In this document: positions 1 to 59,584 of the stretch, in pieces
Layout of the letters: every line of letters starts with the position of its first letter
Numbering within the stretch: position 1 is the first letter of the stretch
Assembly: GCA_026709025.1 (NCBI GenBank)
Contig: JAPOTT010000026.1
Coordinates: 7,419-67,002 of the forward strand
Reading direction: 5' to 3'
DNA: 59,584 nucleotides
Source: a bacterium
Lineage (GTDB): Bacteria; Actinomycetota; Acidimicrobiia; Acidimicrobiales; Bin134
Program-made: the position numbers and the translations under genes
The notes under the pieces: generated by a model
Databases searched by the model: none
Seen by the model: only the letters and a program-made list of their open reading frames with translations
What the model was told of the DNA's origin: nothing

Positions 1-106
1 GGGGTTGGTGGGGTTGTGGGGGTGTTTTTGCGGGTGTTGGGGGGGGTGGTGGGGGGGGCGGGGGGGGGGGGGGGGGGAGTTGGGGGGGGGGGGGGGGGGG
101 GGGAGT
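1..106. repeat. G-homopolymer / low-complexity contig end
   Basis: The first ~106 bases are almost only G with a few T, including G runs of more than 15. They translate to glycine and tryptophan without protein character, and recognisable protein sequence starts right after them. This looks like a sequencing or assembly artefact at a contig end rather than biology. Confidence 0.8.
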
Positions 107-1291
107 GTCGTTGTTTCTGCTGACCCGCCTTATTACGACAATATTTCGTATGCGGATTTGTCGGATTTTTTCTATGTTTGGTTGCGGAGGAACTTGTCAG
201 ATGTGTGGCCTGATGAGTGTTCCACGTTGTTGACGCCCAAGGCGCAGGAGTTGATTGCGAATCGGTATCGGGCGGGGTCGAGGGAGTTGGCGGAGGAGCA
301 TTTCGAGTCGGGGATGGCGGGGTTCATGGCCCAGGTGGCCGAGCATGCGAATCCCGAGGTTCCCGCCACCATCTACTACGCCTACAAGGCGACCGAGACC
401 CGGGACGGGGAGGTGCGCTCTACCGGGTGGGACACGTTTTTGCAGGCGGTGGTTGATGCCGGTTTGCAGGTGAACGCCACCTGGCCGATGAGAACCGAAT
501 TGGGCAACCGGTTGGTGGCTTCTGGGAGCAATGCGTTGGCTTCTTCGATTGTGTTGGCGTGCCGTCCTCGTCCTTTGTCGGCGCGCCTGGCGACGCGGGG
601 CGAGTTCTTGGCTGCGTTGCGCGAGGAGTTGCCTGGGGCGGTGCGGGTTTTGCAGTCGGGGAATATCGCGCCGGTGGACATGGCGCAATCGGCGATCGGG
701 CCGGGGATCGGGGTGTTCTCGCGGTATGCGAGGGTGGTGGAGGCTGATGGTTCGTCGATGCCGGTGTCGGCGGCGCTGGCCATCATCAACGATGTGTTGG
801 GCGAGGTGCTCGACGGGGAGGAGGCGGAGTTGGACCGCGATACCCGGTTCGCGCTGGCCTGGTTCTTGGAACACGGCTACCGCTCGGGCCCATCTGGTGA
901 TGCCGACAGCGTGGCCCGGGCGAAGAACACGTCGCTTTCCGGTATCGAGGAGTCGGGCATCGGCGAGGCCCGAGCAGGCAAGTTCCGCCTCTATGAGCGC
1001 TCCGAGCTGGCCGAGGGCTGGCAGCCGAAAGCCGATCCCCGTCTCACTGTGTGGGAGGCGCTCCAGTATCTGATCGCCGCTTTGGACCGCTCCGAAACAG
1101 AAGCCGCTGAGCTGCTGCACACACTGGGCGGCTACGGCGACCGGGCCCGCCAGCTCGCCTACCTCTGCTACCAGAAAGCCAACGAAAAAGGCTGGGTCGC
1201 AGAAGCCGCCGCCCACAACAACCTCATCACCACCTGGCCCAACCTCACCACCACACCCACCCAAAGCACCGCCCAGCAAACAATGCTGTAG
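107..1291 (+). CDS. DUF1156-type adenine DNA methylase, C-terminal part (5' truncated)
   Basis: This is about 395 codons of the C-terminal part of a DUF1156-family DNA methyltransferase. The catalytic motif DPPYYDNISYADLSDFFYVW lies at the very start (from about base 121); DPPY is the motif IV of amino-methyltransferases that acts on the flipped adenine or cytosine. The SAM-binding N-terminal half (usually several hundred residues) would lie to the left and is replaced by the G run. The protein ends at a Thr/Pro-rich tail. Family knowledge: DUF1156 methylases occur in class 1 DISARM and in candidate anti-phage loci together with DUF499 ATPases and helicases. A DUF499 gene does lie 1.7 kb downstream on the same strand, which supports a defence role, although decayed genes separate the two. 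Its end overlaps the tail of the convergent minus-strand frame by about 47 bases. The family call is solid; the function is inferred. Confidence 0.8.
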   Translation, partial: VVVSADPPYYDNISYADLSDFFYVWLRRNLSDVWPDECSTLLTPKAQELIANRYRAGSRELAEEHFESGMAGFMAQVAEHANPEVPATIYYAYKATETRDGEVRSTGWDTFLQAVVDAGLQVNATWPMRTELGNRLVASGSNALASSIVLACRPRPLSARLATRGEFLAALREELPGAVRVLQSGNIAPVDMAQSAIGPGIGVFSRYARVVEADGSSMPVSAALAIINDVLGEVLDGEEAELDRDTRFALAWFLEHGYRSGPSGDADSVARAKNTSLSGIEESGIGEARAGKFRLYERSELAEGWQPKADPRLTVWEALQYLIAALDRSETEAAELLHTLGGYGDRARQLAYLCYQKANEKGWVAEAAAHNNLITTWPNLTTTPTQSTAQQTML

Positions 1292-2475
1292 CCGGAGCCA
1301 CAGCGGGGTGGGCTCTGCCTGCTTCCGGCCCGCGGCACCGTGGCGGCGCCTCCAAACCATTGGGGTAAGGCCGTATGCCGATGGCACCGCCTTCCAGCGT
1401 TTGACAGTGGGACAGGGTTCGCTTGGTGTGGGCGAGCAGGTGGGTCAAAAGCCGGGCGGTGTCCTCCTCGTCGGTCAGTTCACGGGGTCGGCTGGCCAAT
1501 CGATTGCTCCAGTACTGGCCCATCCACGCGTCCCACTGGGCGTCGGCTTCGCCGCTCGACAGGTGGGGGAGGGCATAGGAGATCTGTCTGATCCACTCGA
1601 CGCGGCTTTCTTCGGCTGCTGAGGTGGTGTAGCGGTCGAGCCAGCCCTGTTCCACGGGGTTGATCCCGTGGAACAAGGCCACCTCGGCCAAGCGCTGGTG
1701 GTAGTGCCTGCCGGTTTCGTCGCGCCGGTCTCCGAGATGCTGGGCCATGGCCAAGAACAGGTCAAGCAGGCGGTTCTCCAGCAGCTTGGGAGGTCCGATA
1801 CGACCCATAAGCAGGCCGTCCCAGCAGCGGATGGCCCGACTCAAGTCGATATCCGGATCAACCAGGGGAAGCACGGCGTCGAGGCACCACTGCTCGTCAA
1901 CAGCGAACAGGAAACTGAGCCTGCTGGCCAGCACCGCTTGCGCGTGGCGCGAGGCCTGGTCGCATCCGTTGGCCATTGCTTCCATCACGGCCTTGGTCGG
2001 CCCGGCCAATCCGGTCCAGCCCTCTCCGGCAACCTGGTACTCCCGATGCGCCAAGCGGAGCGCTACTTCAGCCAGATCGCCGGCCCAATGGTTGATCGCC
2101 CGATGCAGCGGCTCGTTTGATCCCTCAGCGGCGGCGTTGCGAACGGTGGCGAAGGATGTGGCGGTGGCGGTGGCAGCGGCGTATGCCGTAAGCCAGCGCC
2201 GAAGCGCTTTTCGGTCTCGAATGCCAGCCCCGGATTCGTCGAGGTCGTAGTCGGCTACCCGGTCGAGATAGCCGTCGAGCAAGTCGGTCCGCAGCATCGG
2301 GTCCAGGGGCCGGATGCCGGGGAAGCCCGAGCGTGCGATCTCTGCTGCGTAGTCGGCCAACGTCACGCTGCAAGCGCCGACGGGTCGCCCTCTACCAGTC
2401 TCGACGGGTCGGCGAACACGAGCTCGAGTTGCTGGTCGTCGTCGAAGCGATGCAGCGCACCCTCTGACCACACCG
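1245..2475 (-). pseudogene. decayed composite: DUF4143-type ATPase fragment joined to a DUF4020-like C-terminus
   Basis: The open minus-strand frame is not one normal gene. Its first part (about 2475-2150) resembles the middle of AAA ATPases with a DUF4143 region: LADYAAEIARSGFPGIRPLD, then LLDGYLDRV, then RRWLTAYAAATATATSF. The upstream segment ending EGDPSALA is in another frame and joins at about 2365, so a one-base frameshift is present. Walker motifs are missing. From about 2140 the sequence changes to helical, Trp-rich text (HAQAVLASRLSFLFAVDEQW, then WMGQYWSNRLA) that resembles the DUF4020-like C-terminal region of some SIR2-type proteins; this match is from memory and tentative. The last ~45 codons are Arg/Pro/Ala-rich and probably read-through into the convergent methylase end. 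I read it as fused debris, either true decay or a misjoined assembly. Confidence 0.5.
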
Positions 2476-2490
2476 GCTGGCAGCTACTGT

Positions 2491-2519
2491 TGACAAAAGG
2501 GGGAGGGGGGGGTACGCTG
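2491..2519 (+). promoter_or_regulatory. sigma70-type promoter of the small leader-peptide gene
   Basis: A perfect -35 box TTGACA (2491-2496) is followed after exactly 17 bases by TACGCT (2514-2519), which fits an actinobacterial TANNNT -10 box. The spacer is almost pure G. Transcription would start near 2526, leaving about 28 bases of leader with an AGAGGAGC ribosome-binding site before the ATG at 2554. Confidence 0.6.
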
Positions 2520-2553
2520 AAACTCTGTTGTCCATCCCCTAGAGGAGCATCCC

Positions 2554-2703
2554 ATGAACCCAACCGACGCACCGAACCCCGAACCCAGAGAGCTTGACCA
2601 AGAAGAATTGGATCAGGTGAACGCTGGAGCGACTTACACCTCGGCTGGCGGCCCCAGCGACTTCGATTCGTATGTGGACGCCATGCACAGGTGGCGCGGC
2701 TAG
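2554..2703 (+). CDS. small double-Gly-type leader peptide (49 aa), orphan candidate secreted peptide
   Basis: The gene encodes 49 residues. A charged, proline-containing N-terminus leads into RELDQEELDQVNAGA, which matches the leader pattern ELxxxELxxVxGG that C39-type ABC exporters recognise; here the cleavage site would be Gly25-Ala26. The remaining core of about 23 residues (TYTSAGGPSDF and on to HRWRG) has no cysteine. A strong promoter, a clear ribosome-binding site and a downstream hairpin make it a stand-alone transcription unit, so I regard it as real. It resembles the two peptides at 27394 and 27615 (TERELDESELDKIRGG), which sit beside an exporter 20 kb away, but no exporter lies next to this one. 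The DNA here is more GC-rich than the exporter region, so common origin is not certain. Its function is unknown; bacteriocin-like or signalling peptide are guesses. Confidence 0.6.
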   Translation: MNPTDAPNPEPRELDQEELDQVNAGATYTSAGGPSDFDSYVDAMHRWRG

Positions 2704-2721
2704 CCTTTAGAGTGCTAAGAA

Positions 2722-2766
2722 CTGCCCCTGTCCCGGTCGGTCCATTTCCAGTCGGAACAGGGGCAG
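2722..2766 (+). terminator. hairpin after the leader-peptide gene
   Basis: CTGCCCCTGTCCCG (2722-2735) pairs with CGGAACAGGGGCAG (2753-2766) over 14 positions with one weak pair and a 17-base loop, 19 bases after the stop codon. No T tract follows, so it may be an actinobacterial-style terminator or an RNA-stabilising structure. Confidence 0.5.
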
Positions 2767-2825
2767 CGCCGCGTCTAAACCCCGGAGGCGCTAAACCCGG
2801 TGCACACCACTAGAGTGCTGCGCTG

Positions 2826-2912
2826 ATGGATCTTGCGTTCACGCCTGCTGAGGAGGCGTTCCGGGAGGAAGCCCGCGCCTGGCTGGGCGAGAACGTGCCC
2901 AGCGTGTGCTGA
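2826..2912 (+). pseudogene. acyl-CoA dehydrogenase N-terminal stub
   Basis: Twenty-eight codons begin MDLAFTPAEEAFREEARAWL and stop after GENVPSVC. The first 20 residues are the classic start of acyl-CoA dehydrogenases (pattern MDLxFTPEExAFRxExRxWL). The normal protein is about 380-400 residues, so only the first helix remains. The break at about 2905 coincides with the change in base composition, which makes it a junction marker: either a deletion/recombination scar or a chimeric assembly join. The start codon and reading frame are intact. Confidence 0.6.
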
Positions 2913-2994
2913 GGAAATACGCCACAAGACTAGACCCACCTCTGCTCGGCTGCTTCTTTGGGTAACTGTCATAGGGTGGAAGTAAGGTACACGC

Positions 2995-5900
2995 ATGGTA
3001 ATAGCTAATACAGAGCGGATTGCTCGGGGGTTGGATTTGCTGCGCGATGGGCTGAGGCCCAAGTGTGAGGACACATGGCGGGGTTTTTACGGCGAGGATT
3101 GGCTCAACACGGTGAACGGACGGCTGCACACTGCCGAGCGCAATCCCTCCAGCAGCGATGCTGCTTTCTTGTTCAAGGCCATGAAGGTCACTTGGCAGGA
3201 AGTGTTTAGTCACGGGTTTTCACCAACAATCAGAGCGCTTGTGTTTGAGGTGGCCGATGCCCGAAATAGCTGGGCTCACCAGCAGGCAATATCTACAGAC
3301 GATGCGGTGCGTGCGCTGGACTCAATGGAGCGGTTGCTAGAAGCATTCGGTAACTTGCAAGAACGTCAACAAATCCGCAACCTGCGCCGCGATCTCATGC
3401 GTCAGATGGTGGAAGAAGAATCACGCGCTGAACGTCGCAAAACAGCGGCCAAGCCCACCGAGGGCCAACCCACTGCGGGGCTAACCCCGTGGCGTGAAAT
3501 CATCACTCCCCACACCGATGTAGCTCAGGGGAACTTTGAGCAGGCCGAGTTTGCCGCCGACCTGTTTGAGGTGCTGCGTGGCAACGCCGAACCAGAGTAT
3601 CAAGACCCAAAAGAGTTCTTCGCTCGCACCTTCATCACACAAGGCTTACAAGACATGCTGGTTGGGGCAGCACGTAGGTTGTCTGGGGGTGGGGGCGACC
3701 CGATAATCGAGTTGCAAACCAACTTCGGGGGCGGTAAAACCCACAGTCTGATTGCTCTGTACCACTTGGCATCTGGTGTACCCCCAGGGGATCTACCCGA
3801 GGTGGGCAATCTGCTAGCCAAAGAACAGCTTCATCTTCCAGCACAGATTTCTCGGGCTGTTCTGGCATGCCAGATGATCTCTGTTTCCAAACCAGAACAA
3901 GTTGAAGACGGCGTTGCCCTGCACACATTGTGGGGACAGATAGCCTACCAACTCGGAGGCAGAGACGGGTACGAACTTCTACGAGCCGACGATGAGGCGG
4001 GGACCAATCCAGGAGCTTCATTACGGACTTTATTTGAGCAGTGCGGGCCAGCGGTAATCCTCATTGATGAATGGGTGTCTTATGCCCGTCAGTTACGGGG
4101 AAACGAGGATAGAGGTGGTCGCTCAGCTGGCGGTGATTTTGACACCCAGTTCACCTTCGCCCAAACGCTCACCGAAACAGCCGCCGCTGTGCCAAACGTG
4201 GTGGTGCTGGTATCTATTCCTGCCTCCGACATCGAGGTGGGAGGCGAACGAGGACGCACGGCGCTAGAGAAGCTCAAGAACGTGGTTACCCGAAAGGCTG
4301 CTCAGTGGCAACCAGCATCACCCGATGAATCCTTTGAGATAGTTCGCCGCCGCCTATTCGACCCGGTGCCTGTTGAAAAACAAAAGGTACGCGACGGGGT
4401 TATCCGAGCGTTCAGCGAGATGTATCGCAACCAAGAAAAGGAGTTTCCATCGGGCATGGGCGAGGCCGACTATCGCAAACGAATAGAGATGTCGTACCCA
4501 ATTCACCCCGAGTTGTTCGACCGTCTGTTTGACGACTGGTCGACACTAGACAAGTTCCAGCGTACCCGCGGGGTGCTAAGGCTAATGGCTCTGGCAATCT
4601 CACAGCTTTGGCAGCGTGGCGACCAGTCGCTATTGATCATGCCTGGCAACCTGCCGATGGATTCTGGGGCGTTGGTGAGCGAGATGAAAAAGTACCTAGA
4701 AGAAGCGTGGGATCCGGTGATCAAGTCAGATGTAGACGGCCCAAATGCCCTGCCGCTTCGCATCGATAACCAAACCAAACACTTCGGGCAGCTGTCTGCC
4801 ACAAGACGAGCAGCCCGAACCGTATACATGAGCTCAGCACCCCGTCCCGACGGCAAGCGAGGAGTGGATCTAAAATCGGTGGTGCTGGGTTGTGCTCAGC
4901 CCGGGGAGGCTATCGGTCAATTTGCTGATGCACTGCGGCGACTCTCTGGGGAGGCCACCCACCTCTATGTGGATGGTGCCCAGTATTGGTACTCGCTGCG
5001 GCCCAACGTGTCTCGCATGGCTGCTGATAGGGCTGCTTCCAACTACACCGACCACCATGCCGACGATGAGGTGAAAGGCCGGTTAGCTAGCCAAAAAGAC
5101 AGAGGCAACTTTGCTGCGGTGCAAGTGTTTGCTGAAGGGCCGGGCGATGTGCCTGATGATGAGCACGGTGTACGTCTGGTAATGCTCCAACCCGATGCCA
5201 CACATTCAGCTAACGACGCGCACTCACCAGCCATAACTCTGGCTCAACAGATACTAGAACAGCGCCACGGAGGGCCTCGTTTGCACCGCAACCTGCTGGT
5301 GTTCCTAGCCGCTGCTGCTAATCGGCTAAGTGAACTACGATCCGCAACAAGGTTGTACTTGGCCTGGAAGTCAATCGTTGATGACCACGAAGCCCTAGAT
5401 CTAACTCCTCATCAAAAAAAGCAGGCCGAGAGTAAGCAAAAAGAGGTATCCGAGCAAGTAGACAGTCTCATCGCCGAGGCATTTACCCAAGTGCTCACGC
5501 CCTCACAACAAGCAGGTACCTCCGAGATTGAGTGGCATACAACCCGAGTATCAACCACCGGCGACATAGATATAGCAGCACGGGCATCCAAAAAATTAGC
5601 CACCGAGGAAAAGATCATCGCCAACTACAGCGGGGTGCGGGTTCGGATGGATATCGACCGCCGGGATATGTGGTCTGACCTCGGCGACATAACGGTAAGC
5701 AATCTTCGTGAGATCTACGCTCGCTACCCTCACATGCCTCGGCTTTCATCACCTGGTGTGCTTGATGCTGCGATTAGCATGGGCACTGCAAACACAGATT
5801 GGGCTCAAGAAACATTTGCCTACGCCGATGCACACGATGGATCAACTTGGGTGGGCATCCAAACAGGCCAACATGTAAATCCCTTGCCAAGTGGCCTTCT

Positions 5901-6270
5901 AGTTCACCCCGACCGACTTCCTGAACCTGCTAAACCAGAATCTGCCGCTGAGGGTAAAGACGCTGCAACAGGTTCTACACACACCTCCGAAACTCCTATA
6001 TCAGTTAACTCAGCTAACCACCCAGATAGCCCTGAGCCAGCCTCAACCGAGAGTTTAACTGCGTTTTATGCCCAGTTTAACTTAGATCCAGTGCGCTGTA
6101 TCAAAGAACTTGGTGAGATCGCAGAACACATCAATGCTCACCTCGGAACAAAAGTGGAACTCGTGCTAGAAGTTAGAGCCACCAACCCCGACGGATTCAA
6201 AGAATCTACCCAACGCACCGTCTCCGAAAATGCCACAAACCTGGGTGCCAAAGCCTCCGAATTTGAATAA
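2995..6270 (+). CDS. Swt1-type HEPN domain + DUF499 ATPase, candidate anti-phage protein
   Basis: This 1091-residue protein opens with an all-helical N-terminal domain (about residues 1-120) of the Swt1-like HEPN type. It carries the RNase signature R-x4-H as ARNSWAH (Arg90, His95). A charged linker follows, then a DUF499 P-loop ATPase with Walker A NFGGGKTHSL (about 243-252) and Walker B VILIDEWVSYARQ (about residues 350-365). The C-terminus has a helical region and a Pro/Ser/Thr-rich linker. The start ATG at 2995 puts the HEPN helix directly at the N-terminus; the ribosome-binding site (GGAAGTAAGG) is weak. Family knowledge: DUF499 proteins occur in candidate phage-defence loci with DUF1156 methylases, and a methylase remnant lies upstream. 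I infer an ATP-driven sensor or translocase coupled to an RNase effector. No helicase or nuclease partner gene is intact here, so it may be an orphan. Its composition matches the rest of the window. Confidence 0.75.
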   Translation: MVIANTERIARGLDLLRDGLRPKCEDTWRGFYGEDWLNTVNGRLHTAERNPSSSDAAFLFKAMKVTWQEVFSHGFSPTIRALVFEVADARNSWAHQQAISTDDAVRALDSMERLLEAFGNLQERQQIRNLRRDLMRQMVEEESRAERRKTAAKPTEGQPTAGLTPWREIITPHTDVAQGNFEQAEFAADLFEVLRGNAEPEYQDPKEFFARTFITQGLQDMLVGAARRLSGGGGDPIIELQTNFGGGKTHSLIALYHLASGVPPGDLPEVGNLLAKEQLHLPAQISRAVLACQMISVSKPEQVEDGVALHTLWGQIAYQLGGRDGYELLRADDEAGTNPGASLRTLFEQCGPAVILIDEWVSYARQLRGNEDRGGRSAGGDFDTQFTFAQTLTETAAAVPNVVVLVSIPASDIEVGGERGRTALEKLKNVVTRKAAQWQPASPDESFEIVRRRLFDPVPVEKQKVRDGVIRAFSEMYRNQEKEFPSGMGEADYRKRIEMSYPIHPELFDRLFDDWSTLDKFQRTRGVLRLMALAISQLWQRGDQSLLIMPGNLPMDSGALVSEMKKYLEEAWDPVIKSDVDGPNALPLRIDNQTKHFGQLSATRRAARTVYMSSAPRPDGKRGVDLKSVVLGCAQPGEAIGQFADALRRLSGEATHLYVDGAQYWYSLRPNVSRMAADRAASNYTDHHADDEVKGRLASQKDRGNFAAVQVFAEGPGDVPDDEHGVRLVMLQPDATHSANDAHSPAITLAQQILEQRHGGPRLHRNLLVFLAAAANRLSELRSATRLYLAWKSIVDDHEALDLTPHQKKQAESKQKEVSEQVDSLIAEAFTQVLTPSQQAGTSEIEWHTTRVSTTGDIDIAARASKKLATEEKIIANYSGVRVRMDIDRRDMWSDLGDITVSNLREIYARYPHMPRLSSPGVLDAAISMGTANTDWAQETFAYADAHDGSTWVGIQTGQHVNPLPSGLLVHPDRLPEPAKPESAAEGKDAATGSTHTSETPISVNSANHPDSPEPASTESLTAFYAQFNLDPVRCIKELGEIAEHINAHLGTKVELVLEVRATNPDGFKESTQRTVSENATNLGAKASEFE

Positions 6271-6351
6271 CCCCAACTTCCCCATCCCACAACATCCCCC
6301 AGACAGTAACACACAGAGCAACCAGACCGAACTGCCTGAGAGCATAATTTA

Positions 6352-6741
6352 GCCGTCAGCCGTCGTGCCGATTTCCCAACTGCAGATGAATACCTACGCT
6401 GGCTGAATCAAGAGCCCGATCCAGCGGCTGCTGAAACACGATTTTCAAACTGGTGTTGAGCGTTCTTTTGAGCAACGCAACGCAGACGCGTTAGTGCAAC
6501 TCATAACCAACCACACCCGACCAACCAAACCAAAGCCCAAAAACTCGCCCTCTACAAACGAGATAAACGCTGCACCTCATGTGGAATACGCGCCAGCAGC
6601 TGCGACGTACACCACATCACCCCATGGGAACACGGCGGCACAACCGACATAACCAACCTCACCCTCCTCTGCCCCACCTGCCACCGCCAAACCCACAAAC
6701 ACCCCCCCCCCTCACACACATCACACAATAACGATCCCTAG
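6352..6741 (+). pseudogene. decayed DUF222/HNH endonuclease gene
   Basis: The 560-base space before the inositol operon holds pieces of one gene in different frames. They are RRADFPTADEYLRWLNQEPD ending at a stop near 6460, then FEQRNADALVQL (the QRxADALVEL helix typical of actinobacterial DUF222 proteins), then an HNH zinc-binding domain with CTSCG, DVHHITPWEHGG, TNLTLLCPTCH and a stop at 6739-6741. The HNH catalytic histidines and the two CxxC pairs are still present, but stops and frame changes upstream show decay. DUF222-HNH proteins are multicopy, probably mobile genes in actinobacteria. A C run near 6705 is a possible source of frame error. Confidence 0.6.
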
Positions 6742-6798
6742 AAAAACGCTGGGACTGGCAGGGTTGCGGGCTCGGCCCCAGAGCACAACCATGTCTCT

Positions 6799-6827
6799 TG
6801 ACCTATTGGGGCTCATTTGCTAGCTTC
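6799..6827 (+). promoter_or_regulatory. promoter of the inositol operon
   Basis: TTGACC (6799-6804), a 17-base spacer and TAGCTT (6822-6827) form a good -35/-10 pair. Initiation near 6834 would leave the upstream in-frame ATG at 6830 untranscribed, which supports the iolE start at 6866. No regulator gene (IolR, GntR or LacI type) lies nearby, so the operator is unknown. Confidence 0.5.
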
Positions 6828-6865
6828 GATTGCATGGAGTCAGGGGGCCTTTAGATGATCGTGTC

Positions 6866-7780
6866 ATGCATATAGACCTCCTTGAACGAGTTGCTACCGC
6901 ACCCATTAGCTGGGGCATCTGCGAAATGCCGGGGTGGGGATATCAGCTTCCTGTTGAGACAGTGCTCAACGAAATGTCCGCCACTGGATTCACCCATACC
7001 GAGTTGGGCTCATTTGGCTACTTACCACCTGAACCTGCTGAGTTGCGGGCTGTTCTAGATCAACACAACCTCAGTTTGCTCGGTGGCTTCATCCCTTTGG
7101 TATTACACGACCCCACCCAAACCAAAAGCACCCTAAAAACTGCCGCCGCAGCTGCTAGTGCGATTGCTGGCGGAGGTGGTCGCTTTTTTATTACCTGCGC
7201 TGTAAGCCACCCCAACAACTGGCGCACACAACCCCTCACAGCCAGCCAATGGCCCATAGTAGCCAACACCCTCTCTCAGGTTGAACAAATTGCCAACGAT
7301 TACGGCCTAGCCCAAACATTCCACCCCCATTTTGGATCGCTAGTAGAAACCCAAACGGAAACTACACAAATGCTAAGCGCCAGCAACACCGGCCTAGTGC
7401 TAGACACAGCGCACCTCCTATTAGGAGGCAGCGATGTTGTAGACATGGTGAAGCGCTACTTGGATCGCATCACACTTGTACACATAAAAGACGTAAACCT
7501 GAGCATCGCCGCTCGGGTTTCGGCGGGAGAATTGTCGCTCATGCAGGGCATTCAACAAGGACTGTTCCCGCCATTAGGCCAGGGAGGTTTGCCGATCGCC
7601 GAGATCGTAAACCTACTGGAAACACCAAGACGCAACCTTTGGTACGTCTTGGAGCAGGATACAGCGATAGCGGAAGGAGATCCCACCGCAATAGCTCAGC
7701 TCAGGCTAGATGCCTGCCAAAGCATTGATTTCCTGCGAGGTTTGGAACCCGCTCTAGCGGGTGTCGGAGCCTCACAATAA
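6866..7780 (+). CDS. iolE: 2-keto-myo-inositol dehydratase (IolE-like TIM barrel)
   Basis: About 304 residues of the xylose-isomerase-like TIM-barrel family. The start RVATAPISWGICEMPGWG is characteristic of IolE, which dehydrates 2-keto-myo-inositol (scyllo-inosose) to a cyclohexanedione using a divalent metal. Metal ligands are expected at the conserved Glu/Asp/His positions along the barrel, for example LVLDTAHLLLGG, HIKDV and the C-terminal LEQD. I chose ATG 6866 (MHIDLLERVA) over 6830 because it abuts the conserved first strand and lies after the predicted transcription start. It is the first gene of the operon, 35 bases before the substrate-binding protein gene. Other sugar-phosphate isomerases share the fold, but the genes around it settle the role. 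Confidence 0.85.
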   Translation: MHIDLLERVATAPISWGICEMPGWGYQLPVETVLNEMSATGFTHTELGSFGYLPPEPAELRAVLDQHNLSLLGGFIPLVLHDPTQTKSTLKTAAAAASAIAGGGGRFFITCAVSHPNNWRTQPLTASQWPIVANTLSQVEQIANDYGLAQTFHPHFGSLVETQTETTQMLSASNTGLVLDTAHLLLGGSDVVDMVKRYLDRITLVHIKDVNLSIAARVSAGELSLMQGIQQGLFPPLGQGGLPIAEIVNLLETPRRNLWYVLEQDTAIAEGDPTAIAQLRLDACQSIDFLRGLEPALAGVGASQ

Positions 7781-7815
7781 CAACACCAAATTACCTAGAG
7801 AGGGGTAAATCAACA

Positions 7816-8838
7816 ATGACAAAGCTATGGAAACTGTTTGCGGTGCTCTTAGCGTTTACGCTCGTAGCCGCAGCATGCGGCAACGACGACGACACCAGCG
7901 AGCAAGCACCCACCGAAGCCGCAACGCAAGCGCCACAGGCTACCGAGGTGGTACAAGTAGACCCAACTCAGGGCTGCGACAATACCTACCACGTAATCAC
8001 CCACGGCGACTCTGGCACCTTCTGGTCTGTGGTTGAGGTAGCCGTGCGTGACGCTGCTGCGGACATCGGCTGTGAAGTGGTTTACTTTGGAGCCAACAAT
8101 GATGCTCTGAGGCAATCCCAAGAGATTGAGGCTGCCATAGCCGCTGGCTCTTCTGGTATCGCCATCTCTTTGGCCGATCCTTCTGGTGTGCAGTCGGCAG
8201 CTGAAGCTGTAGTGGCAGCAGGCATCCCGCTCTACACATTGAACTCTGGCGTGGACAACTACAAAGGTCTCGGCGCAACCACCCACATCGGACAAACTGA
8301 AACGGTTGCTGGTAACGGCGCGGGTGAGCGTTTTAACGATCTAGGTGCCACTCACGTGCTGTGCGCTCGCCAAGAGCAAACCAACGTTGGTCTAGAAGAG
8401 CGCTGCAATGGCCTAGCAGAAACCTTTAACGGCGAGGTTACCTCGGAGTTTGTGGGTCTAGATGCCAACCCCGATGAGCAGCAAAACACCATTGCAGCCA
8501 TCCTTCAAGGCGACGACAGCATCGACGGCGTGCTCGGCGTAGGCCCGAACCTACCCCTGCGTGCTCTTGCTGCTGGCGAACAAGCCGGTAGAGACCTCAT
8601 CATCGGCGGCTTCGACCTTTCTAGCGACCTCATCAACGAAATTGAGGCTGGCAACGTGGCCTTCACCGTTGATCAGCAACAATACCTCCAGGGCTATCTG
8701 CCAGTGATCTTGATGCACCTGCAAGCCACCAACCTGAACACTGCGGGCGGCGGTCTGCCCATTCTCACCGGCCCAGGCTTTGTGGATACCGCTAACGCTG
8801 CAGAGGTGAAGGCGCTGGTATCTGCGGGAACCCGCTAA
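7816..8838 (+). CDS. sugar (probably inositol) ABC transporter substrate-binding lipoprotein
   Basis: 340 residues with a lipoprotein signal: TKLWKLFAVL and a hydrophobic stretch ending in the lipobox LVAAACG, followed by an acidic, Thr/Gln/Pro-rich tether. The mature part is a type I periplasmic binding fold of the ribose/rhizopine family: GDSGTFWSVVEVAVRDAA, then NNDALRQSQEIEAAIAAGS, then TVDQQQYLQGYLPVILM near the C-terminus. It would capture a sugar or polyol outside the membrane and hand it to the permease at 9021. A good ribosome-binding site (AGAGAGGGG) precedes the ATG. Placement between iolE and iolC makes myo-inositol the likely ligand; this is inferred from context. A hairpin 70 bases downstream may keep its expression above that of the permease. 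Confidence 0.85.
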   Translation: MTKLWKLFAVLLAFTLVAAACGNDDDTSEQAPTEAATQAPQATEVVQVDPTQGCDNTYHVITHGDSGTFWSVVEVAVRDAAADIGCEVVYFGANNDALRQSQEIEAAIAAGSSGIAISLADPSGVQSAAEAVVAAGIPLYTLNSGVDNYKGLGATTHIGQTETVAGNGAGERFNDLGATHVLCARQEQTNVGLEERCNGLAETFNGEVTSEFVGLDANPDEQQNTIAAILQGDDSIDGVLGVGPNLPLRALAAGEQAGRDLIIGGFDLSSDLINEIEAGNVAFTVDQQQYLQGYLPVILMHLQATNLNTAGGGLPILTGPGFVDTANAAEVKALVSAGTR

Positions 8839-8906
8839 CGCCAATAGCTACGGTAAAACCAATAGCTAACTGAACTGCGACAACGAAAGCGTCGCACACC
8901 AACAAA

Positions 8907-8946
8907 GGGGCGCTGTCTGGGGAATCCGGGCAGCGCTCCTTTGCTT
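8907..8946 (+). terminator. intra-operon hairpin terminator/attenuator
   Basis: GGGGCGCTGTC (8907-8917) pairs with GGCAGCGCTCC (8929-8939) with two G-T pairs, followed by TTTGCTTTC. Lying between the binding-protein gene and its permease, it probably lets the binding protein be made in excess, as is usual for such operons. Confidence 0.6.
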
Positions 8947-9020
8947 TCGCATATAGTGTGCAAAACTTTGTAATTCCGTAAACCGGGTTCATCGCCCAGG
9001 TAGAGAGGGGGGAGATTCTC

Positions 9021-11285
9021 ATGACCGAAGCGACCACTGTGGCGACACCCACAGACAGTTCGTCTTCAGGTACAGACGCAGGTGAGGACGAACGACTCGC
9101 TCATCTCGGGCCTGTTAGACAGCTTCTAACCAGACCAGAAATTGGAGCGCTAATCGGTGCCGTAGGAGTATGGCTGTTGTTCTGGCTGGTGTCGGTACCA
9201 TTCGGCACGGTTGGTGGCACGGCTAACTACCTAGATGTGGCTGCCACCCTCGGTCTCATGGCAGTGCCAGTAGCGCTCTTGATGATCGGAGGCGAATTCG
9301 ACCTCTCCTCTGGCTCCATGACCGGAGCGACCGCAATTATCGTGGTGCTCTTAAGCAGCGATACCGAACTCTTGGGTGGAGCAGGGCTCAGCTTGCACCT
9401 TGCGGTACCCCTATCGCTGGCATTTGCACTGGCCATCGGCTGGTTTAACGGCACGCTTGTGGAGAAGACCTCACTGCCAAGCTTCATCGTCACGCTGGGC
9501 ACATTCTTTATCCTCATCGGAGCCAAACTGGGGTTCACCAAACTGTTCACCAACAAGGTGATCGCTGAAGGTCTCGACCGGTCGAGTGGATATGAGTTCT
9601 GGGACAACATCTTTGGTGCCACATGGATTCGCAACGGTCACGTTTGGGACAACCGTGATTGGGCCTGGAGCGGCATGCTCATCATTGGAGCTGTAGTGCT
9701 GATCTTAGCCACGATGGAGTTAGCCTATGCCCGTCGCGCCAAGCCCAATTTGACTGGATATTCTGTGGCGGCTGTAGGTGCTGCGCTCAGCACCTTCGGC
9801 TTCATCACGCTGCTACGGCAAGATAGCATCACCTCTAACTGGGTATTCGGAATCATCACCGCTATAGGCGTGCTCGTAGCGGTGGGCGGATGGTGCATGG
9901 CGCGCTACCAGCCAGCGCAGCTAACTAGCCTCAACGCAGCCGCAACAAACTCAGCAGCAACAGGCCAAAACAAACAGATGGTGCTGTGGCTGGTTGCTGG
10001 AGCCCTTGCGATTGTAGGTGCAATCTGCATTGCCATATATATGGACGCAGACAATGCCAACCGCTTAGACTTTCTCACCGGCACACCCGGTCGAGCCACA
10101 TTGGCTATCGGCATCGGCGCAACTGGAGTGCTGGCAGTTTTGGCAGCCTTAGGGCGTGTCAGCGTGGGGTATCCGGCCATCGGTGCTGCCATAGCCCTAA
10201 TCCCTGCAATTAGCTACATGATTACCATTCAAGGTGCCCGAGCCATCCTTTTCGGCATCTTGGCAGTTGCCGGGGTGGGCCTGCTCAGCCTTGCTGCCCG
10301 GCGTGGCGGATTAGCGGCCTTGTTCAATCTTTGCACCTCAGCAGCTATCGTAGGTCTCGCCTTCTTTATCCAAGCAGAAGCTGTTTCCCGCAAGCTGCGG
10401 GTGGAGTTGTTCACGGCGCTGCTGCTAATCGCCCTCATTTTGGCAGCATCAGCAATTACTCAGATGATTGCCGCCCGACGAACTTCAGCACCTCCCGCTC
10501 CCATGCATTCGCCACTAGCCCGACAAATCGGCGTGGGGCTTGGACTGGTGGGCGGGCTGATATCGCTCATCTTGGAACTAGCCGACGGTGACGGAATCCT
10601 CTACAGCATCATCATGTCGGCAGCCAAAGGTGGCATCGTGGTATTTGCTGTCTTTGCCATCACCACCCTCGGTCGCACCCTGTTCACCTCAGATGAAAGC
10701 GTGGGTAAATCGTTAGTGTTTGTTGGAATCGGATCGGTAATGCTAGGCATAGCTGCCAAGCTGCTGTTTATTACCAGCGACGAGCTGGCTAACACTAGAG
10801 CTGAGACGCGCTTTGGGGTTGGGGTGATGCTGTTTTTGGTTTTCGCAGTAGTTGCCGCATGGATACTGGCCCGCACCCAGTTTGGCAACTGGATATTTGC
10901 AGTGGGTGGCAACAAAGATGCCTCCCGCTCGGTGGGTGTGCCCGCAGCCCGTACTAAAACCACGCTGTTCATGCTGGTTTCGGTATCAGCGTGGGTTACT
11001 GGCATGGTGATTGCCTTCCGACTCAACTCAGTGCAGGCCGATGTGGGCGATGGCAACGAGTTCCGCTACATAATCGTGGCTGTTGTTGGCGGGTGCCTGC
11101 TAACCGGCGGCTACGGATCGGCCATTGGCGCGGCCATTAGCGCGGTGATCTGGGGCATGATCACCTCTGGCATCGGCTTTGCTACTTGGAACAGCGACTG
11201 GCGCTTTTTGGTGCTAGGGGCCTTGCTTTTGTTGGCCGTGCTGGTGAACAACTACGTGCGCTCTCAAGCAGAGAAGGTGCGATGA
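9021..11285 (+). CDS. ribose-type ABC transporter permease with a very large internal membrane insertion
   Basis: 754 residues, while RbsC-family permeases usually have 320-420. The first ~200 residues contain the family's N-terminal half (IGGEFDLSSGSMTGATAI, WFNGTLVEKTSLPSFIVTLG). The last ~165 contain the C-terminal half, including ILARTQFGNWIFAVGGNKDA (the cytoplasmic loop that contacts the ATPase) and FRYIIVAVVGGCLLTGGYGS. In between lie about 380 extra residues with many hydrophobic segments, for example WSGMLIIGAVVLILATMELA and AAIALIPAISYMITIQG, separated by short Arg-rich loops. The frame is open throughout with uniform codon use, so this is a real insertion, not an assembly error. 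Start: ATG with GAGAGGGGGGAG before it. It forms the importer with the genes at 7816 and 11356. The role of the inserted helices is unknown. Confidence 0.85.
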   Translation: MTEATTVATPTDSSSSGTDAGEDERLAHLGPVRQLLTRPEIGALIGAVGVWLLFWLVSVPFGTVGGTANYLDVAATLGLMAVPVALLMIGGEFDLSSGSMTGATAIIVVLLSSDTELLGGAGLSLHLAVPLSLAFALAIGWFNGTLVEKTSLPSFIVTLGTFFILIGAKLGFTKLFTNKVIAEGLDRSSGYEFWDNIFGATWIRNGHVWDNRDWAWSGMLIIGAVVLILATMELAYARRAKPNLTGYSVAAVGAALSTFGFITLLRQDSITSNWVFGIITAIGVLVAVGGWCMARYQPAQLTSLNAAATNSAATGQNKQMVLWLVAGALAIVGAICIAIYMDADNANRLDFLTGTPGRATLAIGIGATGVLAVLAALGRVSVGYPAIGAAIALIPAISYMITIQGARAILFGILAVAGVGLLSLAARRGGLAALFNLCTSAAIVGLAFFIQAEAVSRKLRVELFTALLLIALILAASAITQMIAARRTSAPPAPMHSPLARQIGVGLGLVGGLISLILELADGDGILYSIIMSAAKGGIVVFAVFAITTLGRTLFTSDESVGKSLVFVGIGSVMLGIAAKLLFITSDELANTRAETRFGVGVMLFLVFAVVAAWILARTQFGNWIFAVGGNKDASRSVGVPAARTKTTLFMLVSVSAWVTGMVIAFRLNSVQADVGDGNEFRYIIVAVVGGCLLTGGYGSAIGAAISAVIWGMITSGIGFATWNSDWRFLVLGALLLLAVLVNNYVRSQAEKVR

Positions 11286-11355
11286 CCTTCGCTGCACCTA
11301 CATCTCTGGCTCAAGCAGTTCTTCAACCTGCCACAACCCTTAAGGAGGTTTGCTA

Positions 11356-12135
11356 ATGGCTGAGTTCCTCGAACTCCACAACATCTCCAAGTTTTACGGC
11401 AACATAATCGCCCTTACCGGCGTGACCACCTCGGTAAATCCTGGCGAGGTTACCTGTGTGCTCGGCGATAACGGCGCGGGCAAATCCACATTCATTAAGA
11501 TCTTGGCCGGTGTGCATCAACACGATGAGGGCAAGTTCTTGATAGAAGGCGAAGAGGTACGGTTTGGCTCACCACGCGAGGCGCTGGCTCGGGGCATCGC
11601 TACGGTTTATCAGGATTTGGCTATGGTGCCGCTCATGTCGGTTTGGCGAAACTTCTTTTTGGGAGCAGAGCCCAAAACAGGCTTTTGGCCTTTCCGTCAG
11701 ATAAACATTGAGGGTGCTAAACGCATCGCCAAAGAGGAAATGCGTAAGATGGGCATCGACATCCGTGATGTGGAACAGCCTGTGGGTACCCTCTCTGGGG
11801 GCGAACGGCAATCTGTGGCCATTGCCCGTGCTAGCTACTTTGGGGCCCGTGTGTTGATCCTAGATGAACCCACCTCGGCGCTAGGTGTGAAGCAGTCGGG
11901 CGTTGTGCTGCGGCGCATAATTGAGGCCCGAGACCAAGGATTAGCCGTGATCTTCATCACCCACAACCCCAACCACGCTTATCCGGTGGGCGACCGCTTT
12001 GTGATCCTCAACCGTGGACAATCCATGGGCAACTGGGCCAAACAAGACCTCTCGCAAGCTGAACTTACCCGGCTCATGGCTGGTGGTGCAGAACTTGAGG
12101 CTCTCCAACACGAGTTGGCCCAAGCAGGTGCTTAA
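11356..12135 (+). CDS. sugar ABC transporter ATP-binding protein, single domain
   Basis: 259 residues. Walker [17 protein letters not shown], signature [14 protein letters not shown] and Walker [13 protein letters not shown] are all intact, and the H-loop follows in [12 protein letters not shown]. It is a single-cassette ATPase, unlike the two-cassette RbsA, so it must work as a homodimer with the permease at 9021. I chose the ATG at 11356 because AAGGAGG lies 7 bases upstream; a TTG two codons earlier is less likely. It powers uptake of the presumed inositol ligand. Confidence 0.85.
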
Positions 12136-12211
12136 CGTTGCTAAGCCCCAGACACACCACCAACAAGCACTCAGCTGCTTGATGCCACCAAACAGCAGAC
12201 AGATCAAATAA

Positions 12212-13183
12212 TTGCTTGACCAACCAGAGGTGCTCACCATCGGGCGGGTTAGTGTGGATCTTTACCCGCAGCAAAGCGGGGTACCGCTCAGCCAAGTGCA
12301 AACCTTCGCTAAATCCATAGGGGGATCTCCCACCAACGTGGCCGTAGCCTGCGCCCGCTTGGGCCGCCGAGCCGCCGTGGTAACCCGTGTAGGCAACGAC
12401 GGCTTTGGGGAGTACATACGCGAAGCACTGGCCAAACAGTTCGGGGTGGAGAACCGCTATGTATCCACCGATCCCCAACTACGCACAGCCCTAGCCTTTT
12501 GTGCCCTCAATCCTCCCACAGATCCGCCGCTTTTGTTCTACCGCGAGCCCCGCGGCCCAGAGATGAACCTTCGGCCCGAAAACGTCCCCGAAATCGCCTC
12601 CACAGTGCCCGTGCTATGGACAGCGGGTTCGCGTTTCGCCCAAGAACCATCTCGTTCCACCGTGCTCAGCGTGCTGCAAAAACGCAACCGACAGCCCCAC
12701 ACAGTGCTGGATTTAGACTACCGACCCAGCTTTTGGGATTCGGCTAACCAAGCCAGCGCCCATATCGGCCAGGCTCTGCAGTTTGCTACCGTGGCTGTGG
12801 GCAACCGCACCGAGTGCGAGATCGCCGTTGGCACCGCCAACCCCCATAGCGCCGCCGACCGCTTGCTAGAACGGGGAGTATCGCTAGCCATCGTGAAACA
12901 GGGGGCCGATGGGGTGCTTGTGGCTACCCCGCAAAACCGCACCGAGGTGCCCGCAATGCCGGTGGAGGTGGTGTGCGGTTTGGGCGCTGGTGATGCCTTC
13001 GGAGGTGCATTGGCCGACGGGCTGTTGGCTGGCCTTGACCCGGTAGAAATTGTTACCCGTGCCAACGCCGCTGGAGCTATTGTGGCCGGTCGTTTGGCCT
13101 GTGCAGATGCCATGCCCACCCCTGAAGAGATAAACAAGATGTTGCACCAAAACCAGATCAACCAAGCTGAGCCTCATGGCTAA
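12212..13183 (+). CDS. iolC: 5-dehydro-2-deoxygluconokinase (IolC, PfkB family)
   Basis: 323 residues of the ribokinase/PfkB family. N-terminal motifs VLTIGRVSVDLYPQQSG and GGSPTNVAVACARLGRRAAV match IolC closely. The C-terminal GLGAGDAFGGALADGLL holds the anion hole and catalytic Asp. IolC phosphorylates 5-dehydro-2-deoxy-D-gluconate to the 6-phosphate, the substrate of the pathway aldolase. The start is probably TTG at 12212; a GTG at 12230 would be close to the first strand. It overlaps the next gene by 8 bases, so the two are translationally coupled. Confidence 0.87.
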   Translation: MLDQPEVLTIGRVSVDLYPQQSGVPLSQVQTFAKSIGGSPTNVAVACARLGRRAAVVTRVGNDGFGEYIREALAKQFGVENRYVSTDPQLRTALAFCALNPPTDPPLLFYREPRGPEMNLRPENVPEIASTVPVLWTAGSRFAQEPSRSTVLSVLQKRNRQPHTVLDLDYRPSFWDSANQASAHIGQALQFATVAVGNRTECEIAVGTANPHSAADRLLERGVSLAIVKQGADGVLVATPQNRTEVPAMPVEVVCGLGAGDAFGGALADGLLAGLDPVEIVTRANAAGAIVAGRLACADAMPTPEEINKMLHQNQINQAEPHG

Positions 13184-14369
13184 CCCGCGGCGTATAGGGC
13201 TAGGCGTAGTGGGCTTTGGGTGGATGGGGCAAGCCCATGCCCGCTCTTGTTTGCGATTACCCACGTTGTTCGACAACCGGGCTTACCATCCTGAGCTGGT
13301 GATATGTGCCGACAACATTGCGGCCCGGCGAAACATCGCCCAAAACAACTTCGGCTTTCAACAGACCACCGAGGATTGGCAAAGAGCCATAGAGCACCCT
13401 GATGTAGACGTTGTGTTCGTCTGTGCTCCCAACATGTTGCACGAGGCTTTAACCACCGCAGCTGCTGCGGCTGACAAACATCTGTTCTGTGAAAAACCAG
13501 TGGGTGGAACCCCCAACCAAACCGCCCGTATCGCCCATGCTTGCCGCCAAGCCAAAATCATCACCGGGGTAGGCTACAACTATCGCTTCGCCCCACTAGT
13601 GCTACATGCCCAAGAACTGATCGCTGCTGGCGATCTAGGCCAGATCACCAACTATCGGGGGCGTTTCTTTTCCATGTACGGGGCCGATCCGATGGGTCTT
13701 TTGTCTTGGCGCTTTTTGCTCGAACAAGGTGGACACGGTGCTACAACAGACATCTTGAGCCACACGCTAGATCTAGCTTTAATGCTCAACGGCCCCATCA
13801 CCAAAGTTGTGGGCATCGGCAAAACTTTCATAACCGAACGCCCGCTGCCAGCACAAGCAGGCACTCACTACGACCGTGGTCAACAGGGTGATCCCACCGG
13901 CAAGGTAACCAACGAAGACTACTTCGCCGCCCTAGCTGTGTTCGCCAACGGCAGCCACGGCACCTTTGAAGCCAGCCGCACCCTTATGGGCCCACAAAGC
14001 CAGATGGCCTTCGACATCTACGGCACCCAAGGCGCGCTGAGCTGGAATCACGAGGATTTGAACAAGCTGCAGGTGTTCCAAAGCACTAACCCACAAAAGG
14101 GCTACACCACGGTGCGGGCCAGCGAACGCCACCCCTACCACGGTGCCTTTGTGCCCGGCGATGCCAACTCCATCGGCTTTGAAGATATGGTGGCCATCCA
14201 AGACCACGAGTTCCTAACCGCAGTGGCCGAAAACCGCCCCCACAGCGCTGGCATAGATCAGGCGCTGGCCTGTGTGAGCGTGCAAGCAGCCATGCTAAAA
14301 AGTTGGGAAACGGGTGCCTGGGAGCCTGTGATACCACTAGAGCCTGTGACATCGCGAGGCTCACAGTGA
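13176..14369 (+). CDS. Gfo/Idh/MocA oxidoreductase, probable inositol (scyllo- or chiro-) dehydrogenase
   Basis: 397 residues with an N-terminal Rossmann fold (GLGVVGFGWMGQAHARS, GxGxxG type), the EKP motif as HLFCEKPVGG, and the C-terminal substrate domain (GHGATTDILSHTLDLALML, giving the Asp/His pair of this family). It oxidises a polyol or sugar ring hydroxyl with NAD(P). A second, better IolG candidate lies at 16502, so this one may handle another inositol isomer or the keto-inositol; that is inference. An insertion of unusual length in the C-terminal half (ITERPLPAQAGTHYDRGQQG) is typical of the longer MocA subgroup. It overlaps iolC by 8 bases. Confidence 0.8.
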   Translation: MANPRRIGLGVVGFGWMGQAHARSCLRLPTLFDNRAYHPELVICADNIAARRNIAQNNFGFQQTTEDWQRAIEHPDVDVVFVCAPNMLHEALTTAAAAADKHLFCEKPVGGTPNQTARIAHACRQAKIITGVGYNYRFAPLVLHAQELIAAGDLGQITNYRGRFFSMYGADPMGLLSWRFLLEQGGHGATTDILSHTLDLALMLNGPITKVVGIGKTFITERPLPAQAGTHYDRGQQGDPTGKVTNEDYFAALAVFANGSHGTFEASRTLMGPQSQMAFDIYGTQGALSWNHEDLNKLQVFQSTNPQKGYTTVRASERHPYHGAFVPGDANSIGFEDMVAIQDHEFLTAVAENRPHSAGIDQALACVSVQAAMLKSWETGAWEPVIPLEPVTSRGSQ

Positions 14370-14445
14370 GCATCACGAGACGCTCAGTTACTACCCGCAC
14401 AGGGACTGTGCATAGTGAGCAAAGACGCATGAAGGGGCTGTAGCC

Positions 14446-16428
14446 ATGGAAACCATCCGCCTAACAACCGCTGGGGCCATCGTGCGTTACTTGGCTGCAC
14501 AACGCATCCAAATCAACTCAGAAACGGTACCCCTGTTTGCGGGCGTTTTCGCCATATTTGGACACGGCAACGTCACCTGCTTAGGCCATGAACTAGAGCA
14601 AGCTGGCGAAGCGCTTCCCACTTGGCGGGGTCAAAACGAACAAGGCATGGCCTTGGCAGCAGTTGCCTACGCCAAAGCCAACCGCCGACAGCGCATCATG
14701 GCTGCTACCAGCTCTGTTGGCCCAGGAGCCACCAACATGGTCACCGCAGCCGCAGTGGCCATGGCCAACCGTATGCCGCTTCTGTTGTTGGCAGGCGACA
14801 CCTTCAACAGCCGCATCCCAGACCCGGTGCTGCAACAAGTAGAGCACTTCGGCAACCCTACCATTACCGTCAACGACGCATTTCGGCCTGTGGTGCGCTA
14901 CTGGGACAGGATCACCGCGCCCGAACAGGTTGTCTACTCACTGCCCAACGCCGTTGCCACGATGCTGGATCCTGCCGACTGCGGGCCAGCTTTCGTTGGC
15001 CTGCCCCAAGATACCCAGGCAAAAGCCTACGACTTCCCTACCCGCTTTTTTGCCGAAACAACACATGCAATCCGCCGCCCTAGACCCGATACTGCCGAGC
15101 TTGACCGGGCCGCAGCCGCGTTGGCTGGCGCTAAACGGCCCCTGATCGTGGCTGGCGGCGGGGTTCACTGGTCTTTAGCTGAAGATGACCTCAGAGCTTT
15201 TGTTGAGGCCCACAACATTCCCGTAGTGGAAACGGTAGCCGGGCGCACCTCACTAGTTGCTGGTCACCCGCTCAACTGTGGGCCCATTGGCGTAACCGGC
15301 TGCACCTCTGCCAACGCCATGGCTACCGCCTCCGATGTGGTGTTAGCAGTGGGCACGCGCCTCGGCGACTTTGTTACCGGTTCGTGGACAGTTTTCGGCG
15401 GTAGCGAGGCTACACAAATTGTTGGCCTTAATGTGGCTCGATTTGATGCCACCAAACACAGTTTGATGCCGCTAGTGGCCGATGCCCGTGAGGGCCTGCG
15501 CGAATTGAGCGCTGCGCTGGGCAGCTACCGCTCGCCTGTGCGATGGTCTGACCAAGCCGCATCCGAAACCGCCCGGTACCATGCCTACATCGACACGATC
15601 GCTGCTAGCACAAACACTGCTAGCACAAATACTGTTAGCACAAACACTGTAAGTGCCACTGTCGCTAACAAAAACACCTCAGCCATCTATGACACTTCTG
15701 AGAACCCCGAAGGCCTCAACCCCGAAGGCCTCAACCCCGAAGCCCTCGGAGAAGATATACCAACTTATGCACAAGTTATAGGTGTGGTGGATCGTGCCGC
15801 AGATGAATCCACCTACGTGCTAACCGCAGCCGGTGGGTTTCCCGGGGAGTTGGTGAACGGCTGGCGCGCCAAATCTGTCCATTCCTTTGACTGCGAGTAC
15901 GGCTACTCCTGCATGGGCTACGAGATTGCTGGCGGATGGGGAGCCAAGATGGCCCTACCCAACAACGAGGTTGTGGCGCTAGTGGGCGACGGCTCTTATC
16001 TGATGATGAACAGCGACCTTTACAGCTCGGTGCTCACCGGCCACAAGCTCATAGTAATAGTGTGCGACAACGGTGGCTATGCGGTAATAAATCGGCTTCA
16101 ACTGGCCCAAGGCGGGGTGCCATTCAACAACCTTCTGGCCGACTCACGCGTGCAGCAAGTAACACCGGTGGATTTCGCGGCCCACGCTGCATCCATGGGC
16201 TGTGCCACTGAAACGGTCACCTCCATAGCTGGGCTTGAGGCAGCCTTTAACCGTGCCCGCGCATCTAACCGCACCTATGTGATCACACTCAAAACGCATG
16301 CCGACCGGTGGACAACAGGGGGCTCTTTTTGGGAGGTGGGTGTTCCCGAAGTAAGCAACAGCGCAGCTGTGCAAGCTGCCAGAGCCAATATGGATGCTGC
16401 CAAGAACGCACAGCGCGTGGGCTGGTAA
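14446..16428 (+). CDS. iolD: 3D-(3,5/4)-trihydroxycyclohexane-1,2-dione hydrolase (IolD), TPP-dependent
   Basis: 660 residues in the thiamin-diphosphate enzyme fold. The N-terminal pyrimidine-binding domain has the catalytic Glu in WRGQNEQGMALAAVAYAK, followed by TSSVGPGATNMVTAA. The C-terminal domain has the TPP/Mg motif beginning GDGSYLMMN and ending CDNGG. IolD opens the ring of the dione to 5-deoxy-glucuronate. Between the central and C-terminal domains (about residues 385-440) there is a low-complexity insertion made of 15-base tandem repeats coding ASTNT and NPEGL. It lies in a normally short linker and leaves both catalytic domains intact. The family is usually 610-650 residues. The operon position between the two dehydrogenases is standard for inositol clusters. 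Confidence 0.9.
   Translation: METIRLTTAGAIVRYLAAQRIQINSETVPLFAGVFAIFGHGNVTCLGHELEQAGEALPTWRGQNEQGMALAAVAYAKANRRQRIMAATSSVGPGATNMVTAAAVAMANRMPLLLLAGDTFNSRIPDPVLQQVEHFGNPTITVNDAFRPVVRYWDRITAPEQVVYSLPNAVATMLDPADCGPAFVGLPQDTQAKAYDFPTRFFAETTHAIRRPRPDTAELDRAAAALAGAKRPLIVAGGGVHWSLAEDDLRAFVEAHNIPVVETVAGRTSLVAGHPLNCGPIGVTGCTSANAMATASDVVLAVGTRLGDFVTGSWTVFGGSEATQIVGLNVARFDATKHSLMPLVADAREGLRELSAALGSYRSPVRWSDQAASETARYHAYIDTIAASTNTASTNTVSTNTVSATVANKNTSAIYDTSENPEGLNPEGLNPEALGEDIPTYAQVIGVVDRAADESTYVLTAAGGFPGELVNGWRAKSVHSFDCEYGYSCMGYEIAGGWGAKMALPNNEVVALVGDGSYLMMNSDLYSSVLTGHKLIVIVCDNGGYAVINRLQLAQGGVPFNNLLADSRVQQVTPVDFAAHAASMGCATETVTSIAGLEAAFNRARASNRTYVITLKTHADRWTTGGSFWEVGVPEVSNSAAVQAARANMDAAKNAQRVGW
15604..15747 (+). 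repeat. two sets of 15-base in-frame tandem repeats inside iolD
   Basis: GCTAGCACAAACACT occurs three times with single changes at 15604, 15619 and 15634. AACCCCGAAGGCCTC occurs three times at 15703, 15718 and 15733. Both keep the frame and encode flexible linker. They look like replication-slippage products. Confidence 0.9.
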
Positions 16429-16501
16429 CGCTAAAGATGGTGCCGCAAATGATTCCCAGCAGACCAAACTCAGCGCCAAACTCAAAAGCCCAACACCTAC
16501 G

Positions 16502-17509
16502 ATGAGCCGGGTGCGTATGGGTGTGTTGGGCTGCGGGCGAATTGGTCGCATGCATGCCGAACTAATTGCCCGCCATGTACATAGCACTGAGTTGGTTACT
16601 GTCTACGATCTCATTGCAGACACAGCAGCCGCCGTAGCCAAAGAACTAGGTGTACGCCATGCATCGGTGCCTGAGGAAGTAATCACAGCGCCAGACATAG
16701 ATGCCGTGGCCATCTGTTCGCCCACCCACACCCATGTCGACCTACTGCTAAAAACCGCTGCAGCCCAAAAAGGTGCCTTCGTAGAAAAGCCATTGGCCCT
16801 GAACTTAGCCGAGGTCGATAAGGGAATTGCCGCTGCTGAAGCGGCGGGCATTCCAGTGCAAATAGGGTTCAACAGACGCTTCGACCCCAGCCACCGCTAT
16901 GTCCGTGATCAGGTGGCCAACAACGAAATTGGCGATGTGCATCTTGTGCGTATCTCCAGTCGCGACCCAACTCCGCCCCCGCTGATGCCCCTAGATGAGT
17001 CGGGTGGGATCTTTTGCGACATGACCATCCACGACTTCGACATGATCCGCTTCATCACCAACAGCGAGGTGACCGAGGTATATGCCACCGGTGCGGTGCG
17101 TATCGACAAGGCCATCGCCAAGGTAGGTGACTTAGACACCGCGGTCATCGTCTGCACCCATGAAAACGGTGTGATCAGCACCATCGACAACAGCCGCCAA
17201 GCGGTATACGGCTACGACCAACGGGTGGAGGCGTTTGGGTCGGCTGGTATGGCTGCATCCGAGAACCCGCTAAGCGCCACAGCAGTCACCCGAACCGCCC
17301 AAGGCAGCCAAGCACCCACCCTGCCTTATTTCTTCGTAGAGCGCTATATCCCGTCATATGTGGCCGGTTGGGAAGCATTTGCCAACATGATGGCTGGCGC
17401 ACCATCACCGGTCACCCTCGCCGATGGGCGAGCCCCGCTGGTTATCGGCTTGGCTGCATGGCGCTCAATACACGAGCAGCGCCCGGTACGAACCGAAGAG
17501 ATCGGCTAA
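16502..17509 (+). CDS. iolG: myo-inositol 2-dehydrogenase (IolG)
   Basis: 335 residues, Gfo/Idh/MocA family. The start MSRVRMGVLGCGRIGRMHAE places the NAD-binding GxGxxG at the N-terminus; the longer frame from 16394 lies inside iolD and is not needed. Further motifs are CSPTHTHVDL, AFVEKPLALN (catalytic Lys in EKP) and CDMTIHDFDMIRFI (the Asp-x3-His region). Length and motifs agree with IolG, which oxidises myo-inositol to 2-keto-myo-inositol, the entry step. It follows iolD by 73 bases and precedes iolB by 11. Confidence 0.88.
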   Translation: MSRVRMGVLGCGRIGRMHAELIARHVHSTELVTVYDLIADTAAAVAKELGVRHASVPEEVITAPDIDAVAICSPTHTHVDLLLKTAAAQKGAFVEKPLALNLAEVDKGIAAAEAAGIPVQIGFNRRFDPSHRYVRDQVANNEIGDVHLVRISSRDPTPPPLMPLDESGGIFCDMTIHDFDMIRFITNSEVTEVYATGAVRIDKAIAKVGDLDTAVIVCTHENGVISTIDNSRQAVYGYDQRVEAFGSAGMAASENPLSATAVTRTAQGSQAPTLPYFFVERYIPSYVAGWEAFANMMAGAPSPVTLADGRAPLVIGLAAWRSIHEQRPVRTEEIG

Positions 17510-17520
17510 GGAGGCTAACC

Positions 17521-18444
17521 ATGTCCCAATCCCCCACATCTACAGAACGCACTTCATCTATAACACGCACTACAGATGCCCCGGCATCTGGCCCTATTCG
17601 CCCAACTGTGGGCCCTGGGCGGATACTCAACGTCACCCCAGAGCTAGCCGGTTGGGACAACGTGGCTTTCTCGGTGGTGGAGCTAACCCAAGCTGATGCT
17701 TGGTCGGGCGTTGAATCCGACAGGGAAACAGCAATCGTGCCGTTATCAGGTTCAGGACGCGTGCAAGCCGGGCCTATTGACACTGAAATAAGGCGCACAT
17801 CGGTTTTTGAGGAACTGGGTCGCATCGTCTACCTGCCGCCGGCAACGCCTTATGCGATATCCACCCAAAGTTCGCTGGTTGCTGCAGTGGGTTCGGCCCC
17901 AGCCGAGGGCCACTATCCAGCTCGGGTGATTGAGCCTTCTGAGATGCGAGTAGAAATACGCGGCGGTGGGCAGGCTTACCGCCAAGTGGTCCATTCCTTA
18001 GCCCATCCCCTGCCCGCCGAAAAGCTGATTCTCTACGAGGTGTTCGTGCCACGAGGAACCTGGTCGGGATGGCCCCCGCACTGCCACGATGGGCGTGACG
18101 GTTCGCCCTATTTGGAGGAGGTTTACTATTTTCGCCTTGACCGGCCCGAAGGCTACTGCATGCACCGGAACTGGCGAAGCGATGAAGGCTTTGACGAAGC
18201 AGTGGTGGCCCGCGACGGCGATGTAGTGCTAGTGCCTAAGGGCTACCACACTTCGGTGGCTTGTCCTAGTTCCAACATGTACTTCCTCAACTACTTAGCT
18301 GGTGAGCTCATTGGAGAGGCACGCCGCACACCCCCCTGCTTCGCCGCAGAGCACACATGGATTGAATCCGACTGGGGTGCTGGAGCGTGGACCCTCCCGG
18401 TGGCCGGTGCCATACCCTCCAACCGACCTGACTCCTCTAGGTAA
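17521..18444 (+). CDS. iolB: 5-deoxy-glucuronate isomerase (IolB)
   Basis: 307 residues. The ATG at 17521 has AAGGAGG 6 bases upstream. A low-complexity Ser/Thr start is followed by a double cupin: GWDNVAFSVVELTQADAW, GSGRVQAG, then PRGTWSGWPPHCHDGRDG with the metal-binding His-x-His region and EEVYYFRLDRPEGYCMH. IolB isomerises 5-deoxy-glucuronate to 5-dehydro-2-deoxy-gluconate, which IolC then phosphorylates. The family is usually 270-300 residues, so the length fits apart from the N-terminal extension. The next gene starts one base after its stop. Confidence 0.9.
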   Translation: MSQSPTSTERTSSITRTTDAPASGPIRPTVGPGRILNVTPELAGWDNVAFSVVELTQADAWSGVESDRETAIVPLSGSGRVQAGPIDTEIRRTSVFEELGRIVYLPPATPYAISTQSSLVAAVGSAPAEGHYPARVIEPSEMRVEIRGGGQAYRQVVHSLAHPLPAEKLILYEVFVPRGTWSGWPPHCHDGRDGSPYLEEVYYFRLDRPEGYCMHRNWRSDEGFDEAVVARDGDVVLVPKGYHTSVACPSSNMYFLNYLAGELIGEARRTPPCFAAEHTWIESDWGAGAWTLPVAGAIPSNRPDSSR

Positions 18445-18445
18445 C

Positions 18446-19294
18446 ATGGGAGTTAACGATCTCACCCACAACGGGCGGTTTGGCGTGCTTGCTATTGACC
18501 ATCGCGACTCGCTGCGCAGCGTTATGTCGCCCGACAACCCCGACGCTGTTACGAGCGAGGATATCGTAGCCCTAAAGCGCCACCTGATAGTCGGGCTAGC
18601 TAGCTACGCCACCGGGGTGATGCTGGAACCGGAGTACTCCATCCCACAGCTTGTAGATGAAACGCTTAGCGCAGGCGTAGGCTTCACCGCAGCGTTGGAA
18701 GCTCAAGGCTACATGGCCGATCCCGAAGCAGCTCCTGTTGGCCTGCTAGATGGCTGGTCGGTGCAAGCGGCTGCCGATTGCGGCGCGGCAGCTGCCAAAC
18801 TTCTGGTGCTCTACCGACCCGACCGCCCCCACGCCGCTGCTCAAACACAAGCTACAGCACAAATCCTAGCCGAGTGCCGCCGTGTAGGTATTGCCCTTCT
18901 AGTAGAACCGTTGTTCTACGGGCTAGACGATCCCGCAGCGCGCCCGCAGATTGTGCTTGACACCGTGGAGCGCTTCGCCGCTATAAGCCCCGACGTGCTC
19001 AAGTTGCCGTTCCCTGTAGACCCCGCCTACGACCCCGAACGGGCCCGATGGAAGGCAGCTTGTGCGGAGATAACTGCCCGTTGCGACATACCATGGACCC
19101 TGCTGTCTGGTGGGGGCACCTTTGAGAGCTACCAATTCCAGCTAGATGTGGCTATGGATTCGGGGTGCGCTGGATTTACTGTGGGCCGAGCCTTATGGGG
19201 CAAAGCCGCCTTAGCCCCACCCCCCAAACGCCCCAGCGTCATCTCCAACCTAATCGCTCCCCGCCTCCAAACCCTCCGCAACATGATCACCTAA
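18446..19294 (+). CDS. class I aldolase (DeoC/LacD type), probable substitute for IolJ
   Basis: 282 residues from the ATG at 18446; earlier in-frame starts lie inside iolB. It opens GRFGVLAIDHRDSLRSVM, the signature of LacD/YihT-type aldolases, and has DVLKLPFPVD, where the Lys is the expected Schiff base. TLLSGGGTFESYQFQLDVAM forms the phosphate-binding end of the barrel. In the classical pathway IolJ, a class II metal aldolase, splits 2-deoxy-5-keto-gluconate-6-phosphate to dihydroxyacetone phosphate and malonate semialdehyde. I infer that this enzyme does that step here because it ends the operon and no IolJ is present. IolA, needed for the final semialdehyde oxidation, is not in the window. 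Confidence 0.75.
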   Translation: MGVNDLTHNGRFGVLAIDHRDSLRSVMSPDNPDAVTSEDIVALKRHLIVGLASYATGVMLEPEYSIPQLVDETLSAGVGFTAALEAQGYMADPEAAPVGLLDGWSVQAAADCGAAAAKLLVLYRPDRPHAAAQTQATAQILAECRRVGIALLVEPLFYGLDDPAARPQIVLDTVERFAAISPDVLKLPFPVDPAYDPERARWKAACAEITARCDIPWTLLSGGGTFESYQFQLDVAMDSGCAGFTVGRALWGKAALAPPPKRPSVISNLIAPRLQTLRNMIT

Positions 19295-19377
19295 CCCCCC
19301 CCCCCACTCCCCACTCCAAAAAAGCAGAGGTGATAGCTGAGGAGGGGGTTCAGGCGATGCATATCTCCTTAAAGTTC

Positions 19378-20859
19378 CTAGCTAGCTAGGGCTATGCGGA
19401 AGGTTTCTTGGGCCACGGCCAAAGCTTCATTGCGATCTGCTTCCAAGATGAAGCCAGCAGCAATTGCCTGCTCTAAGGAGGCTTCAAACGCAGTCACGTA
19501 ACTATCCAAACCCTGCGGATACAGATCAACAAGGGTGTCATGGCCGAGGGGTTCGGTGGTTCCCATCAAAAAGGCAAACCCCACACCCTGCTGGCCTTCG
19601 CCCGAAAGCACCCTAGCTGGCACATCCACCCACGGGGTGCGAACGCCACCCGCTGCGATGCCTAGCTCATCGCGCTGAAATTCGCGATTACCCTCACACA
19701 ACTCCAAACGAGGCGCAACAGGCGGTGGCTCACCATCGCTTGCCCAACACACAAGATGCTCCAGTGCCGCTTGTGCCACATAATGCTGATGAACTGAAGA
19801 GTTAATAATGCCTTCAGCCTCTGCTCTGGCTAGTTTGCCCACCGGTTCTAGCATCTGAGCGAACTCTGCTGCTGACAGCTGCCCGCCGTCGGAATGCGAA
19901 GCCGTCAACAAGTAGCTGTCGGCATGCGCTGCCCCAGCTAACTCCCAGAGGCGTACCTGGTGGCTATCTTGTTGCGCTATAGCCGCATTCCGCAACACCG
20001 TTACATCTGTCTCGCTGCTTAGCAACATCACCGGTACCCGCACATCAGAACTGATGGGCTCTGGGCAGTGCTGCAGCACGTCGTAGCGTTCATCACTCAC
20101 CCGTGGCCCAAAGGTACCGTCTAGGCTTCCTTTAGTTGCCGGGCGCCCGTGTAGCAAAAAGCCGTCAAACACTTGGGCGATAGGGTGAACAGCATTTGCG
20201 TAGGTAGCCAGAAATGCCGCCGACTGCGAATGCCCCACCGCCAAAATCTGTTTGACGTTCATGTTGGCTGCGAGGTTCATGTTGGCTGTGATATGTCTAA
20301 ACAGGGGCGAAGACCCATCACGCCAGGCCCGTAATGCTTGGCCTACCCGACCAAACATGTCGAAGCTAAAGGCATCACCGGGATGTAACAAGTGCCCATA
20401 CCGCTCTGGCTTGTAGCGCTTGAGATGGATGCCAGCGGCAATCCCACCCCCGTCAACACCAGCCTTTTGGGCTGACACACCCACCCAAGCATCTCCCCTG
20501 CGGATGATATGGCGGTGCAGAAAATCCCACTCAATCGCAACATCAGTACCGCTAGACACGTTTAGCCACTCCACCACAACCGTTCCGCTAAATGCTGAGG
20601 TATCTGCCGGGCAACGCAGTAAAACGCGGGCAACGAACGGTGCCAACTCAGCAGGCTCAACAGCTATGTTGTGGTTTTGGCCTACATCTGCAACTGCCCG
20701 ATATGACAACGCTTGGCCGCTCACTTCTAACTCGGCTTCGATGTAGCCTAAATCTGCAAGGCTGTAGCGGCGCGGCAAAAGGGTAGGCGGGGTGCCTGCA
20801 AACTCTCGTATGGTAACCGCGGGTTGACTGCTCATAGGTATGCCTGAGCTTTCATGCAT
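19378..20859 (-). CDS. alpha/beta hydrolase domain protein (Abhydrolase_10-like)
   Basis: 493 residues (or 485 if starting at the second Met, 20835). No signal peptide is obvious. The nucleophile elbow is GHSQSAAFL. Upstream regions (VVEWLNVSSGTDVAIEWDF, then GDAWVGVSAQKAGVDGG) are characteristic of the large 'alpha/beta hydrolase domain' proteins of actinobacteria; a catalytic His is likely in GAAHADSYLL. Substrate unknown, probably an ester or amide. It ends convergent with the inositol operon and its start faces the export operon, with about 120 bases between, so the two could share regulation. It contains a small tandem duplication (ANMNLAANMN). Confidence 0.75.
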   Translation of the reverse strand: MHESSGIPMSSQPAVTIREFAGTPPTLLPRRYSLADLGYIEAELEVSGQALSYRAVADVGQNHNIAVEPAELAPFVARVLLRCPADTSAFSGTVVVEWLNVSSGTDVAIEWDFLHRHIIRRGDAWVGVSAQKAGVDGGGIAAGIHLKRYKPERYGHLLHPGDAFSFDMFGRVGQALRAWRDGSSPLFRHITANMNLAANMNVKQILAVGHSQSAAFLATYANAVHPIAQVFDGFLLHGRPATKGSLDGTFGPRVSDERYDVLQHCPEPISSDVRVPVMLLSSETDVTVLRNAAIAQQDSHQVRLWELAGAAHADSYLLTASHSDGGQLSAAEFAQMLEPVGKLARAEAEGIINSSVHQHYVAQAALEHLVCWASDGEPPPVAPRLELCEGNREFQRDELGIAAGGVRTPWVDVPARVLSGEGQQGVGFAFLMGTTEPLGHDTLVDLYPQGLDSYVTAFEASLEQAIAAGFILEADRNEALAVAQETFRIALAS

Positions 20860-20977
20860 AAAACAGATGAAGCCTTACCTGAGTTTGTCCATACAGACAA
20901 ACAAAATGTGGGGTAGACCTCTGTTTGTTCAATTATGTCACAGCGTTAGTCACAGCGTTAACAGTAAAGTATTCACA

Positions 20978-21931
20978 GTGCAGCCTCAGCCTCCCAAAAA
21001 CTCCCCACCCAAAAACTCCACAGAAGATTCCACAGAAGACTCGAATCCAGAACCACTGTATCGTCCTCAGGCATATCAACAGCGCGGCCGCGTGGCCCCT
21101 ATAGATGGCATTCTGCGGGTTAGCGCACCGCGTGAGTGGCTGGTTCTGATCATCTTGGCATTGGTTGTTGCAGGTGTGATCGTCTGGAGCGTGCTAGGCC
21201 GCTTGGAGTCGGGCATAAACGCTGCCTGCACGCTACAAGCCGCAGGCGAACGTTACGTAGTAGCTGCCCCAGCTTCAGGTGTGGTCACCGAGGTTTTGTT
21301 TGAGTCCGGCGAGCAGGTGAGCGCTGGCGACCCACTGGTGCGTATAGCAGCACCCGAAATCAGCTTGGCCGCAGAGGTAGCCGATGCGCGCGCTGCGGCA
21401 GTGGCCGCACAGCATCCAGATAGCCCGGAAGCTGCTGGTGCGGCCGCCGAGGCGGAGGTGCTGCGAGCAGCCGAAGCAGCAGGAACGCTGGTGTTGAGCC
21501 CGGCCGATGGCATAGTGGCACCGCTGATTGTGTCGCCTGGCACCGCAGTAAACCCAGGCTCAGCAGTGGCCGAGGTGCTGGGATTTGGCTCTGGACCACC
21601 AACGTTATCCCTTGCGGTTGCATCAGCAGATGTGATGCGCATCGCTCCTTTCATGGAGGTAAGCGTGGTGGTCACCCCTGCAGGCACAACAAAATCAATC
21701 CACACCGAGGCCCGCTTGAGCGAGTCAAGCCCCAGACAGGCCCCACAAATACAGGCCCCACAAGTACCACCAAACTCTGGTACGCCTCGCGCTCTGCTGG
21801 AGGCCGAACTCGAAGGTCCGCCGACAGCGTTCGAAACGTTGGCACGCCAAACCGAGACAACCTATGGCTGTGAAGCGCGCATCATCACCGAATCCCGGCG
21901 CCCAATTCAGATGCTTATCGGTCGTAGCTGA
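20978..21931 (+). CDS. NHLM-type secretion adaptor (HlyD/membrane fusion family)
   Basis: About 317 residues from GTG 20978; ATG 20906 or 20840 are possible and no start has a good ribosome-binding site, so the start is uncertain. A disordered N-terminus with duplicated PPKNS and STEDS leads to RPQAYQQRGRVAPIDGILRV, then one membrane helix (WLVLIILALVVAGVIVWSVL). A periplasmic hairpin/lipoyl-like part follows: APASGVVTEVLFESGEQV, then LVLSPADGIVAPLIVSPGTA. This is the layout of NHLM bacteriocin-system secretion proteins. It would link the two ABC proteins encoded just downstream, 14 bases away. Unusually short coiled hairpin, as expected for a Gram-positive envelope. Confidence 0.75.
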   Translation: MQPQPPKNSPPKNSTEDSTEDSNPEPLYRPQAYQQRGRVAPIDGILRVSAPREWLVLIILALVVAGVIVWSVLGRLESGINAACTLQAAGERYVVAAPASGVVTEVLFESGEQVSAGDPLVRIAAPEISLAAEVADARAAAVAAQHPDSPEAAGAAAEAEVLRAAEAAGTLVLSPADGIVAPLIVSPGTAVNPGSAVAEVLGFGSGPPTLSLAVASADVMRIAPFMEVSVVVTPAGTTKSIHTEARLSESSPRQAPQIQAPQVPPNSGTPRALLEAELEGPPTAFETLARQTETTYGCEARIITESRRPIQMLIGRS

Positions 21932-21945
21932 GGAACCAGCCAACA

Positions 21946-24156
21946 ATGCGCCTAAGCCCAGGGTTGCGCCGTCACCGCACCCCCGTCATCCCACAGATGC
22001 ACTCCACCGAATGTGGTGCCGCATGCTTAGGCATTCTCCTCGCGCACCACGGAAAACACGTCTCTACCGAAGAGTTACGAGTGGCATGTCGGGTAAGCAG
22101 AGACGGCTCAAGCGCCTCAGATATCGTGGCTGCTGCTAGGTCTTACGGGCTATCACTTACCGGCTGGCGAATGGATACCGATGCTCTGGCAGAACTAGAC
22201 AGCCCGGCTATCTTGTTCTGGGAGTTCAACCACTTCGTTGTGCTAGAGCAAATCCGGGGCGGACGCTACTACCTAAACGATCCAGCTAACGGCAGACGCT
22301 CGGTAAGCGCGCAAACCATAGACCGTGCGTTCACCGGCGTGGTTTTACGCGCCGAGCGCAACGATTCATTCATACCTACCGGCCACCCGCCAGGAATCTT
22401 GCGTAAGCTGTGGCCCTGGCTAGCGCCAGCAAAGGGGGCTCTGGCATTTTCGGTGCTGGCCGGTTTGCTAGCTGCAGTGCCAGTAGCTGCGCTGCCAGTG
22501 CTGCTGGGCTTGTTCGTAGACAGAGTATTGGGCGGATCAGCACCAGGATGGGGAGCGCCTCTGGTATGGGCACTAGCCATCTCGGGCATGGTGATGTATT
22601 TGCTGGTTTGGCTGCAGCAGTACATGTTCCGCAAGATGGCCGTGCGATTGTCGGTGAGCGGTGCCCAAGGTTTCCTCGGGCGCCTGTTCCGACTGCCACC
22701 ACAGTTCTTCGAACATAGGTTCGCTGGCGATCTCACCTCGCGCGTGCATCTAGTAGATGCTGTAGCGGTTGGTGCTTCTACTGGAGCGGCATGGTTGGTG
22801 ATAGAGCTTTTCGCCAGCTTTGTGCTGCTAGGGGTGATGTTGGCGTTCGATCCCCTGCTTGGCGCACTAATCGGGGCAGCGGCGGCAGCCAACATTGGGC
22901 TCATGGCGATGCTCAGCCGCATGCGTGCCGACACCGAACGACAGTTCCGTCACGAACAAGCCACAATGCTGGGCATCGAAGCCGCTGGATTGCGCGACAT
23001 GGAGACAATTCGCGCTACTGCCAGCGAAGATGATTTCTTTGTGCGCTGGAGCGGCCAACAGGCTCGCGAGATCGCGGCACGCCAAAAGTTCGCCGCAACT
23101 GGCTACGTTATCAACGCCCTTCCGCAGCTGTTTGCGATGATCGGGGCAATCATCGTGCTCGGCGTTGGAGGGTGGAAGGTTACACAGGCCGAATTGAGCG
23201 CTGGTGAGCTAATCGCCTTCTACACCCTTGCTGGAGCCTTTTTGGTGCCGGTAGGAAGGTTTGTGCAGTTCGCCGACTCGTTTATGGTTCTAGATGCCGA
23301 TTTACAGCGAGTACAAGACGTGCTCACCGCACCAGAAGACCCCCAAGCAGCTCCTGAAATACCAGAAACTGACCGCCAGAACAGCTCAAACAGCTTTTCG
23401 CCTCAGGTAGCTACCTTTGCTGGCAGGCTACGGCTAGCGGGAAGCTTAGAGTTGCGTGATGTAACGTTCGGTTTCAACAAAGACCGCCCTCCGCTCATCT
23501 GTGGGCTCAGCATCACCATTGAAGCAGGACAGCGGGTAGCTTTTGTTGGCCTCACTGGATCGGGCAAGTCCACCCTTTTGCGGCTCATCAGCGGCGAGCT
23601 AGCACCTGATAGCGGCATGATCTGCTTCGACGGCGCGCCCCGCGCCGATATCCCTCCAGAGGTGTTCGCCAACTCCTTATCATCAGTAGACCAGCAGATC
23701 CATCTGTTTGCTGCCTCGGTGCGCGACAACCTCACAATGTGGAACGCGACGGTGCCAGACGAACAGCTAATCCAAGCTGCCAGAGATGCTTGCATTCACA
23801 ACGAGATCATGGCTCGCCCCGGCGGGTACGACTCAATGGTGGCCGAGGGGGGTCGAAACTTTAGCGGCGGCCAAAGACAGCGGCTTGAGATTGCGCGAGC
23901 GCTCACCAAAAACCCATCCATTTTGCTGGCCGATGAAGCCACCAGCACCTTAGACGCTGTTACCGAGCTTGAAATAGACGACGAGCTCCGCCGGCGCGGT
24001 CTGACCTTGATTATCGTGGCCCACCGACTCACAACAATACGAGACTGCGACGAAATCGTTGTGCTTAATCGTGGCCGAGCAACCCAGCAGGGCACCCACG
24101 AAGAACTACTTGAAGACCACAACGGGCTCTACCGTCAGCTTGTGGAGGCACAGTGA
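21946..24156 (+). CDS. NHLM-type peptidase/ABC exporter (C39 peptidase + TM + ATPase)
   Basis: 736 residues in three parts. The N-terminal C39 peptidase (1-150) has the Cys in HSTECGAACLGILLAHHGK, the His in FNHFVVLEQ and the Asp in YYLNDPANG, so the catalytic triad is complete. It should cut leaders after Gly-Gly. A six-helix transmembrane domain follows, then the ATPase with GLTGSGKSTLLRLISG, FSGGQRQRLEIARAL and ILLADEATSTLD. It removes the leader and exports the peptide. GAGG lies before the ATG. The 3' end overlaps the next gene by 4 bases (GTGA). Substrates are probably the peptides at 27394 and 27615. Confidence 0.9.
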   Translation: MRLSPGLRRHRTPVIPQMHSTECGAACLGILLAHHGKHVSTEELRVACRVSRDGSSASDIVAAARSYGLSLTGWRMDTDALAELDSPAILFWEFNHFVVLEQIRGGRYYLNDPANGRRSVSAQTIDRAFTGVVLRAERNDSFIPTGHPPGILRKLWPWLAPAKGALAFSVLAGLLAAVPVAALPVLLGLFVDRVLGGSAPGWGAPLVWALAISGMVMYLLVWLQQYMFRKMAVRLSVSGAQGFLGRLFRLPPQFFEHRFAGDLTSRVHLVDAVAVGASTGAAWLVIELFASFVLLGVMLAFDPLLGALIGAAAAANIGLMAMLSRMRADTERQFRHEQATMLGIEAAGLRDMETIRATASEDDFFVRWSGQQAREIAARQKFAATGYVINALPQLFAMIGAIIVLGVGGWKVTQAELSAGELIAFYTLAGAFLVPVGRFVQFADSFMVLDADLQRVQDVLTAPEDPQAAPEIPETDRQNSSNSFSPQVATFAGRLRLAGSLELRDVTFGFNKDRPPLICGLSITIEAGQRVAFVGLTGSGKSTLLRLISGELAPDSGMICFDGAPRADIPPEVFANSLSSVDQQIHLFAASVRDNLTMWNATVPDEQLIQAARDACIHNEIMARPGGYDSMVAEGGRNFSGGQRQRLEIARALTKNPSILLADEATSTLDAVTELEIDDELRRRGLTLIIVAHRLTTIRDCDEIVVLNRGRATQQGTHEELLEDHNGLYRQLVEAQ

Positions 24157-27100
24157 CCAAAGTGATCGAAATGACCGACACTGCGCTCGCCAACTTCGCC
24201 GCCGCTCACGGCGAGCTGGTTCGTTCCGCCGCCAACACGCCTATGTTGCTACACGATGCCACAAGCGTTTGGTTTGTGGCCCAGGGAGCGCTGGATATCT
24301 TCTGTGCAGAACACCGCGAGGGCGCAGGTGGAACAACCCAAGTACCAGCAGCAGCTGCCAAGCATCTGCTACGAGCGGAGGTGGGTCAACTGGTTTTCGG
24401 CCTCCCAAATCTAGATGGCCCGCTCACGGTTATGGGCAAGGGCCTAGCCGACACCGTGCTGCTCCGATTGGATGCAGCCGCTCTGGGCATTACCGACGGT
24501 CACGACCCAGCTAGCAACCCAGATCTGCAAGCTGAAGCTGCCCAACAAGCAACAGCATGGGTGAGCGAGATCGCCCGCGCCGTTTCCACAGACATCGAGC
24601 TCCATCCACGCATCTCTACTCTCATTAGCAGCGATTCTGGTATTAACAGCGATTCTGGCATTAGCAGCGATTCTGGCATGCAGGAACTCACTGTGTACCA
24701 AGACAACGTTCTTGGAGTCCGCCAATCTGAGGTGGTGTGGATCTCGGCTACAGCAGACGAGAATGCTGGCGCGCTTTTGTATTTCGGCACCGAGCCACTA
24801 CAGCATCTTGTGCCCAACGCCCCTTGTTGGGTGCCGCTCACGCAGCACAGCTGGGTTACGGTAACCAACCCCGGCTATCGCGCCGAATATCTGAGCCCGC
24901 CACCACAGATCACCGGTAACCCGACAGGCACAACCCAAACAGGCACAGGGAAATCTTCGGGGCTTCGTATTGTTGCCACAGCGCAAATCGAACACGGTGA
25001 ACTGCTAGGTGCGCTAGCTAACTTTCACCGTGTTGCGTTCGGTGCCGAAGCCCTCAACCGAAGGCTTTTGCTTGCAGATGAAGTAAACGCCCAAACCGCG
25101 CTCTCAACTCACCGAAGGCTGGCCCGAGAGCGCACCCAAACGCTGCTCAGGTCGTTAGGGGGCGGAGCTGATAAAAATGTGGTAGTACACGGATCGGCGC
25201 TACTCGCGGTGCTAGAACAGATTGGCCGCCACAGCGGCACCCAGTTTCGCGAACCGCGCTTACCGGTAACGGCACCGCCCGCCACACTGGAACAAGTGCT
25301 CGAAGCTTCAGGTCTGCGGGCGAGGCAGGTACGCCTTACCTCAGAAGACCGATGGTGGCGCACTGATAGCGGTGCCATGCTGGCATATCACCGCGACAGC
25401 AAAGAACCCGTTGCTCTGCTGCCGTCGCTGCGCGGCTATCGGGCCGTAGGTGCCGACGGCAGCACAGAACGCGTGAGCGCATCGTCCGCAGCCGCTTACT
25501 TAGATAGCGCCTGGACAATTTACCCGAAGCTGGCCGACAACCGCCCCGCTAAAGCGCGTGACCTGCTTCGACTGTCGCGCCACGGCACCATAGCAGACCT
25601 CACACGCTTCATAGTCGCAGGTTTGGTTACAGCGCTGTTTACCCAAGCCCCTGCCATTGCCTTGGGCATGCTGGCCGACTGGGCCCTGCCCTTCAACCGA
25701 GGCGGTGCGCTAGCTCAGATACTCGTGGCACTGGCCGTGGTAGCTATTGCTGCTACAGCACTAACCGTGTTCGGGGGCATGGCACTGCTCCGCCTAGAGG
25801 CGCGCGTAGGAGCACGTCTCAGTGCTGCGGCATGGGATCGCCTGCTGGCTTTGCCGCTGCCGTTCTTTAGAAACACCATAGCTGGCGAGTTGGCCGTGCG
25901 CATGAGCACGTTTCAGCGATTACGCGACCTAATTTCAGGAGTGGTTGCCAACGTTCTGGCATCGATGATCTTTCTTTTGCCCACGCTCGGAGTGCTGTTC
26001 TTCTACGATCCTGTGCTGGCAGCCGTGGCGGTGCTGATGTCGGCGGTAGCGCTCGTGGTCATCGTCGGCTTTGGACTGGCCCAAATCCCCCATCAGCGTT
26101 TCTGGCACACTGCGGTACGCACGCTTTCAGGGCGCTTGTTGCAGTTCATCGGCGGCATAACCAGAATTCGTGCCTCGGGCGCTGAAACGGCCGCGTTCGC
26201 ATCATGGGCTGGTGCTTACCGCGACAAGCAGGTTGCAGAAATACGCAGTTCCCGAATAGACGAACACTTGGCCGCCTTCGGAGCGGCCTATCCGTTTGCG
26301 TTCGCTGCGGTGCTATGCGCTGCGGTGATCAGCCGGGGCGATGCCGTATCCGTGAGCGACTTCGCCGTGTCACTCACCGCCTCGCTCGTGTTGTACGCAT
26401 CCGTTGCCGATTTAGGTCGGGCCACCGATGCGCTGGCCGAAGCGTTTACCGCTTATGAGCAGATTACGCCGGTGCTCGAAGCGGTGCCCGAACGCGACAC
26501 CGCTGTTTCAACTACACCGACGGTGCTTGAGGGAGAGCTGTCGGCAGAACAGATCAGCTTCCGTTATAACCCAGAGGGCCCACCGGTGCTCGAAAATGTG
26601 ACCATCTCTGCCCATCCGGGAGAGTTCGTCGCCATTGTGGGCGGCTCAGGCGCTGGCAAGAGCACGCTGATGCGGCTGATGCTGGGCCTTGAGACCCCCC
26701 AGCGGGGAGCAATGTTCTTCGACGGTCGTGATCTGCGGAACCTAGATCAGCGGTCGGTGCGCCGTCAGATCGGGGTTGTGCCTCAGAACAGCTCCCTTCA
26801 ACCGGGAAGTTTGGCTGAGAACATCATCGGCATGGCCGACGACCTGACGCTGGAGGATGCTTGGGTGGCGGCGCGTCTCGCAGCCGTAGACAGCGATATT
26901 GCCGAGATGCCGATGCAGATGATGACGATGGTGGCCGACCGATCCGGTGTCTTCTCGGGCGGGCAGATACAGCGAATACGCATCGCCTCGGCGTTGGTAC
27001 GCGAGCCGCGCATCCTCATTCTAGATGAGGCCACGAGCTGGCTAGATGCCCGCAGCCAGGCCGAGGTAATGGGCAGCATCGAGGGTTTGGGGGCTACCCG

Positions 27101-27251
27101 CATCGTGATTGCGCATCGGCTCTCCACCATCAAAAAAGCAGACCGCATCTATGTGCTCGATGCCGGGCAGGTGGCCCAGGTTGGCAGCTATGAAGAGTTG
27201 CTAGATACTCCGGGGAAGTTCCGCGACCTGATAAGCCGCCAAATCCTCTAA
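24153..27251 (+). CDS. NHLM-type second ABC exporter subunit (long N-terminal domain + TM + ATPase)
   Basis: 1032 residues, starting with GTG in a GTGA overlap. The first ~470 residues form the large cytoplasmic domain typical of NHLM-system ATP-binding proteins. It contains three 18-base repeats coding SDSGI (24624-24677). A six-helix domain follows (about 490-760), then an ATPase with VGGSGAGKSTLMRLMLG, FSGGQIQRIRIASALV and ILILDEATSWLD. There is no C39 triad, so it should form a heterodimer with the peptidase-ABC upstream. Codon use is even through all domains. Confidence 0.88.
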   Translation: MTKVIEMTDTALANFAAAHGELVRSAANTPMLLHDATSVWFVAQGALDIFCAEHREGAGGTTQVPAAAAKHLLRAEVGQLVFGLPNLDGPLTVMGKGLADTVLLRLDAAALGITDGHDPASNPDLQAEAAQQATAWVSEIARAVSTDIELHPRISTLISSDSGINSDSGISSDSGMQELTVYQDNVLGVRQSEVVWISATADENAGALLYFGTEPLQHLVPNAPCWVPLTQHSWVTVTNPGYRAEYLSPPPQITGNPTGTTQTGTGKSSGLRIVATAQIEHGELLGALANFHRVAFGAEALNRRLLLADEVNAQTALSTHRRLARERTQTLLRSLGGGADKNVVVHGSALLAVLEQIGRHSGTQFREPRLPVTAPPATLEQVLEASGLRARQVRLTSEDRWWRTDSGAMLAYHRDSKEPVALLPSLRGYRAVGADGSTERVSASSAAAYLDSAWTIYPKLADNRPAKARDLLRLSRHGTIADLTRFIVAGLVTALFTQAPAIALGMLADWALPFNRGGALAQILVALAVVAIAATALTVFGGMALLRLEARVGARLSAAAWDRLLALPLPFFRNTIAGELAVRMSTFQRLRDLISGVVANVLASMIFLLPTLGVLFFYDPVLAAVAVLMSAVALVVIVGFGLAQIPHQRFWHTAVRTLSGRLLQFIGGITRIRASGAETAAFASWAGAYRDKQVAEIRSSRIDEHLAAFGAAYPFAFAAVLCAAVISRGDAVSVSDFAVSLTASLVLYASVADLGRATDALAEAFTAYEQITPVLEAVPERDTAVSTTPTVLEGELSAEQISFRYNPEGPPVLENVTISAHPGEFVAIVGGSGAGKSTLMRLMLGLETPQRGAMFFDGRDLRNLDQRSVRRQIGVVPQNSSLQPGSLAENIIGMADDLTLEDAWVAARLAAVDSDIAEMPMQMMTMVADRSGVFSGGQIQRIRIASALVREPRILILDEATSWLDARSQAEVMGSIEGLGATRIVIAHRLSTIKKADRIYVLDAGQVAQVGSYEELLDTPGKFRDLISRQIL

Positions 27252-27279
27252 GCAATTAGCCCTGAATGGCACGGGTTGC

Positions 27280-27306
27280 TTGACATGACCGTTTCCAAGC
27301 TAGTAA
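27280..27306 (+). promoter_or_regulatory. promoter of the precursor-peptide genes
   Basis: A perfect TTGACA (27280-27285) is followed by TAGTAA (27301-27306) with a 15-base spacer, or by GTAACA with 17. It lies in the 142-base gap after the ABC gene and would let the two peptides be expressed at a higher level than the exporter. Confidence 0.45.
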
Positions 27307-27393
27307 CATCCCACGCAATAACAACCAAAGATTTGCTTGAGTGAGGGTATCCAGTGAAGTGTATCCTGTCAGCAGTCAAAAAAGGAGAAAAAA

Positions 27394-27594
27394 ATGAGTG
27401 CTAAAAACGAAAAAGTACAAGCCCCTAACCCTCAAGCAACCGAAAAGAAGTTGACTGAGTCGGAGTTAGAAGAGGTGCGTGGCGGAGCAGGTCGTAGTAA
27501 CCCTGGCGGTCATTCTTCGGGCTACACAGGGTACGCTTCTGGTACCACCTCGAATTATCCCTCCGATGTCAATAGTTCAAAACAAAATCCTTAA
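27394..27594 (+). CDS. GG-leader secreted peptide precursor 1 (66 aa)
   Basis: 66 residues behind a strong AAAAAAGGAGAAAAAA ribosome-binding site. The leader KKLTESELEEVRGG has the ELxxVxGG pattern, with Gly30-Gly31 as the cleavage site for the C39 peptidase at 21946. The 35-residue core is rich in Gly, Ser, Asn and Tyr (GRSNPGGHSSGYTGYASG and further), has no cysteine and little charge. No lanthipeptide, radical-SAM, YcaO or other modifying gene lies in the cluster, so the peptide is probably exported unmodified or altered by enzymes elsewhere. Bacteriocin, adhesive or signalling roles are all possible; I cannot choose among them. Confidence 0.75.
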   Translation: MSAKNEKVQAPNPQATEKKLTESELEEVRGGAGRSNPGGHSSGYTGYASGTTSNYPSDVNSSKQNP

Positions 27595-27614
27595 ATATCC
27601 AAAGGAGAAAAGTT

Positions 27615-27830
27615 ATGAGCACCAAAAAAGAACATGCACAATCCCCCTCAGTAACCGAACGAGAGCTTGACGAATCAGAACTTGACAAGATTCGCGGCGG
27701 ATATGATGGGCAAGCCCATGTAAACGCATCTCAGCAATCCTTCGCCCACAATTGGAATAACGGTGGCTCAGCCGCCGCTTACGGGATGTCCAGTAACGCT
27801 GGCAACAAAGGGAAAAAGTCGGCTTCTTGA
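27615..27830 (+). CDS. GG-leader secreted peptide precursor 2 (71 aa)
   Basis: 71 residues with an AAAGGAGAAAAG ribosome-binding site, 20 bases after precursor 1. Leader TERELDESELDKIRGG is nearly the same as in precursor 1; cleavage is expected after Gly29. The 42-residue core (YDGQAHVNASQQSFAHNWNN and on) is rich in Asn, Ser, Ala and Gly, ends in a Lys-rich tail and has no Cys. The leaders agree more than the cores, as expected for one exporter with diverging cargo. A perfect terminator follows. Confidence 0.78.
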   Translation: MSTKKEHAQSPSVTERELDESELDKIRGGYDGQAHVNASQQSFAHNWNNGGSAAAYGMSSNAGNKGKKSAS

Positions 27831-27860
27831 AGCTAACAACAAAATAACCTGATACTAAAA

Positions 27861-27891
27861 GAGCGGCTCACTTGCGTGAGCCGCTCTTTTT
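27861..27891 (+). terminator. rho-independent terminator of the export/peptide operon
   Basis: GAGCGGCTCAC (27861-27871), loop TTGC, GTGAGCCGCTC (27876-27886), then five T. The 11-pair stem is perfect and A residues precede it, so it may work in both directions and also end the convergent proX transcript. Confidence 0.95.
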
Positions 27892-27947
27892 GCTTTGGAA
27901 CTGCGCTAGCAGCAAGCAGTCACCTACAAGCAGTCACCTAGCGGCAA

Positions 27948-28994
27948 TCAGCTAGCCGCGTTGCGTGCTTCGGTAAGCCAACCGTCAACGCTAGCCCTGT
28001 TTGCGGCAATCCATTCACCAGCGGCACCGCGAACGTCGGCTTCGCTGCTAGCGCCTGCCTCGTAGTTGAGCGCGTACAACAGCACGTCTACCGGTGGGAT
28101 TGTTACCAACTCAAGCAGCTTGGCAGCAGCTGGATTGGCGGCCAAAAAATCGTTGCGAGCTACCACCTGAATGTCGGCTGGCAAAAAACCCAGCTGACAT
28201 GGTTGAGCCGGGCACTGCTCGGCTGGAAGATTAGCTGTGCTGGCTTGATCTGGCAACGGATTGTCTAGCGACAACCAGATCACATCTTCGCCAGGCACAA
28301 GCTTGGCTGTAAAGGTTGCTGGTGTCCATACATACTGCAAGATGGGCTCGCCACGCTGATGTCGACCCAACGAATCGGCAAACAAAGCCGCATGTGTTGC
28401 CGACACATGCTCAATGGTGTCTTCCCAACCGTTATGAGCAATGGTGTCGTTGATCGCCACATAGCAGCCCCAGCCGTTATCGCAGCCCATCAAGTCGGCC
28501 TTGCCGTTACCATCTATATCAAACAGGGCCGCAACCTCAGGATTGTTGCCAATGTCATCCAACTTGGTGATGCCGTTGGCATCAGCAGTGGCCTTATCCA
28601 CCAAATAGCCCTGCAAGGCCCCTGCCGAAATCTGGTTACCAACGGGCTGCACAACATCCAACAAACCTGCACTCTCAATCAAAGCTTCGTGCAGTGGGAA
28701 CCATCCGTTTGCCCATAGATCATACTCACCCTCACCCAACGCTTGATAAAACACAGCAGGACCTAACGTCTGCTCAGATGGATCGGACACGTTGTAGCCC
28801 AACTCTAGTAGCAACGCACGATAAATGGCCGCCTGCATGAACCCCTCAGACCAGTCTGCTCTAGCCATTGTCACCGATACGCCCTCGCCCGGCAAGGAGT
28901 TGCTTGGACCTGATTCATCATCGTTCCCGCAAGCTGCTGCAAACAACGCAATTACAATCAACAGCGCAAGCCATACCTTCTGGTGCTTTGTCAT
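27948..28994 (-). CDS. proX: glycine betaine/proline-type ABC substrate-binding lipoprotein
   Basis: 348 residues from the Met that follows AAAGGAACACACCG; the frame runs nine codons further upstream, without need. A lipoprotein signal ends in ALFAAACG. The mature part is the OpuAC/ProX fold: VTMARADWSEGFMQAAIYRA, YDLWANGWFPLHEALI and GCDNGWGCYVAINDT, with several Trp residues that can form the aromatic cage for quaternary amines. It is the last gene of proV-proW-proX. The ligand is probably betaine or a related osmolyte; exact specificity is not readable. Confidence 0.88.
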   Translation of the reverse strand: MTKHQKVWLALLIVIALFAAACGNDDESGPSNSLPGEGVSVTMARADWSEGFMQAAIYRALLLELGYNVSDPSEQTLGPAVFYQALGEGEYDLWANGWFPLHEALIESAGLLDVVQPVGNQISAGALQGYLVDKATADANGITKLDDIGNNPEVAALFDIDGNGKADLMGCDNGWGCYVAINDTIAHNGWEDTIEHVSATHAALFADSLGRHQRGEPILQYVWTPATFTAKLVPGEDVIWLSLDNPLPDQASTANLPAEQCPAQPCQLGFLPADIQVVARNDFLAANPAAAKLLELVTIPPVDVLLYALNYEAGASSEADVRGAAGEWIAANRASVDGWLTEARNAAS

Positions 28995-29005
28995 CGGTGT
29001 GTTCC

Positions 29006-29050
29006 TTTCCCAATAATCCAAAGTGATGTGTCCTCTAGACGTTTGGGAAA
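29006..29050 (-). promoter_or_regulatory. inverted repeat next to the proX ribosome-binding site
   Basis: TTTCCCAA (29006-29013) and TTGGGAAA (29043-29050) are exact inverted repeats separated by 29 bases, in the proW-proX gap. On the minus strand the second arm touches the AAAGGAA ribosome-binding site of proX, so pairing could mask it. A role is speculative. Confidence 0.3.
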
Positions 29051-29090
29051 ATGCGCTAGTGAACGATCTGCTAACACACTAACCCAACGG

Positions 29091-31226
29091 CTAGCCTCTC
29101 GTAGCAGTCAACACAATCTCTTGTGCTTCCAGGCTGCGTTGACGCATACGAGATACAGCCACCACCACAGCCAAAGTGCCACCAGCCAAACTTGGGAGCC
29201 CGGCTGCGCCAGTTTGTAAACCATCTGTAGCTACCCGCAAAAAGCTAATCGCCCATGCACAGATGCTGAGCAACACCGCTGTACCGATGCCACCAAGCAA
29301 TGCTTCAAATGCCAGAGCAGCTCTCGGAATCCTAAAAACACCAATAGCTACAACAGCTGCAGCAATCGCTGCCAACAACATCCCCATGCTCAAGTTAGGG
29401 CCACTGTCGTTGAACCCAGCAAAGCGCAGCGGCTCATCTCGGGCCAGGCTTTGGGTCAACAACGCCGTACCCGCATCGGTTGGATTTGCCCTTTCAGCTT
29501 CAATCTGTAGCTGCTGCTGTGGGGTCAACGCACCGGGGCGAGAGTCGGTTACCCAATTTGCCAACGAGCTAACCACCAGCAAACCCACCGCAGCCACAGC
29601 TAAGCCAGCCTGTAAAGGAGAAAACGGCAACCTGGGCACGACATCACCGAATACGGCATCAGGCTGCGACCCCTCTACGGCATCTTGGTTGCTTGTGCCA
29701 CCCATATTGTGCCACACCAAGTACACAGCCAATCCCCCAACCAACAGCAACCCTCCACTAACAAGCGCCAGGTACACTCCCACGCCATGGGTTGTGGGCC
29801 CAGCTAAATCGTGAGGCGCAATAAGCAGATACACAACCATCATCCCCGCAATAGCTGCCCCTGCAAAGATGACACCCACTGCGTTGTTGAGCCACTGCAG
29901 CAGCGGTGCTTTGCTGCCAAGCAACTTCATTGCAGACACAACCACAAGCGTTGCTCCAACGCCAACAACACAGATACCAAACCAGCTACCACCGCTAGCA
30001 TCGTAGCCATTGAACGAGCCGTCTATCTTGAGATCCCCAGGGCGGGCGTACCCACTCACCAAACCAGATCCGGTTGTCCAAGTAAAAAATACGCTGACGA
30101 TAGCTAAGGCTCCTCCAGCCATGCCCAACATCTGCACAAGCCAACCAACCCGATTGCCTTTATTTGCTTGACCTGCTGAACTGGCCTGAGCAGCTTTAGT
30201 GACCTCTGGCAAAACAGTTGGCTCAGGCGCTTTAGGCTGACGTGGTTTAGCGTTGGGCAGCACCGCAGGTGGCGGTAGCTCATAATCGCCACGCAACGCA
30301 GCCCCCATCTTGCGCAACAAGGTACGGTTATCGCTGGGCTGAGGCTGGCTCAGACGATCTAGAACCACCCCTACTAAATACAGTGCTAACCCCGATGCCG
30401 CTCCCACAGAAGAGTTGCTGCTCTGAATCCCGCGAAAAATCTCCTGACCTAAACCACCTCCCGCAATAACCGCAATGATGCCCACAAAAGATAACGACAA
30501 AAGCAACACTTGGTTGACCCCTGTCATAATGGCAGGACGAGCTAAAGGAAGCTGCACATCCAACAACACCCGAAGGTCAGAAGCCCCATAAGACTGAGCG
30601 GCTTCCACAACATCGTGGGGCACTTGACGAATGCCCAAATTCGTGAGCCGAATCATCGGTGGAACAGCAAAGATCATCGTGGAGATGGTGCCGCCCACCG
30701 GCCCAATACCAAAAAAGAACACGATGGCAATCAAATATGTAAAGGGATGAACAAGCTGCATGCCGTCTAAGATTGGCCGGGTGAAGTTCCATACTCGATC
30801 GCTACGGGCACAAAGAACACCGTAAGGCAACCCGATAGCCACGCAGATGATCACCGCAACCGAAATAATGCCGATGGTCTGCATCGTGAACACCCAATAG
30901 TCAGCACCAAGAACCCCGCAAACAAAAATGCCTGCAGCAGCGCTCAACCCAATTTTGATATCGCGAACCAAAAATCCGATTAGCACAAACACCAGCAACA
31001 TGAAGGGCCACGGAATGTTCAACAAAATGTCGTAGGTAACCAACTCCAGCAGGTTCTCAAAAGGCCACCTAATGGCATCAAACGCAAACTGAGCCTTAAC
31101 GTTTAACCAATCAATGCTCTCTTGCACCCAATCCCCAAAAGGGATTTCCCAATTATTCAGCCATTGTTCATTGCGCCAGCCCGTATCAAACCAGTTCTGC
31201 GCTATTACGCCTTTTGGCACTCCCAC
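29091..31226 (-). CDS. proW: ProW-type betaine permease with ~400-residue C-terminal membrane extension
   Basis: 711 residues, starting with GTG three bases after the proV stop. Residues 1-310 are an ordinary ProW: IGLPYGVLCARSDRVW, LDGMQLVHPFTYLIAIVFFF, and the EAA loop in VVEAAQSYGASDLRVLLDVQ. A Pro-rich linker (PPPAVLPNAKPRQPKAPEP) is then followed by about 370 residues of extra hydrophobic segments in two blocks. Each block has roughly four helices and a hydrophilic loop (GYARPGDLKIDGSFNGYDAS in the first, PTDAGTALLTQSLARDEP in the second). The frame is continuous. Normal ProW proteins have 280-350 residues. The extension resembles nothing I can name; it could sense osmolarity or bind a partner. 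Confidence 0.85.
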   Translation of the reverse strand: MGVPKGVIAQNWFDTGWRNEQWLNNWEIPFGDWVQESIDWLNVKAQFAFDAIRWPFENLLELVTYDILLNIPWPFMLLVFVLIGFLVRDIKIGLSAAAGIFVCGVLGADYWVFTMQTIGIISVAVIICVAIGLPYGVLCARSDRVWNFTRPILDGMQLVHPFTYLIAIVFFFGIGPVGGTISTMIFAVPPMIRLTNLGIRQVPHDVVEAAQSYGASDLRVLLDVQLPLARPAIMTGVNQVLLLSLSFVGIIAVIAGGGLGQEIFRGIQSSNSSVGAASGLALYLVGVVLDRLSQPQPSDNRTLLRKMGAALRGDYELPPPAVLPNAKPRQPKAPEPTVLPEVTKAAQASSAGQANKGNRVGWLVQMLGMAGGALAIVSVFFTWTTGSGLVSGYARPGDLKIDGSFNGYDASGGSWFGICVVGVGATLVVVSAMKLLGSKAPLLQWLNNAVGVIFAGAAIAGMMVVYLLIAPHDLAGPTTHGVGVYLALVSGGLLLVGGLAVYLVWHNMGGTSNQDAVEGSQPDAVFGDVVPRLPFSPLQAGLAVAAVGLLVVSSLANWVTDSRPGALTPQQQLQIEAERANPTDAGTALLTQSLARDEPLRFAGFNDSGPNLSMGMLLAAIAAAVVAIGVFRIPRAALAFEALLGGIGTAVLLSICAWAISFLRVATDGLQTGAAGLPSLAGGTLAVVVAVSRMRQRSLEAQEIVLTATRG

Positions 31227-31229
31227 AGC

Positions 31230-32453
31230 CTACGTCACAGCTCCCGCAAGCTCTGCTACCTTAACCTGTTCGGCTTTAGATTCAATCTCACCTAGTTCAG
31301 CCAACACGTCTAGCGCATACAAGCAACCTTCCAAAACTCCGTGCTCATTCACCACAGCTACTAGCTCTCCTGTGGCGCACAGCTCATAAGCATCCACCAA
31401 AAATGCGCTACGAGTGGTTACTCCAAAATCAGACTTCAGCAAATCATCCACCATCTTATGAGGCGAAGCAGCCAATAAACCTCTCGTGATGATCCCACAA
31501 GGCTTACCTGTGTCGTCCACACCAAACGCAGCATCAGCATGCCCAAGCATAAACAAAGCCTTTTCTGCAGTGATGCTTAAGGGAACCTTTAGCGGTTGGC
31601 TCATCACACTCTCCACTTGCAGTACCCGAGCCTGATCTACATCTTTCACGAACTCAGCCACATAAGCCGTTTGTGGATTGCGAAGTATCTCTTCGGGAGT
31701 GCCGATTTGCACCACAGCACCATCTTTCATAATGCATACTCTGTTGCCCACTCTCAAAGCCTCATTGAGATCGTGGGTAATAAACAAGATGGTCTTGTTC
31801 AACAGATCGCCCTGCATAGCCAACAACTCATCTTGCATTTGACGACGAATCAAAGGGTCTAACGCACTAAACGCCTCATCCATCAACAAAATATCTGAAT
31901 CAGCAGCCAAAGCCCGTGCCAGTCCCACCCGCTGCTGCATACCGCCAGACAGCTCTCTTGGCAGTGACTGGCCGTAGCGTTCTAAGCCCACCAGTTCTAG
32001 AGCTTCAAACGCCCGCTGCCGACGCTGTGCTGCGTCCATCTGTTTCACCTTCAAACCGTAGGCCACATTATCTGCCACAGTACGATGGGGAAACAGGGCG
32101 AAATGTTGAAAAACCATACCCATCTTTTCCCGCCGGAAACTCTCCAGTTCCTTCTTTGAAAGTTGAGCTAAATCGATACCGTCTACCTGCACAGCTCCAG
32201 CAGTTACATCGTGCAAACGATTAACGGTGCGGATTGCAGTAGATTTTCCCGAACCTGAGAGGCCCATGATCACGAAAATCTCCCCGTCTTGCACCGAAAA
32301 GGTCACATCTGACAAGCCAACCACGCAGCCCGTAGTGGTTTGCACTTCATCTTTAGCAAAACCCGACCGAGCCATCTGCAAAGCTCGCCCTTTTGAACGT
32401 GTACCAAAAATTTTATATACGTGGTTTAGCTCAATCCTCGCCGCGCTCACCAC
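31230..32453 (-). CDS. proV: glycine betaine/proline ABC transporter ATPase with CBS domains
   Basis: 407 residues, GTG start. Walker A GLSGSGKSTAIRTVNRL, signature LSGGMQQRVGLARALA and Walker B ILLMDEAFSALDPL are intact. About residues 280-395 form a CBS pair (VMSQPLKVPLSITAEKALFM, then AVVNEHGVLEGCLYALDVL), which in OpuA senses ionic strength or nucleotides. It is the first gene of the minus-strand operon, so uptake is likely controlled by osmotic stress through both transcription and the CBS domains. Confidence 0.9.
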   Translation of the reverse strand: MVSAARIELNHVYKIFGTRSKGRALQMARSGFAKDEVQTTTGCVVGLSDVTFSVQDGEIFVIMGLSGSGKSTAIRTVNRLHDVTAGAVQVDGIDLAQLSKKELESFRREKMGMVFQHFALFPHRTVADNVAYGLKVKQMDAAQRRQRAFEALELVGLERYGQSLPRELSGGMQQRVGLARALAADSDILLMDEAFSALDPLIRRQMQDELLAMQGDLLNKTILFITHDLNEALRVGNRVCIMKDGAVVQIGTPEEILRNPQTAYVAEFVKDVDQARVLQVESVMSQPLKVPLSITAEKALFMLGHADAAFGVDDTGKPCGIITRGLLAASPHKMVDDLLKSDFGVTTRSAFLVDAYELCATGELVAVVNEHGVLEGCLYALDVLAELGEIESKAEQVKVAELAGAVT

Positions 32454-32490
32454 GCTCCCAAAAGGCCGACTCCTTATGTAACGCTAGCGC

Positions 32491-34026
32491 TTAAGTGGCA
32501 CCATTCAAGGCCGCAGTAGCTACCTTAAGGGCTTCGGTTGCCACCTCCGCTTCGGCTATTGCGGCCTTCATGTCGGCCAAAGCCTGATCTGCGCGGCGCT
32601 TGGCTGTATCCCGAGCATCTTGGGCTGTCTTGGTTGCCTGTTGTTGTCTGGCAAGCTTCGCAGCTTGGCGCTCAACAGCATCAGCAGCTTTGTCGGCCCG
32701 CTCTTGAGCCTTTTGCCCTCGGCCCTCTGCCCTATCAGCAAGACGCTCAGCCTTAGCTACTGCTGCTTTATGCGAAGCCACAACCGCAGCAAGCTTCTTG
32801 TCTGCTTTTTTATGCGCCCTATAGGCTTTTCTGTAACGTTCAATTAGCTTGTTTGACAATGCCTTTAGCTCATCTGCCCGCTTGTGTGCGTCAACGGCAG
32901 CCTGACCGGCCTGAGCAACCTTTGCAAGCAAGGCTTGCTGTTGTGCCCCGGCATTTGAATCGCCTTCATCAATCTGACCACCGGTTTGAGTTGGCCCCCC
33001 CGGCAATGTTACTTCTGGCTCTGGATCAGGTGTGGGTGCGGGGGTGCTCACGCTGAACTCAGCAGATAGAGCACCAAGCAACTTGAGGTAGCGACCGTGC
33101 TGCACGCCATTAATCGATGCGTAGCCGTTAATTCTGGAATGCACTACCGCAAGATGTCCTTGCTGTTGGCTGCCAGCGGGCACGGTTAGGCAGTAGGTCA
33201 TTGCTGGATCGTTGCCTTGCTTGGTTGTGCCGCTTGGCAAGTCGCCAAAAATAACACCCTCTTCGGTCAGCAAGACACCGCTAGCAGACCCACCCCGTGG
33301 AGGCACAACAGTGCCCTGATACCATTCCACGTTCACGTTTTGCAGATCGGTGCTACCCGCGTTTTTGGCTGTTATATCAAGCTGCACCTGATGGGTAGAA
33401 CTAGGTGCAGCGCTACGACAAGCAGCCGAAACCTCTACTTCAGAAACCGCTGCTGTCACAGAAATGTTCTCAACCACAGGAGCCGGAGCAGCCCCAATGT
33501 AAAACGATCCTTGCAAAGCAGGAACGTTATAGGTGATTGTTCTGCCGTCTTCGATTAACTGGAGTCGGGCTTGATTCAACGCCCAGCTAGCAGCGCCTCC
33601 AGTAACCGAGACTGAAGGAATGCTTATGTGTGCCATTCCCTGTGCGTAGGAGTGATTCCACGCGGCCGACTTAAGATACCAACCGTTGCTTGCGCCACTA
33701 GACATACCCCGAGCCGCTCCACCTAGCGTTAGCACGCTGCCAGGAATGAAGCGCAAGCTAGGCAGGTCAAACCCACGTACATCAATTCGGAGCTCAATTC
33801 GAGAACCCGCCGCAAACGGATTCACTAGGGAGCCATCCTCGGTAGGATCGCTGACGTTCACCAATGTTCCCACAACATTCAGGTTCCTATAGCCAGCTTT
33901 AAACGAAGCGCTGCCTTGAACCTGCCCTTGAGCCTGCCCTGCAGTAGCTGATGCACTTGCCGCACCCAGCAAACTGCCAAATAATGACATCGCCAAAAAG
34001 CCACCTAACAATGCACGTGCCCTCAT
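32491..34026 (-). CDS. secreted protein with beta-rich head and C-terminal coiled coil, unknown function
   Basis: 511 residues. A signal peptide (MRARALLGGFLAMSLFGSLL, with an Ala-rich cleavage site near residue 28) is followed by about 300 residues of beta-rich, Gly/Ser/Val text with no recognised motif, a Pro/Thr spacer (TPAPTPDPEPEVTLPGG), and about 150 residues of Ala/Lys/Asp/Gln heptads (KLAAVVASHKAAVAKAERLA) that must form a long coiled coil. No membrane anchor or sorting motif follows. The frame is clean and ends 37 bases before proV, on the same strand, so co-transcription is possible. It could be a surface stalk or adhesin-like protein; I recognise no family. Confidence 0.7.
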   Translation of the reverse strand: MRARALLGGFLAMSLFGSLLGAASASATAGQAQGQVQGSASFKAGYRNLNVVGTLVNVSDPTEDGSLVNPFAAGSRIELRIDVRGFDLPSLRFIPGSVLTLGGAARGMSSGASNGWYLKSAAWNHSYAQGMAHISIPSVSVTGGAASWALNQARLQLIEDGRTITYNVPALQGSFYIGAAPAPVVENISVTAAVSEVEVSAACRSAAPSSTHQVQLDITAKNAGSTDLQNVNVEWYQGTVVPPRGGSASGVLLTEEGVIFGDLPSGTTKQGNDPAMTYCLTVPAGSQQQGHLAVVHSRINGYASINGVQHGRYLKLLGALSAEFSVSTPAPTPDPEPEVTLPGGPTQTGGQIDEGDSNAGAQQQALLAKVAQAGQAAVDAHKRADELKALSNKLIERYRKAYRAHKKADKKLAAVVASHKAAVAKAERLADRAEGRGQKAQERADKAADAVERQAAKLARQQQATKTAQDARDTAKRRADQALADMKAAIAEAEVATEALKVATAALNGAT

Positions 34027-34157
34027 TTTTAAGCCAACTTTCTGTGATTTTGTCCAGTAATGCTGCTTACAAATCTAGCAACAAACCTAACTCTTCAAAC
34101 CCTAGCAGGTTATCTATGCCTGTATAGGCTTCCCGGCAAATTCATGCATGGTTTCCG

Positions 34158-35192
34158 TCAACCCCCGTTGGCTTGGCCCATGCAAAACATGGCATCACCT
34201 AGAGATAAGAACCGGTAGCGTGTACGCAACGCCACATCATAAGCCTCTCGCCAGCGCGGGCCCATAAAAGCAGCTAGAAGCCCCAACAAGCTAGAGCGGG
34301 GCAGATGAAAGTTGGTAAGCAAAGCATCTACCGCAACAAACTTATGGCCGGGCTGAATAAACAAGCTGGTCTGACCGCTAACTAAACCGCTAACCGCAGC
34401 CGACTCCAATGCACGCACCACGGTGGTACCCACAGCCACCACCCGCTTTGCCTGCTCACAAGCCTTCAACGTGGCAGCAGGTATGTGATAGCGCTCGCTG
34501 TGCATCTGATGATCCGCTAGCTCTTCGGTCAGTATCGGGGTAAAGGTTCCAGTACCCACGGCCAACTCCAGTTCATGTACCTCTGCCCCCGCAGCCCAAC
34601 AGCGTTGAAGCACCCTCTTTGTTAAATGCAAGCCAGCTGTGGGAGCAGCCGCCGACACTGGACGGTTGGCATAAACGGTTTGGTAACGCTCGGTGTTGTC
34701 TAGCTCAGAGGTGATGTACGGCGGCAGAGGTACTTGGCCTGCCCGTTTCATCAAAGCCTCTATGCTCCCACCCGCTGTACCATGACTGGTTTCACCAACA
34801 GGCTTTACCCGGCGCCGCCCATCGGTAGCCACCGGCTCGCCCACCTCTAGAACAGGTGAGCCTTCATAGAAGAGCTGCGTATTTGGTGGCACCCTGCGCC
34901 CTGGACGTACCAAAGCACTCCATTTGCCATCTGCTGCGGGTTCCAACAACAGCACCTCCACCTGTCCACCGCTGGCCTTGTGCAACTGCAAACGGGCAGA
35001 CATCACCCTGGTGTTGTTCAGCACCAACACATCGCCCGGCCCCAACAGCTCTGGCAAATCTCTAGTGTGGCGATGTGCAAAACCAACTTCGGTTCCATAG
35101 TCCACCAACAAGCGTGAACTATCGCGGGGCTCACAAGGTTGTTGGGCTATTGCACCTTCGGGCAACTCGTAATCCAGCTCCTGCGTGTACAT
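34158..35192 (-). CDS. queA: S-adenosylmethionine:tRNA ribosyltransferase-isomerase (QueA)
   Basis: 344 residues, the usual length. It opens LDYELPEGAIAQQPCEPRDS and has GDVLVLNNTRVMSARL, PLPPYI and AAPTAGLHLTKRVL, all diagnostic for QueA. The enzyme transfers the ribosyl part of SAM to preQ1 at tRNA position 34, giving epoxyqueuosine. No other queuosine gene is near. The ATG at 35192 is the only reasonable start. It faces the LysM gene, with 113 bases of shared upstream DNA. Confidence 0.95.
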   Translation of the reverse strand: MYTQELDYELPEGAIAQQPCEPRDSSRLLVDYGTEVGFAHRHTRDLPELLGPGDVLVLNNTRVMSARLQLHKASGGQVEVLLLEPAADGKWSALVRPGRRVPPNTQLFYEGSPVLEVGEPVATDGRRRVKPVGETSHGTAGGSIEALMKRAGQVPLPPYITSELDNTERYQTVYANRPVSAAAPTAGLHLTKRVLQRCWAAGAEVHELELAVGTGTFTPILTEELADHQMHSERYHIPAATLKACEQAKRVVAVGTTVVRALESAAVSGLVSGQTSLFIQPGHKFVAVDALLTNFHLPRSSLLGLLAAFMGPRWREAYDVALRTRYRFLSLGDAMFCMGQANGG

Positions 35193-35305
35193 GACCTTAA
35201 CCCTAAACGCGCTATTAGTGCGAGATGCTTTTTAAGTTAAGCGGCAACATTGCGTACTATGTAGCAGCGCATTTGGTAAGACCAACAAACATAGGGAGTG
35301 TGACC

Positions 35306-35836
35306 ATGCGCCAAGCAAAAATTGTAACAGTTGTGCTCATACTAGCTGTGTTGACCCTTGCCTGTGGCGGGAGTAATAACACTACGTCTGAAGATCGACC
35401 CTTAGGGACCGATGCTTCAGAAATACAAACCCCAATCCCAGTTCCCACGCAGACTGCAGCACCTCCAACCCCAGCGCCCACACCTGAGCCCTTTGTCTAC
35501 GTGGTGCAAAACGGCGACACCTTGGGCAGCATTGCAGCAGATTTCAGCATCTCGCTAGATGCCATTATTGCTGTCAACAACTTGGCAAACCCCAACATCT
35601 TGAGCGTGGGCCAAGAGGTAGAGATCCCTCAAGAAGCGCCCATAGTTCGTAACAGCGATGGCACAGTGCGCCCCGGAGAACGCACCCACATAGTGGTGGA
35701 AGGCGATACCTTGTTGGAGATTGCCCTCCAGTACAACAAGACCCTGAACGAGATCACCACCGCCAACAACATCCCCGCCGCAGCTGTGCTGCAGATAGGC
35801 CAAGTGCTAAACATCCCCGCAGACGAAGAGGAATAG
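35306..35836 (+). CDS. LysM-repeat lipoprotein (two LysM domains)
   Basis: 176 residues from the ATG at 35306, behind AGGGAGTGTGACC. A lipobox (VLTLACGG) sits at residues 14-21. A Pro/Thr tether is followed by two LysM repeats: YVVQNGDTLGSIAADFSISL and HIVVEGDTLLEIALQYNKTL, each ending in a GQ-V-x-IP strand. LysM binds peptidoglycan or chitin-like glycans, so the protein probably bridges membrane and wall. There is no catalytic domain. Confidence 0.88.
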   Translation: MRQAKIVTVVLILAVLTLACGGSNNTTSEDRPLGTDASEIQTPIPVPTQTAAPPTPAPTPEPFVYVVQNGDTLGSIAADFSISLDAIIAVNNLANPNILSVGQEVEIPQEAPIVRNSDGTVRPGERTHIVVEGDTLLEIALQYNKTLNEITTANNIPAAAVLQIGQVLNIPADEEE

Positions 35837-35970
35837 CACCACAACAACCGCTAGTGCTAGCCACCCGCAACCCCTGCTTGTGCATGCTGAGCAAACAACA
35901 AATCTTGGAAGCATCCACATTCTGGGAAGTATCCACAAGTTGGGTGTGTGCTAGTTCTAGTGTGGGCAGC

Positions 35971-36168
35971 ATGTCCCAAAAGAGTCGGCCATGTCTTTTG
36001 GATTCCCGAGCACTTCGCAAAGCCACCATGTGGTGTCCAAGCTGCGATGTGACATGGTGGGGAACCACCAGCGACACCTGCTGGTCTTGTTCTGAGCACA
36101 CAGCCACCAACTTGGCCCCCAATACAGACGTGCGAATGCTAACCGCTAGCACATCTGCTGAATCGTGA
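35971..36168 (+). CDS. small zinc-ribbon protein (65 aa), tentative
   Basis: A 65-residue frame from ATG 35971 contains LLDSRALRKATMWCPSCDVT and TCWSC, that is two CxxC knuckles spaced 12 residues apart, which would bind one zinc. The frame is open further upstream but that part looks random. There is no strong ribosome-binding site. The paired knuckles in an otherwise Cys-poor genome segment are the argument for a real gene. It fills most of the 363-base gap between the LysM gene and the next gene. Function unknown. Confidence 0.4.
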   Translation: MSQKSRPCLLDSRALRKATMWCPSCDVTWWGTTSDTCWSCSEHTATNLAPNTDVRMLTASTSAES

Positions 36169-36199
36169 ACCCACGAACGTGAACCTACGGCGCTGATTT

Positions 36200-37216
36200 G
36201 TGGAAGCTGATATTGCAATTCCTTTAGCAGTGATCGGAGCCTGCCTGCTGGTGGTGGTAGCCATTGCCTACGCCACCCGCAAACGCCCCGAACCCTCAGA
36301 CATAGCCCCCGAACCCCCAAACGACCTAGCTACCCTATCCAACCCACTTGCCCACTCCGACACTGCTACCCACTCTGACACTGCTACCCCCTCCGACACT
36401 GCTACCACCGCAGCAGTGAGCGCTAGCCGCGCACAGCTCGGTGCCCCTGATGATATCAGTAACGGTGCCGGGCTGGAGTTTGCATGGATGTCCAATGATG
36501 AAAGCAAAAAACCTAATCTTGCTAATACCGCCAGTCCAGAAGCGCTGCATCGTTGGCACATCCGCCACCACAACACGGTGTCAACATGGATAGCCAACCA
36601 CCAAGCGGTACTGGCCGACATGAGCGCCTCTGGGCTGCAAATCCGGTTTGATAAACGCAAAGAGATGATGGCGATACATGAGCAGCTAGCACCCAAGATG
36701 CATGAGGCCATCGCCAACCACCCTGCGCCGGTTATGCGAGCCGAGTTGAGCGCCATGCACGTGGCTGGTGAAGCATCGCTGTTTGCTGTGTTCAAAAGCG
36801 AATACGCTGCGGCCCGTCGCCAACACCTTATCTATGTGCAGTATCGCGATGAGTGGATTGAGCGACTGAACCAATTCTCCAAGCAGCCAGTGGACGAGTT
36901 GCGGGCTGTGATGAACTCGACGGATTTTGAGCTAGAAGAAATCAGAAGTGCCCTAGAAGATGCTTTAACTCAAACCACCACGGCTACCAAAGAGCCAGAG
37001 TTCGCAGCACCTTTGCTGATGCGAGACGAGCATTCTGCAATAACCGCCATCGAAGAACAACCAGATGATCTCTTACGGGCCGCCGTGGGCACTATCCAAG
37101 ACGAGACCCCCGATACAGAAGCCACCATCGCCGAACTAGAGGGAGGCAGAATCAAACGCCTAGCGCGCAGTCTGTCCCCCCGCACAACCAACAAACACCA
37201 CCCTCCCCACAATTAG
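36200..37216 (+). CDS. membrane-anchored protein of unknown function
   Basis: 338 residues, GTG start. One N-terminal helix (IPLAVIGACLLVVVAIAYAT) is followed by an acidic Pro/Thr region with three 18-base repeats (36353-36406) coding HSDTAT. A cytoplasmic, mostly helical domain with many Trp, His and Glu follows (RWHIRHHNTVSTWIANHQAV). The C-terminus is Arg/Lys-rich. I recognise no family. The helix plus basic tail suggests a membrane-bound protein facing the cytoplasm. A hairpin and an 18-base C run follow directly. Confidence 0.65.
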   Translation: MEADIAIPLAVIGACLLVVVAIAYATRKRPEPSDIAPEPPNDLATLSNPLAHSDTATHSDTATPSDTATTAAVSASRAQLGAPDDISNGAGLEFAWMSNDESKKPNLANTASPEALHRWHIRHHNTVSTWIANHQAVLADMSASGLQIRFDKRKEMMAIHEQLAPKMHEAIANHPAPVMRAELSAMHVAGEASLFAVFKSEYAAARRQHLIYVQYRDEWIERLNQFSKQPVDELRAVMNSTDFELEEIRSALEDALTQTTTATKEPEFAAPLLMRDEHSAITAIEEQPDDLLRAAVGTIQDETPDTEATIAELEGGRIKRLARSLSPRTTNKHHPPHN

Positions 37217-37224
37217 GAACCAAA

Positions 37225-37253
37225 GGGGCAAGCTGCCCCCCCCCCCCCCCCCC
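37225..37253. repeat. short hairpin running into an 18-base C tract
   Basis: GGGGCA-AGC-TGCCCC (37225-37239) is a perfect hairpin whose last arm merges with C at every base from 37236 to 37253. GC content falls sharply just to its right. It could be a slippery tract, a terminator remnant or an assembly seam. The rest of the gap up to 37417 holds only a weak candidate promoter (TTGATT-16-TATATG ending at 37402). Confidence 0.6.
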
Positions 37254-37417
37254 GAGTCTTACGAGAACTCTTCTCTAACGAGAGTAACGTAGCAGAGCAC
37301 TTACAGTTCTTAGGGCACCGAGGAGTGGAGTTACGGGTGTCTGCGGTCTCCTACAGAAACTAAAAACATATACCTTGATTTGCAACACCTATCTATTATA
37401 TGCTAAGTATCTCGCAC

Positions 37418-38023
37418 ATGAAATCAATCTCATTATTCTCTGTCTTGCTTATGATAATCTTGGGCACATTAACTTCTACCTCACAAGCCTCTACACAAAC
37501 AGATCAAGAAACCGAAGTTCCACCTCCTCCAAAAGACGATAATGTAATTGGTCGTATAGTAACTTCCCCAACAACTCAAGAAGTGATTGAACAACTTTCA
37601 CCTCCTCCTCTATCGAACCAAGAAGTCCAAGACATAATCAATTTACCTCATTCTCTTAGTGACCGAAGCACAAGCGGCACTAATTCTGGTGAGTATAACT
37701 GTTCATCAACAACTTGGACTTATCATGTGTTAGGTGTCTCAGCACTAGGACCATCCTATTATCTAGGCTACAGAAATTGCTATAGCTCAGAATATGTACC
37801 AGTCTACCGATATCACTTTCACTTTTACCCACGCCCCGGCTGGAATCACTTGCACTCTTTTATTCCACCCTCATGCGATAATAGCGAACCTGATTTTTCC
37901 TCTACGCCATACAATTATACAAACTTTGTTAACTCTGTATATACTCAAAGTACTGAGAATGGAATAAATTGGTATAGGACAAGTCGGCTATATCTAACTA
38001 CCTACAGTTGTGCAGTTAAATAA
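37418..38023 (+). CDS. secreted protein of unknown function, AT-rich
   Basis: About 201 residues from ATG 37418; the in-frame ATG at 37400 lies inside the probable -10 box. A signal peptide (MKSISLFSVLLMIILGTLTS, cleavage near residue 25) is followed by an acidic Pro-rich stretch and a C-terminal part rich in Tyr, Ser and His with four cysteines (GEYNCSSTTW, YRNCYSSEY, PPSCDN, YSCAVK), which may form two disulfides. Codon use is AT-rich, unlike neighbours on both sides, which suggests recent transfer. No family recognised. Confidence 0.5.
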   Translation: MKSISLFSVLLMIILGTLTSTSQASTQTDQETEVPPPPKDDNVIGRIVTSPTTQEVIEQLSPPPLSNQEVQDIINLPHSLSDRSTSGTNSGEYNCSSTTWTYHVLGVSALGPSYYLGYRNCYSSEYVPVYRYHFHFYPRPGWNHLHSFIPPSCDNSEPDFSSTPYNYTNFVNSVYTQSTENGINWYRTSRLYLTTYSCAVK

Positions 38024-38040
38024 CTATAATTTGATTTTAA

Positions 38041-38220
38041 TTAGTCAAATTGCTGACGGCGGTTTGGCAATACAACTTCATGCTTTACTTGTTCCATCGC
38101 TTTAGCAATTAAACTTGAAAGTTCAGTTTCCACTACTGTTTCTTCTATCACGACAGGTTCTGCGTCATTTGTGATGTCTACAAGTGTCGTGTCTGCTGGG
38201 GGCAATGCTTCGCCTGGCAT
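38041..38220 (-). CDS. small AT-rich ORF (59 aa) or 3' fragment of a lost gene
   Basis: Fifty-nine codons beginning MPGEALPPADTTLVDITN, with an acidic middle and a helix (LSSLIAKAMEQVKHEVV). The frame stays open about 20 codons upstream of the ATG without another start, and there is no ribosome-binding site, so it may be the tail of a truncated gene. It is convergent with the secreted protein at 37418 and shares its AT-rich composition. The remaining 100 bases up to 38318 show nothing I can name. Confidence 0.3.
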   Translation of the reverse strand: MPGEALPPADTTLVDITNDAEPVVIEETVVETELSSLIAKAMEQVKHEVVLPNRRQQFD

Positions 38221-38318
38221 ACTTATACTGTATTTCTTGTTCCCAACTAATCCAAATCCAGGATGCCTATAGGAACTAAAGCAGGCTTAGTACAGGGGCT
38301 CTGCTGGAGTGTGCCGAG

Positions 38319-40385
38319 CTATACCAAGTCGGGGTCGCAAATTATCTCTACTAGGGCGGGGCCGGGGTGGGAAAATGCGGCTTCAAGGGCGCTAGACAGC
38401 TCATCGGCGCGGTTCACCTGTTGTCCGAAAGCTCCGCACAGGTTTGCGTAGGCCGCAAAATCGGGATTGTGGAGGCTGGTTTGCCAAACCTCCCAACGCC
38501 CAGCACGTTGCTCTTTGGATATCTTGCCTAGCTGCGAGTTGTTCAAGAGGATGTGGGTGATGTTCATCTGATACTTCACCGCTGTGGTTAGCTCCATGGC
38601 ATACTGCCCAAAACCACCATCGCCACTGATGCTCACGATGGGACGCTCCCTGCCCACAGCGGCCCAAGCACCCATAGCCGCAGGCAAGCTGAACCCGATG
38701 GAGCCGAGATAGCCCGACATCAACACCGTCTGCTGCTTGGCCTCAAAATAACGACCAAAAGAATAGGTGTTGTTGCCCACATCTACAGCAATCACCGCAT
38801 TTGCCGGACATAGCTGGCTCAGCGCATCAAACACCACAGCCGAATTAAGGCCACGCCCCTGATCATCGCCAATGCGTGCAGCCTTCTCGGTGCGCCATAT
38901 CGCCCAACGTTGGGCAACCTCACTGCGGTGATCCTCACACGCCCAACCAATCTCAGAACCATCAGGCCCAGCCCCTGCTGCAACCTCGACTAAGCGTTCA
39001 CGAATGGCCTTAGCGGTAACCCCGATGTGACCCAACACCGGCACATCCACAAAGTGGAAGCGGCCCAGAGCAAAGGGGTCGTAATCTACCTGCACGATGG
39101 GCTTGTAGCTAGCAATGCCCGTGTGATTAGAAAACGAAGCTCCAAACGCCACAATCAAATCACTCTCGTTCATAAACCAACTAGCAATAGGCGTGCCCGA
39201 ACGCCCCAGCACACCACAACCAAGCGGATGGGTGTCGCTGATGAGTCCCTTAGCCTTGAACGTGGTGGCCACCGGCACACCAAGCTGTTCAGCTAATGCC
39301 ACCACCTCGGCCACATCAAACCGTGCCCCAGCACCCAACACAAACAGTGGCCGAACAGCGCTGCCAAGCCGTTCTACCGCAGCATCTAAGGCTTGCGGGG
39401 TAGGAGGCATCTCGGGCCGCACCAACCGCCCCTCAGGGCTGCCCACTGCAGCAGAGGGAGTCACCGGCTGCACCTGCACCTCATCGGGCAAAACCAAAAC
39501 GGCCACGTCACGCTGCAATAAGGCCGTCTTGCAAGCCAGGTTCACCAGTTCAGCGTGATTGGAACCAGCCAATACGGTTTGGCTGTAGGCCGCCACATCA
39601 GCGAAGACACCTTGTAGATCCACATCTTGAAAGGCTCCTCGGCCTCTTACAGCAGAGGGCACCTGCCCGCAAAGAGCCAGCACAGGAGCACGATCTACTT
39701 TGGCATCATATAGCCCTGTCATCAGGTTGGTAGACCCGGGCCCGGCAATGGCAAAACAACCAGCTAGTTCGCCGGTGAGCTTGCCGTAAGCTGCTGCTGC
39801 AAAAGCTGCCGCTCCCTCATGGCGCACCCCATAAAACGCCAACTTGTTGCGCTTTTCAGCCTCTCGCAAAGCATCGGCAAAACCCAAATTGGAATGGCCC
39901 ACCATGCCAAACACAGCCCGCACACCCCAGTTCTCCAATGTTTCAACCAGCACGTCCGATACGGTTCGCACCCGCTCAGGCAGCGGAGGAAGCTGCACAT
40001 ACACCCCGTCGGAGCGAAGCTGTGTGGGATAGCACCCCACAGCATCGCTAAAGCCCTCTGGAGGATTGCCACTAAGGGGGTTGTAATCGTAACCGTGCCA
40101 TGGGCAACGCAGCCAGCCATTTTCGATGGAGCCCTCCCCTAGTGGGCCACCCTGATGAGGGCAGCGATTATCCAAAGCCCCGTACTGGCCGTCCACACAC
40201 GAAATAGCCAAACTTCGACGGCCCACAGTAACGGTACGCACGCGCCCCTCAGCTAACTCCCCGGGCTCCAACACCAGATGCCACACAGCGCCGTTATCTT
40301 CGGCATCTGTGATTTTTGCACCTTCAGAATCTGCGCCAACATTGCCAATGTTGGTTTGTGGAGTGTTGACTTTATCTAAAACCAT
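38319..40385 (-). CDS. fusion of Rieske 2Fe-2S domain with a TPP-dependent (acetolactate synthase/pyruvate oxidase-like) enzyme
   Basis: 688 residues. After a ~30-residue tail comes a Rieske domain (about 31-135) with both ligand pairs: Cys75-Pro-His77 in DNRCPHQGG and Cys94-Pro-Trp-His97 in RCPWHGYD, of the ferredoxin/dioxygenase type. From about residue 140 a full three-domain thiamin-diphosphate enzyme follows: VRHEGAAAFAAAAYGKLTGE with catalytic Glu190, the FAD-fold middle domain (VLGAGARFDVAEVVALAEQL), and the TPP/Mg motif starting GDGGFGQYAMEL and ending LLNN. A reaction on a 2-keto acid with electrons passed to or from the Fe-S cluster is plausible; the substrate is unknown. It faces a peroxiredoxin gene across 48 bases. 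The frame is intact, so the fusion is real. Confidence 0.85.
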   Translation of the reverse strand: MVLDKVNTPQTNIGNVGADSEGAKITDAEDNGAVWHLVLEPGELAEGRVRTVTVGRRSLAISCVDGQYGALDNRCPHQGGPLGEGSIENGWLRCPWHGYDYNPLSGNPPEGFSDAVGCYPTQLRSDGVYVQLPPLPERVRTVSDVLVETLENWGVRAVFGMVGHSNLGFADALREAEKRNKLAFYGVRHEGAAAFAAAAYGKLTGELAGCFAIAGPGSTNLMTGLYDAKVDRAPVLALCGQVPSAVRGRGAFQDVDLQGVFADVAAYSQTVLAGSNHAELVNLACKTALLQRDVAVLVLPDEVQVQPVTPSAAVGSPEGRLVRPEMPPTPQALDAAVERLGSAVRPLFVLGAGARFDVAEVVALAEQLGVPVATTFKAKGLISDTHPLGCGVLGRSGTPIASWFMNESDLIVAFGASFSNHTGIASYKPIVQVDYDPFALGRFHFVDVPVLGHIGVTAKAIRERLVEVAAGAGPDGSEIGWACEDHRSEVAQRWAIWRTEKAARIGDDQGRGLNSAVVFDALSQLCPANAVIAVDVGNNTYSFGRYFEAKQQTVLMSGYLGSIGFSLPAAMGAWAAVGRERPIVSISGDGGFGQYAMELTTAVKYQMNITHILLNNSQLGKISKEQRAGRWEVWQTSLHNPDFAAYANLCGAFGQQVNRADELSSALEAAFSHPGPALVEIICDPDLV

Positions 40386-40433
40386 CCCTGCACCCTATAA
40401 AATTGAGAGCACCCAAAGCACAAGGAGTAGAAA

Positions 40434-41063
40434 ATGGCTATCCGATTAGGCGATGTCGCCCCCGATTTCACAGCTGACACCACTGAAGGAACCATCTCGT
40501 TTCACGATTGGAAAGGCAGCTCGTGGGCCGTTTTGTTCTCGCACCCCAAAGATTTCACCCCGGTTTGCACCACCGAGTTGGGCTACACGGCCCGTCTCGC
40601 CGAAGACTTTGCCCAACGCAACGTTAAGGTAATCGGCCTATCGTGTGACTCTGTAGAAGACCACCTCGCCTGGTCTCAAGACATTGCAGATACCCAGGGC
40701 ATCCGCCCCAACTTCCCAATGATCGCCGACCCCGACCGCACTGTGGCCAACCTCTACGACATGATCCACCCCAACGCCAGCGACACCATGACAGTGCGCT
40801 CGGTGTTTGTGATTGGCCCCGACAACACCGTGAAGCTCACCATCACCTATCCGGCTAGCACCGGGCGTAACTTTGATGAGGTGCTACGGGTGATCGACTC
40901 ACTACAGCTCACAGCCACCAAGAAGGTTGCAACACCAGTTAACTGGCAACAGGGCGAGGACGTAATCATCGTGCCAGCTCTATCCAACGAAGAGGCCGCC
41001 AAGCTGTTCCCCGGCGGCTGGGATGAACAAAAGCCTTACCTGCGTGTAGTAGCACAGCCGTGA
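40434..41063 (+). CDS. 1-Cys peroxiredoxin (Prx6 type)
   Basis: 209 residues. The peroxidatic Cys45 lies in DFTPVCTTELG. The C-terminal extension (VATPVNWQQGEDVIIVPALS and following) is typical of the Prx6 group, and there is no resolving Cys in the usual C-terminal position. It reduces peroxides, drawing on an external thiol. AAGGAG lies 7 bases before the ATG. It diverges from the Rieske-TPP enzyme and overlaps the following ABC gene by 4 bases (GTGA). Confidence 0.92.
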   Translation: MAIRLGDVAPDFTADTTEGTISFHDWKGSSWAVLFSHPKDFTPVCTTELGYTARLAEDFAQRNVKVIGLSCDSVEDHLAWSQDIADTQGIRPNFPMIADPDRTVANLYDMIHPNASDTMTVRSVFVIGPDNTVKLTITYPASTGRNFDEVLRVIDSLQLTATKKVATPVNWQQGEDVIIVPALSNEEAAKLFPGGWDEQKPYLRVVAQP

Positions 41064-41962
41064 ACGAAAGCACCTCTGCCAACGTGCAAACCCCCGCCTC
41101 AAACAATCCAGAACGACTGTTGGTAGTTAGCCGCGAATCTTCTGACACCGTGCAAACCCCTCCCCCATCAGATGAGGCCCCAGCACCTCCAGACCCCTTG
41201 CCAGCAGCTAGAACCACCGCTGCGGTCAAGATATACGGGTCGGGGGAAACTCAGGTGTGCGCCCTAGATGAGGTAAGCGTCAACTTCGAAAAGGGCTGCT
41301 TTACGGCCATCATGGGGCCTTCGGGATCGGGTAAATCCACGCTTTTGCATTGCGTTGCCGCGCTAGACACCCTCACCTCCGGACAAGCCTTCATTGGCGA
41401 AACCGATCTTTGCACCCTTTCAGACAAAGCGCTCACCCGTCTGCGGCGAGACCGCGTGGGCTTTGTCTTCCAAGCCTTCAACCTAGTGCCCACGCTCAAC
41501 GCTTTGGAAAACATCACCTTGCCGATGGATTTAGCTAAACGTAACCCCGATAAAGATTGGGTAGACAGCGTTATCTCCACTTTGGGCCTAGGCGACCGTC
41601 TGTCCCATCGGCCTAACGAACTCTCGGGAGGTCAACAGCAGAGGGTGGCTGTGTCTCGGGCTTTGGCATCGAAACCCGAGATCATCTTTGCCGATGAACC
41701 AACTGGCAACTTGGATTCGCGCGCTGGCACGGATGTTTTGCAGTTCATGCGCGATGCCGTAGATAACCTCGGCCAAACCATTGTAATGGTCACCCACGAT
41801 GCCGCAGCAGCAGCAACAGCAGACCGCGTGGTGTTTCTGGCCGATGGTGCCCTGCAAGGCGAAATGCATAACCCCGAAACAGAAGAAATCCTGGACTACA
41901 TGAAGATCCTCCAAGTAGACCAGCTAGCGCTACACGCCTCAGAAGATGCCTCGGTTACTTAA
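41060..41962 (+). CDS. MacB/LolD-family ABC ATPase
   Basis: 300 residues, GTG start in an overlap with the peroxiredoxin stop. A ~55-residue Pro/Ser-rich N-terminal extension is followed by a standard cassette: GPSGSGKSTLLHCVAALD, LSGGQQQRVAVSRAL, IIFADEPTGNLD and MVTHDAAAAATADRVV. The family works with FtsX-fold permeases in mechanotransmission, lipoprotein or peptide export; the permease gene is next, 15 bases on. The extension is unusual; it could be shorter if a later start is used, but the overlap favours this one. Confidence 0.88.
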   Translation: MNESTSANVQTPASNNPERLLVVSRESSDTVQTPPPSDEAPAPPDPLPAARTTAAVKIYGSGETQVCALDEVSVNFEKGCFTAIMGPSGSGKSTLLHCVAALDTLTSGQAFIGETDLCTLSDKALTRLRRDRVGFVFQAFNLVPTLNALENITLPMDLAKRNPDKDWVDSVISTLGLGDRLSHRPNELSGGQQQRVAVSRALASKPEIIFADEPTGNLDSRAGTDVLQFMRDAVDNLGQTIVMVTHDAAAAATADRVVFLADGALQGEMHNPETEEILDYMKILQVDQLALHASEDASVT

Positions 41963-41977
41963 ATCTCAGTTACCTAA

Positions 41978-44788
41978 ATGATTCGCTACACCCTAAAAAG
42001 CCTCGCTGGCACCAGAATTCGCTTCATCCTTACAACCCTTTCGGTGATAATTGGGGTTGCCTTTACCGTGGGTGTGTTCATCACCACCGATGGGTTGCGC
42101 TCTACTTTCGGCGACCTATCAGAGGAAATCTTCTTAGGGGTGGATCTATCGGTGCGCGCTGAAACCGAGTTTGGAGATCGTGAACTCAGCGCCCCGTTGA
42201 TAGACCCAAGCCTTGTGGAGATCATTCAATCAACCGAGGGCGTGGCTGCGGCAGAGGGCGGCGTGTTTGAGATCAACATTATCGCCATAGACCCCAACGG
42301 AGATCCCCTCAGCAGCTTCGGGCCACCACAGATGGGCGTGTCTTGGCCCAACGATCAGCAACTCAGCCAGCTCACGATCTGGCCCGACGGCATAAGCCGT
42401 CCTCCCATGAACGCAGATGAGTTCGCTATGGATGCCACCACCGCTCAAGACAACGGCTTTGAGATAGGCGAAACCTACCGTGTGTCCACGCCCACCGGAA
42501 CCCACGAGTTCACCTTAGTTGGCAACTTCCGCTTCGGCAGCAACGACGATGCCACCTTAGGCGCGCAGATGATGGCATGGGATGTAAACACCGCCATGAC
42601 ATTGCTGCACGACGGAAAAGGTTTTGACAGCATAGATTTACGCATAGAACCCGGCGCTAACGCAAGCACGGTTGCCGCCGCTCTAGCCCAAGCGCTTCCC
42701 GACAGCGTGGAGGTGGTATCTAACCAAGATCTAGTAGCCGAACAAAGCGATGAGTTCAACGAGGTGATCGACTTCTTTCAGAACTTCCTTTTGGGCTTTG
42801 CCATCGTGATCTTGGTGGTGTCGTCATTCATCATCTACAACACCTTCACTATCGTGGTGAGCCAGCGCATCCGTGAACTGGGCTTGTTGCGAGCCCTAGG
42901 TGCCAGCGGGGCTCAGGTTACTCGCATGGTTATAGGAGAAGCGGTAGTAGTGGGAATGGCTGCTACCGGAGTGGGCTTGGGCATTGGTGTTCTCATTGCG
43001 TTGGGCCTGCGCGCTATGTTCGGCGCCCTTGGGGTTAACCTGCCCGATTCCCCAATCATTTTGAGCAGCACCACCATTTTCATCGCATTCATCATCGGCG
43101 TCGGGGTAACTACCGTATCTGCCGTTTGGCCTGCGCTGCGTGCCCGCAAAGTGCCGCCCATGGCTGCTCTGTCGGCAGATGTGCGCCTCAACATCACCGA
43201 TGTGCGCCGGACACCACAGCTTGGGCTGTTCTTTTACGGCACCGGCGTAGCCGTTGTGGTGGCAGGCGTGCTCTCGCAAACTCCGTTGCTCACGGTAATG
43301 GCGGCGTTGGCTGGCGCGGTGCTGCTGTACAACGGGGGCACACGCATCCACCCCACCTTTGGACGGGCCTCGGTGTTGTGCTTGGGGGTGGCGCTGTTGT
43401 TAGCAGCCATCACCACGGATCTCTCCACATCAGATATTTTGGTGCTCTTGGGCATGGGTGCCCTGTTGGTGTTTGTGGGAGTCAACCTGCTAAGCCCCAT
43501 CTTTGCTAGCCCTGTGGTGCGTATTTTGGGCCGCATCACTCCCCTGTTGCTCATCTTAGGGGTGCCGATATTTCTGCTCATCGGCATAGGTGCAACCCTC
43601 TCAGGGCGCTTTAGCGTTTGGCGAAGATGGGTAACCGATTTGTTTACCGGTGTGGGTTGGCGCTTGGCCCGTCAAAACGCGGCTCGCAGCCCACGCAGAA
43701 CCGCCAGCACCGCCTCGGCACTAATGATTGGCTTAGCGCTGGTTTCAATGGTGACGGTGCTAGGCGAATCCTTCAAACAAACTCTGGCCGATACACTAGA
43801 TGATGCGGTGAACTCCGACTGGCTGATATGCGTGGGCGCATGTGGAGACCCAACAGCAGCGTTCTCGCCAACAGCAGCAAAAGCCATGGATGAGTTGCCC
43901 GAACTGGAATCGGTTGCAGCTTACCGAAACCGCTTTGATGCAGCCCGTATCGCCACTAATCAAAAAATCGTAGACCTCGGCTCAGCTGATCTAGATGTTT
44001 TCACCCGCCACATCGATCCCGACATCACAGCTGGCACCACCAGAGGTGCCGGTGCTGGAGATCTGGTATTGCACGAGGATCAAGCCGAAGACCTCGACGT
44101 GGGGGTGGGCGGCGAAGTTAAATTGGAGTTCCCAGGAGGCGCCACAGCATCCTTTGAGGTGGCAGCCATATTTGCCGACAACACCGTGGTGGGTTCGTGG
44201 CTGATAGACCACGCAGACTGGGATCGCTACCTCACCGGCGATCAAGATCAGTTCATCTCTGCCATAACAGCACCGGGAGTTACCCCTGAACAAGCCCGAG
44301 CGGCCCTAGAAGAGGTTACCGTAAACTACCCGCAACTAGAGGTGCGCGATCAGGCCGAGTTCCGAGCCAGCCAAGAAGAAAGCATCGACACCTTTTTGGC
44401 GGTGGTCAACGTGTTTTTGGGGATTTCGTTGATCGTTGCCCTACTAGGTGTGGCCAACACCTTGGCGCTTTCGGTGTTTGAGCGCACCCGCGAGATTGGC
44501 CTGCTGCGAGCAGTGGGCATGTCACGAGTGCAAACTCGCCGCTCCATCCGCTGGGAAGGAGCCATAGTTTCTGCCTTTGGCGGGATCATGGGAGCGATCA
44601 TCGGCATCTTGTTCGGATGGGCAGCGGTAAGCGTTATCCCCGATAGCTTTATAGCTTCGTTTGCAGTGCCCTGGCCTACCTTGTTGTTATACATGCTTGT
44701 AGCCGCTCTGGCAGGGCTGCTGGCAGCTTATTTCCCTGCCCGCAGAGCCAGCCGCATGAACGTGTTGGAAGCCATCAGCTACGAGTAA
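41978..44788 (+). CDS. FtsX/MacB-type ABC permease, two FtsX modules
   Basis: 936 residues. A first helix (IRFILTTLSVIIGVAFTVGV) is followed by an extracytoplasmic MacB-like domain, then an FtsX helix bundle (FQNFLLGFAIVILVVSSFII, with NTFTIVVSQRIRELGLLRAL, the family's cytoplasmic loop). Several extra hydrophobic helices follow, then a second external domain and a second FtsX bundle (LSVFERTREIGLLRAVGMSR). This double arrangement is typical of actinobacterial large permeases. The substrate is unknown; with the ATPase at 41060 it probably exports or extracts an envelope molecule. It ends three bases before pgi. Confidence 0.88.
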   Translation: MIRYTLKSLAGTRIRFILTTLSVIIGVAFTVGVFITTDGLRSTFGDLSEEIFLGVDLSVRAETEFGDRELSAPLIDPSLVEIIQSTEGVAAAEGGVFEINIIAIDPNGDPLSSFGPPQMGVSWPNDQQLSQLTIWPDGISRPPMNADEFAMDATTAQDNGFEIGETYRVSTPTGTHEFTLVGNFRFGSNDDATLGAQMMAWDVNTAMTLLHDGKGFDSIDLRIEPGANASTVAAALAQALPDSVEVVSNQDLVAEQSDEFNEVIDFFQNFLLGFAIVILVVSSFIIYNTFTIVVSQRIRELGLLRALGASGAQVTRMVIGEAVVVGMAATGVGLGIGVLIALGLRAMFGALGVNLPDSPIILSSTTIFIAFIIGVGVTTVSAVWPALRARKVPPMAALSADVRLNITDVRRTPQLGLFFYGTGVAVVVAGVLSQTPLLTVMAALAGAVLLYNGGTRIHPTFGRASVLCLGVALLLAAITTDLSTSDILVLLGMGALLVFVGVNLLSPIFASPVVRILGRITPLLLILGVPIFLLIGIGATLSGRFSVWRRWVTDLFTGVGWRLARQNAARSPRRTASTASALMIGLALVSMVTVLGESFKQTLADTLDDAVNSDWLICVGACGDPTAAFSPTAAKAMDELPELESVAAYRNRFDAARIATNQKIVDLGSADLDVFTRHIDPDITAGTTRGAGAGDLVLHEDQAEDLDVGVGGEVKLEFPGGATASFEVAAIFADNTVVGSWLIDHADWDRYLTGDQDQFISAITAPGVTPEQARAALEEVTVNYPQLEVRDQAEFRASQEESIDTFLAVVNVFLGISLIVALLGVANTLALSVFERTREIGLLRAVGMSRVQTRRSIRWEGAIVSAFGGIMGAIIGILFGWAAVSVIPDSFIASFAVPWPTLLLYMLVAALAGLLAAYFPARRASRMNVLEAISYE

Positions 44789-44791
44789 TCC

Positions 44792-46327
44792 ATGCATGCC
44801 GAATGGGAAGCTCTTGCACAGCACCACAACACACTACAAAACGTGTGCTTGCGAGACCTGTTTGCAAACGATCCTGAACGTGGCAAGCAACTAACCGCTG
44901 AAACCCCCGGATGGCTTTTGGACTACTCCAAAAGCTTGCTCACCAACGAAACCATCGATCTGCTAGCGAACTTAGCTGAACAAATTAATCTGCGAACAAA
45001 AATTAAAGCCCTGTTAGATGGCGAGGTTGTGAACGTCACAGAAAACCGTCCTGCCTGGCACGCTGGGCTTCGCAAGCCTAACCCCCCCGCAGAGGTGGCC
45101 ACAGAGCTAGATCGCATGAGCAACTTTGCCAATCGGGTTCGCGGCGGGCGCTGGCAAACGGTGGTGAACATTGGAATTGGCGGGTCGGATTTAGGGCCCG
45201 CCATGGCCACCAACGCATTGCAAGCGTATGGGCACCCAGACATAGACGTGCGCTTCTTATCCAATGTTGATGGGGCACATTTTGAGATGGTCACCAAAGG
45301 GCTCAACCCGGCCGATACTTTGTTTATCGTGGTGTCCAAAACCTTTACAACCACCGAAACCCTCACCAACGCCCACACTGCAATGGCATGGGTGGCCCAA
45401 GTTTTGGGACACAGCCAAGCTGCCAAACACTTTGCAGCCGTTACCGCATACCCAGATAGGGCACAACAGCTAGGCATCTCGCCTGAAGCCACCTTTGCAA
45501 TGTGGGATTGGGTAGGTGGGCGCTATTCGCTGGGCTCAGCAGTGGGGCTTAGCCTTATGCTGGCAGTTGGCCCTGATGCGTTCGCTCAGATGTTGGCCGG
45601 AATGCATCAGATGGATGAGCACTTCCGCAACACCCCGTGGCGCAATAACTTGCCCGCTCTTATGGGTCTGATCGGCATTTGGAACCGTAACTTCTGCCAG
45701 CATCCCACTTATGCTGTTTTACCCTACGCGCAGGAACTTGCCCTGTTCCCTGCATACATCCAACAGCTGGATATGGAAAGCAACGGCAAATCTATTGGAG
45801 TCGATGGAGCCCCAGTGTTTACACCTACAGGGCCGGTGGTTTGGGGCCAACCTGGTACCAACGGCCAACACGCCTTTCATCAGCTCCTTCATCAAGGCAC
45901 AGACATTGTTCCAGTGGAGTTCATTGGCTTTTGTCGTCCCAACCATACCCACACCAACCACCAGCAGTTGCTTATAGCTAACCTCTTTGCCCAAGCCGAA
46001 GCTCTAGCCTTCGGCTCTCATAGCGAAACCTCTCTAAACACAACAAACCCACATCGCAGCTTTACAGGCAACCGGCCTAGCACCATAATTCTGGGCGATC
46101 AGCTCACGCCTTATTCTTTAGGTCAGCTAGTAGCGCTATATGAACACAAGGTGTTCACTCAAGCTAGCGTGTGGGGCATTAACCCCTTTGACCAATGGGG
46201 AGTGGAACTAGGCAAAACCCTAGCGAACAACATCGCTAGAGAACTCACCGACACCGCCACCCCCAAATCCACCCGTGATTCCTCTACCAACAACCTTCTA
46301 AGCCACTACCGAAACCGCAGCAATTAG
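44792..46327 (+). CDS. pgi: glucose-6-phosphate isomerase
   Basis: 511 residues. The signatures are clear: VNIGIGGSDLGPAMATNALQ (phosphate site), WDWVGGRYSLGSAVGLSLML (second PGI signature region) and QQLDMESNGKS with the catalytic Glu, plus a Lys near the C-terminus (PFDQWGVELGKTLA). It interconverts glucose-6-P and fructose-6-P. It is slightly shorter than the 540-550 of E. coli, through a trimmed N-terminus. It follows the permease by three bases and ends four bases from a convergent gene. Confidence 0.95.
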   Translation: MHAEWEALAQHHNTLQNVCLRDLFANDPERGKQLTAETPGWLLDYSKSLLTNETIDLLANLAEQINLRTKIKALLDGEVVNVTENRPAWHAGLRKPNPPAEVATELDRMSNFANRVRGGRWQTVVNIGIGGSDLGPAMATNALQAYGHPDIDVRFLSNVDGAHFEMVTKGLNPADTLFIVVSKTFTTTETLTNAHTAMAWVAQVLGHSQAAKHFAAVTAYPDRAQQLGISPEATFAMWDWVGGRYSLGSAVGLSLMLAVGPDAFAQMLAGMHQMDEHFRNTPWRNNLPALMGLIGIWNRNFCQHPTYAVLPYAQELALFPAYIQQLDMESNGKSIGVDGAPVFTPTGPVVWGQPGTNGQHAFHQLLHQGTDIVPVEFIGFCRPNHTHTNHQQLLIANLFAQAEALAFGSHSETSLNTTNPHRSFTGNRPSTIILGDQLTPYSLGQLVALYEHKVFTQASVWGINPFDQWGVELGKTLANNIARELTDTATPKSTRDSSTNNLLSHYRNRSN

Positions 46328-46331
46328 CTGC

Positions 46332-48482
46332 CTATGGGGTTGGATCGGTGACGGTAACTGTGGCTGGTTTTTGGGAAGCGTTAACGGTGTAGGGCATGAA
46401 GTCATATTGGTCTGGATAGGTTGGTTCAAGCGTGGCTGTCACGGTACAGTCCCCGTTTGTTGTTTCGTCATCATTAGAGAACAGATACGAATCAGCTGAG
46501 CCCGTGTGGTCGACATCAACACTGTCGTCATGTGTACCGCCGCTTGCTATTCTGCCTTCACAGTTTGTAACTTGCCACTGCATGTACACCAAAACTTTTT
46601 CGTCTGATGGTGGTGCAGGACTCAACCGTATTGTGAAGCCCACATCTTCACCCTCTGCTACCGACCCACTTTTCGCTACCAACGACGCCTCAGGCGTAGG
46701 ATCGTCATCTGCCACCACAACGGTAACCGTGCGAGCAGTTGTCGATCTGCTATAGCCGCTTTCAGCGTTCACCGTCGCGGTGATTGAACCGTCAGGCTCA
46801 TCCACGGAGTCATCTGAGGTGCTAAGAGGAAAGCTGACGGTGCCCTCAACAGGAATCGTCTGCGTGAAAGTGCGAGAACTCCAACCAAAATCGCCTTGCG
46901 CTGAAATGGCTACTGTCACGCTCAAAGGTGCTGAAGGTGCTGGATCAGCAGTTAAGGTTAGCCACACATCCTGCCCCTCAGTAACACGTTCAGCACTAGC
47001 CGCAATACTCACCACCGGTTGTACCAGAGGGACTGGTGTTACCGGAGTTGGCGGATCGTCGTCATCTGCCACCACAACGGTAACCGTGTTATCAGTTGTA
47101 GATATGCTATAGCCGCTTCCAGCGTTCACCGTCGCGGTGATTGAACCGTCAGGCTCATCCACGGAGTCATCTGAGGTGCTAAGAGGAAAGCTGACGGTGC
47201 CCTCAACAGGAATCGTCTGCGTGAAAGTGCGAGAACTCCAACCAAAATCGCCTTGCGCTGAAATGGCTACTGTCACGCTCAAAGGTGCTGAAGGTGCTGG
47301 ATCAGCAGTTAAGGTTAGCCACACATCCTGCCCCTCAGTAACACTAACAATATCATTCCTAGCCTCAATGCTCACCACCGGTTGTTCCGAAGGGGGCGTA
47401 CCAGTATCAGGTGGCGGAGTGGCGGTTGCAGTAGGATTAGGGGCGGGAGTGGCCGTCACAACTGGATTCACCGGAGGGACTGGTGTAACCGGAGTTGGCG
47501 GATCGTCGTCATCTGCCACCACAACGGTAACCGTGTTATCAGTTGTAGATATGCTATAGCCGCTTCCAGCGTTCACCGTCGCGGTGATTGAACCGTTACG
47601 CTCATCCACGGAGTCATCTACGGTGCTAAGAGTAAAGCTAACTGTGCCCGCAACAGGAATCGTCCGCGTAATAGTACGAGAACCCTGACCAAAATCGCCT
47701 GACGCTGAAATGGCTACTGTCACGCTCAACGATGCTGAAGGGGCTGGAGCAGCAGTTAAGGTTAACCGCACATTACCCCCCTCAGTAACACGTTCAGCAT
47801 TAGCCGCAATGCTCACCACCGGTTGTACCGGAGTGACTGGCCGCTCGGTATCTGTATCTCTATCTGGAGCCGCAGTAGCAACTGGAGTAGATACCGGTGC
47901 CACTGGTACCACAAAAATTCTTGGTATAGGAATCTTTATGTTGGTTAGTCTCGGATTTAAGGTTGGTGTGGGCACCGGAGTAGGCACTGGTGGCGGAGTT
48001 GGAGTTAGAGTTGGAGTTGGAGTTGAAGTTGGTGCTGGAGTGGGGGAAACGACAACACTTACTAGAGTTTCGCATTCAACACCTTCTTGCACAACTTCTG
48101 TGTCCACATTAAACTCACGCCGGTAACGATTCAACAGATTTTCTTGCTCACATATCAGCTCGTCACGAAGCGCTAAATCTTCGTGTGTGGGTTGCGCTTC
48201 AAATCCTGCTGGCTCCACTTTTGGTCCTACTGGTGCGTTATCTTCGCAGCCTCCTGCAACTAGTTCCGTGTCCACATCAAACAGACAACGGTAGGCATTC
48301 AACAGATTTGCCTGATCAGCAATTAAGTTGTCACGCAGCTTGATGTCGGCAATTGAAATTGTTTGTGCTGATCCAGCAACCATCGTTAGTGCAATCAACG
48401 TAAAAACCCCAAATAGGCACAGGGGGTAGCGCCACCCTCGACGAGGCGCAACATGTAACCGGCTCAAACCACTCATAAACAC
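46332..48482 (-). CDS. secreted Calx-beta-repeat surface protein
   Basis: 716 residues with a signal peptide (WRYPLCLFGVFTLIALTMVA). The N-terminal part has two copies of a short helix motif, LRDNLIADQANLLNAYRCLF and LRDELICEQENLLNRYRREF, each followed by a VDTE-V strand. A long Pro/Thr linker comes next, then three near-identical repeats of about 110 residues: VSIAANAERVTEG, LTLTADPAPSAPLSVTVAIS, STSDDSVDE, VTVVVADDDDPPTP. A fourth, diverged repeat ends the protein. This is the Calx-beta pattern, with acidic Ca-binding loops, found in large surface and adhesion proteins. No sorting signal is seen. Convergent with pgi. Confidence 0.82.
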   Translation of the reverse strand: MFMSGLSRLHVAPRRGWRYPLCLFGVFTLIALTMVAGSAQTISIADIKLRDNLIADQANLLNAYRCLFDVDTELVAGGCEDNAPVGPKVEPAGFEAQPTHEDLALRDELICEQENLLNRYRREFNVDTEVVQEGVECETLVSVVVSPTPAPTSTPTPTLTPTPPPVPTPVPTPTLNPRLTNIKIPIPRIFVVPVAPVSTPVATAAPDRDTDTERPVTPVQPVVSIAANAERVTEGGNVRLTLTAAPAPSASLSVTVAISASGDFGQGSRTITRTIPVAGTVSFTLSTVDDSVDERNGSITATVNAGSGYSISTTDNTVTVVVADDDDPPTPVTPVPPVNPVVTATPAPNPTATATPPPDTGTPPSEQPVVSIEARNDIVSVTEGQDVWLTLTADPAPSAPLSVTVAISAQGDFGWSSRTFTQTIPVEGTVSFPLSTSDDSVDEPDGSITATVNAGSGYSISTTDNTVTVVVADDDDPPTPVTPVPLVQPVVSIAASAERVTEGQDVWLTLTADPAPSAPLSVTVAISAQGDFGWSSRTFTQTIPVEGTVSFPLSTSDDSVDEPDGSITATVNAESGYSRSTTARTVTVVVADDDPTPEASLVAKSGSVAEGEDVGFTIRLSPAPPSDEKVLVYMQWQVTNCEGRIASGGTHDDSVDVDHTGSADSYLFSNDDETTNGDCTVTATLEPTYPDQYDFMPYTVNASQKPATVTVTDPTP
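46764..47344. repeat. 224-bp exact direct repeat within the Calx-beta gene
   Basis: Bases 46764-46987 recur exactly at 47121-47344 (offset 357). A second pair, about 47041-47158 and 47488-47605, also matches. The copies keep the frame. Such identity suggests recent duplication or gene conversion and makes the copy number liable to change or to be mis-assembled. Confidence 0.9.
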
Positions 48483-48526
48483 GCATCCTAGCCAGATCTA
48501 TGTATCACTGCAAAACCACCTCACCC

Positions 48527-50227
48527 TTACCGGGTGCAGAGGGGTTCGTAACGATAGCCGTGGTTAGACAATTCGCTAAGAGCGGTTTCTAGGCCAAGCA
48601 CGGTTTGGCGGCGATGTCCGCCGCCGTCATGTAACAGCACCACGGCCCCATCACGAGCATTTTGCACAATGTGACGGGCAATCTCTGCTGCAGGAGGCTT
48701 GCGCCAATCGGCAGGATCAACATTCCATAAGACAACTTCTAGGCCATGGTTGGCCGCCCAATCACGAGTGAAGGCATCAATGAATCCATAAGGAGGACGC
48801 AGACACGGCGTAGCCATAGCGCCCAACAAATCTTGGGTTCGGCTTATGGTGTGGTCAAACGTCTCTTGAGGTAAACCAGCTAGGTTTTCATGGTTCCAAG
48901 TATGGTTAGCCAAAGTATGACCTTCGGCGTGAATACGTTGGACGATGGCAGGATACTGTTCGGCCAGCGAGCCGATCACAAAGAAAGTTGCCCTTACTCC
49001 ATAACGAGCCAACACATCGAGCACTTGGGGTGTGTACAAAGGATGAGGGCCATCATCAAAGGTGAAGTACATAACCGGGCCGTCACCAATATTACCGCTG
49101 TCAGCGCTGTTAGCTCTGTTAGGCACAGCTGGCACCAAGATGGGTTCGGTCGCCTGTGCCTGTTTAGGAGTGGGTGCTGAAGCAGACCTTACGCCCAAGG
49201 GTAGGGCTTCCACATAGAGCCTGTAGTCAACCTGCCCGGCATGGGTAGACACCACCGTTACCTTCCAAGCACCGGTTGCAGGCAAGCTGGTAGATACCGA
49301 TTGAAACCTTTTAGCTCCCGAGGTGAGCACTTCATCGCCAAGCCGCACATCTAACCACACCCCTATTGGGGCTTGAAGTGCCGCGGTAAACGCTTGGCCA
49401 GCTGTTATGTGAGCTGTGTATGGCTGGCGCTGCTGGAAGTTGATTGATCCGCTCACCGTGCTGCCCACAGCACCGGGGTCAAACGTTATGGGAATATCAG
49501 GGGCATCCACATCGGGAAGCGGAAGATCTTCTAGCGGGGTGGACTCCACAACCGTCACCACAGGTTCTAGTTCGGACACATCAATCTCCAGCATCTTACG
49601 CAGCGAAATAACGGTAAAGGGTTCGTCTAGTTCGCGATCCAAAAAAGACACGCTTACGGTGCCATCTTTAACTGTCATCTCTTCCATCACAATGCGGTCA
49701 CCCACGAACACAGGCTGCTTGGCTTTCCCACCCTGCCCGTCGTCCATCACCAAAACAAGCAGATGGAATGTGCCCGTGCCTGCCGAACTCTCGGTGATGT
49801 GCGCAACCACGTCTTCACAACCATCACCGTTCAAATCGCCCTGCGCCACACGGTTCTGAAGCACATAAAGGTCGGGAGAAGAGCTACCGTTGGCAATCTC
49901 AGCTCTGCCATCTTCAAGCTGAATCAACCGACCATCCACCTCAAAGGCAAGGCTTTCCAAATCTTCCCAATCTACACCTGTACGCTCTATCGGTACTTCA
50001 GTTGGCTCTGCTGTACCTACAGACTCACCCGGCAATTCCGGGGATTGAGTGGAACCTCGGGTAACCGCGGGAGACACCGTTAGATCATCAACCAGCGGAT
50101 CCGCAAACGGCACAGCAGCATCTGACAAATCATCTGATGCTGAATTATTGGGGTCGCCTCCCCCACACCCGGCAGCTAGCAAGGCCGTAGCAAGCCCAGC
50201 TATCAAAAATCTAAATACCGCCTTCAT
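48527..50227 (-). CDS. polysaccharide deacetylase (NodB) lipoprotein
   Basis: About 566 residues from the Met before KAVFRFLIAGLATALLAAGC, which is a lipoprotein signal with lipobox LLAAGC; the frame upstream of it overlaps the neighbouring MFS gene and is unlikely. The middle has DLNGDGCEDVV, a calcium-loop (FG-GAP-like) motif, and a beta-sandwich domain. The C-terminal NodB domain holds FTFDDGPHPLYT (catalytic Asp and metal Asp), NHTWNHENL (metal His pair), RPPYG and VLLHDGGGH. It should remove acetyl groups from a cell-wall or capsular glycan outside the membrane. It begins 8 bases after the MFS stop, so the two are co-transcribed. Confidence 0.88.
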   Translation of the reverse strand: MKAVFRFLIAGLATALLAAGCGGGDPNNSASDDLSDAAVPFADPLVDDLTVSPAVTRGSTQSPELPGESVGTAEPTEVPIERTGVDWEDLESLAFEVDGRLIQLEDGRAEIANGSSSPDLYVLQNRVAQGDLNGDGCEDVVAHITESSAGTGTFHLLVLVMDDGQGGKAKQPVFVGDRIVMEEMTVKDGTVSVSFLDRELDEPFTVISLRKMLEIDVSELEPVVTVVESTPLEDLPLPDVDAPDIPITFDPGAVGSTVSGSINFQQRQPYTAHITAGQAFTAALQAPIGVWLDVRLGDEVLTSGAKRFQSVSTSLPATGAWKVTVVSTHAGQVDYRLYVEALPLGVRSASAPTPKQAQATEPILVPAVPNRANSADSGNIGDGPVMYFTFDDGPHPLYTPQVLDVLARYGVRATFFVIGSLAEQYPAIVQRIHAEGHTLANHTWNHENLAGLPQETFDHTISRTQDLLGAMATPCLRPPYGFIDAFTRDWAANHGLEVVLWNVDPADWRKPPAAEIARHIVQNARDGAVVLLHDGGGHRRQTVLGLETALSELSNHGYRYEPLCTR

Positions 50228-50234
50228 CAGAGCA

Positions 50235-51584
50235 TCACTTGAGTTTGGGTTCTCGGGCAGGTTTGGGGTCTCGGGCAAAGGGCCCAGATGGATGACGCAG
50301 TAGGTTTACAGCCATAGCCGATGCCCGTGTAGACCACGGTACAAACCTACCCTGTTCATCAACTGGCACCCCTTCTCGGGCTAAAATACGCCACCCGGTG
50401 TAAACCACAACCACAGCATGAGCAGAAACTAGTACCAAAAAGAACGTCCATGGAGCAGTCAAAGACATAACAACTCCACCGGTAAGCGGGCCAATAATAG
50501 AACCAACTCCAGCCATTCGCACCAGCGCTGCGCTGGCCCCGTTCAGCTGTGACGCTGGCACCCGGTCGCCTGTTAAGGCCATGGCCAGCGAGTAGAGCGG
50601 GAAGGTGGCAGCACCAAAGAAAAACATGCACACAAACGCCAAGGCCGAACCCGGCTCAACAGCTGGCATAACACCTGCGATGGCAGCAGCTGTGGCGGCA
50701 ATAACAAAGATCACCGCTCGACGTGAAACTCTATCCGAAACCGCTCCCACGGGCCACTGACCTGCAATGGCCCCAGCGGTAGCTGCAACCAAAAACAACG
50801 CAACACGCGAAGCGGCTAAGCCTTCGTTTGCGGCATACACCGCGCCCACCCCGAGCAAAGTGCCATGACTAAGGCCCGCGCAGAACGCAGTAAGCACCCC
50901 AGCGGGTGCCATAGAGATAAGCTGACGCAAAGATAGCGGCTCAGGCACCGCCAAGGGAGGAGCACTAGTAGCCGACAACGTAATGGGAACCAGTGCAGCA
51001 GAGATGAGCACCGAGGAAATCACAAACAGTTCAAATCCCTGAGGGTCGCCTCCGTTCAACAGCAGCTGACCGAGTGTAAGGCCACCCATTGATGTCATCA
51101 TGTACCCCGCCAGGAGCCGTCCTCGGTTCACGTTAGTGGCCATATCGTTGAGCCACGACTCAACCACCACCAGCACTCCAGCAATGCATATCCCAAATAG
51201 AATTCGCAACAAGGCCCAGGCAACGGGATTAATCCACAACAGATGCAACACAGACACAGCAGATGCCACCGATGCCAGCGCCGCAAACACCCGGATGTGG
51301 CCTACCGCACCCAAAAAGTGCTCGGCTAGGCGCGTACCAAGCACGAACCCCAAAAAGAAGCTGGCCATAACCATGCCGCTAACCGCTAGGCCGAACCCTT
51401 CCGACTCGGTGCGCACACCAAGAAGAACCCCCTGAAGGCCACCACCTACCTGAATTAAAAGCATTCCCCCCAACAACGCCCGAGCCGCTCCCAACGAGCG
51501 GCCCTTAGGCTCAGTTTCCAGCCACGGCCCACCAACCACCCTGTCTTCGTCTACACCTAGCTGTTCTACGACGTTGTTGGTCAC
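50235..51584 (-). CDS. MFS transporter (YcaD/YfkF-like)
   Basis: 449 residues with about 12 membrane helices. Typical segments are LGAARALLGGMLLIQVGGGL, the loop FVLGTRLAEHFLGAVGH and, after the central loop, GQWPVGAVSDRVSRRAVIFV, which is the inter-helix DRxxRR motif of the superfamily. Family members with this N-terminal layout are proton-coupled drug or solute exporters of unknown substrate. The 35-residue N-terminal tail is cytoplasmic. It is the upstream partner of the deacetylase gene. Confidence 0.85.
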   Translation of the reverse strand: MTNNVVEQLGVDEDRVVGGPWLETEPKGRSLGAARALLGGMLLIQVGGGLQGVLLGVRTESEGFGLAVSGMVMASFFLGFVLGTRLAEHFLGAVGHIRVFAALASVASAVSVLHLLWINPVAWALLRILFGICIAGVLVVVESWLNDMATNVNRGRLLAGYMMTSMGGLTLGQLLLNGGDPQGFELFVISSVLISAALVPITLSATSAPPLAVPEPLSLRQLISMAPAGVLTAFCAGLSHGTLLGVGAVYAANEGLAASRVALFLVAATAGAIAGQWPVGAVSDRVSRRAVIFVIAATAAAIAGVMPAVEPGSALAFVCMFFFGAATFPLYSLAMALTGDRVPASQLNGASAALVRMAGVGSIIGPLTGGVVMSLTAPWTFFLVLVSAHAVVVVYTGWRILAREGVPVDEQGRFVPWSTRASAMAVNLLRHPSGPFARDPKPAREPKLK

Positions 51585-51747
51585 GTCTTACTAAACTACC
51601 GACACAAACCCGTAAAAAACGCAGTTCCCGAGCAAAAAACATGAGTGTTTGCTTGTACCCTAAACCGCTATTGGGCGTTACTATCGTTACCTACGTTGCT
51701 TGTCCAAAAATCTGCACAATCCATCTGCACAAAACAAAGGAGTGAGC

Positions 51748-52680
51748 ATGGCCACGGTAGCGTTGCATGCAGAAATCGAGCCCCTAAAAGACATGGTTCC
51801 AATCGGTGACATAAACGCCGAAACCTTGCCGCTCCTGCAAGAAGCCAACTGGGGAGAACCACCCGAACTTAGCAATTCGGTGGAAAGAACCGATCATGTA
51901 ATAGACAACAACACTGGAGTGCGTGTAAGGGTTCACGCACCGGTTGGCTTAGAGGGCTTAGCACCTTGCGTGTACTCCATGCACGGCGGGGGCTACATCG
52001 GCGGAACCCTCGACATAGACGACCCCACGTTTGATAAGTGGTGCCCACAATTTGGAATCATTGGGGTGTCGGTGGATTACCGCACAGCACCTGAAAACCA
52101 ATATCCAGAGCCGCTTGAAGACTGCTACAAGGGCCTGCAGTGGACTTACGACAATGCCGCTGCGCTCAACATAGACCGCAACAAGATTGGTATCACCGGC
52201 ACAAGCGCTGGAGGTGGCCTGTGCGCCAGCTTGGCGCTGCTAAACCGTGACCGCAACAACCTGCCAGTGAGTTTTCAGCTCTTAGACTGCCCAATGCTTG
52301 ACGACCGCCAGATCACACCATCTAGCCAGCTTGATAATCTGATCATCTGGACGAAGGCTTCCAACGCTTTCGGATGGCAATGCTATCTTGGAGATCTGTA
52401 CGGAACCGACCAAGTTCCCTACACTGCGGCCCCAGCGCGAGCCGAAGATTTATCGGGCTTGCCCGAAGCGTACGTATGCGTAGGGGGTGCCGACGGCTTT
52501 AGGGACGAGGATATTCAATACGCGATGCGACTTTACGGTGCGGGTGTACCAACCGAGTTGCATGTCTACCCCGGTGTGCCTCACGGCATAGGCATGTTTG
52601 CCCATCTTGAAATCGCTCAGCGCTATGCAGCCGACAAAGACCACTGGCTGCATCGCCAGCTAAAGCAGTTGCAAAGTTAA
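51748..52680 (+). CDS. alpha/beta hydrolase of the hormone-sensitive-lipase family
   Basis: 310 residues from the ATG at 51748, which has AAAGGAGTGAGC before it. The oxyanion hole HGGGYIGG and the nucleophile GTSAGGGLCASLAL are intact; the acid is likely in GGADGFRDED and the His in PGVPHGIGMF. It is an esterase or lipase-like enzyme for short acyl esters. No signal peptide, so cytoplasmic. It precedes the thiamin operon by 75 bases on the same strand; a functional link is not evident. Confidence 0.88.
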   Translation: MATVALHAEIEPLKDMVPIGDINAETLPLLQEANWGEPPELSNSVERTDHVIDNNTGVRVRVHAPVGLEGLAPCVYSMHGGGYIGGTLDIDDPTFDKWCPQFGIIGVSVDYRTAPENQYPEPLEDCYKGLQWTYDNAAALNIDRNKIGITGTSAGGGLCASLALLNRDRNNLPVSFQLLDCPMLDDRQITPSSQLDNLIIWTKASNAFGWQCYLGDLYGTDQVPYTAAPARAEDLSGLPEAYVCVGGADGFRDEDIQYAMRLYGAGVPTELHVYPGVPHGIGMFAHLEIAQRYAADKDHWLHRQLKQLQS

Positions 52681-52743
52681 AACAGATGCAAGACACCTAA
52701 TCCAGATAACCACTTAACCCGATAACCCAGATAAAACTGGTAA

Positions 52744-54543
<1,800 letters not shown>

Positions 54544-54556
54544 GTGTTCACATGCT

Positions 54557-55273
54557 ATGAGCGCGCATGACATGAGCGCAGCGGATTTACCATTACCACG
54601 CTTGCACGTAATCACAGATAATCACACAACAGCTGCTGCTGTGTTGGCCGCAGGAGCACCAGCAATACAGGTGAGGATCAAAAACCAAAGCGATGCCGCA
54701 GTATTAGCCGAATGCCAGAAAATCATGACTCACGGCGCTGTGGCTGCTCCTGATGATGATGATGTTGGTGCTGCTGATGGCGCAACCACACCTCGGGTGA
54801 TCGTGAACGACCGGGCCGACATCGCCATGGCCTGTGGCGCTCATGGGGTTCACCTGGGTGCCGAAGATTTACCCATAGCGGCGGTTCGCAAGCTTGTTAG
54901 CACTAACTACATTGTGGGTGCTACCGCTCGTGATCCCAACACGGCCCGTTACCTACAAGACAACGGGGCTACCTACTTGGGGGTGGGGCCAATATATCCC
55001 ACAACTTCTAAAGCAAACCTGCCAGAACCGATAGGTTTGGCCGGTTTGGAAAAGGTTGCCGCAGCCGTAGAGGTGCCGGTGATAGCCATAGCAGGAATCA
55101 CCATTGCAAAAATCCCCGAGGTGCTCAATGCTGGTGCCTACGGCGCTGCGGTGTTGAGCGCAATAAGCAGCGCCACAAACCCAACCAAAGCCACCGTAGA
55201 GTTTATTGAAGCCTTCAATTTGTGGATAACTGATGCATTGATGCCTGATGTGTGGATACCTCATGCCAGCTAG
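54557..55273 (+). CDS. thiE: thiamin phosphate synthase (ThiE)
   Basis: 238 residues from ATG 54557, 14 bases after thiC. Motifs LPRLHVITDNHT, AIQVRIKNQS (pyrophosphate-binding Arg/Lys), VIVNDRADIAMACGAHGVHL, GVGPIYPTTSKAN and AIAGIT are those of ThiE, which joins the pyrimidine and thiazole halves. A short acidic insertion (PDDDDVGAADG) before the third strand is a local expansion of GAT/GCT codons. It overlaps thiO by 11 bases. Confidence 0.9.
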   Translation: MSAHDMSAADLPLPRLHVITDNHTTAAAVLAAGAPAIQVRIKNQSDAAVLAECQKIMTHGAVAAPDDDDVGAADGATTPRVIVNDRADIAMACGAHGVHLGAEDLPIAAVRKLVSTNYIVGATARDPNTARYLQDNGATYLGVGPIYPTTSKANLPEPIGLAGLEKVAAAVEVPVIAIAGITIAKIPEVLNAGAYGAAVLSAISSATNPTKATVEFIEAFNLWITDALMPDVWIPHAS

Positions 55274-56399
55274 CTCAGATATATCTCACCCGGATGTGCC
55301 TAACCCGGATGTAATCGTGGTGGGCGGCGGCATTGTGGGCCTGTCGATAGCATGGCAACTCCAGCAAAACAGCATCTCCGCCGTAGTGCTAGACAAAGCC
55401 CTCGGCAGCGGGGCCAGCCACGCAGCAGCCGGAATGCTGGCTCCTGTGAACGAGGCCTACTGGGGTGAAAGCGAAGTTCTGCGTCTGCATCTAGCCGCTA
55501 GCGCAGCTTGGCCCGAGTTTGCAGCCGCTCTCGGCGCAGACACGGTGGACTATCACCGCAACGGAATGCTGCTAGCTGCCTTTGATGCCGACGACAAAAC
55601 CCAGTTGGCTCATCTCCACGAACTGCACCAACAAGAGGGCCTAACAGTTGAGACCTTACGCAGCCAACAGTGCCGCGAGATGGAACCACTTCTATCACCT
55701 AGCGTGCAAGGGGGCATCTTCTCACCGTTAGATCATCACGTCAACCCTCGTTTAGTAGTACAAGAGCTGCTTAAGGCTGTAACAGTGCGGGCGACACACG
55801 TTGAGCAGGTAACCGGTAACTGCGTGACAACCAGCGATGGCCAAACCTTGAGTTGCGGGCAAGTTGTGGTGGCCGCCGGTGCATGGTCGGGGCGGCTGTT
55901 GGACTTACCGGTGAGGCCAGTGAAAGGACAGATCCTCCGGTTGCGCGGTGAGCCCGGCCTCCTGCGCCAACCCATACGAGGTCTCATTAGAGGGGCCAGC
56001 ATCTATGCGATACCTCGCAGCGATGGCGAGATAGTGGTGGGTGCTACCCAAGAAGAAATGGGCTTTGACACCCGCATAACCGCGGGTGGCGTGTATGAGT
56101 TGTTGCGAGATTTGCTCACCTTGTTGCCGGGTCTAAGCGAAGCAGACCTAACAGAAACATGGGCTGGTTTGCGCCCAGGCTCCCCCGACAATGCCCCCAT
56201 CATCGGTTGGGGCCCTAGCGGGATATGTTTCGCTAGCGGGCACTTTCGCAATGGCGTGCTTACCGCCCCCATTACCGCCAGCTTCGTAACAGCACTGTTG
56301 CAAAAACAAGAGCCGTGCATAGATATTGGGCCGTTCAGCCCCAGCCGCTTTGTATCAGCCACAAGCTCTTCGTGGCGCGATCTGCAAGCTGTTGGATGA
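55263..56399 (+). CDS. thiO: glycine oxidase (ThiO)
   Basis: 378 residues from ATG 55263. The FAD-binding N-terminus is VIVVGGGIVGLSIAWQLQ. SHAAAGMLAPVNEAYWGE and LDHHVNPRLVVQELL, then GLRPGSPDNAPIIGWG and ASGHFRNGVLTAP near the C-terminus, are ThiO hallmarks. It oxidises glycine to the imine used to build the thiazole ring with ThiG and ThiS. It replaces ThiH, which fits an aerobic organism. Confidence 0.93.
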   Translation: MPASSDISHPDVPNPDVIVVGGGIVGLSIAWQLQQNSISAVVLDKALGSGASHAAAGMLAPVNEAYWGESEVLRLHLAASAAWPEFAAALGADTVDYHRNGMLLAAFDADDKTQLAHLHELHQQEGLTVETLRSQQCREMEPLLSPSVQGGIFSPLDHHVNPRLVVQELLKAVTVRATHVEQVTGNCVTTSDGQTLSCGQVVVAAGAWSGRLLDLPVRPVKGQILRLRGEPGLLRQPIRGLIRGASIYAIPRSDGEIVVGATQEEMGFDTRITAGGVYELLRDLLTLLPGLSEADLTETWAGLRPGSPDNAPIIGWGPSGICFASGHFRNGVLTAPITASFVTALLQKQEPCIDIGPFSPSRFVSATSSSWRDLQAVG

Positions 56400-56421
56400 A
56401 CGGCATTGCTAGTTTGATGAT

Positions 56422-58001
<1,580 letters not shown>

Positions 58002-58005
<4 letters not shown>

Positions 58006-58760
58006 ACCCTCCAGTAGTACTAACCATCGCAGGCAGCGATTCCTCAGGCGGTGCGGGCATAGCAGCAGACCTCGCCACCTTCGCGGCTGCGGGCACACAC
58101 GGCACGCTGGCTGTGTCGGCTGTTACAGCCCAAAACACCGTGGGCGTACAAGAGGTTTATCCGATGTCAGCGGAGTTGGTGGCCCAACAACTAGATTCGC
58201 TGCTGAACGACCTCCCGGTAGCTGCGGTAAAAACCGGCATGCTGGCCAACCGCAGCATCATCTCAACGGTTGGCGAATACGCGGCTGCAGGCAAGCTGCC
58301 CAACTTGGTTGTAGACCCCGTGGTTGTCTCCTCTACTGGCCATCGCCTGCTAGATACCGGGGCCGAAGCCCTCTATCTAGAGTTGCTACAACATTCCCAA
58401 GTGGCCACTCCCAACCGGCGCGAAGCCCAACTGCTGTGCGATGTTGGAGCGCTGTACTCCTTAGAGGCTCTGGGCAAAATCTGCGGAGGTTGGTTGGTGA
58501 TTACCGGCGAATCTACCGGCATAGATCGCATCTTTCACGACGGAACTTGGACACAGCTAGCAGGTCGAGAGATAGAAACCGCAAACGACCACGGTACCGG
58601 CTGTACCTTTTCTGCTGTGGTTGCTGCCAACTTGGCTCACGGGATTGAACCCCTAGAGGCCATCGTCAAGGCCAAAGAGTTTGTGCATTGGCGTATTGTG
58701 CGATCCGCCAACTGGGATTTGGGCCAGGGTAGTGGCCCAGTAGCTCACCTGCTGGACTAA
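58002..58760 (+). CDS. thiD: hydroxymethylpyrimidine (phosphate) kinase (ThiD)
   Basis: 252 residues from the ATG of an ATGA overlap with the previous stop; an ATG four codons earlier is less likely. The start VVLTIAGSDSSGGAGIAADL is the ThiD hallmark, followed by GTLAVSAVTAQNT and DHGTGCTFSAVVAANL with the anion hole and catalytic region. It phosphorylates HMP and HMP-P, giving the substrate for ThiE. Last gene of the operon. Confidence 0.95.
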
Positions 58761-58963
58761 CAAAGCTCGCTGCAACTAGTCAGCAGACCATCGCAAAACC
58801 CCAGTCTCAACTCCACAATCCAGATCCAGGCTATTGACACCCTCAAGCCAATATGATAAGTTGATCAATAATAATTATTCACCACACCGTTTCATAATAT
58901 ATGAGACAGTATGAAACCCATCGCTCATCAACAGAGCCACCACCAAACACACATTGAATTACC
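58761..58963. other. AT-rich intergenic region
   Basis: The 203 bases after thiD turn AT-rich from about 58835. They hold TTGACA at about 58835, a TATGAT some 12 bases later, and the small palindromes TTGATCAA and AATAATTATT. The -35/-10 spacing is too short for a standard promoter, so I only note a possible regulatory region for the next gene. No terminator is evident. Confidence 0.3.
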
Positions 58964-59221
58964 ATGACTGACTTTCAACTAGATGTGTTGCAAATAATTG
59001 TGATGGGCCTTGCTGCCTCAGCCGCTTGGTGTGGCGTTTTTCTCGGAAGAAAAGCAGTCATGGGCATAAAGACACAGGCCGAGGCAAACGCCACACAAAC
59101 AATATCCACTCACACTTACACTGGAGACAACCTCACGGTTCTCCACACTGCTGATAATCCAGGCACTTGGACTGTTCACGCAGCCCGTGAATCAGATAGA
59201 AACACCCTAGAGGAGGACTAA
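58964..59221 (+). CDS. small single-helix membrane protein, unknown
   Basis: 85 residues. One N-terminal helix (VLQIIVMGLAASAAWCGVFL) is followed by a hydrophilic, Thr-rich tail ending EDD-like in ESDRNTLEED. Ribosome-binding site is weak. It is three bases from the next ORF and probably co-transcribed with it. I recognise no family; prophage or integrative-element origin is possible but unsupported. Confidence 0.5.
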   Translation: MTDFQLDVLQIIVMGLAASAAWCGVFLGRKAVMGIKTQAEANATQTISTHTYTGDNLTVLHTADNPGTWTVHAARESDRNTLEED

Positions 59222-59224
59222 GGA

Positions 59225-59485
59225 ATGGCGAGCACCACCAGACAGCATCCAGCAAGCGAGATGCTCTCCAAACAAGAGCTACGGGTCCCTCGGCCTGGCG
59301 CAATAATAACGGTCAAGGGAGTAGGCGGCCCGTTACTCGTTGAAAACATCACCCTAAATGGAAGGAACATGATCCTCACCGCCATTGACAGCGAAGCTCG
59401 CCGAGTCCAATTCAGAGGGCCACCTAGCCACTACTCCATCCAAATCCACGAGCCAAAAACCCCGCTCGGGCCGCACGGAAAGTGA
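59225..59485 (+). CDS. small basic protein, unknown
   Basis: 86 residues behind a strong GAGGAGGACTAAGGA ribosome-binding site. The sequence has short beta-like segments (GAIITVKGVGGPLLVENITL, then RRVQFRGPPSHYSIQI) and a basic, Pro-rich tail. It could be a small SH3-like or DNA/RNA-binding fold. No family recognised. Confidence 0.55.
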   Translation: MASTTRQHPASEMLSKQELRVPRPGAIITVKGVGGPLLVENITLNGRNMILTAIDSEARRVQFRGPPSHYSIQIHEPKTPLGPHGK

Positions 59486-59520
59486 TAATGGCTACCCACT
59501 GGTAGGCAATAGCAGAGTAT

Positions 59521-59543
59521 AAAGCAAGACACTTGCTTTTCCT
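59521..59543 (+). terminator. weak hairpin terminator candidate
   Basis: AAAGCAAG-ACA-CTTGCTTT (59521-59539) is a perfect 8-pair hairpin ending in TTTT, 35 bases after the last ORF. It would end the two small genes. The stem is AT-rich, so efficiency is uncertain. Confidence 0.5.
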
Positions 59544-59584
59544 GTGATTTCAAGCTGTGTGATCACGACTGGGGTGGAGCCAGC

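What the first reader, a model, noticed from the sequence alone, without database searches (positions are those of the whole stretch)
20978..27891. NHLM-type export locus with Cys-free cargo and no maturation enzyme
A complete adaptor, C39 peptidase-ABC and second ABC lie directly before two tandem GG-leader peptides, a promoter and a perfect terminator. NHLM systems are normally paired with RiPP-modifying enzymes. None is present here, and both cores lack cysteine and are rich in Gly/Ser/Asn. This points to export of unmodified, Asn/Gly/Ser-rich peptides, a type of cargo I do not recognise.
Basis: partly seen in the sequence, partly recalled or inferred. Interest (0 to 1): 0.72.

Follow-up and report, generated by a model that had tools for sequence, protein, structure and literature searches.

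The report
Enzyme-free exporter of asparagine-rich peptides
A marine actinobacterium, and about twenty relatives (several of them sponge symbionts), carry a dedicated cut-and-export machine next to genes for small, cysteine-free, asparagine/serine/glycine-rich peptides with no recognised modifying enzyme, so the cells probably secrete plain, unfolded peptides of unknown purpose.

Summary
Window 20978-27890 is a three-gene exporter (HlyD-like adaptor, C39 peptidase-ABC, second ABC) followed by a promoter, two strong-SD genes with 29-31 aa Gly-Gly leaders and Cys-free cores, and a 15-bp perfect terminator. The 95.7%-complete genome has no YcaO, LanC-like or SPASM protein and no NHLP-leader precursor; its strong radical-SAM hits are housekeeping. 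The pattern recurs: in about 20 genomes (Acidimicrobiia, Chloroflexota) NHLM-type exporters sit beside short-leader Cys-free peptides (21 cores, 849 residues, 0 Cys; Asn 4.3x enriched, Leu 5.6x depleted, all hydrophilic). Leader homologues occur in 9/9 exporter genomes tested and 0/6 genomes of the genus without it. The second peptide's core (QSFAHxWNNGGSAxAY) is conserved in four species, one copy being unlinked. Best reading: NHLM-type machinery used for unmodified, disordered, hydrophilic peptides, more likely signals or interaction factors than pore-forming bacteriocins (no hydrophobic core, no immunity gene). Caveats: nothing is experimental; ABC1, ABC2 and adaptor fall below NCBIfam cut-offs (ABC1 by 1.7 bits); Chloroflexota relatives carry a methyltransferase nearby; in-trans modification is not excluded. 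New variant of a known kind.

The parts
20978..21931 (+). HlyD-like membrane-fusion adaptor (about 317 aa from GTG 20978; ORF open from ATG 20840)
   Evidence: PF13437 35 bits; TIGR03794 65.7 bits, below its cut-off of 156.2; N-terminus agrees with homologue L054
21946..24156 (+). Peptidase C39-ABC exporter (ABC1): cleaves the Gly-Gly leader and exports
   Evidence: PF03412 114 bits, PF00664, PF00005; TIGR03796 851.6 against 853.3; invariant C23, H96, D112; homologous over its length to solved PCAT1-type and ComA exporters
24153..27251 (+). Second ABC transporter subunit without peptidase (ABC2), 1032 aa with about 345 aa N-terminal extension
   Evidence: TIGR03797 662.5 against 709.4; PF00664 and PF00005
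27280..27309 (+). Promoter TTGACA-18-TAACAT for the peptide genes
   Evidence: a -35 (at least 5 of 6) plus TANNNT at 18-bp spacing lies upstream of the peptide in 4 of 6 species, null mean 0.033, 0 of 5000 shuffles
27394..27594 (+). pep1 precursor: leader MSAKNEKVQAPNPQATEKKLTESELEEVRGG, core AGRSNPGGHSSGYTGYASGTTSNYPSDVNSSKQNP
   Evidence: weak Bacteriocin_IIc; leader model E=1.2e-13 (member of the training set); unlinked leader homologue in G001:C11
27615..27830 (+). pep2 precursor: leader MSTKKEHAQSPSVTERELDESELDKIRGG, core YDGQAHVNASQQSFAHNWNNGGSAAAYGMSSNAGNKGKKSAS
   Evidence: orthologues in G001, G011, G099; core dN/dS 0.25 and 0.32 against G001 and G011
27857..27890 (+). Intrinsic terminator, perfect 15-bp stem and TTGC loop
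   Evidence: z = -6.6

Best explanation
An NHLM-type exporter is used without any dedicated RiPP enzyme. Two ribosomal precursors are made from their own strong promoter; the amphipathic C-terminal half of each leader (ERELxExELExVRGG) docks into the C39 domain of ABC1, which cuts after Gly-Gly; ABC1, ABC2 and the HlyD-like adaptor then export the 35- and 42-residue cores as linear, unmodified, hydrophilic, disordered peptides rich in Asn, Ser and Gly. Outside the cell they most likely act by specific recognition, as a signal or as an interaction factor between symbionts or with a host, not by forming pores. Shown by sequence: gene order, intact catalytic residues, leader motif, promoter and terminator, absence of YcaO, LanC and SPASM from the genome, core composition, core conservation, co-occurrence with the exporter. 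Inferred: cleavage site, export, lack of modification, extracellular role (the signalling role alone I put near 0.45).
For: No YcaO, LANC_like or SPASM in G000 (controls ring in named genomes); its strong radical-SAM hits are MoaA, MiaB, HpnH, LipA/LipB, CofGH, RimO and TIGR03960. No NHLP leader, while G010 has two beside its exporter. pep2-type or leader-homologous Cys-free peptides directly after ABC2 in G011, G021, G055 and L072, and in G001 at a contig end. Other short-leader Cys-free peptides beside related exporters in G003, G007, G013, G079, G182, G286, L075, L076, L077-L081, L087 and L095. 21 cores: 849 aa, 0 Cys (p = 3e-4 at the background rate), Asn 4.3x, Ser 2.1x, Leu 0.18x, every GRAVY negative. 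Leader model hits 9/9 exporter genomes and 0/6 genomes of the genus without exporter, Fisher p = 2e-4. pep2 core more conserved than its leader in the window-G001 pair, core dN/dS 0.25-0.32; unlinked copy in Aldehydirespirator keeps SQQSFAHNWNNGGSAAAYGM less one position. AF2: short leader helix at 20-26, core without structure (shallow alignment).
Against: No experiment. Methyltransferase genes recur near the Chloroflexota loci and TauD-type dioxygenases near L058 and L076. The YcaO-linked and NHLP-linked exporters are close kin of this clade, so an unrecognised or unlinked enzyme is possible. The genome is 95.7% complete in 56 contigs. The leader model was trained on most of the peptides it finds.
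Confidence: 0.68

Rival explanations
1. The peptides are RiPPs modified in trans, for example by methylation, hydroxylation or epimerisation of Asn, Ser or Tyr by an unlinked or unrecognised enzyme, and are then exported; cores of polytheonamide type would be the analogy.
For: Close exporter relatives have YcaO or NHLP-linked partners; a class I methyltransferase stays beside the Chloroflexota members even when its side changes; TauD lies near L058 and L076.
Against: No YcaO, LanC or SPASM in the whole genome and only housekeeping radical-SAM enzymes among its strong hits; no enzyme family shared across the enzyme-free Acidimicrobiia loci; leaders are short GG leaders, not the long NHLP/Nif11 leaders of enzyme-linked systems.
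Confidence: 0.18
2. They are unmodified narrow-spectrum bacteriocins (class II type), the two tandem peptides acting together on related bacteria.
For: GG leaders, dedicated C39 exporter, tandem pair, weak Bacteriocin_IIc similarity in the leader, patchy presence within the genus.
Against: Cores are hydrophilic (GRAVY -1.27 and -0.98, best 11-residue mean 0.22) with no membrane-inserting segment or disulphide; no immunity gene between ABC2 and the terminator; pep1 is absent from the intergenic region in G011 while pep2 stands alone; the pep2 core is conserved rather than diversifying.
Confidence: 0.17
3. The exporter serves another cargo and the two small ORFs are its remnants or pseudogenes.
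For: In the G011 assembly the pep2 start appears frameshifted; pep1 has a close leader relative only as an unlinked gene in G001.
Against: Strong SD sites, conserved promoter, perfect terminator; purifying selection on pep2; strict co-occurrence of leader and exporter; no other candidate leader in the genome at E <= 0.05.
Confidence: 0.06

Closest known systems
NHLM/NHLP export system (TIGR03794 + TIGR03796 + TIGR03797; Haft, Basu and Mitchell 2010, PMC2887384)
   Same: Same three-gene exporter families; GG cleavage motif
   Different: All three proteins below curated cut-offs (ABC1 by 1.7 bits); leader is a 25-35 aa GG leader, not nitrile-hydratase- or Nif11-derived; no TOMM or lanthionine enzyme; Cys-free N/S/G-rich cores. 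[quoted passage not shown]
Double-glycine peptides exported by PCATs (ComC/ComA, class II bacteriocins, PCAT1)
   Same: Short GG leader, C39 cleavage, unmodified cargo; ABC1 is homologous over its length to PCAT1-type and ComA structures
   Different: Second ABC and HlyD-like adaptor; hydrophilic, Asn-rich cores; no immunity gene or sensor kinase beside it
Cyanobacterial bacteriocin clusters groups I-VII (Wang et al. 2011, PMC3140520)
   Same: C39-ABC, peptidase-less ABC and HlyD; many 'other' GG precursors rich in Gly and Ser
   Different: Those precursors are described as also rich in Cys and Thr and expected to be modified; different phylum
YcaO- and NHLP-linked NHLM loci of the same genus (G004, G007-C28, G010, G020)
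   Same: Sister or nested exporters in the ABC1 tree (G020 not in the tree)
   Different: They carry YcaO or a methyltransferase and a 373-aa unknown protein, and (G010, G020) long NHLP leaders

Membership tests
NHLM/NHLP RiPP export system | Adaptor, C39-ABC and second ABC at curated NCBIfam cut-offs | tested here: not met
   65.7/156.2, 851.6/853.3 and 662.5/709.4 bits: right families and order, all below cut-off
NHLM/NHLP RiPP export system | NHLP (TIGR03793) leader on the cargo | tested here: not met
   0 hits in G000; control G010 has 2. TIGR03798 (Nif11-type) did not appear for pep1 or pep2 in NCBIfam at E up to 1.
NHLM/NHLP RiPP export system | Associated TOMM, lanthionine or radical-SAM maturase | tested here: not met
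   No YcaO, LANC or SPASM in the genome; DUF4135 also gave none but without a positive control
PCAT-exported double-glycine peptide | Short precursor with GG leader next to an intact C39 exporter | tested here: met
PCAT-exported double-glycine peptide | Cleavage after GG by the C39 domain | not testable with these tools
   catalytic residues present
Class II (pore-forming) bacteriocin | Hydrophobic or amphipathic core | tested here: not met
   GRAVY -1.27 and -0.98
Class II (pore-forming) bacteriocin | Adjacent immunity gene | tested here: not met
   Only pep1 and pep2 between ABC2 and the terminator
Lanthipeptide / thiazole-type RiPP | Cys in core and cognate enzyme | tested here: not met
   0 Cys in both cores; no enzyme

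The most novel reading that the evidence does not exclude
An overlooked class of secreted, unmodified, Asn/Ser/Gly/Tyr/Trp-rich disordered peptides, exported by re-purposed NHLM machinery in several lineages that include sponge symbionts (Acidimicrobiia, Chloroflexota), acting as symbiosis or inter-bacterial signals, with at least one conserved pheromone-like core (QSFAHxWNNGGSAxAY).
Probability: 0.3. Interest if true: 0.72.

Novelty: new variant of a known kind. Interest (0 to 1): 0.5.

Why it matters
NHLM-type exporters are normally read as signs of RiPP biosynthesis, so genome mining would either misfile these loci or drop them for lack of an enzyme. A recurrent enzyme-free clade with consistent, unusual cargo gives a short, synthesisable peptide list with which to test what uncultured, partly sponge-associated actinobacteria secrete. 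Because both enzyme-linked and enzyme-free versions occur in one genus, it also offers a natural comparison of how exporters and leaders switch between modified and plain cargo.

Tried and rejected
Pfam, NCBIfam and PHROGs give no confident family for pep1 or pep2. A linked enzyme: clustering all flanking ORFs found none shared by the enzyme-free Acidimicrobiia loci; Abhydrolase_10 lies beside the exporter in window, G001 and G011 but is not seen next to it in L072, G021 or G055, so I treat it as local synteny. The radical-SAM gene near G003's locus is a CofG/CofH-type enzyme. A viral home for pep2: no relative in viral contigs. A wide spread of the pep2 core: only the window's own genome among 395 sampled genomes of the class, so pep2 itself is narrow although the composition class is broad. 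First pep2 hit in G055 (L040:1501-1653) was chance; the real G055 peptide lies on the other strand after ABC2. AlphaFold of pep2 gave only a weak leader helix. The careful ML tree did not finish; the quick tree with SH-aLRT was used. Literature searches for Poriferisodal*, Aldehydirespirator and NHLM with double-glycine found nothing.

Full report
OBSERVATION. The window is G000:C10:7419-67002 of a 2.2-Mb, 95.7%-complete draft genome. Between an iol-type sugar region with an Abhydrolase_10 gene and a glycine-betaine uptake region lie, on the + strand, a HlyD-like adaptor, a C39 peptidase-ABC protein and a second ABC protein, then 142 bp with TTGACA-18-TAACAT, two small genes with strong SD sites and GG leaders, and a perfect 15-bp terminator. 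C39 catalytic residues are intact.

IS THERE AN ENZYME? None in the locus or its neighbours. Genome-wide, YcaO, LANC_like and SPASM models find nothing in G000, although the same YcaO search finds the enzyme in G007 and the other two ring in control genomes. DUF4135 also finds nothing, but without a positive control. Nine radical-SAM domain matches exist; seven genes carrying the strong ones (one has two domains) are MoaA, MiaB, HpnH, LipB-LipA, CofGH, RimO and TIGR03960; one sub-threshold fragment in C45 was not followed. The NHLP leader family is absent, with G010 as positive control.

RECURRENCE. pep2 has orthologues after ABC2 in G011 and at a contig end in G001. Homologous leaders with other Cys-free cores follow ABC2 in G021 (RKSGQDASGEAVVAPSHQGHANATIDVR), G055 (DLSAAHSAKAGASGMTNSNANHSNWNSSTSAGTRSGPE) and Candidatus Aldehydirespirator catecholifindens (L072). 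The genome-contig scan and the order survey (25 of 298 genomes with a match to the C39 model at E <= 1e-30) gave further exporters. Short-leader, Cys-free peptides lie beside them in G003, G007-C22, G013, G079, G182, G286, L075 (= G206), L087 (= G154), L095, L076 and the Chloroflexota loci L077, L078, L080, L081, about 20 genomes in all. MAGs with the jk18x prefix come from Ircinia sponges (PMC9531527); that the other isolate names denote sponge samples is my recollection, not tested.

COMPOSITION. Over 21 cores (849 residues) there is no Cys (expected about 8; p = 3e-4 if residues were independent, which related peptides are not). Asn is 4.3x, Ser 2.1x, Tyr 1.8x, Trp 1.7x enriched and Leu falls to 0.18x; every core is hydrophilic. 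The leader pattern used to find candidates bars Cys only in the leader, not in the core. Cores beside Streptomycetaceae and Methylobacterium exporters are hydrophobic instead.

SELECTION AND LINKAGE. For pep2, core dN/dS is 0.25 (G001) and 0.32 (G011), and in the window-G001 pair the core is more conserved than the leader; between G001 and G011 the core ratio is weaker, 0.66. Aldehydirespirator has a second, unlinked gene with its own promoter-like sequence whose core keeps ASQQSFAHNWNNGGSAAAYGM exactly. G001 has an unlinked gene with a leader like pep1's. A model of the leaders finds precursors in 9/9 genomes with the exporter and 0/6 of the same genus without it (Fisher p = 2e-4), with the caveat that it was trained on most of them. 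A -35 of at least 5/6 with TANNNT at 18 bp lies upstream of the peptide in window, G001, G011 and G021 (null mean 0.033, 0/5000).

TREE. In a quick ML tree the window's ABC1 groups with G001, G011, Aldehydirespirator and G055 (100), then with L058/L067/L075/L095 (99), in an 18-row clade (98) of Acidimicrobiia and Chloroflexota. The YcaO-linked G004 and G007-C28 loci are sister to this clade, and the NHLP-linked G010/L088 pair is nested within it. Enzyme-linked and enzyme-free use have therefore switched.

MECHANISM. C39 cleavage after GG and export by ABC1/ABC2/adaptor are inferred from family knowledge. Absence of a hydrophobic core, an immunity gene and Cys argues against a pore former or lanthipeptide. 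Conservation of one core and its unlinked copy favours specific recognition, hence a signal or interaction factor; this last step is the weakest.

MEMBERSHIP AND NOVELTY. By strict NCBIfam cut-offs none of the three exporter proteins is an NHLM equivalog (ABC1 misses by 1.7 bits), the leaders are not NHLP, and no maturase was found; so it works like an NHLM exporter but is not a full NHLM system. Haft et al. 2010 mention NHLP/N11P in species without identified enzymes (PMC2887384). I found no description of this cargo in the literature that is held here, which is only part of what is published. I rate it a new variant of a known kind.

Noticed in passing
L056:11486-12619, L059:12059-13204, L060:3666-4787, L100:4466-5596, L106:6687-7799, L127:15034-16230, L150:7578-8633 and others: A roughly 370-400 aa protein family recurs beside 11 NHLM-type exporters in several phyla (several with YcaO or with a methyltransferase plus NHLP leader); two members tested have no Pfam match. 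Possible unrecognised RiPP partner protein or maturase.
   Followed up: partly
L077, L078, L080, L081: In Chloroflexota, a class I methyltransferase gene stays near the exporter and its ...GWW(N/T)DPN peptide even where its side relative to the exporter changes.
   Followed up: partly
L113, L116, L145, L149 (Streptomycetaceae): NHLM-type exporters with Cys-free, hydrophobic Gly/Val/Leu-rich GG peptides (leader DFTPQVETREIxDxDLDxxSGG); whether modifying enzymes are near was not checked.
   Followed up: no
L058:15646-16467, L076:10497-11024, L069:15804-16763: TauD-type dioxygenase genes beside NHLM-type exporters; probably chance in genomes I believe rich in TauD, but a hydroxylase role is not excluded.
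   Followed up: no
G020:C183:16708-18867 (L006, L062): ABC1 of an NHLP-linked exporter carries an in-frame TAG stop, perhaps a decaying copy.
   Followed up: no
L055:3467-3652: The G011 pep2 start region looks frameshifted in the poly-A stretch after ATG; assembly error or early decay.
   Followed up: no
window 24628-24680: Short in-frame tandem repeat in ABC2 (SSDSGINSDSGISSDSGM) within its N-terminal extension.
   Followed up: no

Follow-up and report, generated by a model that had tools for sequence, protein, structure and literature searches.

A conserved Rieske-ThDP fusion protein with pyruvate oxidase-like anatomy in bacteria and archaea

RESULTS

A Rieske domain joined to a complete ThDP enzyme

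The gene under study lies on the minus strand at positions 38319..40385 of the window, by which we mean the whole stretch of 59,584 nucleotides of acidimicrobial DNA that was analyzed, and forms an open frame of 688 codons. Pfam searches of its product revealed a Rieske domain at residues 35-107, followed at residues 141-688 by an entire ThDP enzyme that belongs to the pyruvate oxidase/acetolactate synthase superfamily. The Rieske [2Fe-2S] domain (PF00355; 40065..40283, minus strand) scored 59.7 bits against a cut-off of 20.3 and contains both ligand pairs, C75-x-H77 and C94-x2-H97 (40095..40163, minus strand). The ThDP enzyme follows in three parts, all far over their Pfam cut-offs and all on the minus strand: the N-terminal (PYR) domain (TPP_enzyme_N, PF02776, 114.9 bits; residues 141-257, 39615..39965), with the catalytic Glu190 in the sequence RHEG and the pair F252-Q253; the central domain (TPP_enzyme_M, PF00205, 101.5 bits; residues 334-460, 39006..39386), which is the FAD-binding domain in pyruvate oxidases and holds a predicted FAD site; and the ThDP-binding C-terminal (PP) domain (TPP_enzyme_C, PF02775, 117.5 bits; residues 535-681, 38343..38783). 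The ThDP motif GDGG...NN spans residues 588-616. The first-pass annotation of this DNA had described a Rieske domain and a TPP-dependent enzyme in one protein, with the ligands, the catalytic Glu and the TPP motif intact, and each of these elements was recovered here. The source genome (2.2 Mb in 56 contigs, 95.7% complete) contains one fused copy.

An AlphaFold model of the fusion protein, built from a 32-row homologue alignment, reached a mean pLDDT of 86.3 and a pTM of 0.85, with values below 50 only at residues 1-30. From residue 31 to residue 140, a stretch that takes in the Rieske domain and its junction with the ThDP part, the ten-residue blocks had values of 86-95, so the model gives no hint of a disordered tether between the Rieske and ThDP parts.

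Nearest relatives of the two parts

Compared on its own by sequence, the Rieske domain is nearest to the CarAc ferredoxin (PDB 1vck, 39.7 bits, the closest solved sequence) and also matches the AndAb and HcaC ferredoxins. The soluble Rieske ferredoxins of ring-hydroxylating oxygenases, such as CarAc and AndAb, are likewise a single small CxH...CxxH domain and are matched over almost their entire length; they differ in being separate carriers, whereas the Rieske domain of the fusion is covalently joined to a ThDP enzyme. By sequence, therefore, this domain resembles the oxygenase ferredoxins, which are one-electron carriers.

The best NCBIfam match of the fusion protein was pyruvate oxidase PRK08611, at 378.1 bits, which is half of the cut-off of 742. 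The ubiquinone-dependent pyruvate dehydrogenase PRK09124 came second, 79 bits lower (299.1 against a cut-off of 792); lower-scoring matches included spxB (287.8 against 637.85), acolac_lg (273.7 against 538.35) and AlsS (234.7 against 510). None of the family cut-offs was reached among the 25 NCBIfam matches listed, and on these profile scores the fusion protein is outside every curated family tested. The best family was again PRK08611 for homologues from an acidimicrobial bacterium, a haloarchaeon and a cyanobacterium (L043, L038 and L113). When the PDB was searched by sequence, PoxB ranked first (224.9 bits), ahead of the Lactobacillus plantarum pyruvate oxidase. The likeness to the latter (1pox) and to PRK08611 is that of the best-scoring protein family; the difference is that the PRK08611 profile has no Rieske domain.

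A fold search with the model, whose matches cover residues 137-688 only (the Rieske part being compared by sequence alone), placed PoxB at Z 40.6 and the pyruvate:quinone oxidoreductase PQO at 39.2. Hydroxy-ketoacid synthases, acetolactate synthases and lyases fell within the same range (Z 38-41), and because of this tie the fold search could not tell redox ThDP enzymes from non-redox ones. PoxB and the Corynebacterium glutamicum PQO (PDB 3eya and 9ev6) share with the fusion the ThDP enzyme fold over residues 139-688, at ∼27-28% identity. PoxB further shares the catalytic Glu, the FQ pair and a Glu aligned with E625. What sets the fusion apart from both is an extra N-terminal Rieske domain, the absence of the C-terminal lipid tail, and Lys621 in place of Phe465.

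A single, widely spread family

The first-pass annotation had proposed a search for the same architecture, and the fusion proved to be widespread. At E ≤ 1e-100 it was found in 43 of 247 genomes of the class, and in all 43 the match begins at or before query residue 39 and thus includes the Rieske domain. A phylum-level set of 346 genomes yielded 11 fused matches together with three unfused ones (G374, G394 and G433; 37-38% identity). The unfused proteins differ from the fused family at diagnostic residues (Met at position 621, Thr at position 164), and the one of them that was classified has pyruvate oxidase PRK08611 as its best family, at 529.6 bits. Two genomes (G172 and G368) each have two full-length Rieske-ThDP copies.

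Loci were sampled as the best 80 of 578 related stretches in the genome collection, so that distant members are under-sampled. Acidimicrobiia predominate in this sample, which includes many metagenome bins; the other hosts are Nocardioides, Acidobacteriota, Myxococcota, Cyanobacteria (Leptothoe and Xenococcus), Woeseia, Planctomycetota, Gemmatimonadota, Balneola, Kiritimatiellales and Poribacteria. The fusion is also present on five plasmid records at 55-59% identity, four from haloarchaea and one from Mycobacteroides abscessus. All five plasmid copies are annotated in the database as "thiamine pyrophosphate-binding protein," with nothing more specific.

A maximum-likelihood tree was built from the ThDP modules of 41 fused and 18 unfused proteins, some of the unfused rows being long branches; in it, the fused modules formed a single clade with 100/100 support. 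This clade spans Acidimicrobiia, other actinobacteria, Acidobacteriota, Cyanobacteria, Myxococcota, Pseudomonadota, Balneolota and haloarchaea, which suggests a single origin of the fusion, within the limits of the sample, followed by wide dispersal. The single clade, the inclusion of the Rieske domain in every class-level match and the complete conservation of the ligands and E190 (see below) argue that the fusion is not a chance join. These observations confirm that the Rieske-ThDP architecture is real and conserved. We found no description of a Rieske-ThDP or a Rieske-Glu_synthase fusion in the literature searched, which comprised open-access papers and not all print; within those papers, the Rieske-ThDP architecture is undescribed.

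Invariant residues and loss of the lipid-binding tail

Residues were counted in an alignment of 94 distinct fused homologues, in which proteins longer than 720 amino acids that reached the C terminus were trimmed to their last 720 residues. The four Rieske ligands (C75, H77, C94 and H97) and the catalytic E190 are kept in 94/94, in bacteria and archaea alike. The first-pass annotation had held that homologues lacking the ligands would speak against its reading; none appeared among the 94. Equally invariant are H164, S165, N166, F252, Q253, R545, K621, K624 and E625 and, in the central domain, G394-R395-S396-G397, G415, F418, H421-T422-G423 and D434. In one protein outside the 94 (L142, 52% identity), K624 is replaced by Arg and R545 by His, and K621 is kept.

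Two differences from PoxB stand out. The first lies in the segment K621-I-S-K-E625 (38511..38525, minus strand): position 621 is Lys in all 94 fused proteins, Phe (Phe465) in Escherichia coli PoxB, and Met, Gln, Leu or Ser in the 18 unfused homologues. Four residues on, position 625 is Glu in all 94 and in PoxB, and Trp in 11 of the 18 unfused homologues. The second is at the C terminus. The lipid-binding tail of PoxB, PQO and CidC is absent from the fused family, with no residues past position 688 in 93/94 fused proteins, compared to 14-49 in the 18 unfused homologues. The tail helix of PoxB responds to phospholipid by placing Phe465 in the active site, which enhances transfer from ThDP to FAD, and the electrons are delivered to membrane ubiquinone (PMC7245740). 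With neither the tail nor Phe465, the fused family is without two parts of the PoxB electron-transfer apparatus. That both were lost where a Rieske domain was gained is consistent with a changed electron exit, and by its anatomy the fusion protein is pyruvate oxidase-like with another way out for electrons. Because the invariant Lys621 replaces Phe465, pyruvate should not be assumed as the substrate. One may speculate that Lys621, near the ThDP/FAD junction, could favor a substrate that carries an additional negative charge.

A second Rieske fusion is the most frequent neighbor

We then asked which genes accompany the fusion. Neighboring genes were taken from a simple open reading frame (ORF) picker, so that some are spurious, and duplicate loci (L009, L010, L012, L013 and L016) were excluded. 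The most frequent neighbor is a protein of ∼536 amino acids in which a Rieske domain of its own is fused to a Glu_synthase (FMN) domain. In 19/81 loci its gene precedes the fusion gene on the same strand at a distance of no more than 900 bp, with overlapping stop and start codons in several; in 15/81 the two genes, on the same strand, are at most 150 bp apart or overlap. The pairing was seen in Acidimicrobiia, Acidobacteriota (L109 and L111), Polyangia (L098), Woeseia (L096) and Kiritimatiellales (L119), and in a haloarchaeal locus (L042) the two genes are 1.4 kb apart. Pfam analysis of 92 nearest-neighbor ORFs, out of 213 near the gene and from 48 of the 81 loci, gave 12 matches each for Glu_synthase, Rieske and FMN_dh (mostly the same proteins), 5 for ABC_tran, 3 for GCV_T, and at most 3 for any other family.

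With the glutamate synthase FMN/[3Fe-4S] domain, this partner shares PF01645 and the Cx5Cx4C cluster motif, which is present in 38 of the 39 Glu_synthase proteins examined (the exception, L092, is a truncated ORF). It differs from glutamate synthase in its added N-terminal Rieske or CDGSH domain, and no glutaminase domain was found in it. In one partner protein (L091:672-2288), whose gene lies 62 bp ahead of Rieske-ThDP, the position of Rieske is taken by a CDGSH [2Fe-2S] domain. The Rieske-Glu_synthase protein is apparently itself an undescribed Fe-S flavoenzyme architecture.

Co-occurrence was also assessed irrespective of adjacency. Counting as class-level orthologues only matches of at least 430 bits (34 genomes; 15 of the 49 genomes with hits had weaker ones and were not counted), both fusions occur in 27 of the 247 genomes, Rieske-ThDP alone in 16, Rieske-Glu_synthase alone in 7 and neither in 197 (Fisher P = 1e-18). 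By genus, the corresponding numbers are 22, 13, 5 and 84 (P = 4e-11); both P values are inflated by the relatedness of the genomes. Among the 346 phylum-level genomes, six have both fusions (five of them shared with the class set), five Rieske-ThDP alone and two Rieske-Glu_synthase alone. In the sixth, which is from another family (G588), the two genes are ∼1 kb apart on one contig, the partner being a 44% match. Only three plasmid records have a full-length Rieske-Glu_synthase gene, and all three are among the five with a full-length Rieske-ThDP gene. In the source genome, the partner (537 amino acids, with the Cx5Cx4C motif) is located at 30617-32218 of contig C16 (G000:C16:30617-32218; L126:1492-3105), a different contig from that of the Rieske-ThDP gene. 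Since the fusion is found without the partner in 16/43 class-level and 5/11 phylum-level genomes at these thresholds, the partner is not obligatory. The link between the two fusions is strong but not obligatory.

Other genes near the fusion

A divergently transcribed peroxiredoxin gene lies at 40434-41063 of the window, with 48 bp between it and the start codon of Rieske-ThDP. Its product has a 1-cysPrx_C domain, an ordinary-looking TPVCTTE site and ordinary family matches. A peroxiredoxin adjoins the fusion in only 4/81 loci (the window, L044, L045 and L078), and it was rejected as a partner. On the other side of the fusion gene, the ORFs at 37400-38023 (207 amino acids) and 36200-37216 (338 amino acids) had no Pfam match. 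An isocitrate lyase gene and a second gene without a Pfam match were considered as general flankers and set aside, as they occur in a few related loci only.

In Woeseia, a DUF5996 protein (L096:6126-6959) is encoded between the Rieske-Glu_synthase and Rieske-ThDP genes. Similar-looking WPxHFD neighbors in L109, L062 and L121 had no Pfam match at E ≤ 0.1. With a Pfam match in L096 alone of the loci looked at, and none in the source genome, DUF5996 was dropped as an obligatory partner; we found no open-access paper on it. Na+/H+ antiporter or K+ transport genes lie near the fusion in five loci from distant lineages, some marine or halophilic (L040, L041, L061, L096 and L119). The salt-stress role that these transporters might suggest is mentioned in passing, as Na_H_Exchanger matched 1 of the 92 nearest-neighbor ORFs.

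In Balneola, the gene for a membrane protein that resembles ferric reductases and bears a Rieske domain at its C terminus (L118:5149-6189) precedes Rieske-ThDP by less than 1 kb; its product is a possible membrane electron partner. All four cyanobacterial loci (L099, L101, L113 and L120) have an FMN_red-type flavoprotein cluster gene within ∼240 bp. Overall, no dedicated reductase recurred among the 92 nearest-neighbor ORFs.

DISCUSSION

In pyruvate oxidases, electrons of the ThDP intermediate pass to FAD and then either to O2 or, in membrane-docked enzymes, to quinone. Given that the ThDP part is nearest to the pyruvate oxidases, a redox role in which electrons leave through the cluster appears to be the best reading of the sequence. 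We give about even weight to the specific proposal that the Rieske-ThDP protein is a soluble 2-oxo-acid oxidoreductase with the electron path ThDP, FAD, Rieske cluster, soluble partner. The enzyme would have originated in the pyruvate oxidase/pyruvate:quinone oxidoreductase branch, with ThDP and probably FAD as cofactors, and its electron exit would have been rebuilt, with an N-terminal Rieske domain of the soluble ferredoxin type in place of the lipid-activated tail that leads PoxB to membrane quinone. Judging from the intact catalytic residues, ThDP activated by Glu190 would attack a 2-oxo acid, and decarboxylation would then form the enamine. Two electrons would pass to FAD in the central domain, Lys621 being observed at the position of the PoxB gate. 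The Rieske cluster would then release them singly to a soluble acceptor of one electron. The acceptor may be the Rieske- or CDGSH-Glu_synthase protein that is encoded next to the fusion in many lineages; the adjacency is observed, and the transfer is our proposal. Four elements of this path are inferred from sequence: the presence of FAD, a 2-oxo acid as substrate, which way the electrons run and what accepts them. Binding of FAD is suggested by residues aligned with PoxB, several of which are also common across the superfamily in general. The first-pass annotation had suggested that the Rieske center serves redox chemistry on a 2-keto acid; the redox part has become the leading reading, and the keto acid is an expectation drawn from the superfamily only. 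The 2-oxoacid:ferredoxin oxidoreductases (PFOR/OFOR) have another architecture, contain [4Fe-4S] clusters and are CoA dependent. They share with the path proposed here the idea of a ThDP intermediate oxidized via an Fe-S cluster (PMC5020499).

One potential alternative, which we consider unlikely, is that the protein is a non-redox ThDP carboligase or decarboxylase resembling acetolactate synthase, in which any FAD is structural and the Rieske domain either senses redox state or oxygen or plays a structural part. Lys621 in place of the gate Phe could equally mean that no redox chemistry takes place at ThDP, or that the substrate is another one. The fold search with the predicted model, which ties it with non-redox ThDP enzymes, and the matches to acetolactate synthase profiles such as acolac_lg would fit this alternative as well. 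However, the pyruvate oxidase profile leads, and its runner-up is itself a pyruvate dehydrogenase. E625 corresponds to the PoxB Glu, whereas most of the unfused homologues have Trp there. In addition, a sensor role leaves unexplained why the main neighbor is a second Fe-S-fused flavoenzyme.

That neighbor raises the possibility of a two-enzyme circuit. Here, the Rieske-ThDP-FAD oxidoreductase would oxidize the 2-oxo acid and pass electrons directly, cluster to cluster, to the Rieske/CDGSH-FMN-[3Fe-4S] enzyme for reductive amination or a related step. Oxidative decarboxylation would thereby be coupled directly to reductive amination, with neither NAD(P)H nor ferredoxin in between, in a bacterial and archaeal module that is undescribed. 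The close same-strand arrangement and its recurrence from Acidimicrobiia to haloarchaea are as this circuit would predict, as are the 27 class-level genomes with both fusions (against 43 and 34 with each) and the plasmids, on which the full-length partner always accompanies the fused ThDP gene. The swap of Rieske for CDGSH, another [2Fe-2S] domain, at the same place also agrees with it. On the other hand, the partner is missing from 16 of the 43 class-level genomes, occurs alone in 7 of 34, and is on a different contig in the source genome. The energetics are a further difficulty, as known glutamate synthase potentials look low for a Rieske donor. Ordinary Rieske ferredoxins have a potential of about -150 mV. 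For glutamate synthase, the published values are about -240 mV for FMN and about -280 mV for the [3Fe-4S] cluster (PMC8097209). A Rieske cluster near -150 mV would not easily drive such centers, which argues against direct feeding of glutamate synthesis unless they are tuned otherwise. We therefore regard the full circuit as a tentative idea and, as formulated, quite an improbable one.

An oxidase that ends on O2 and forms H2O2, with the neighboring peroxiredoxin as protection, seems very unlikely. The divergent peroxiredoxin gene is close by, and one class of pyruvate oxidases makes H2O2 (PMC7245740). Direct oxidation of a flavin needs no fused one-electron cluster, and so ordinary a peroxiredoxin, adjoining the fusion in so few loci, does not bear out the peroxide by-product that the first-pass annotation had read from it. 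Inward flow, in which a reductase would reduce the Rieske cluster and this in turn FAD or an intermediate bound to ThDP, in a reductive or activating role, is highly improbable: oxygenase-type Rieske ferredoxins, the nearest relatives of the domain, do receive electrons from reductases, and the cyanobacterial loci have their FMN_red-type gene, but no dedicated reductase recurs overall, and we know of no member of the pyruvate oxidase branch that runs with electrons inward.

The fusion defines a wide and strongly conserved family that has lost a membrane apparatus and gained a predicted iron-sulfur cluster of its own. The recurring Glu_synthase partner, in which Rieske and CDGSH occupy equivalent positions, suggests a redox circuit in the cytosol, one that present annotation, as "thiamine pyrophosphate-binding protein" and "glutamate synthase-related protein," would hide. 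If the cluster is indeed the exit, it would constitute a third electron route for the pyruvate oxidase class, and the invariant Lys621 would allow the control of ThDP-to-flavin transfer by the Phe gate to be tested directly.
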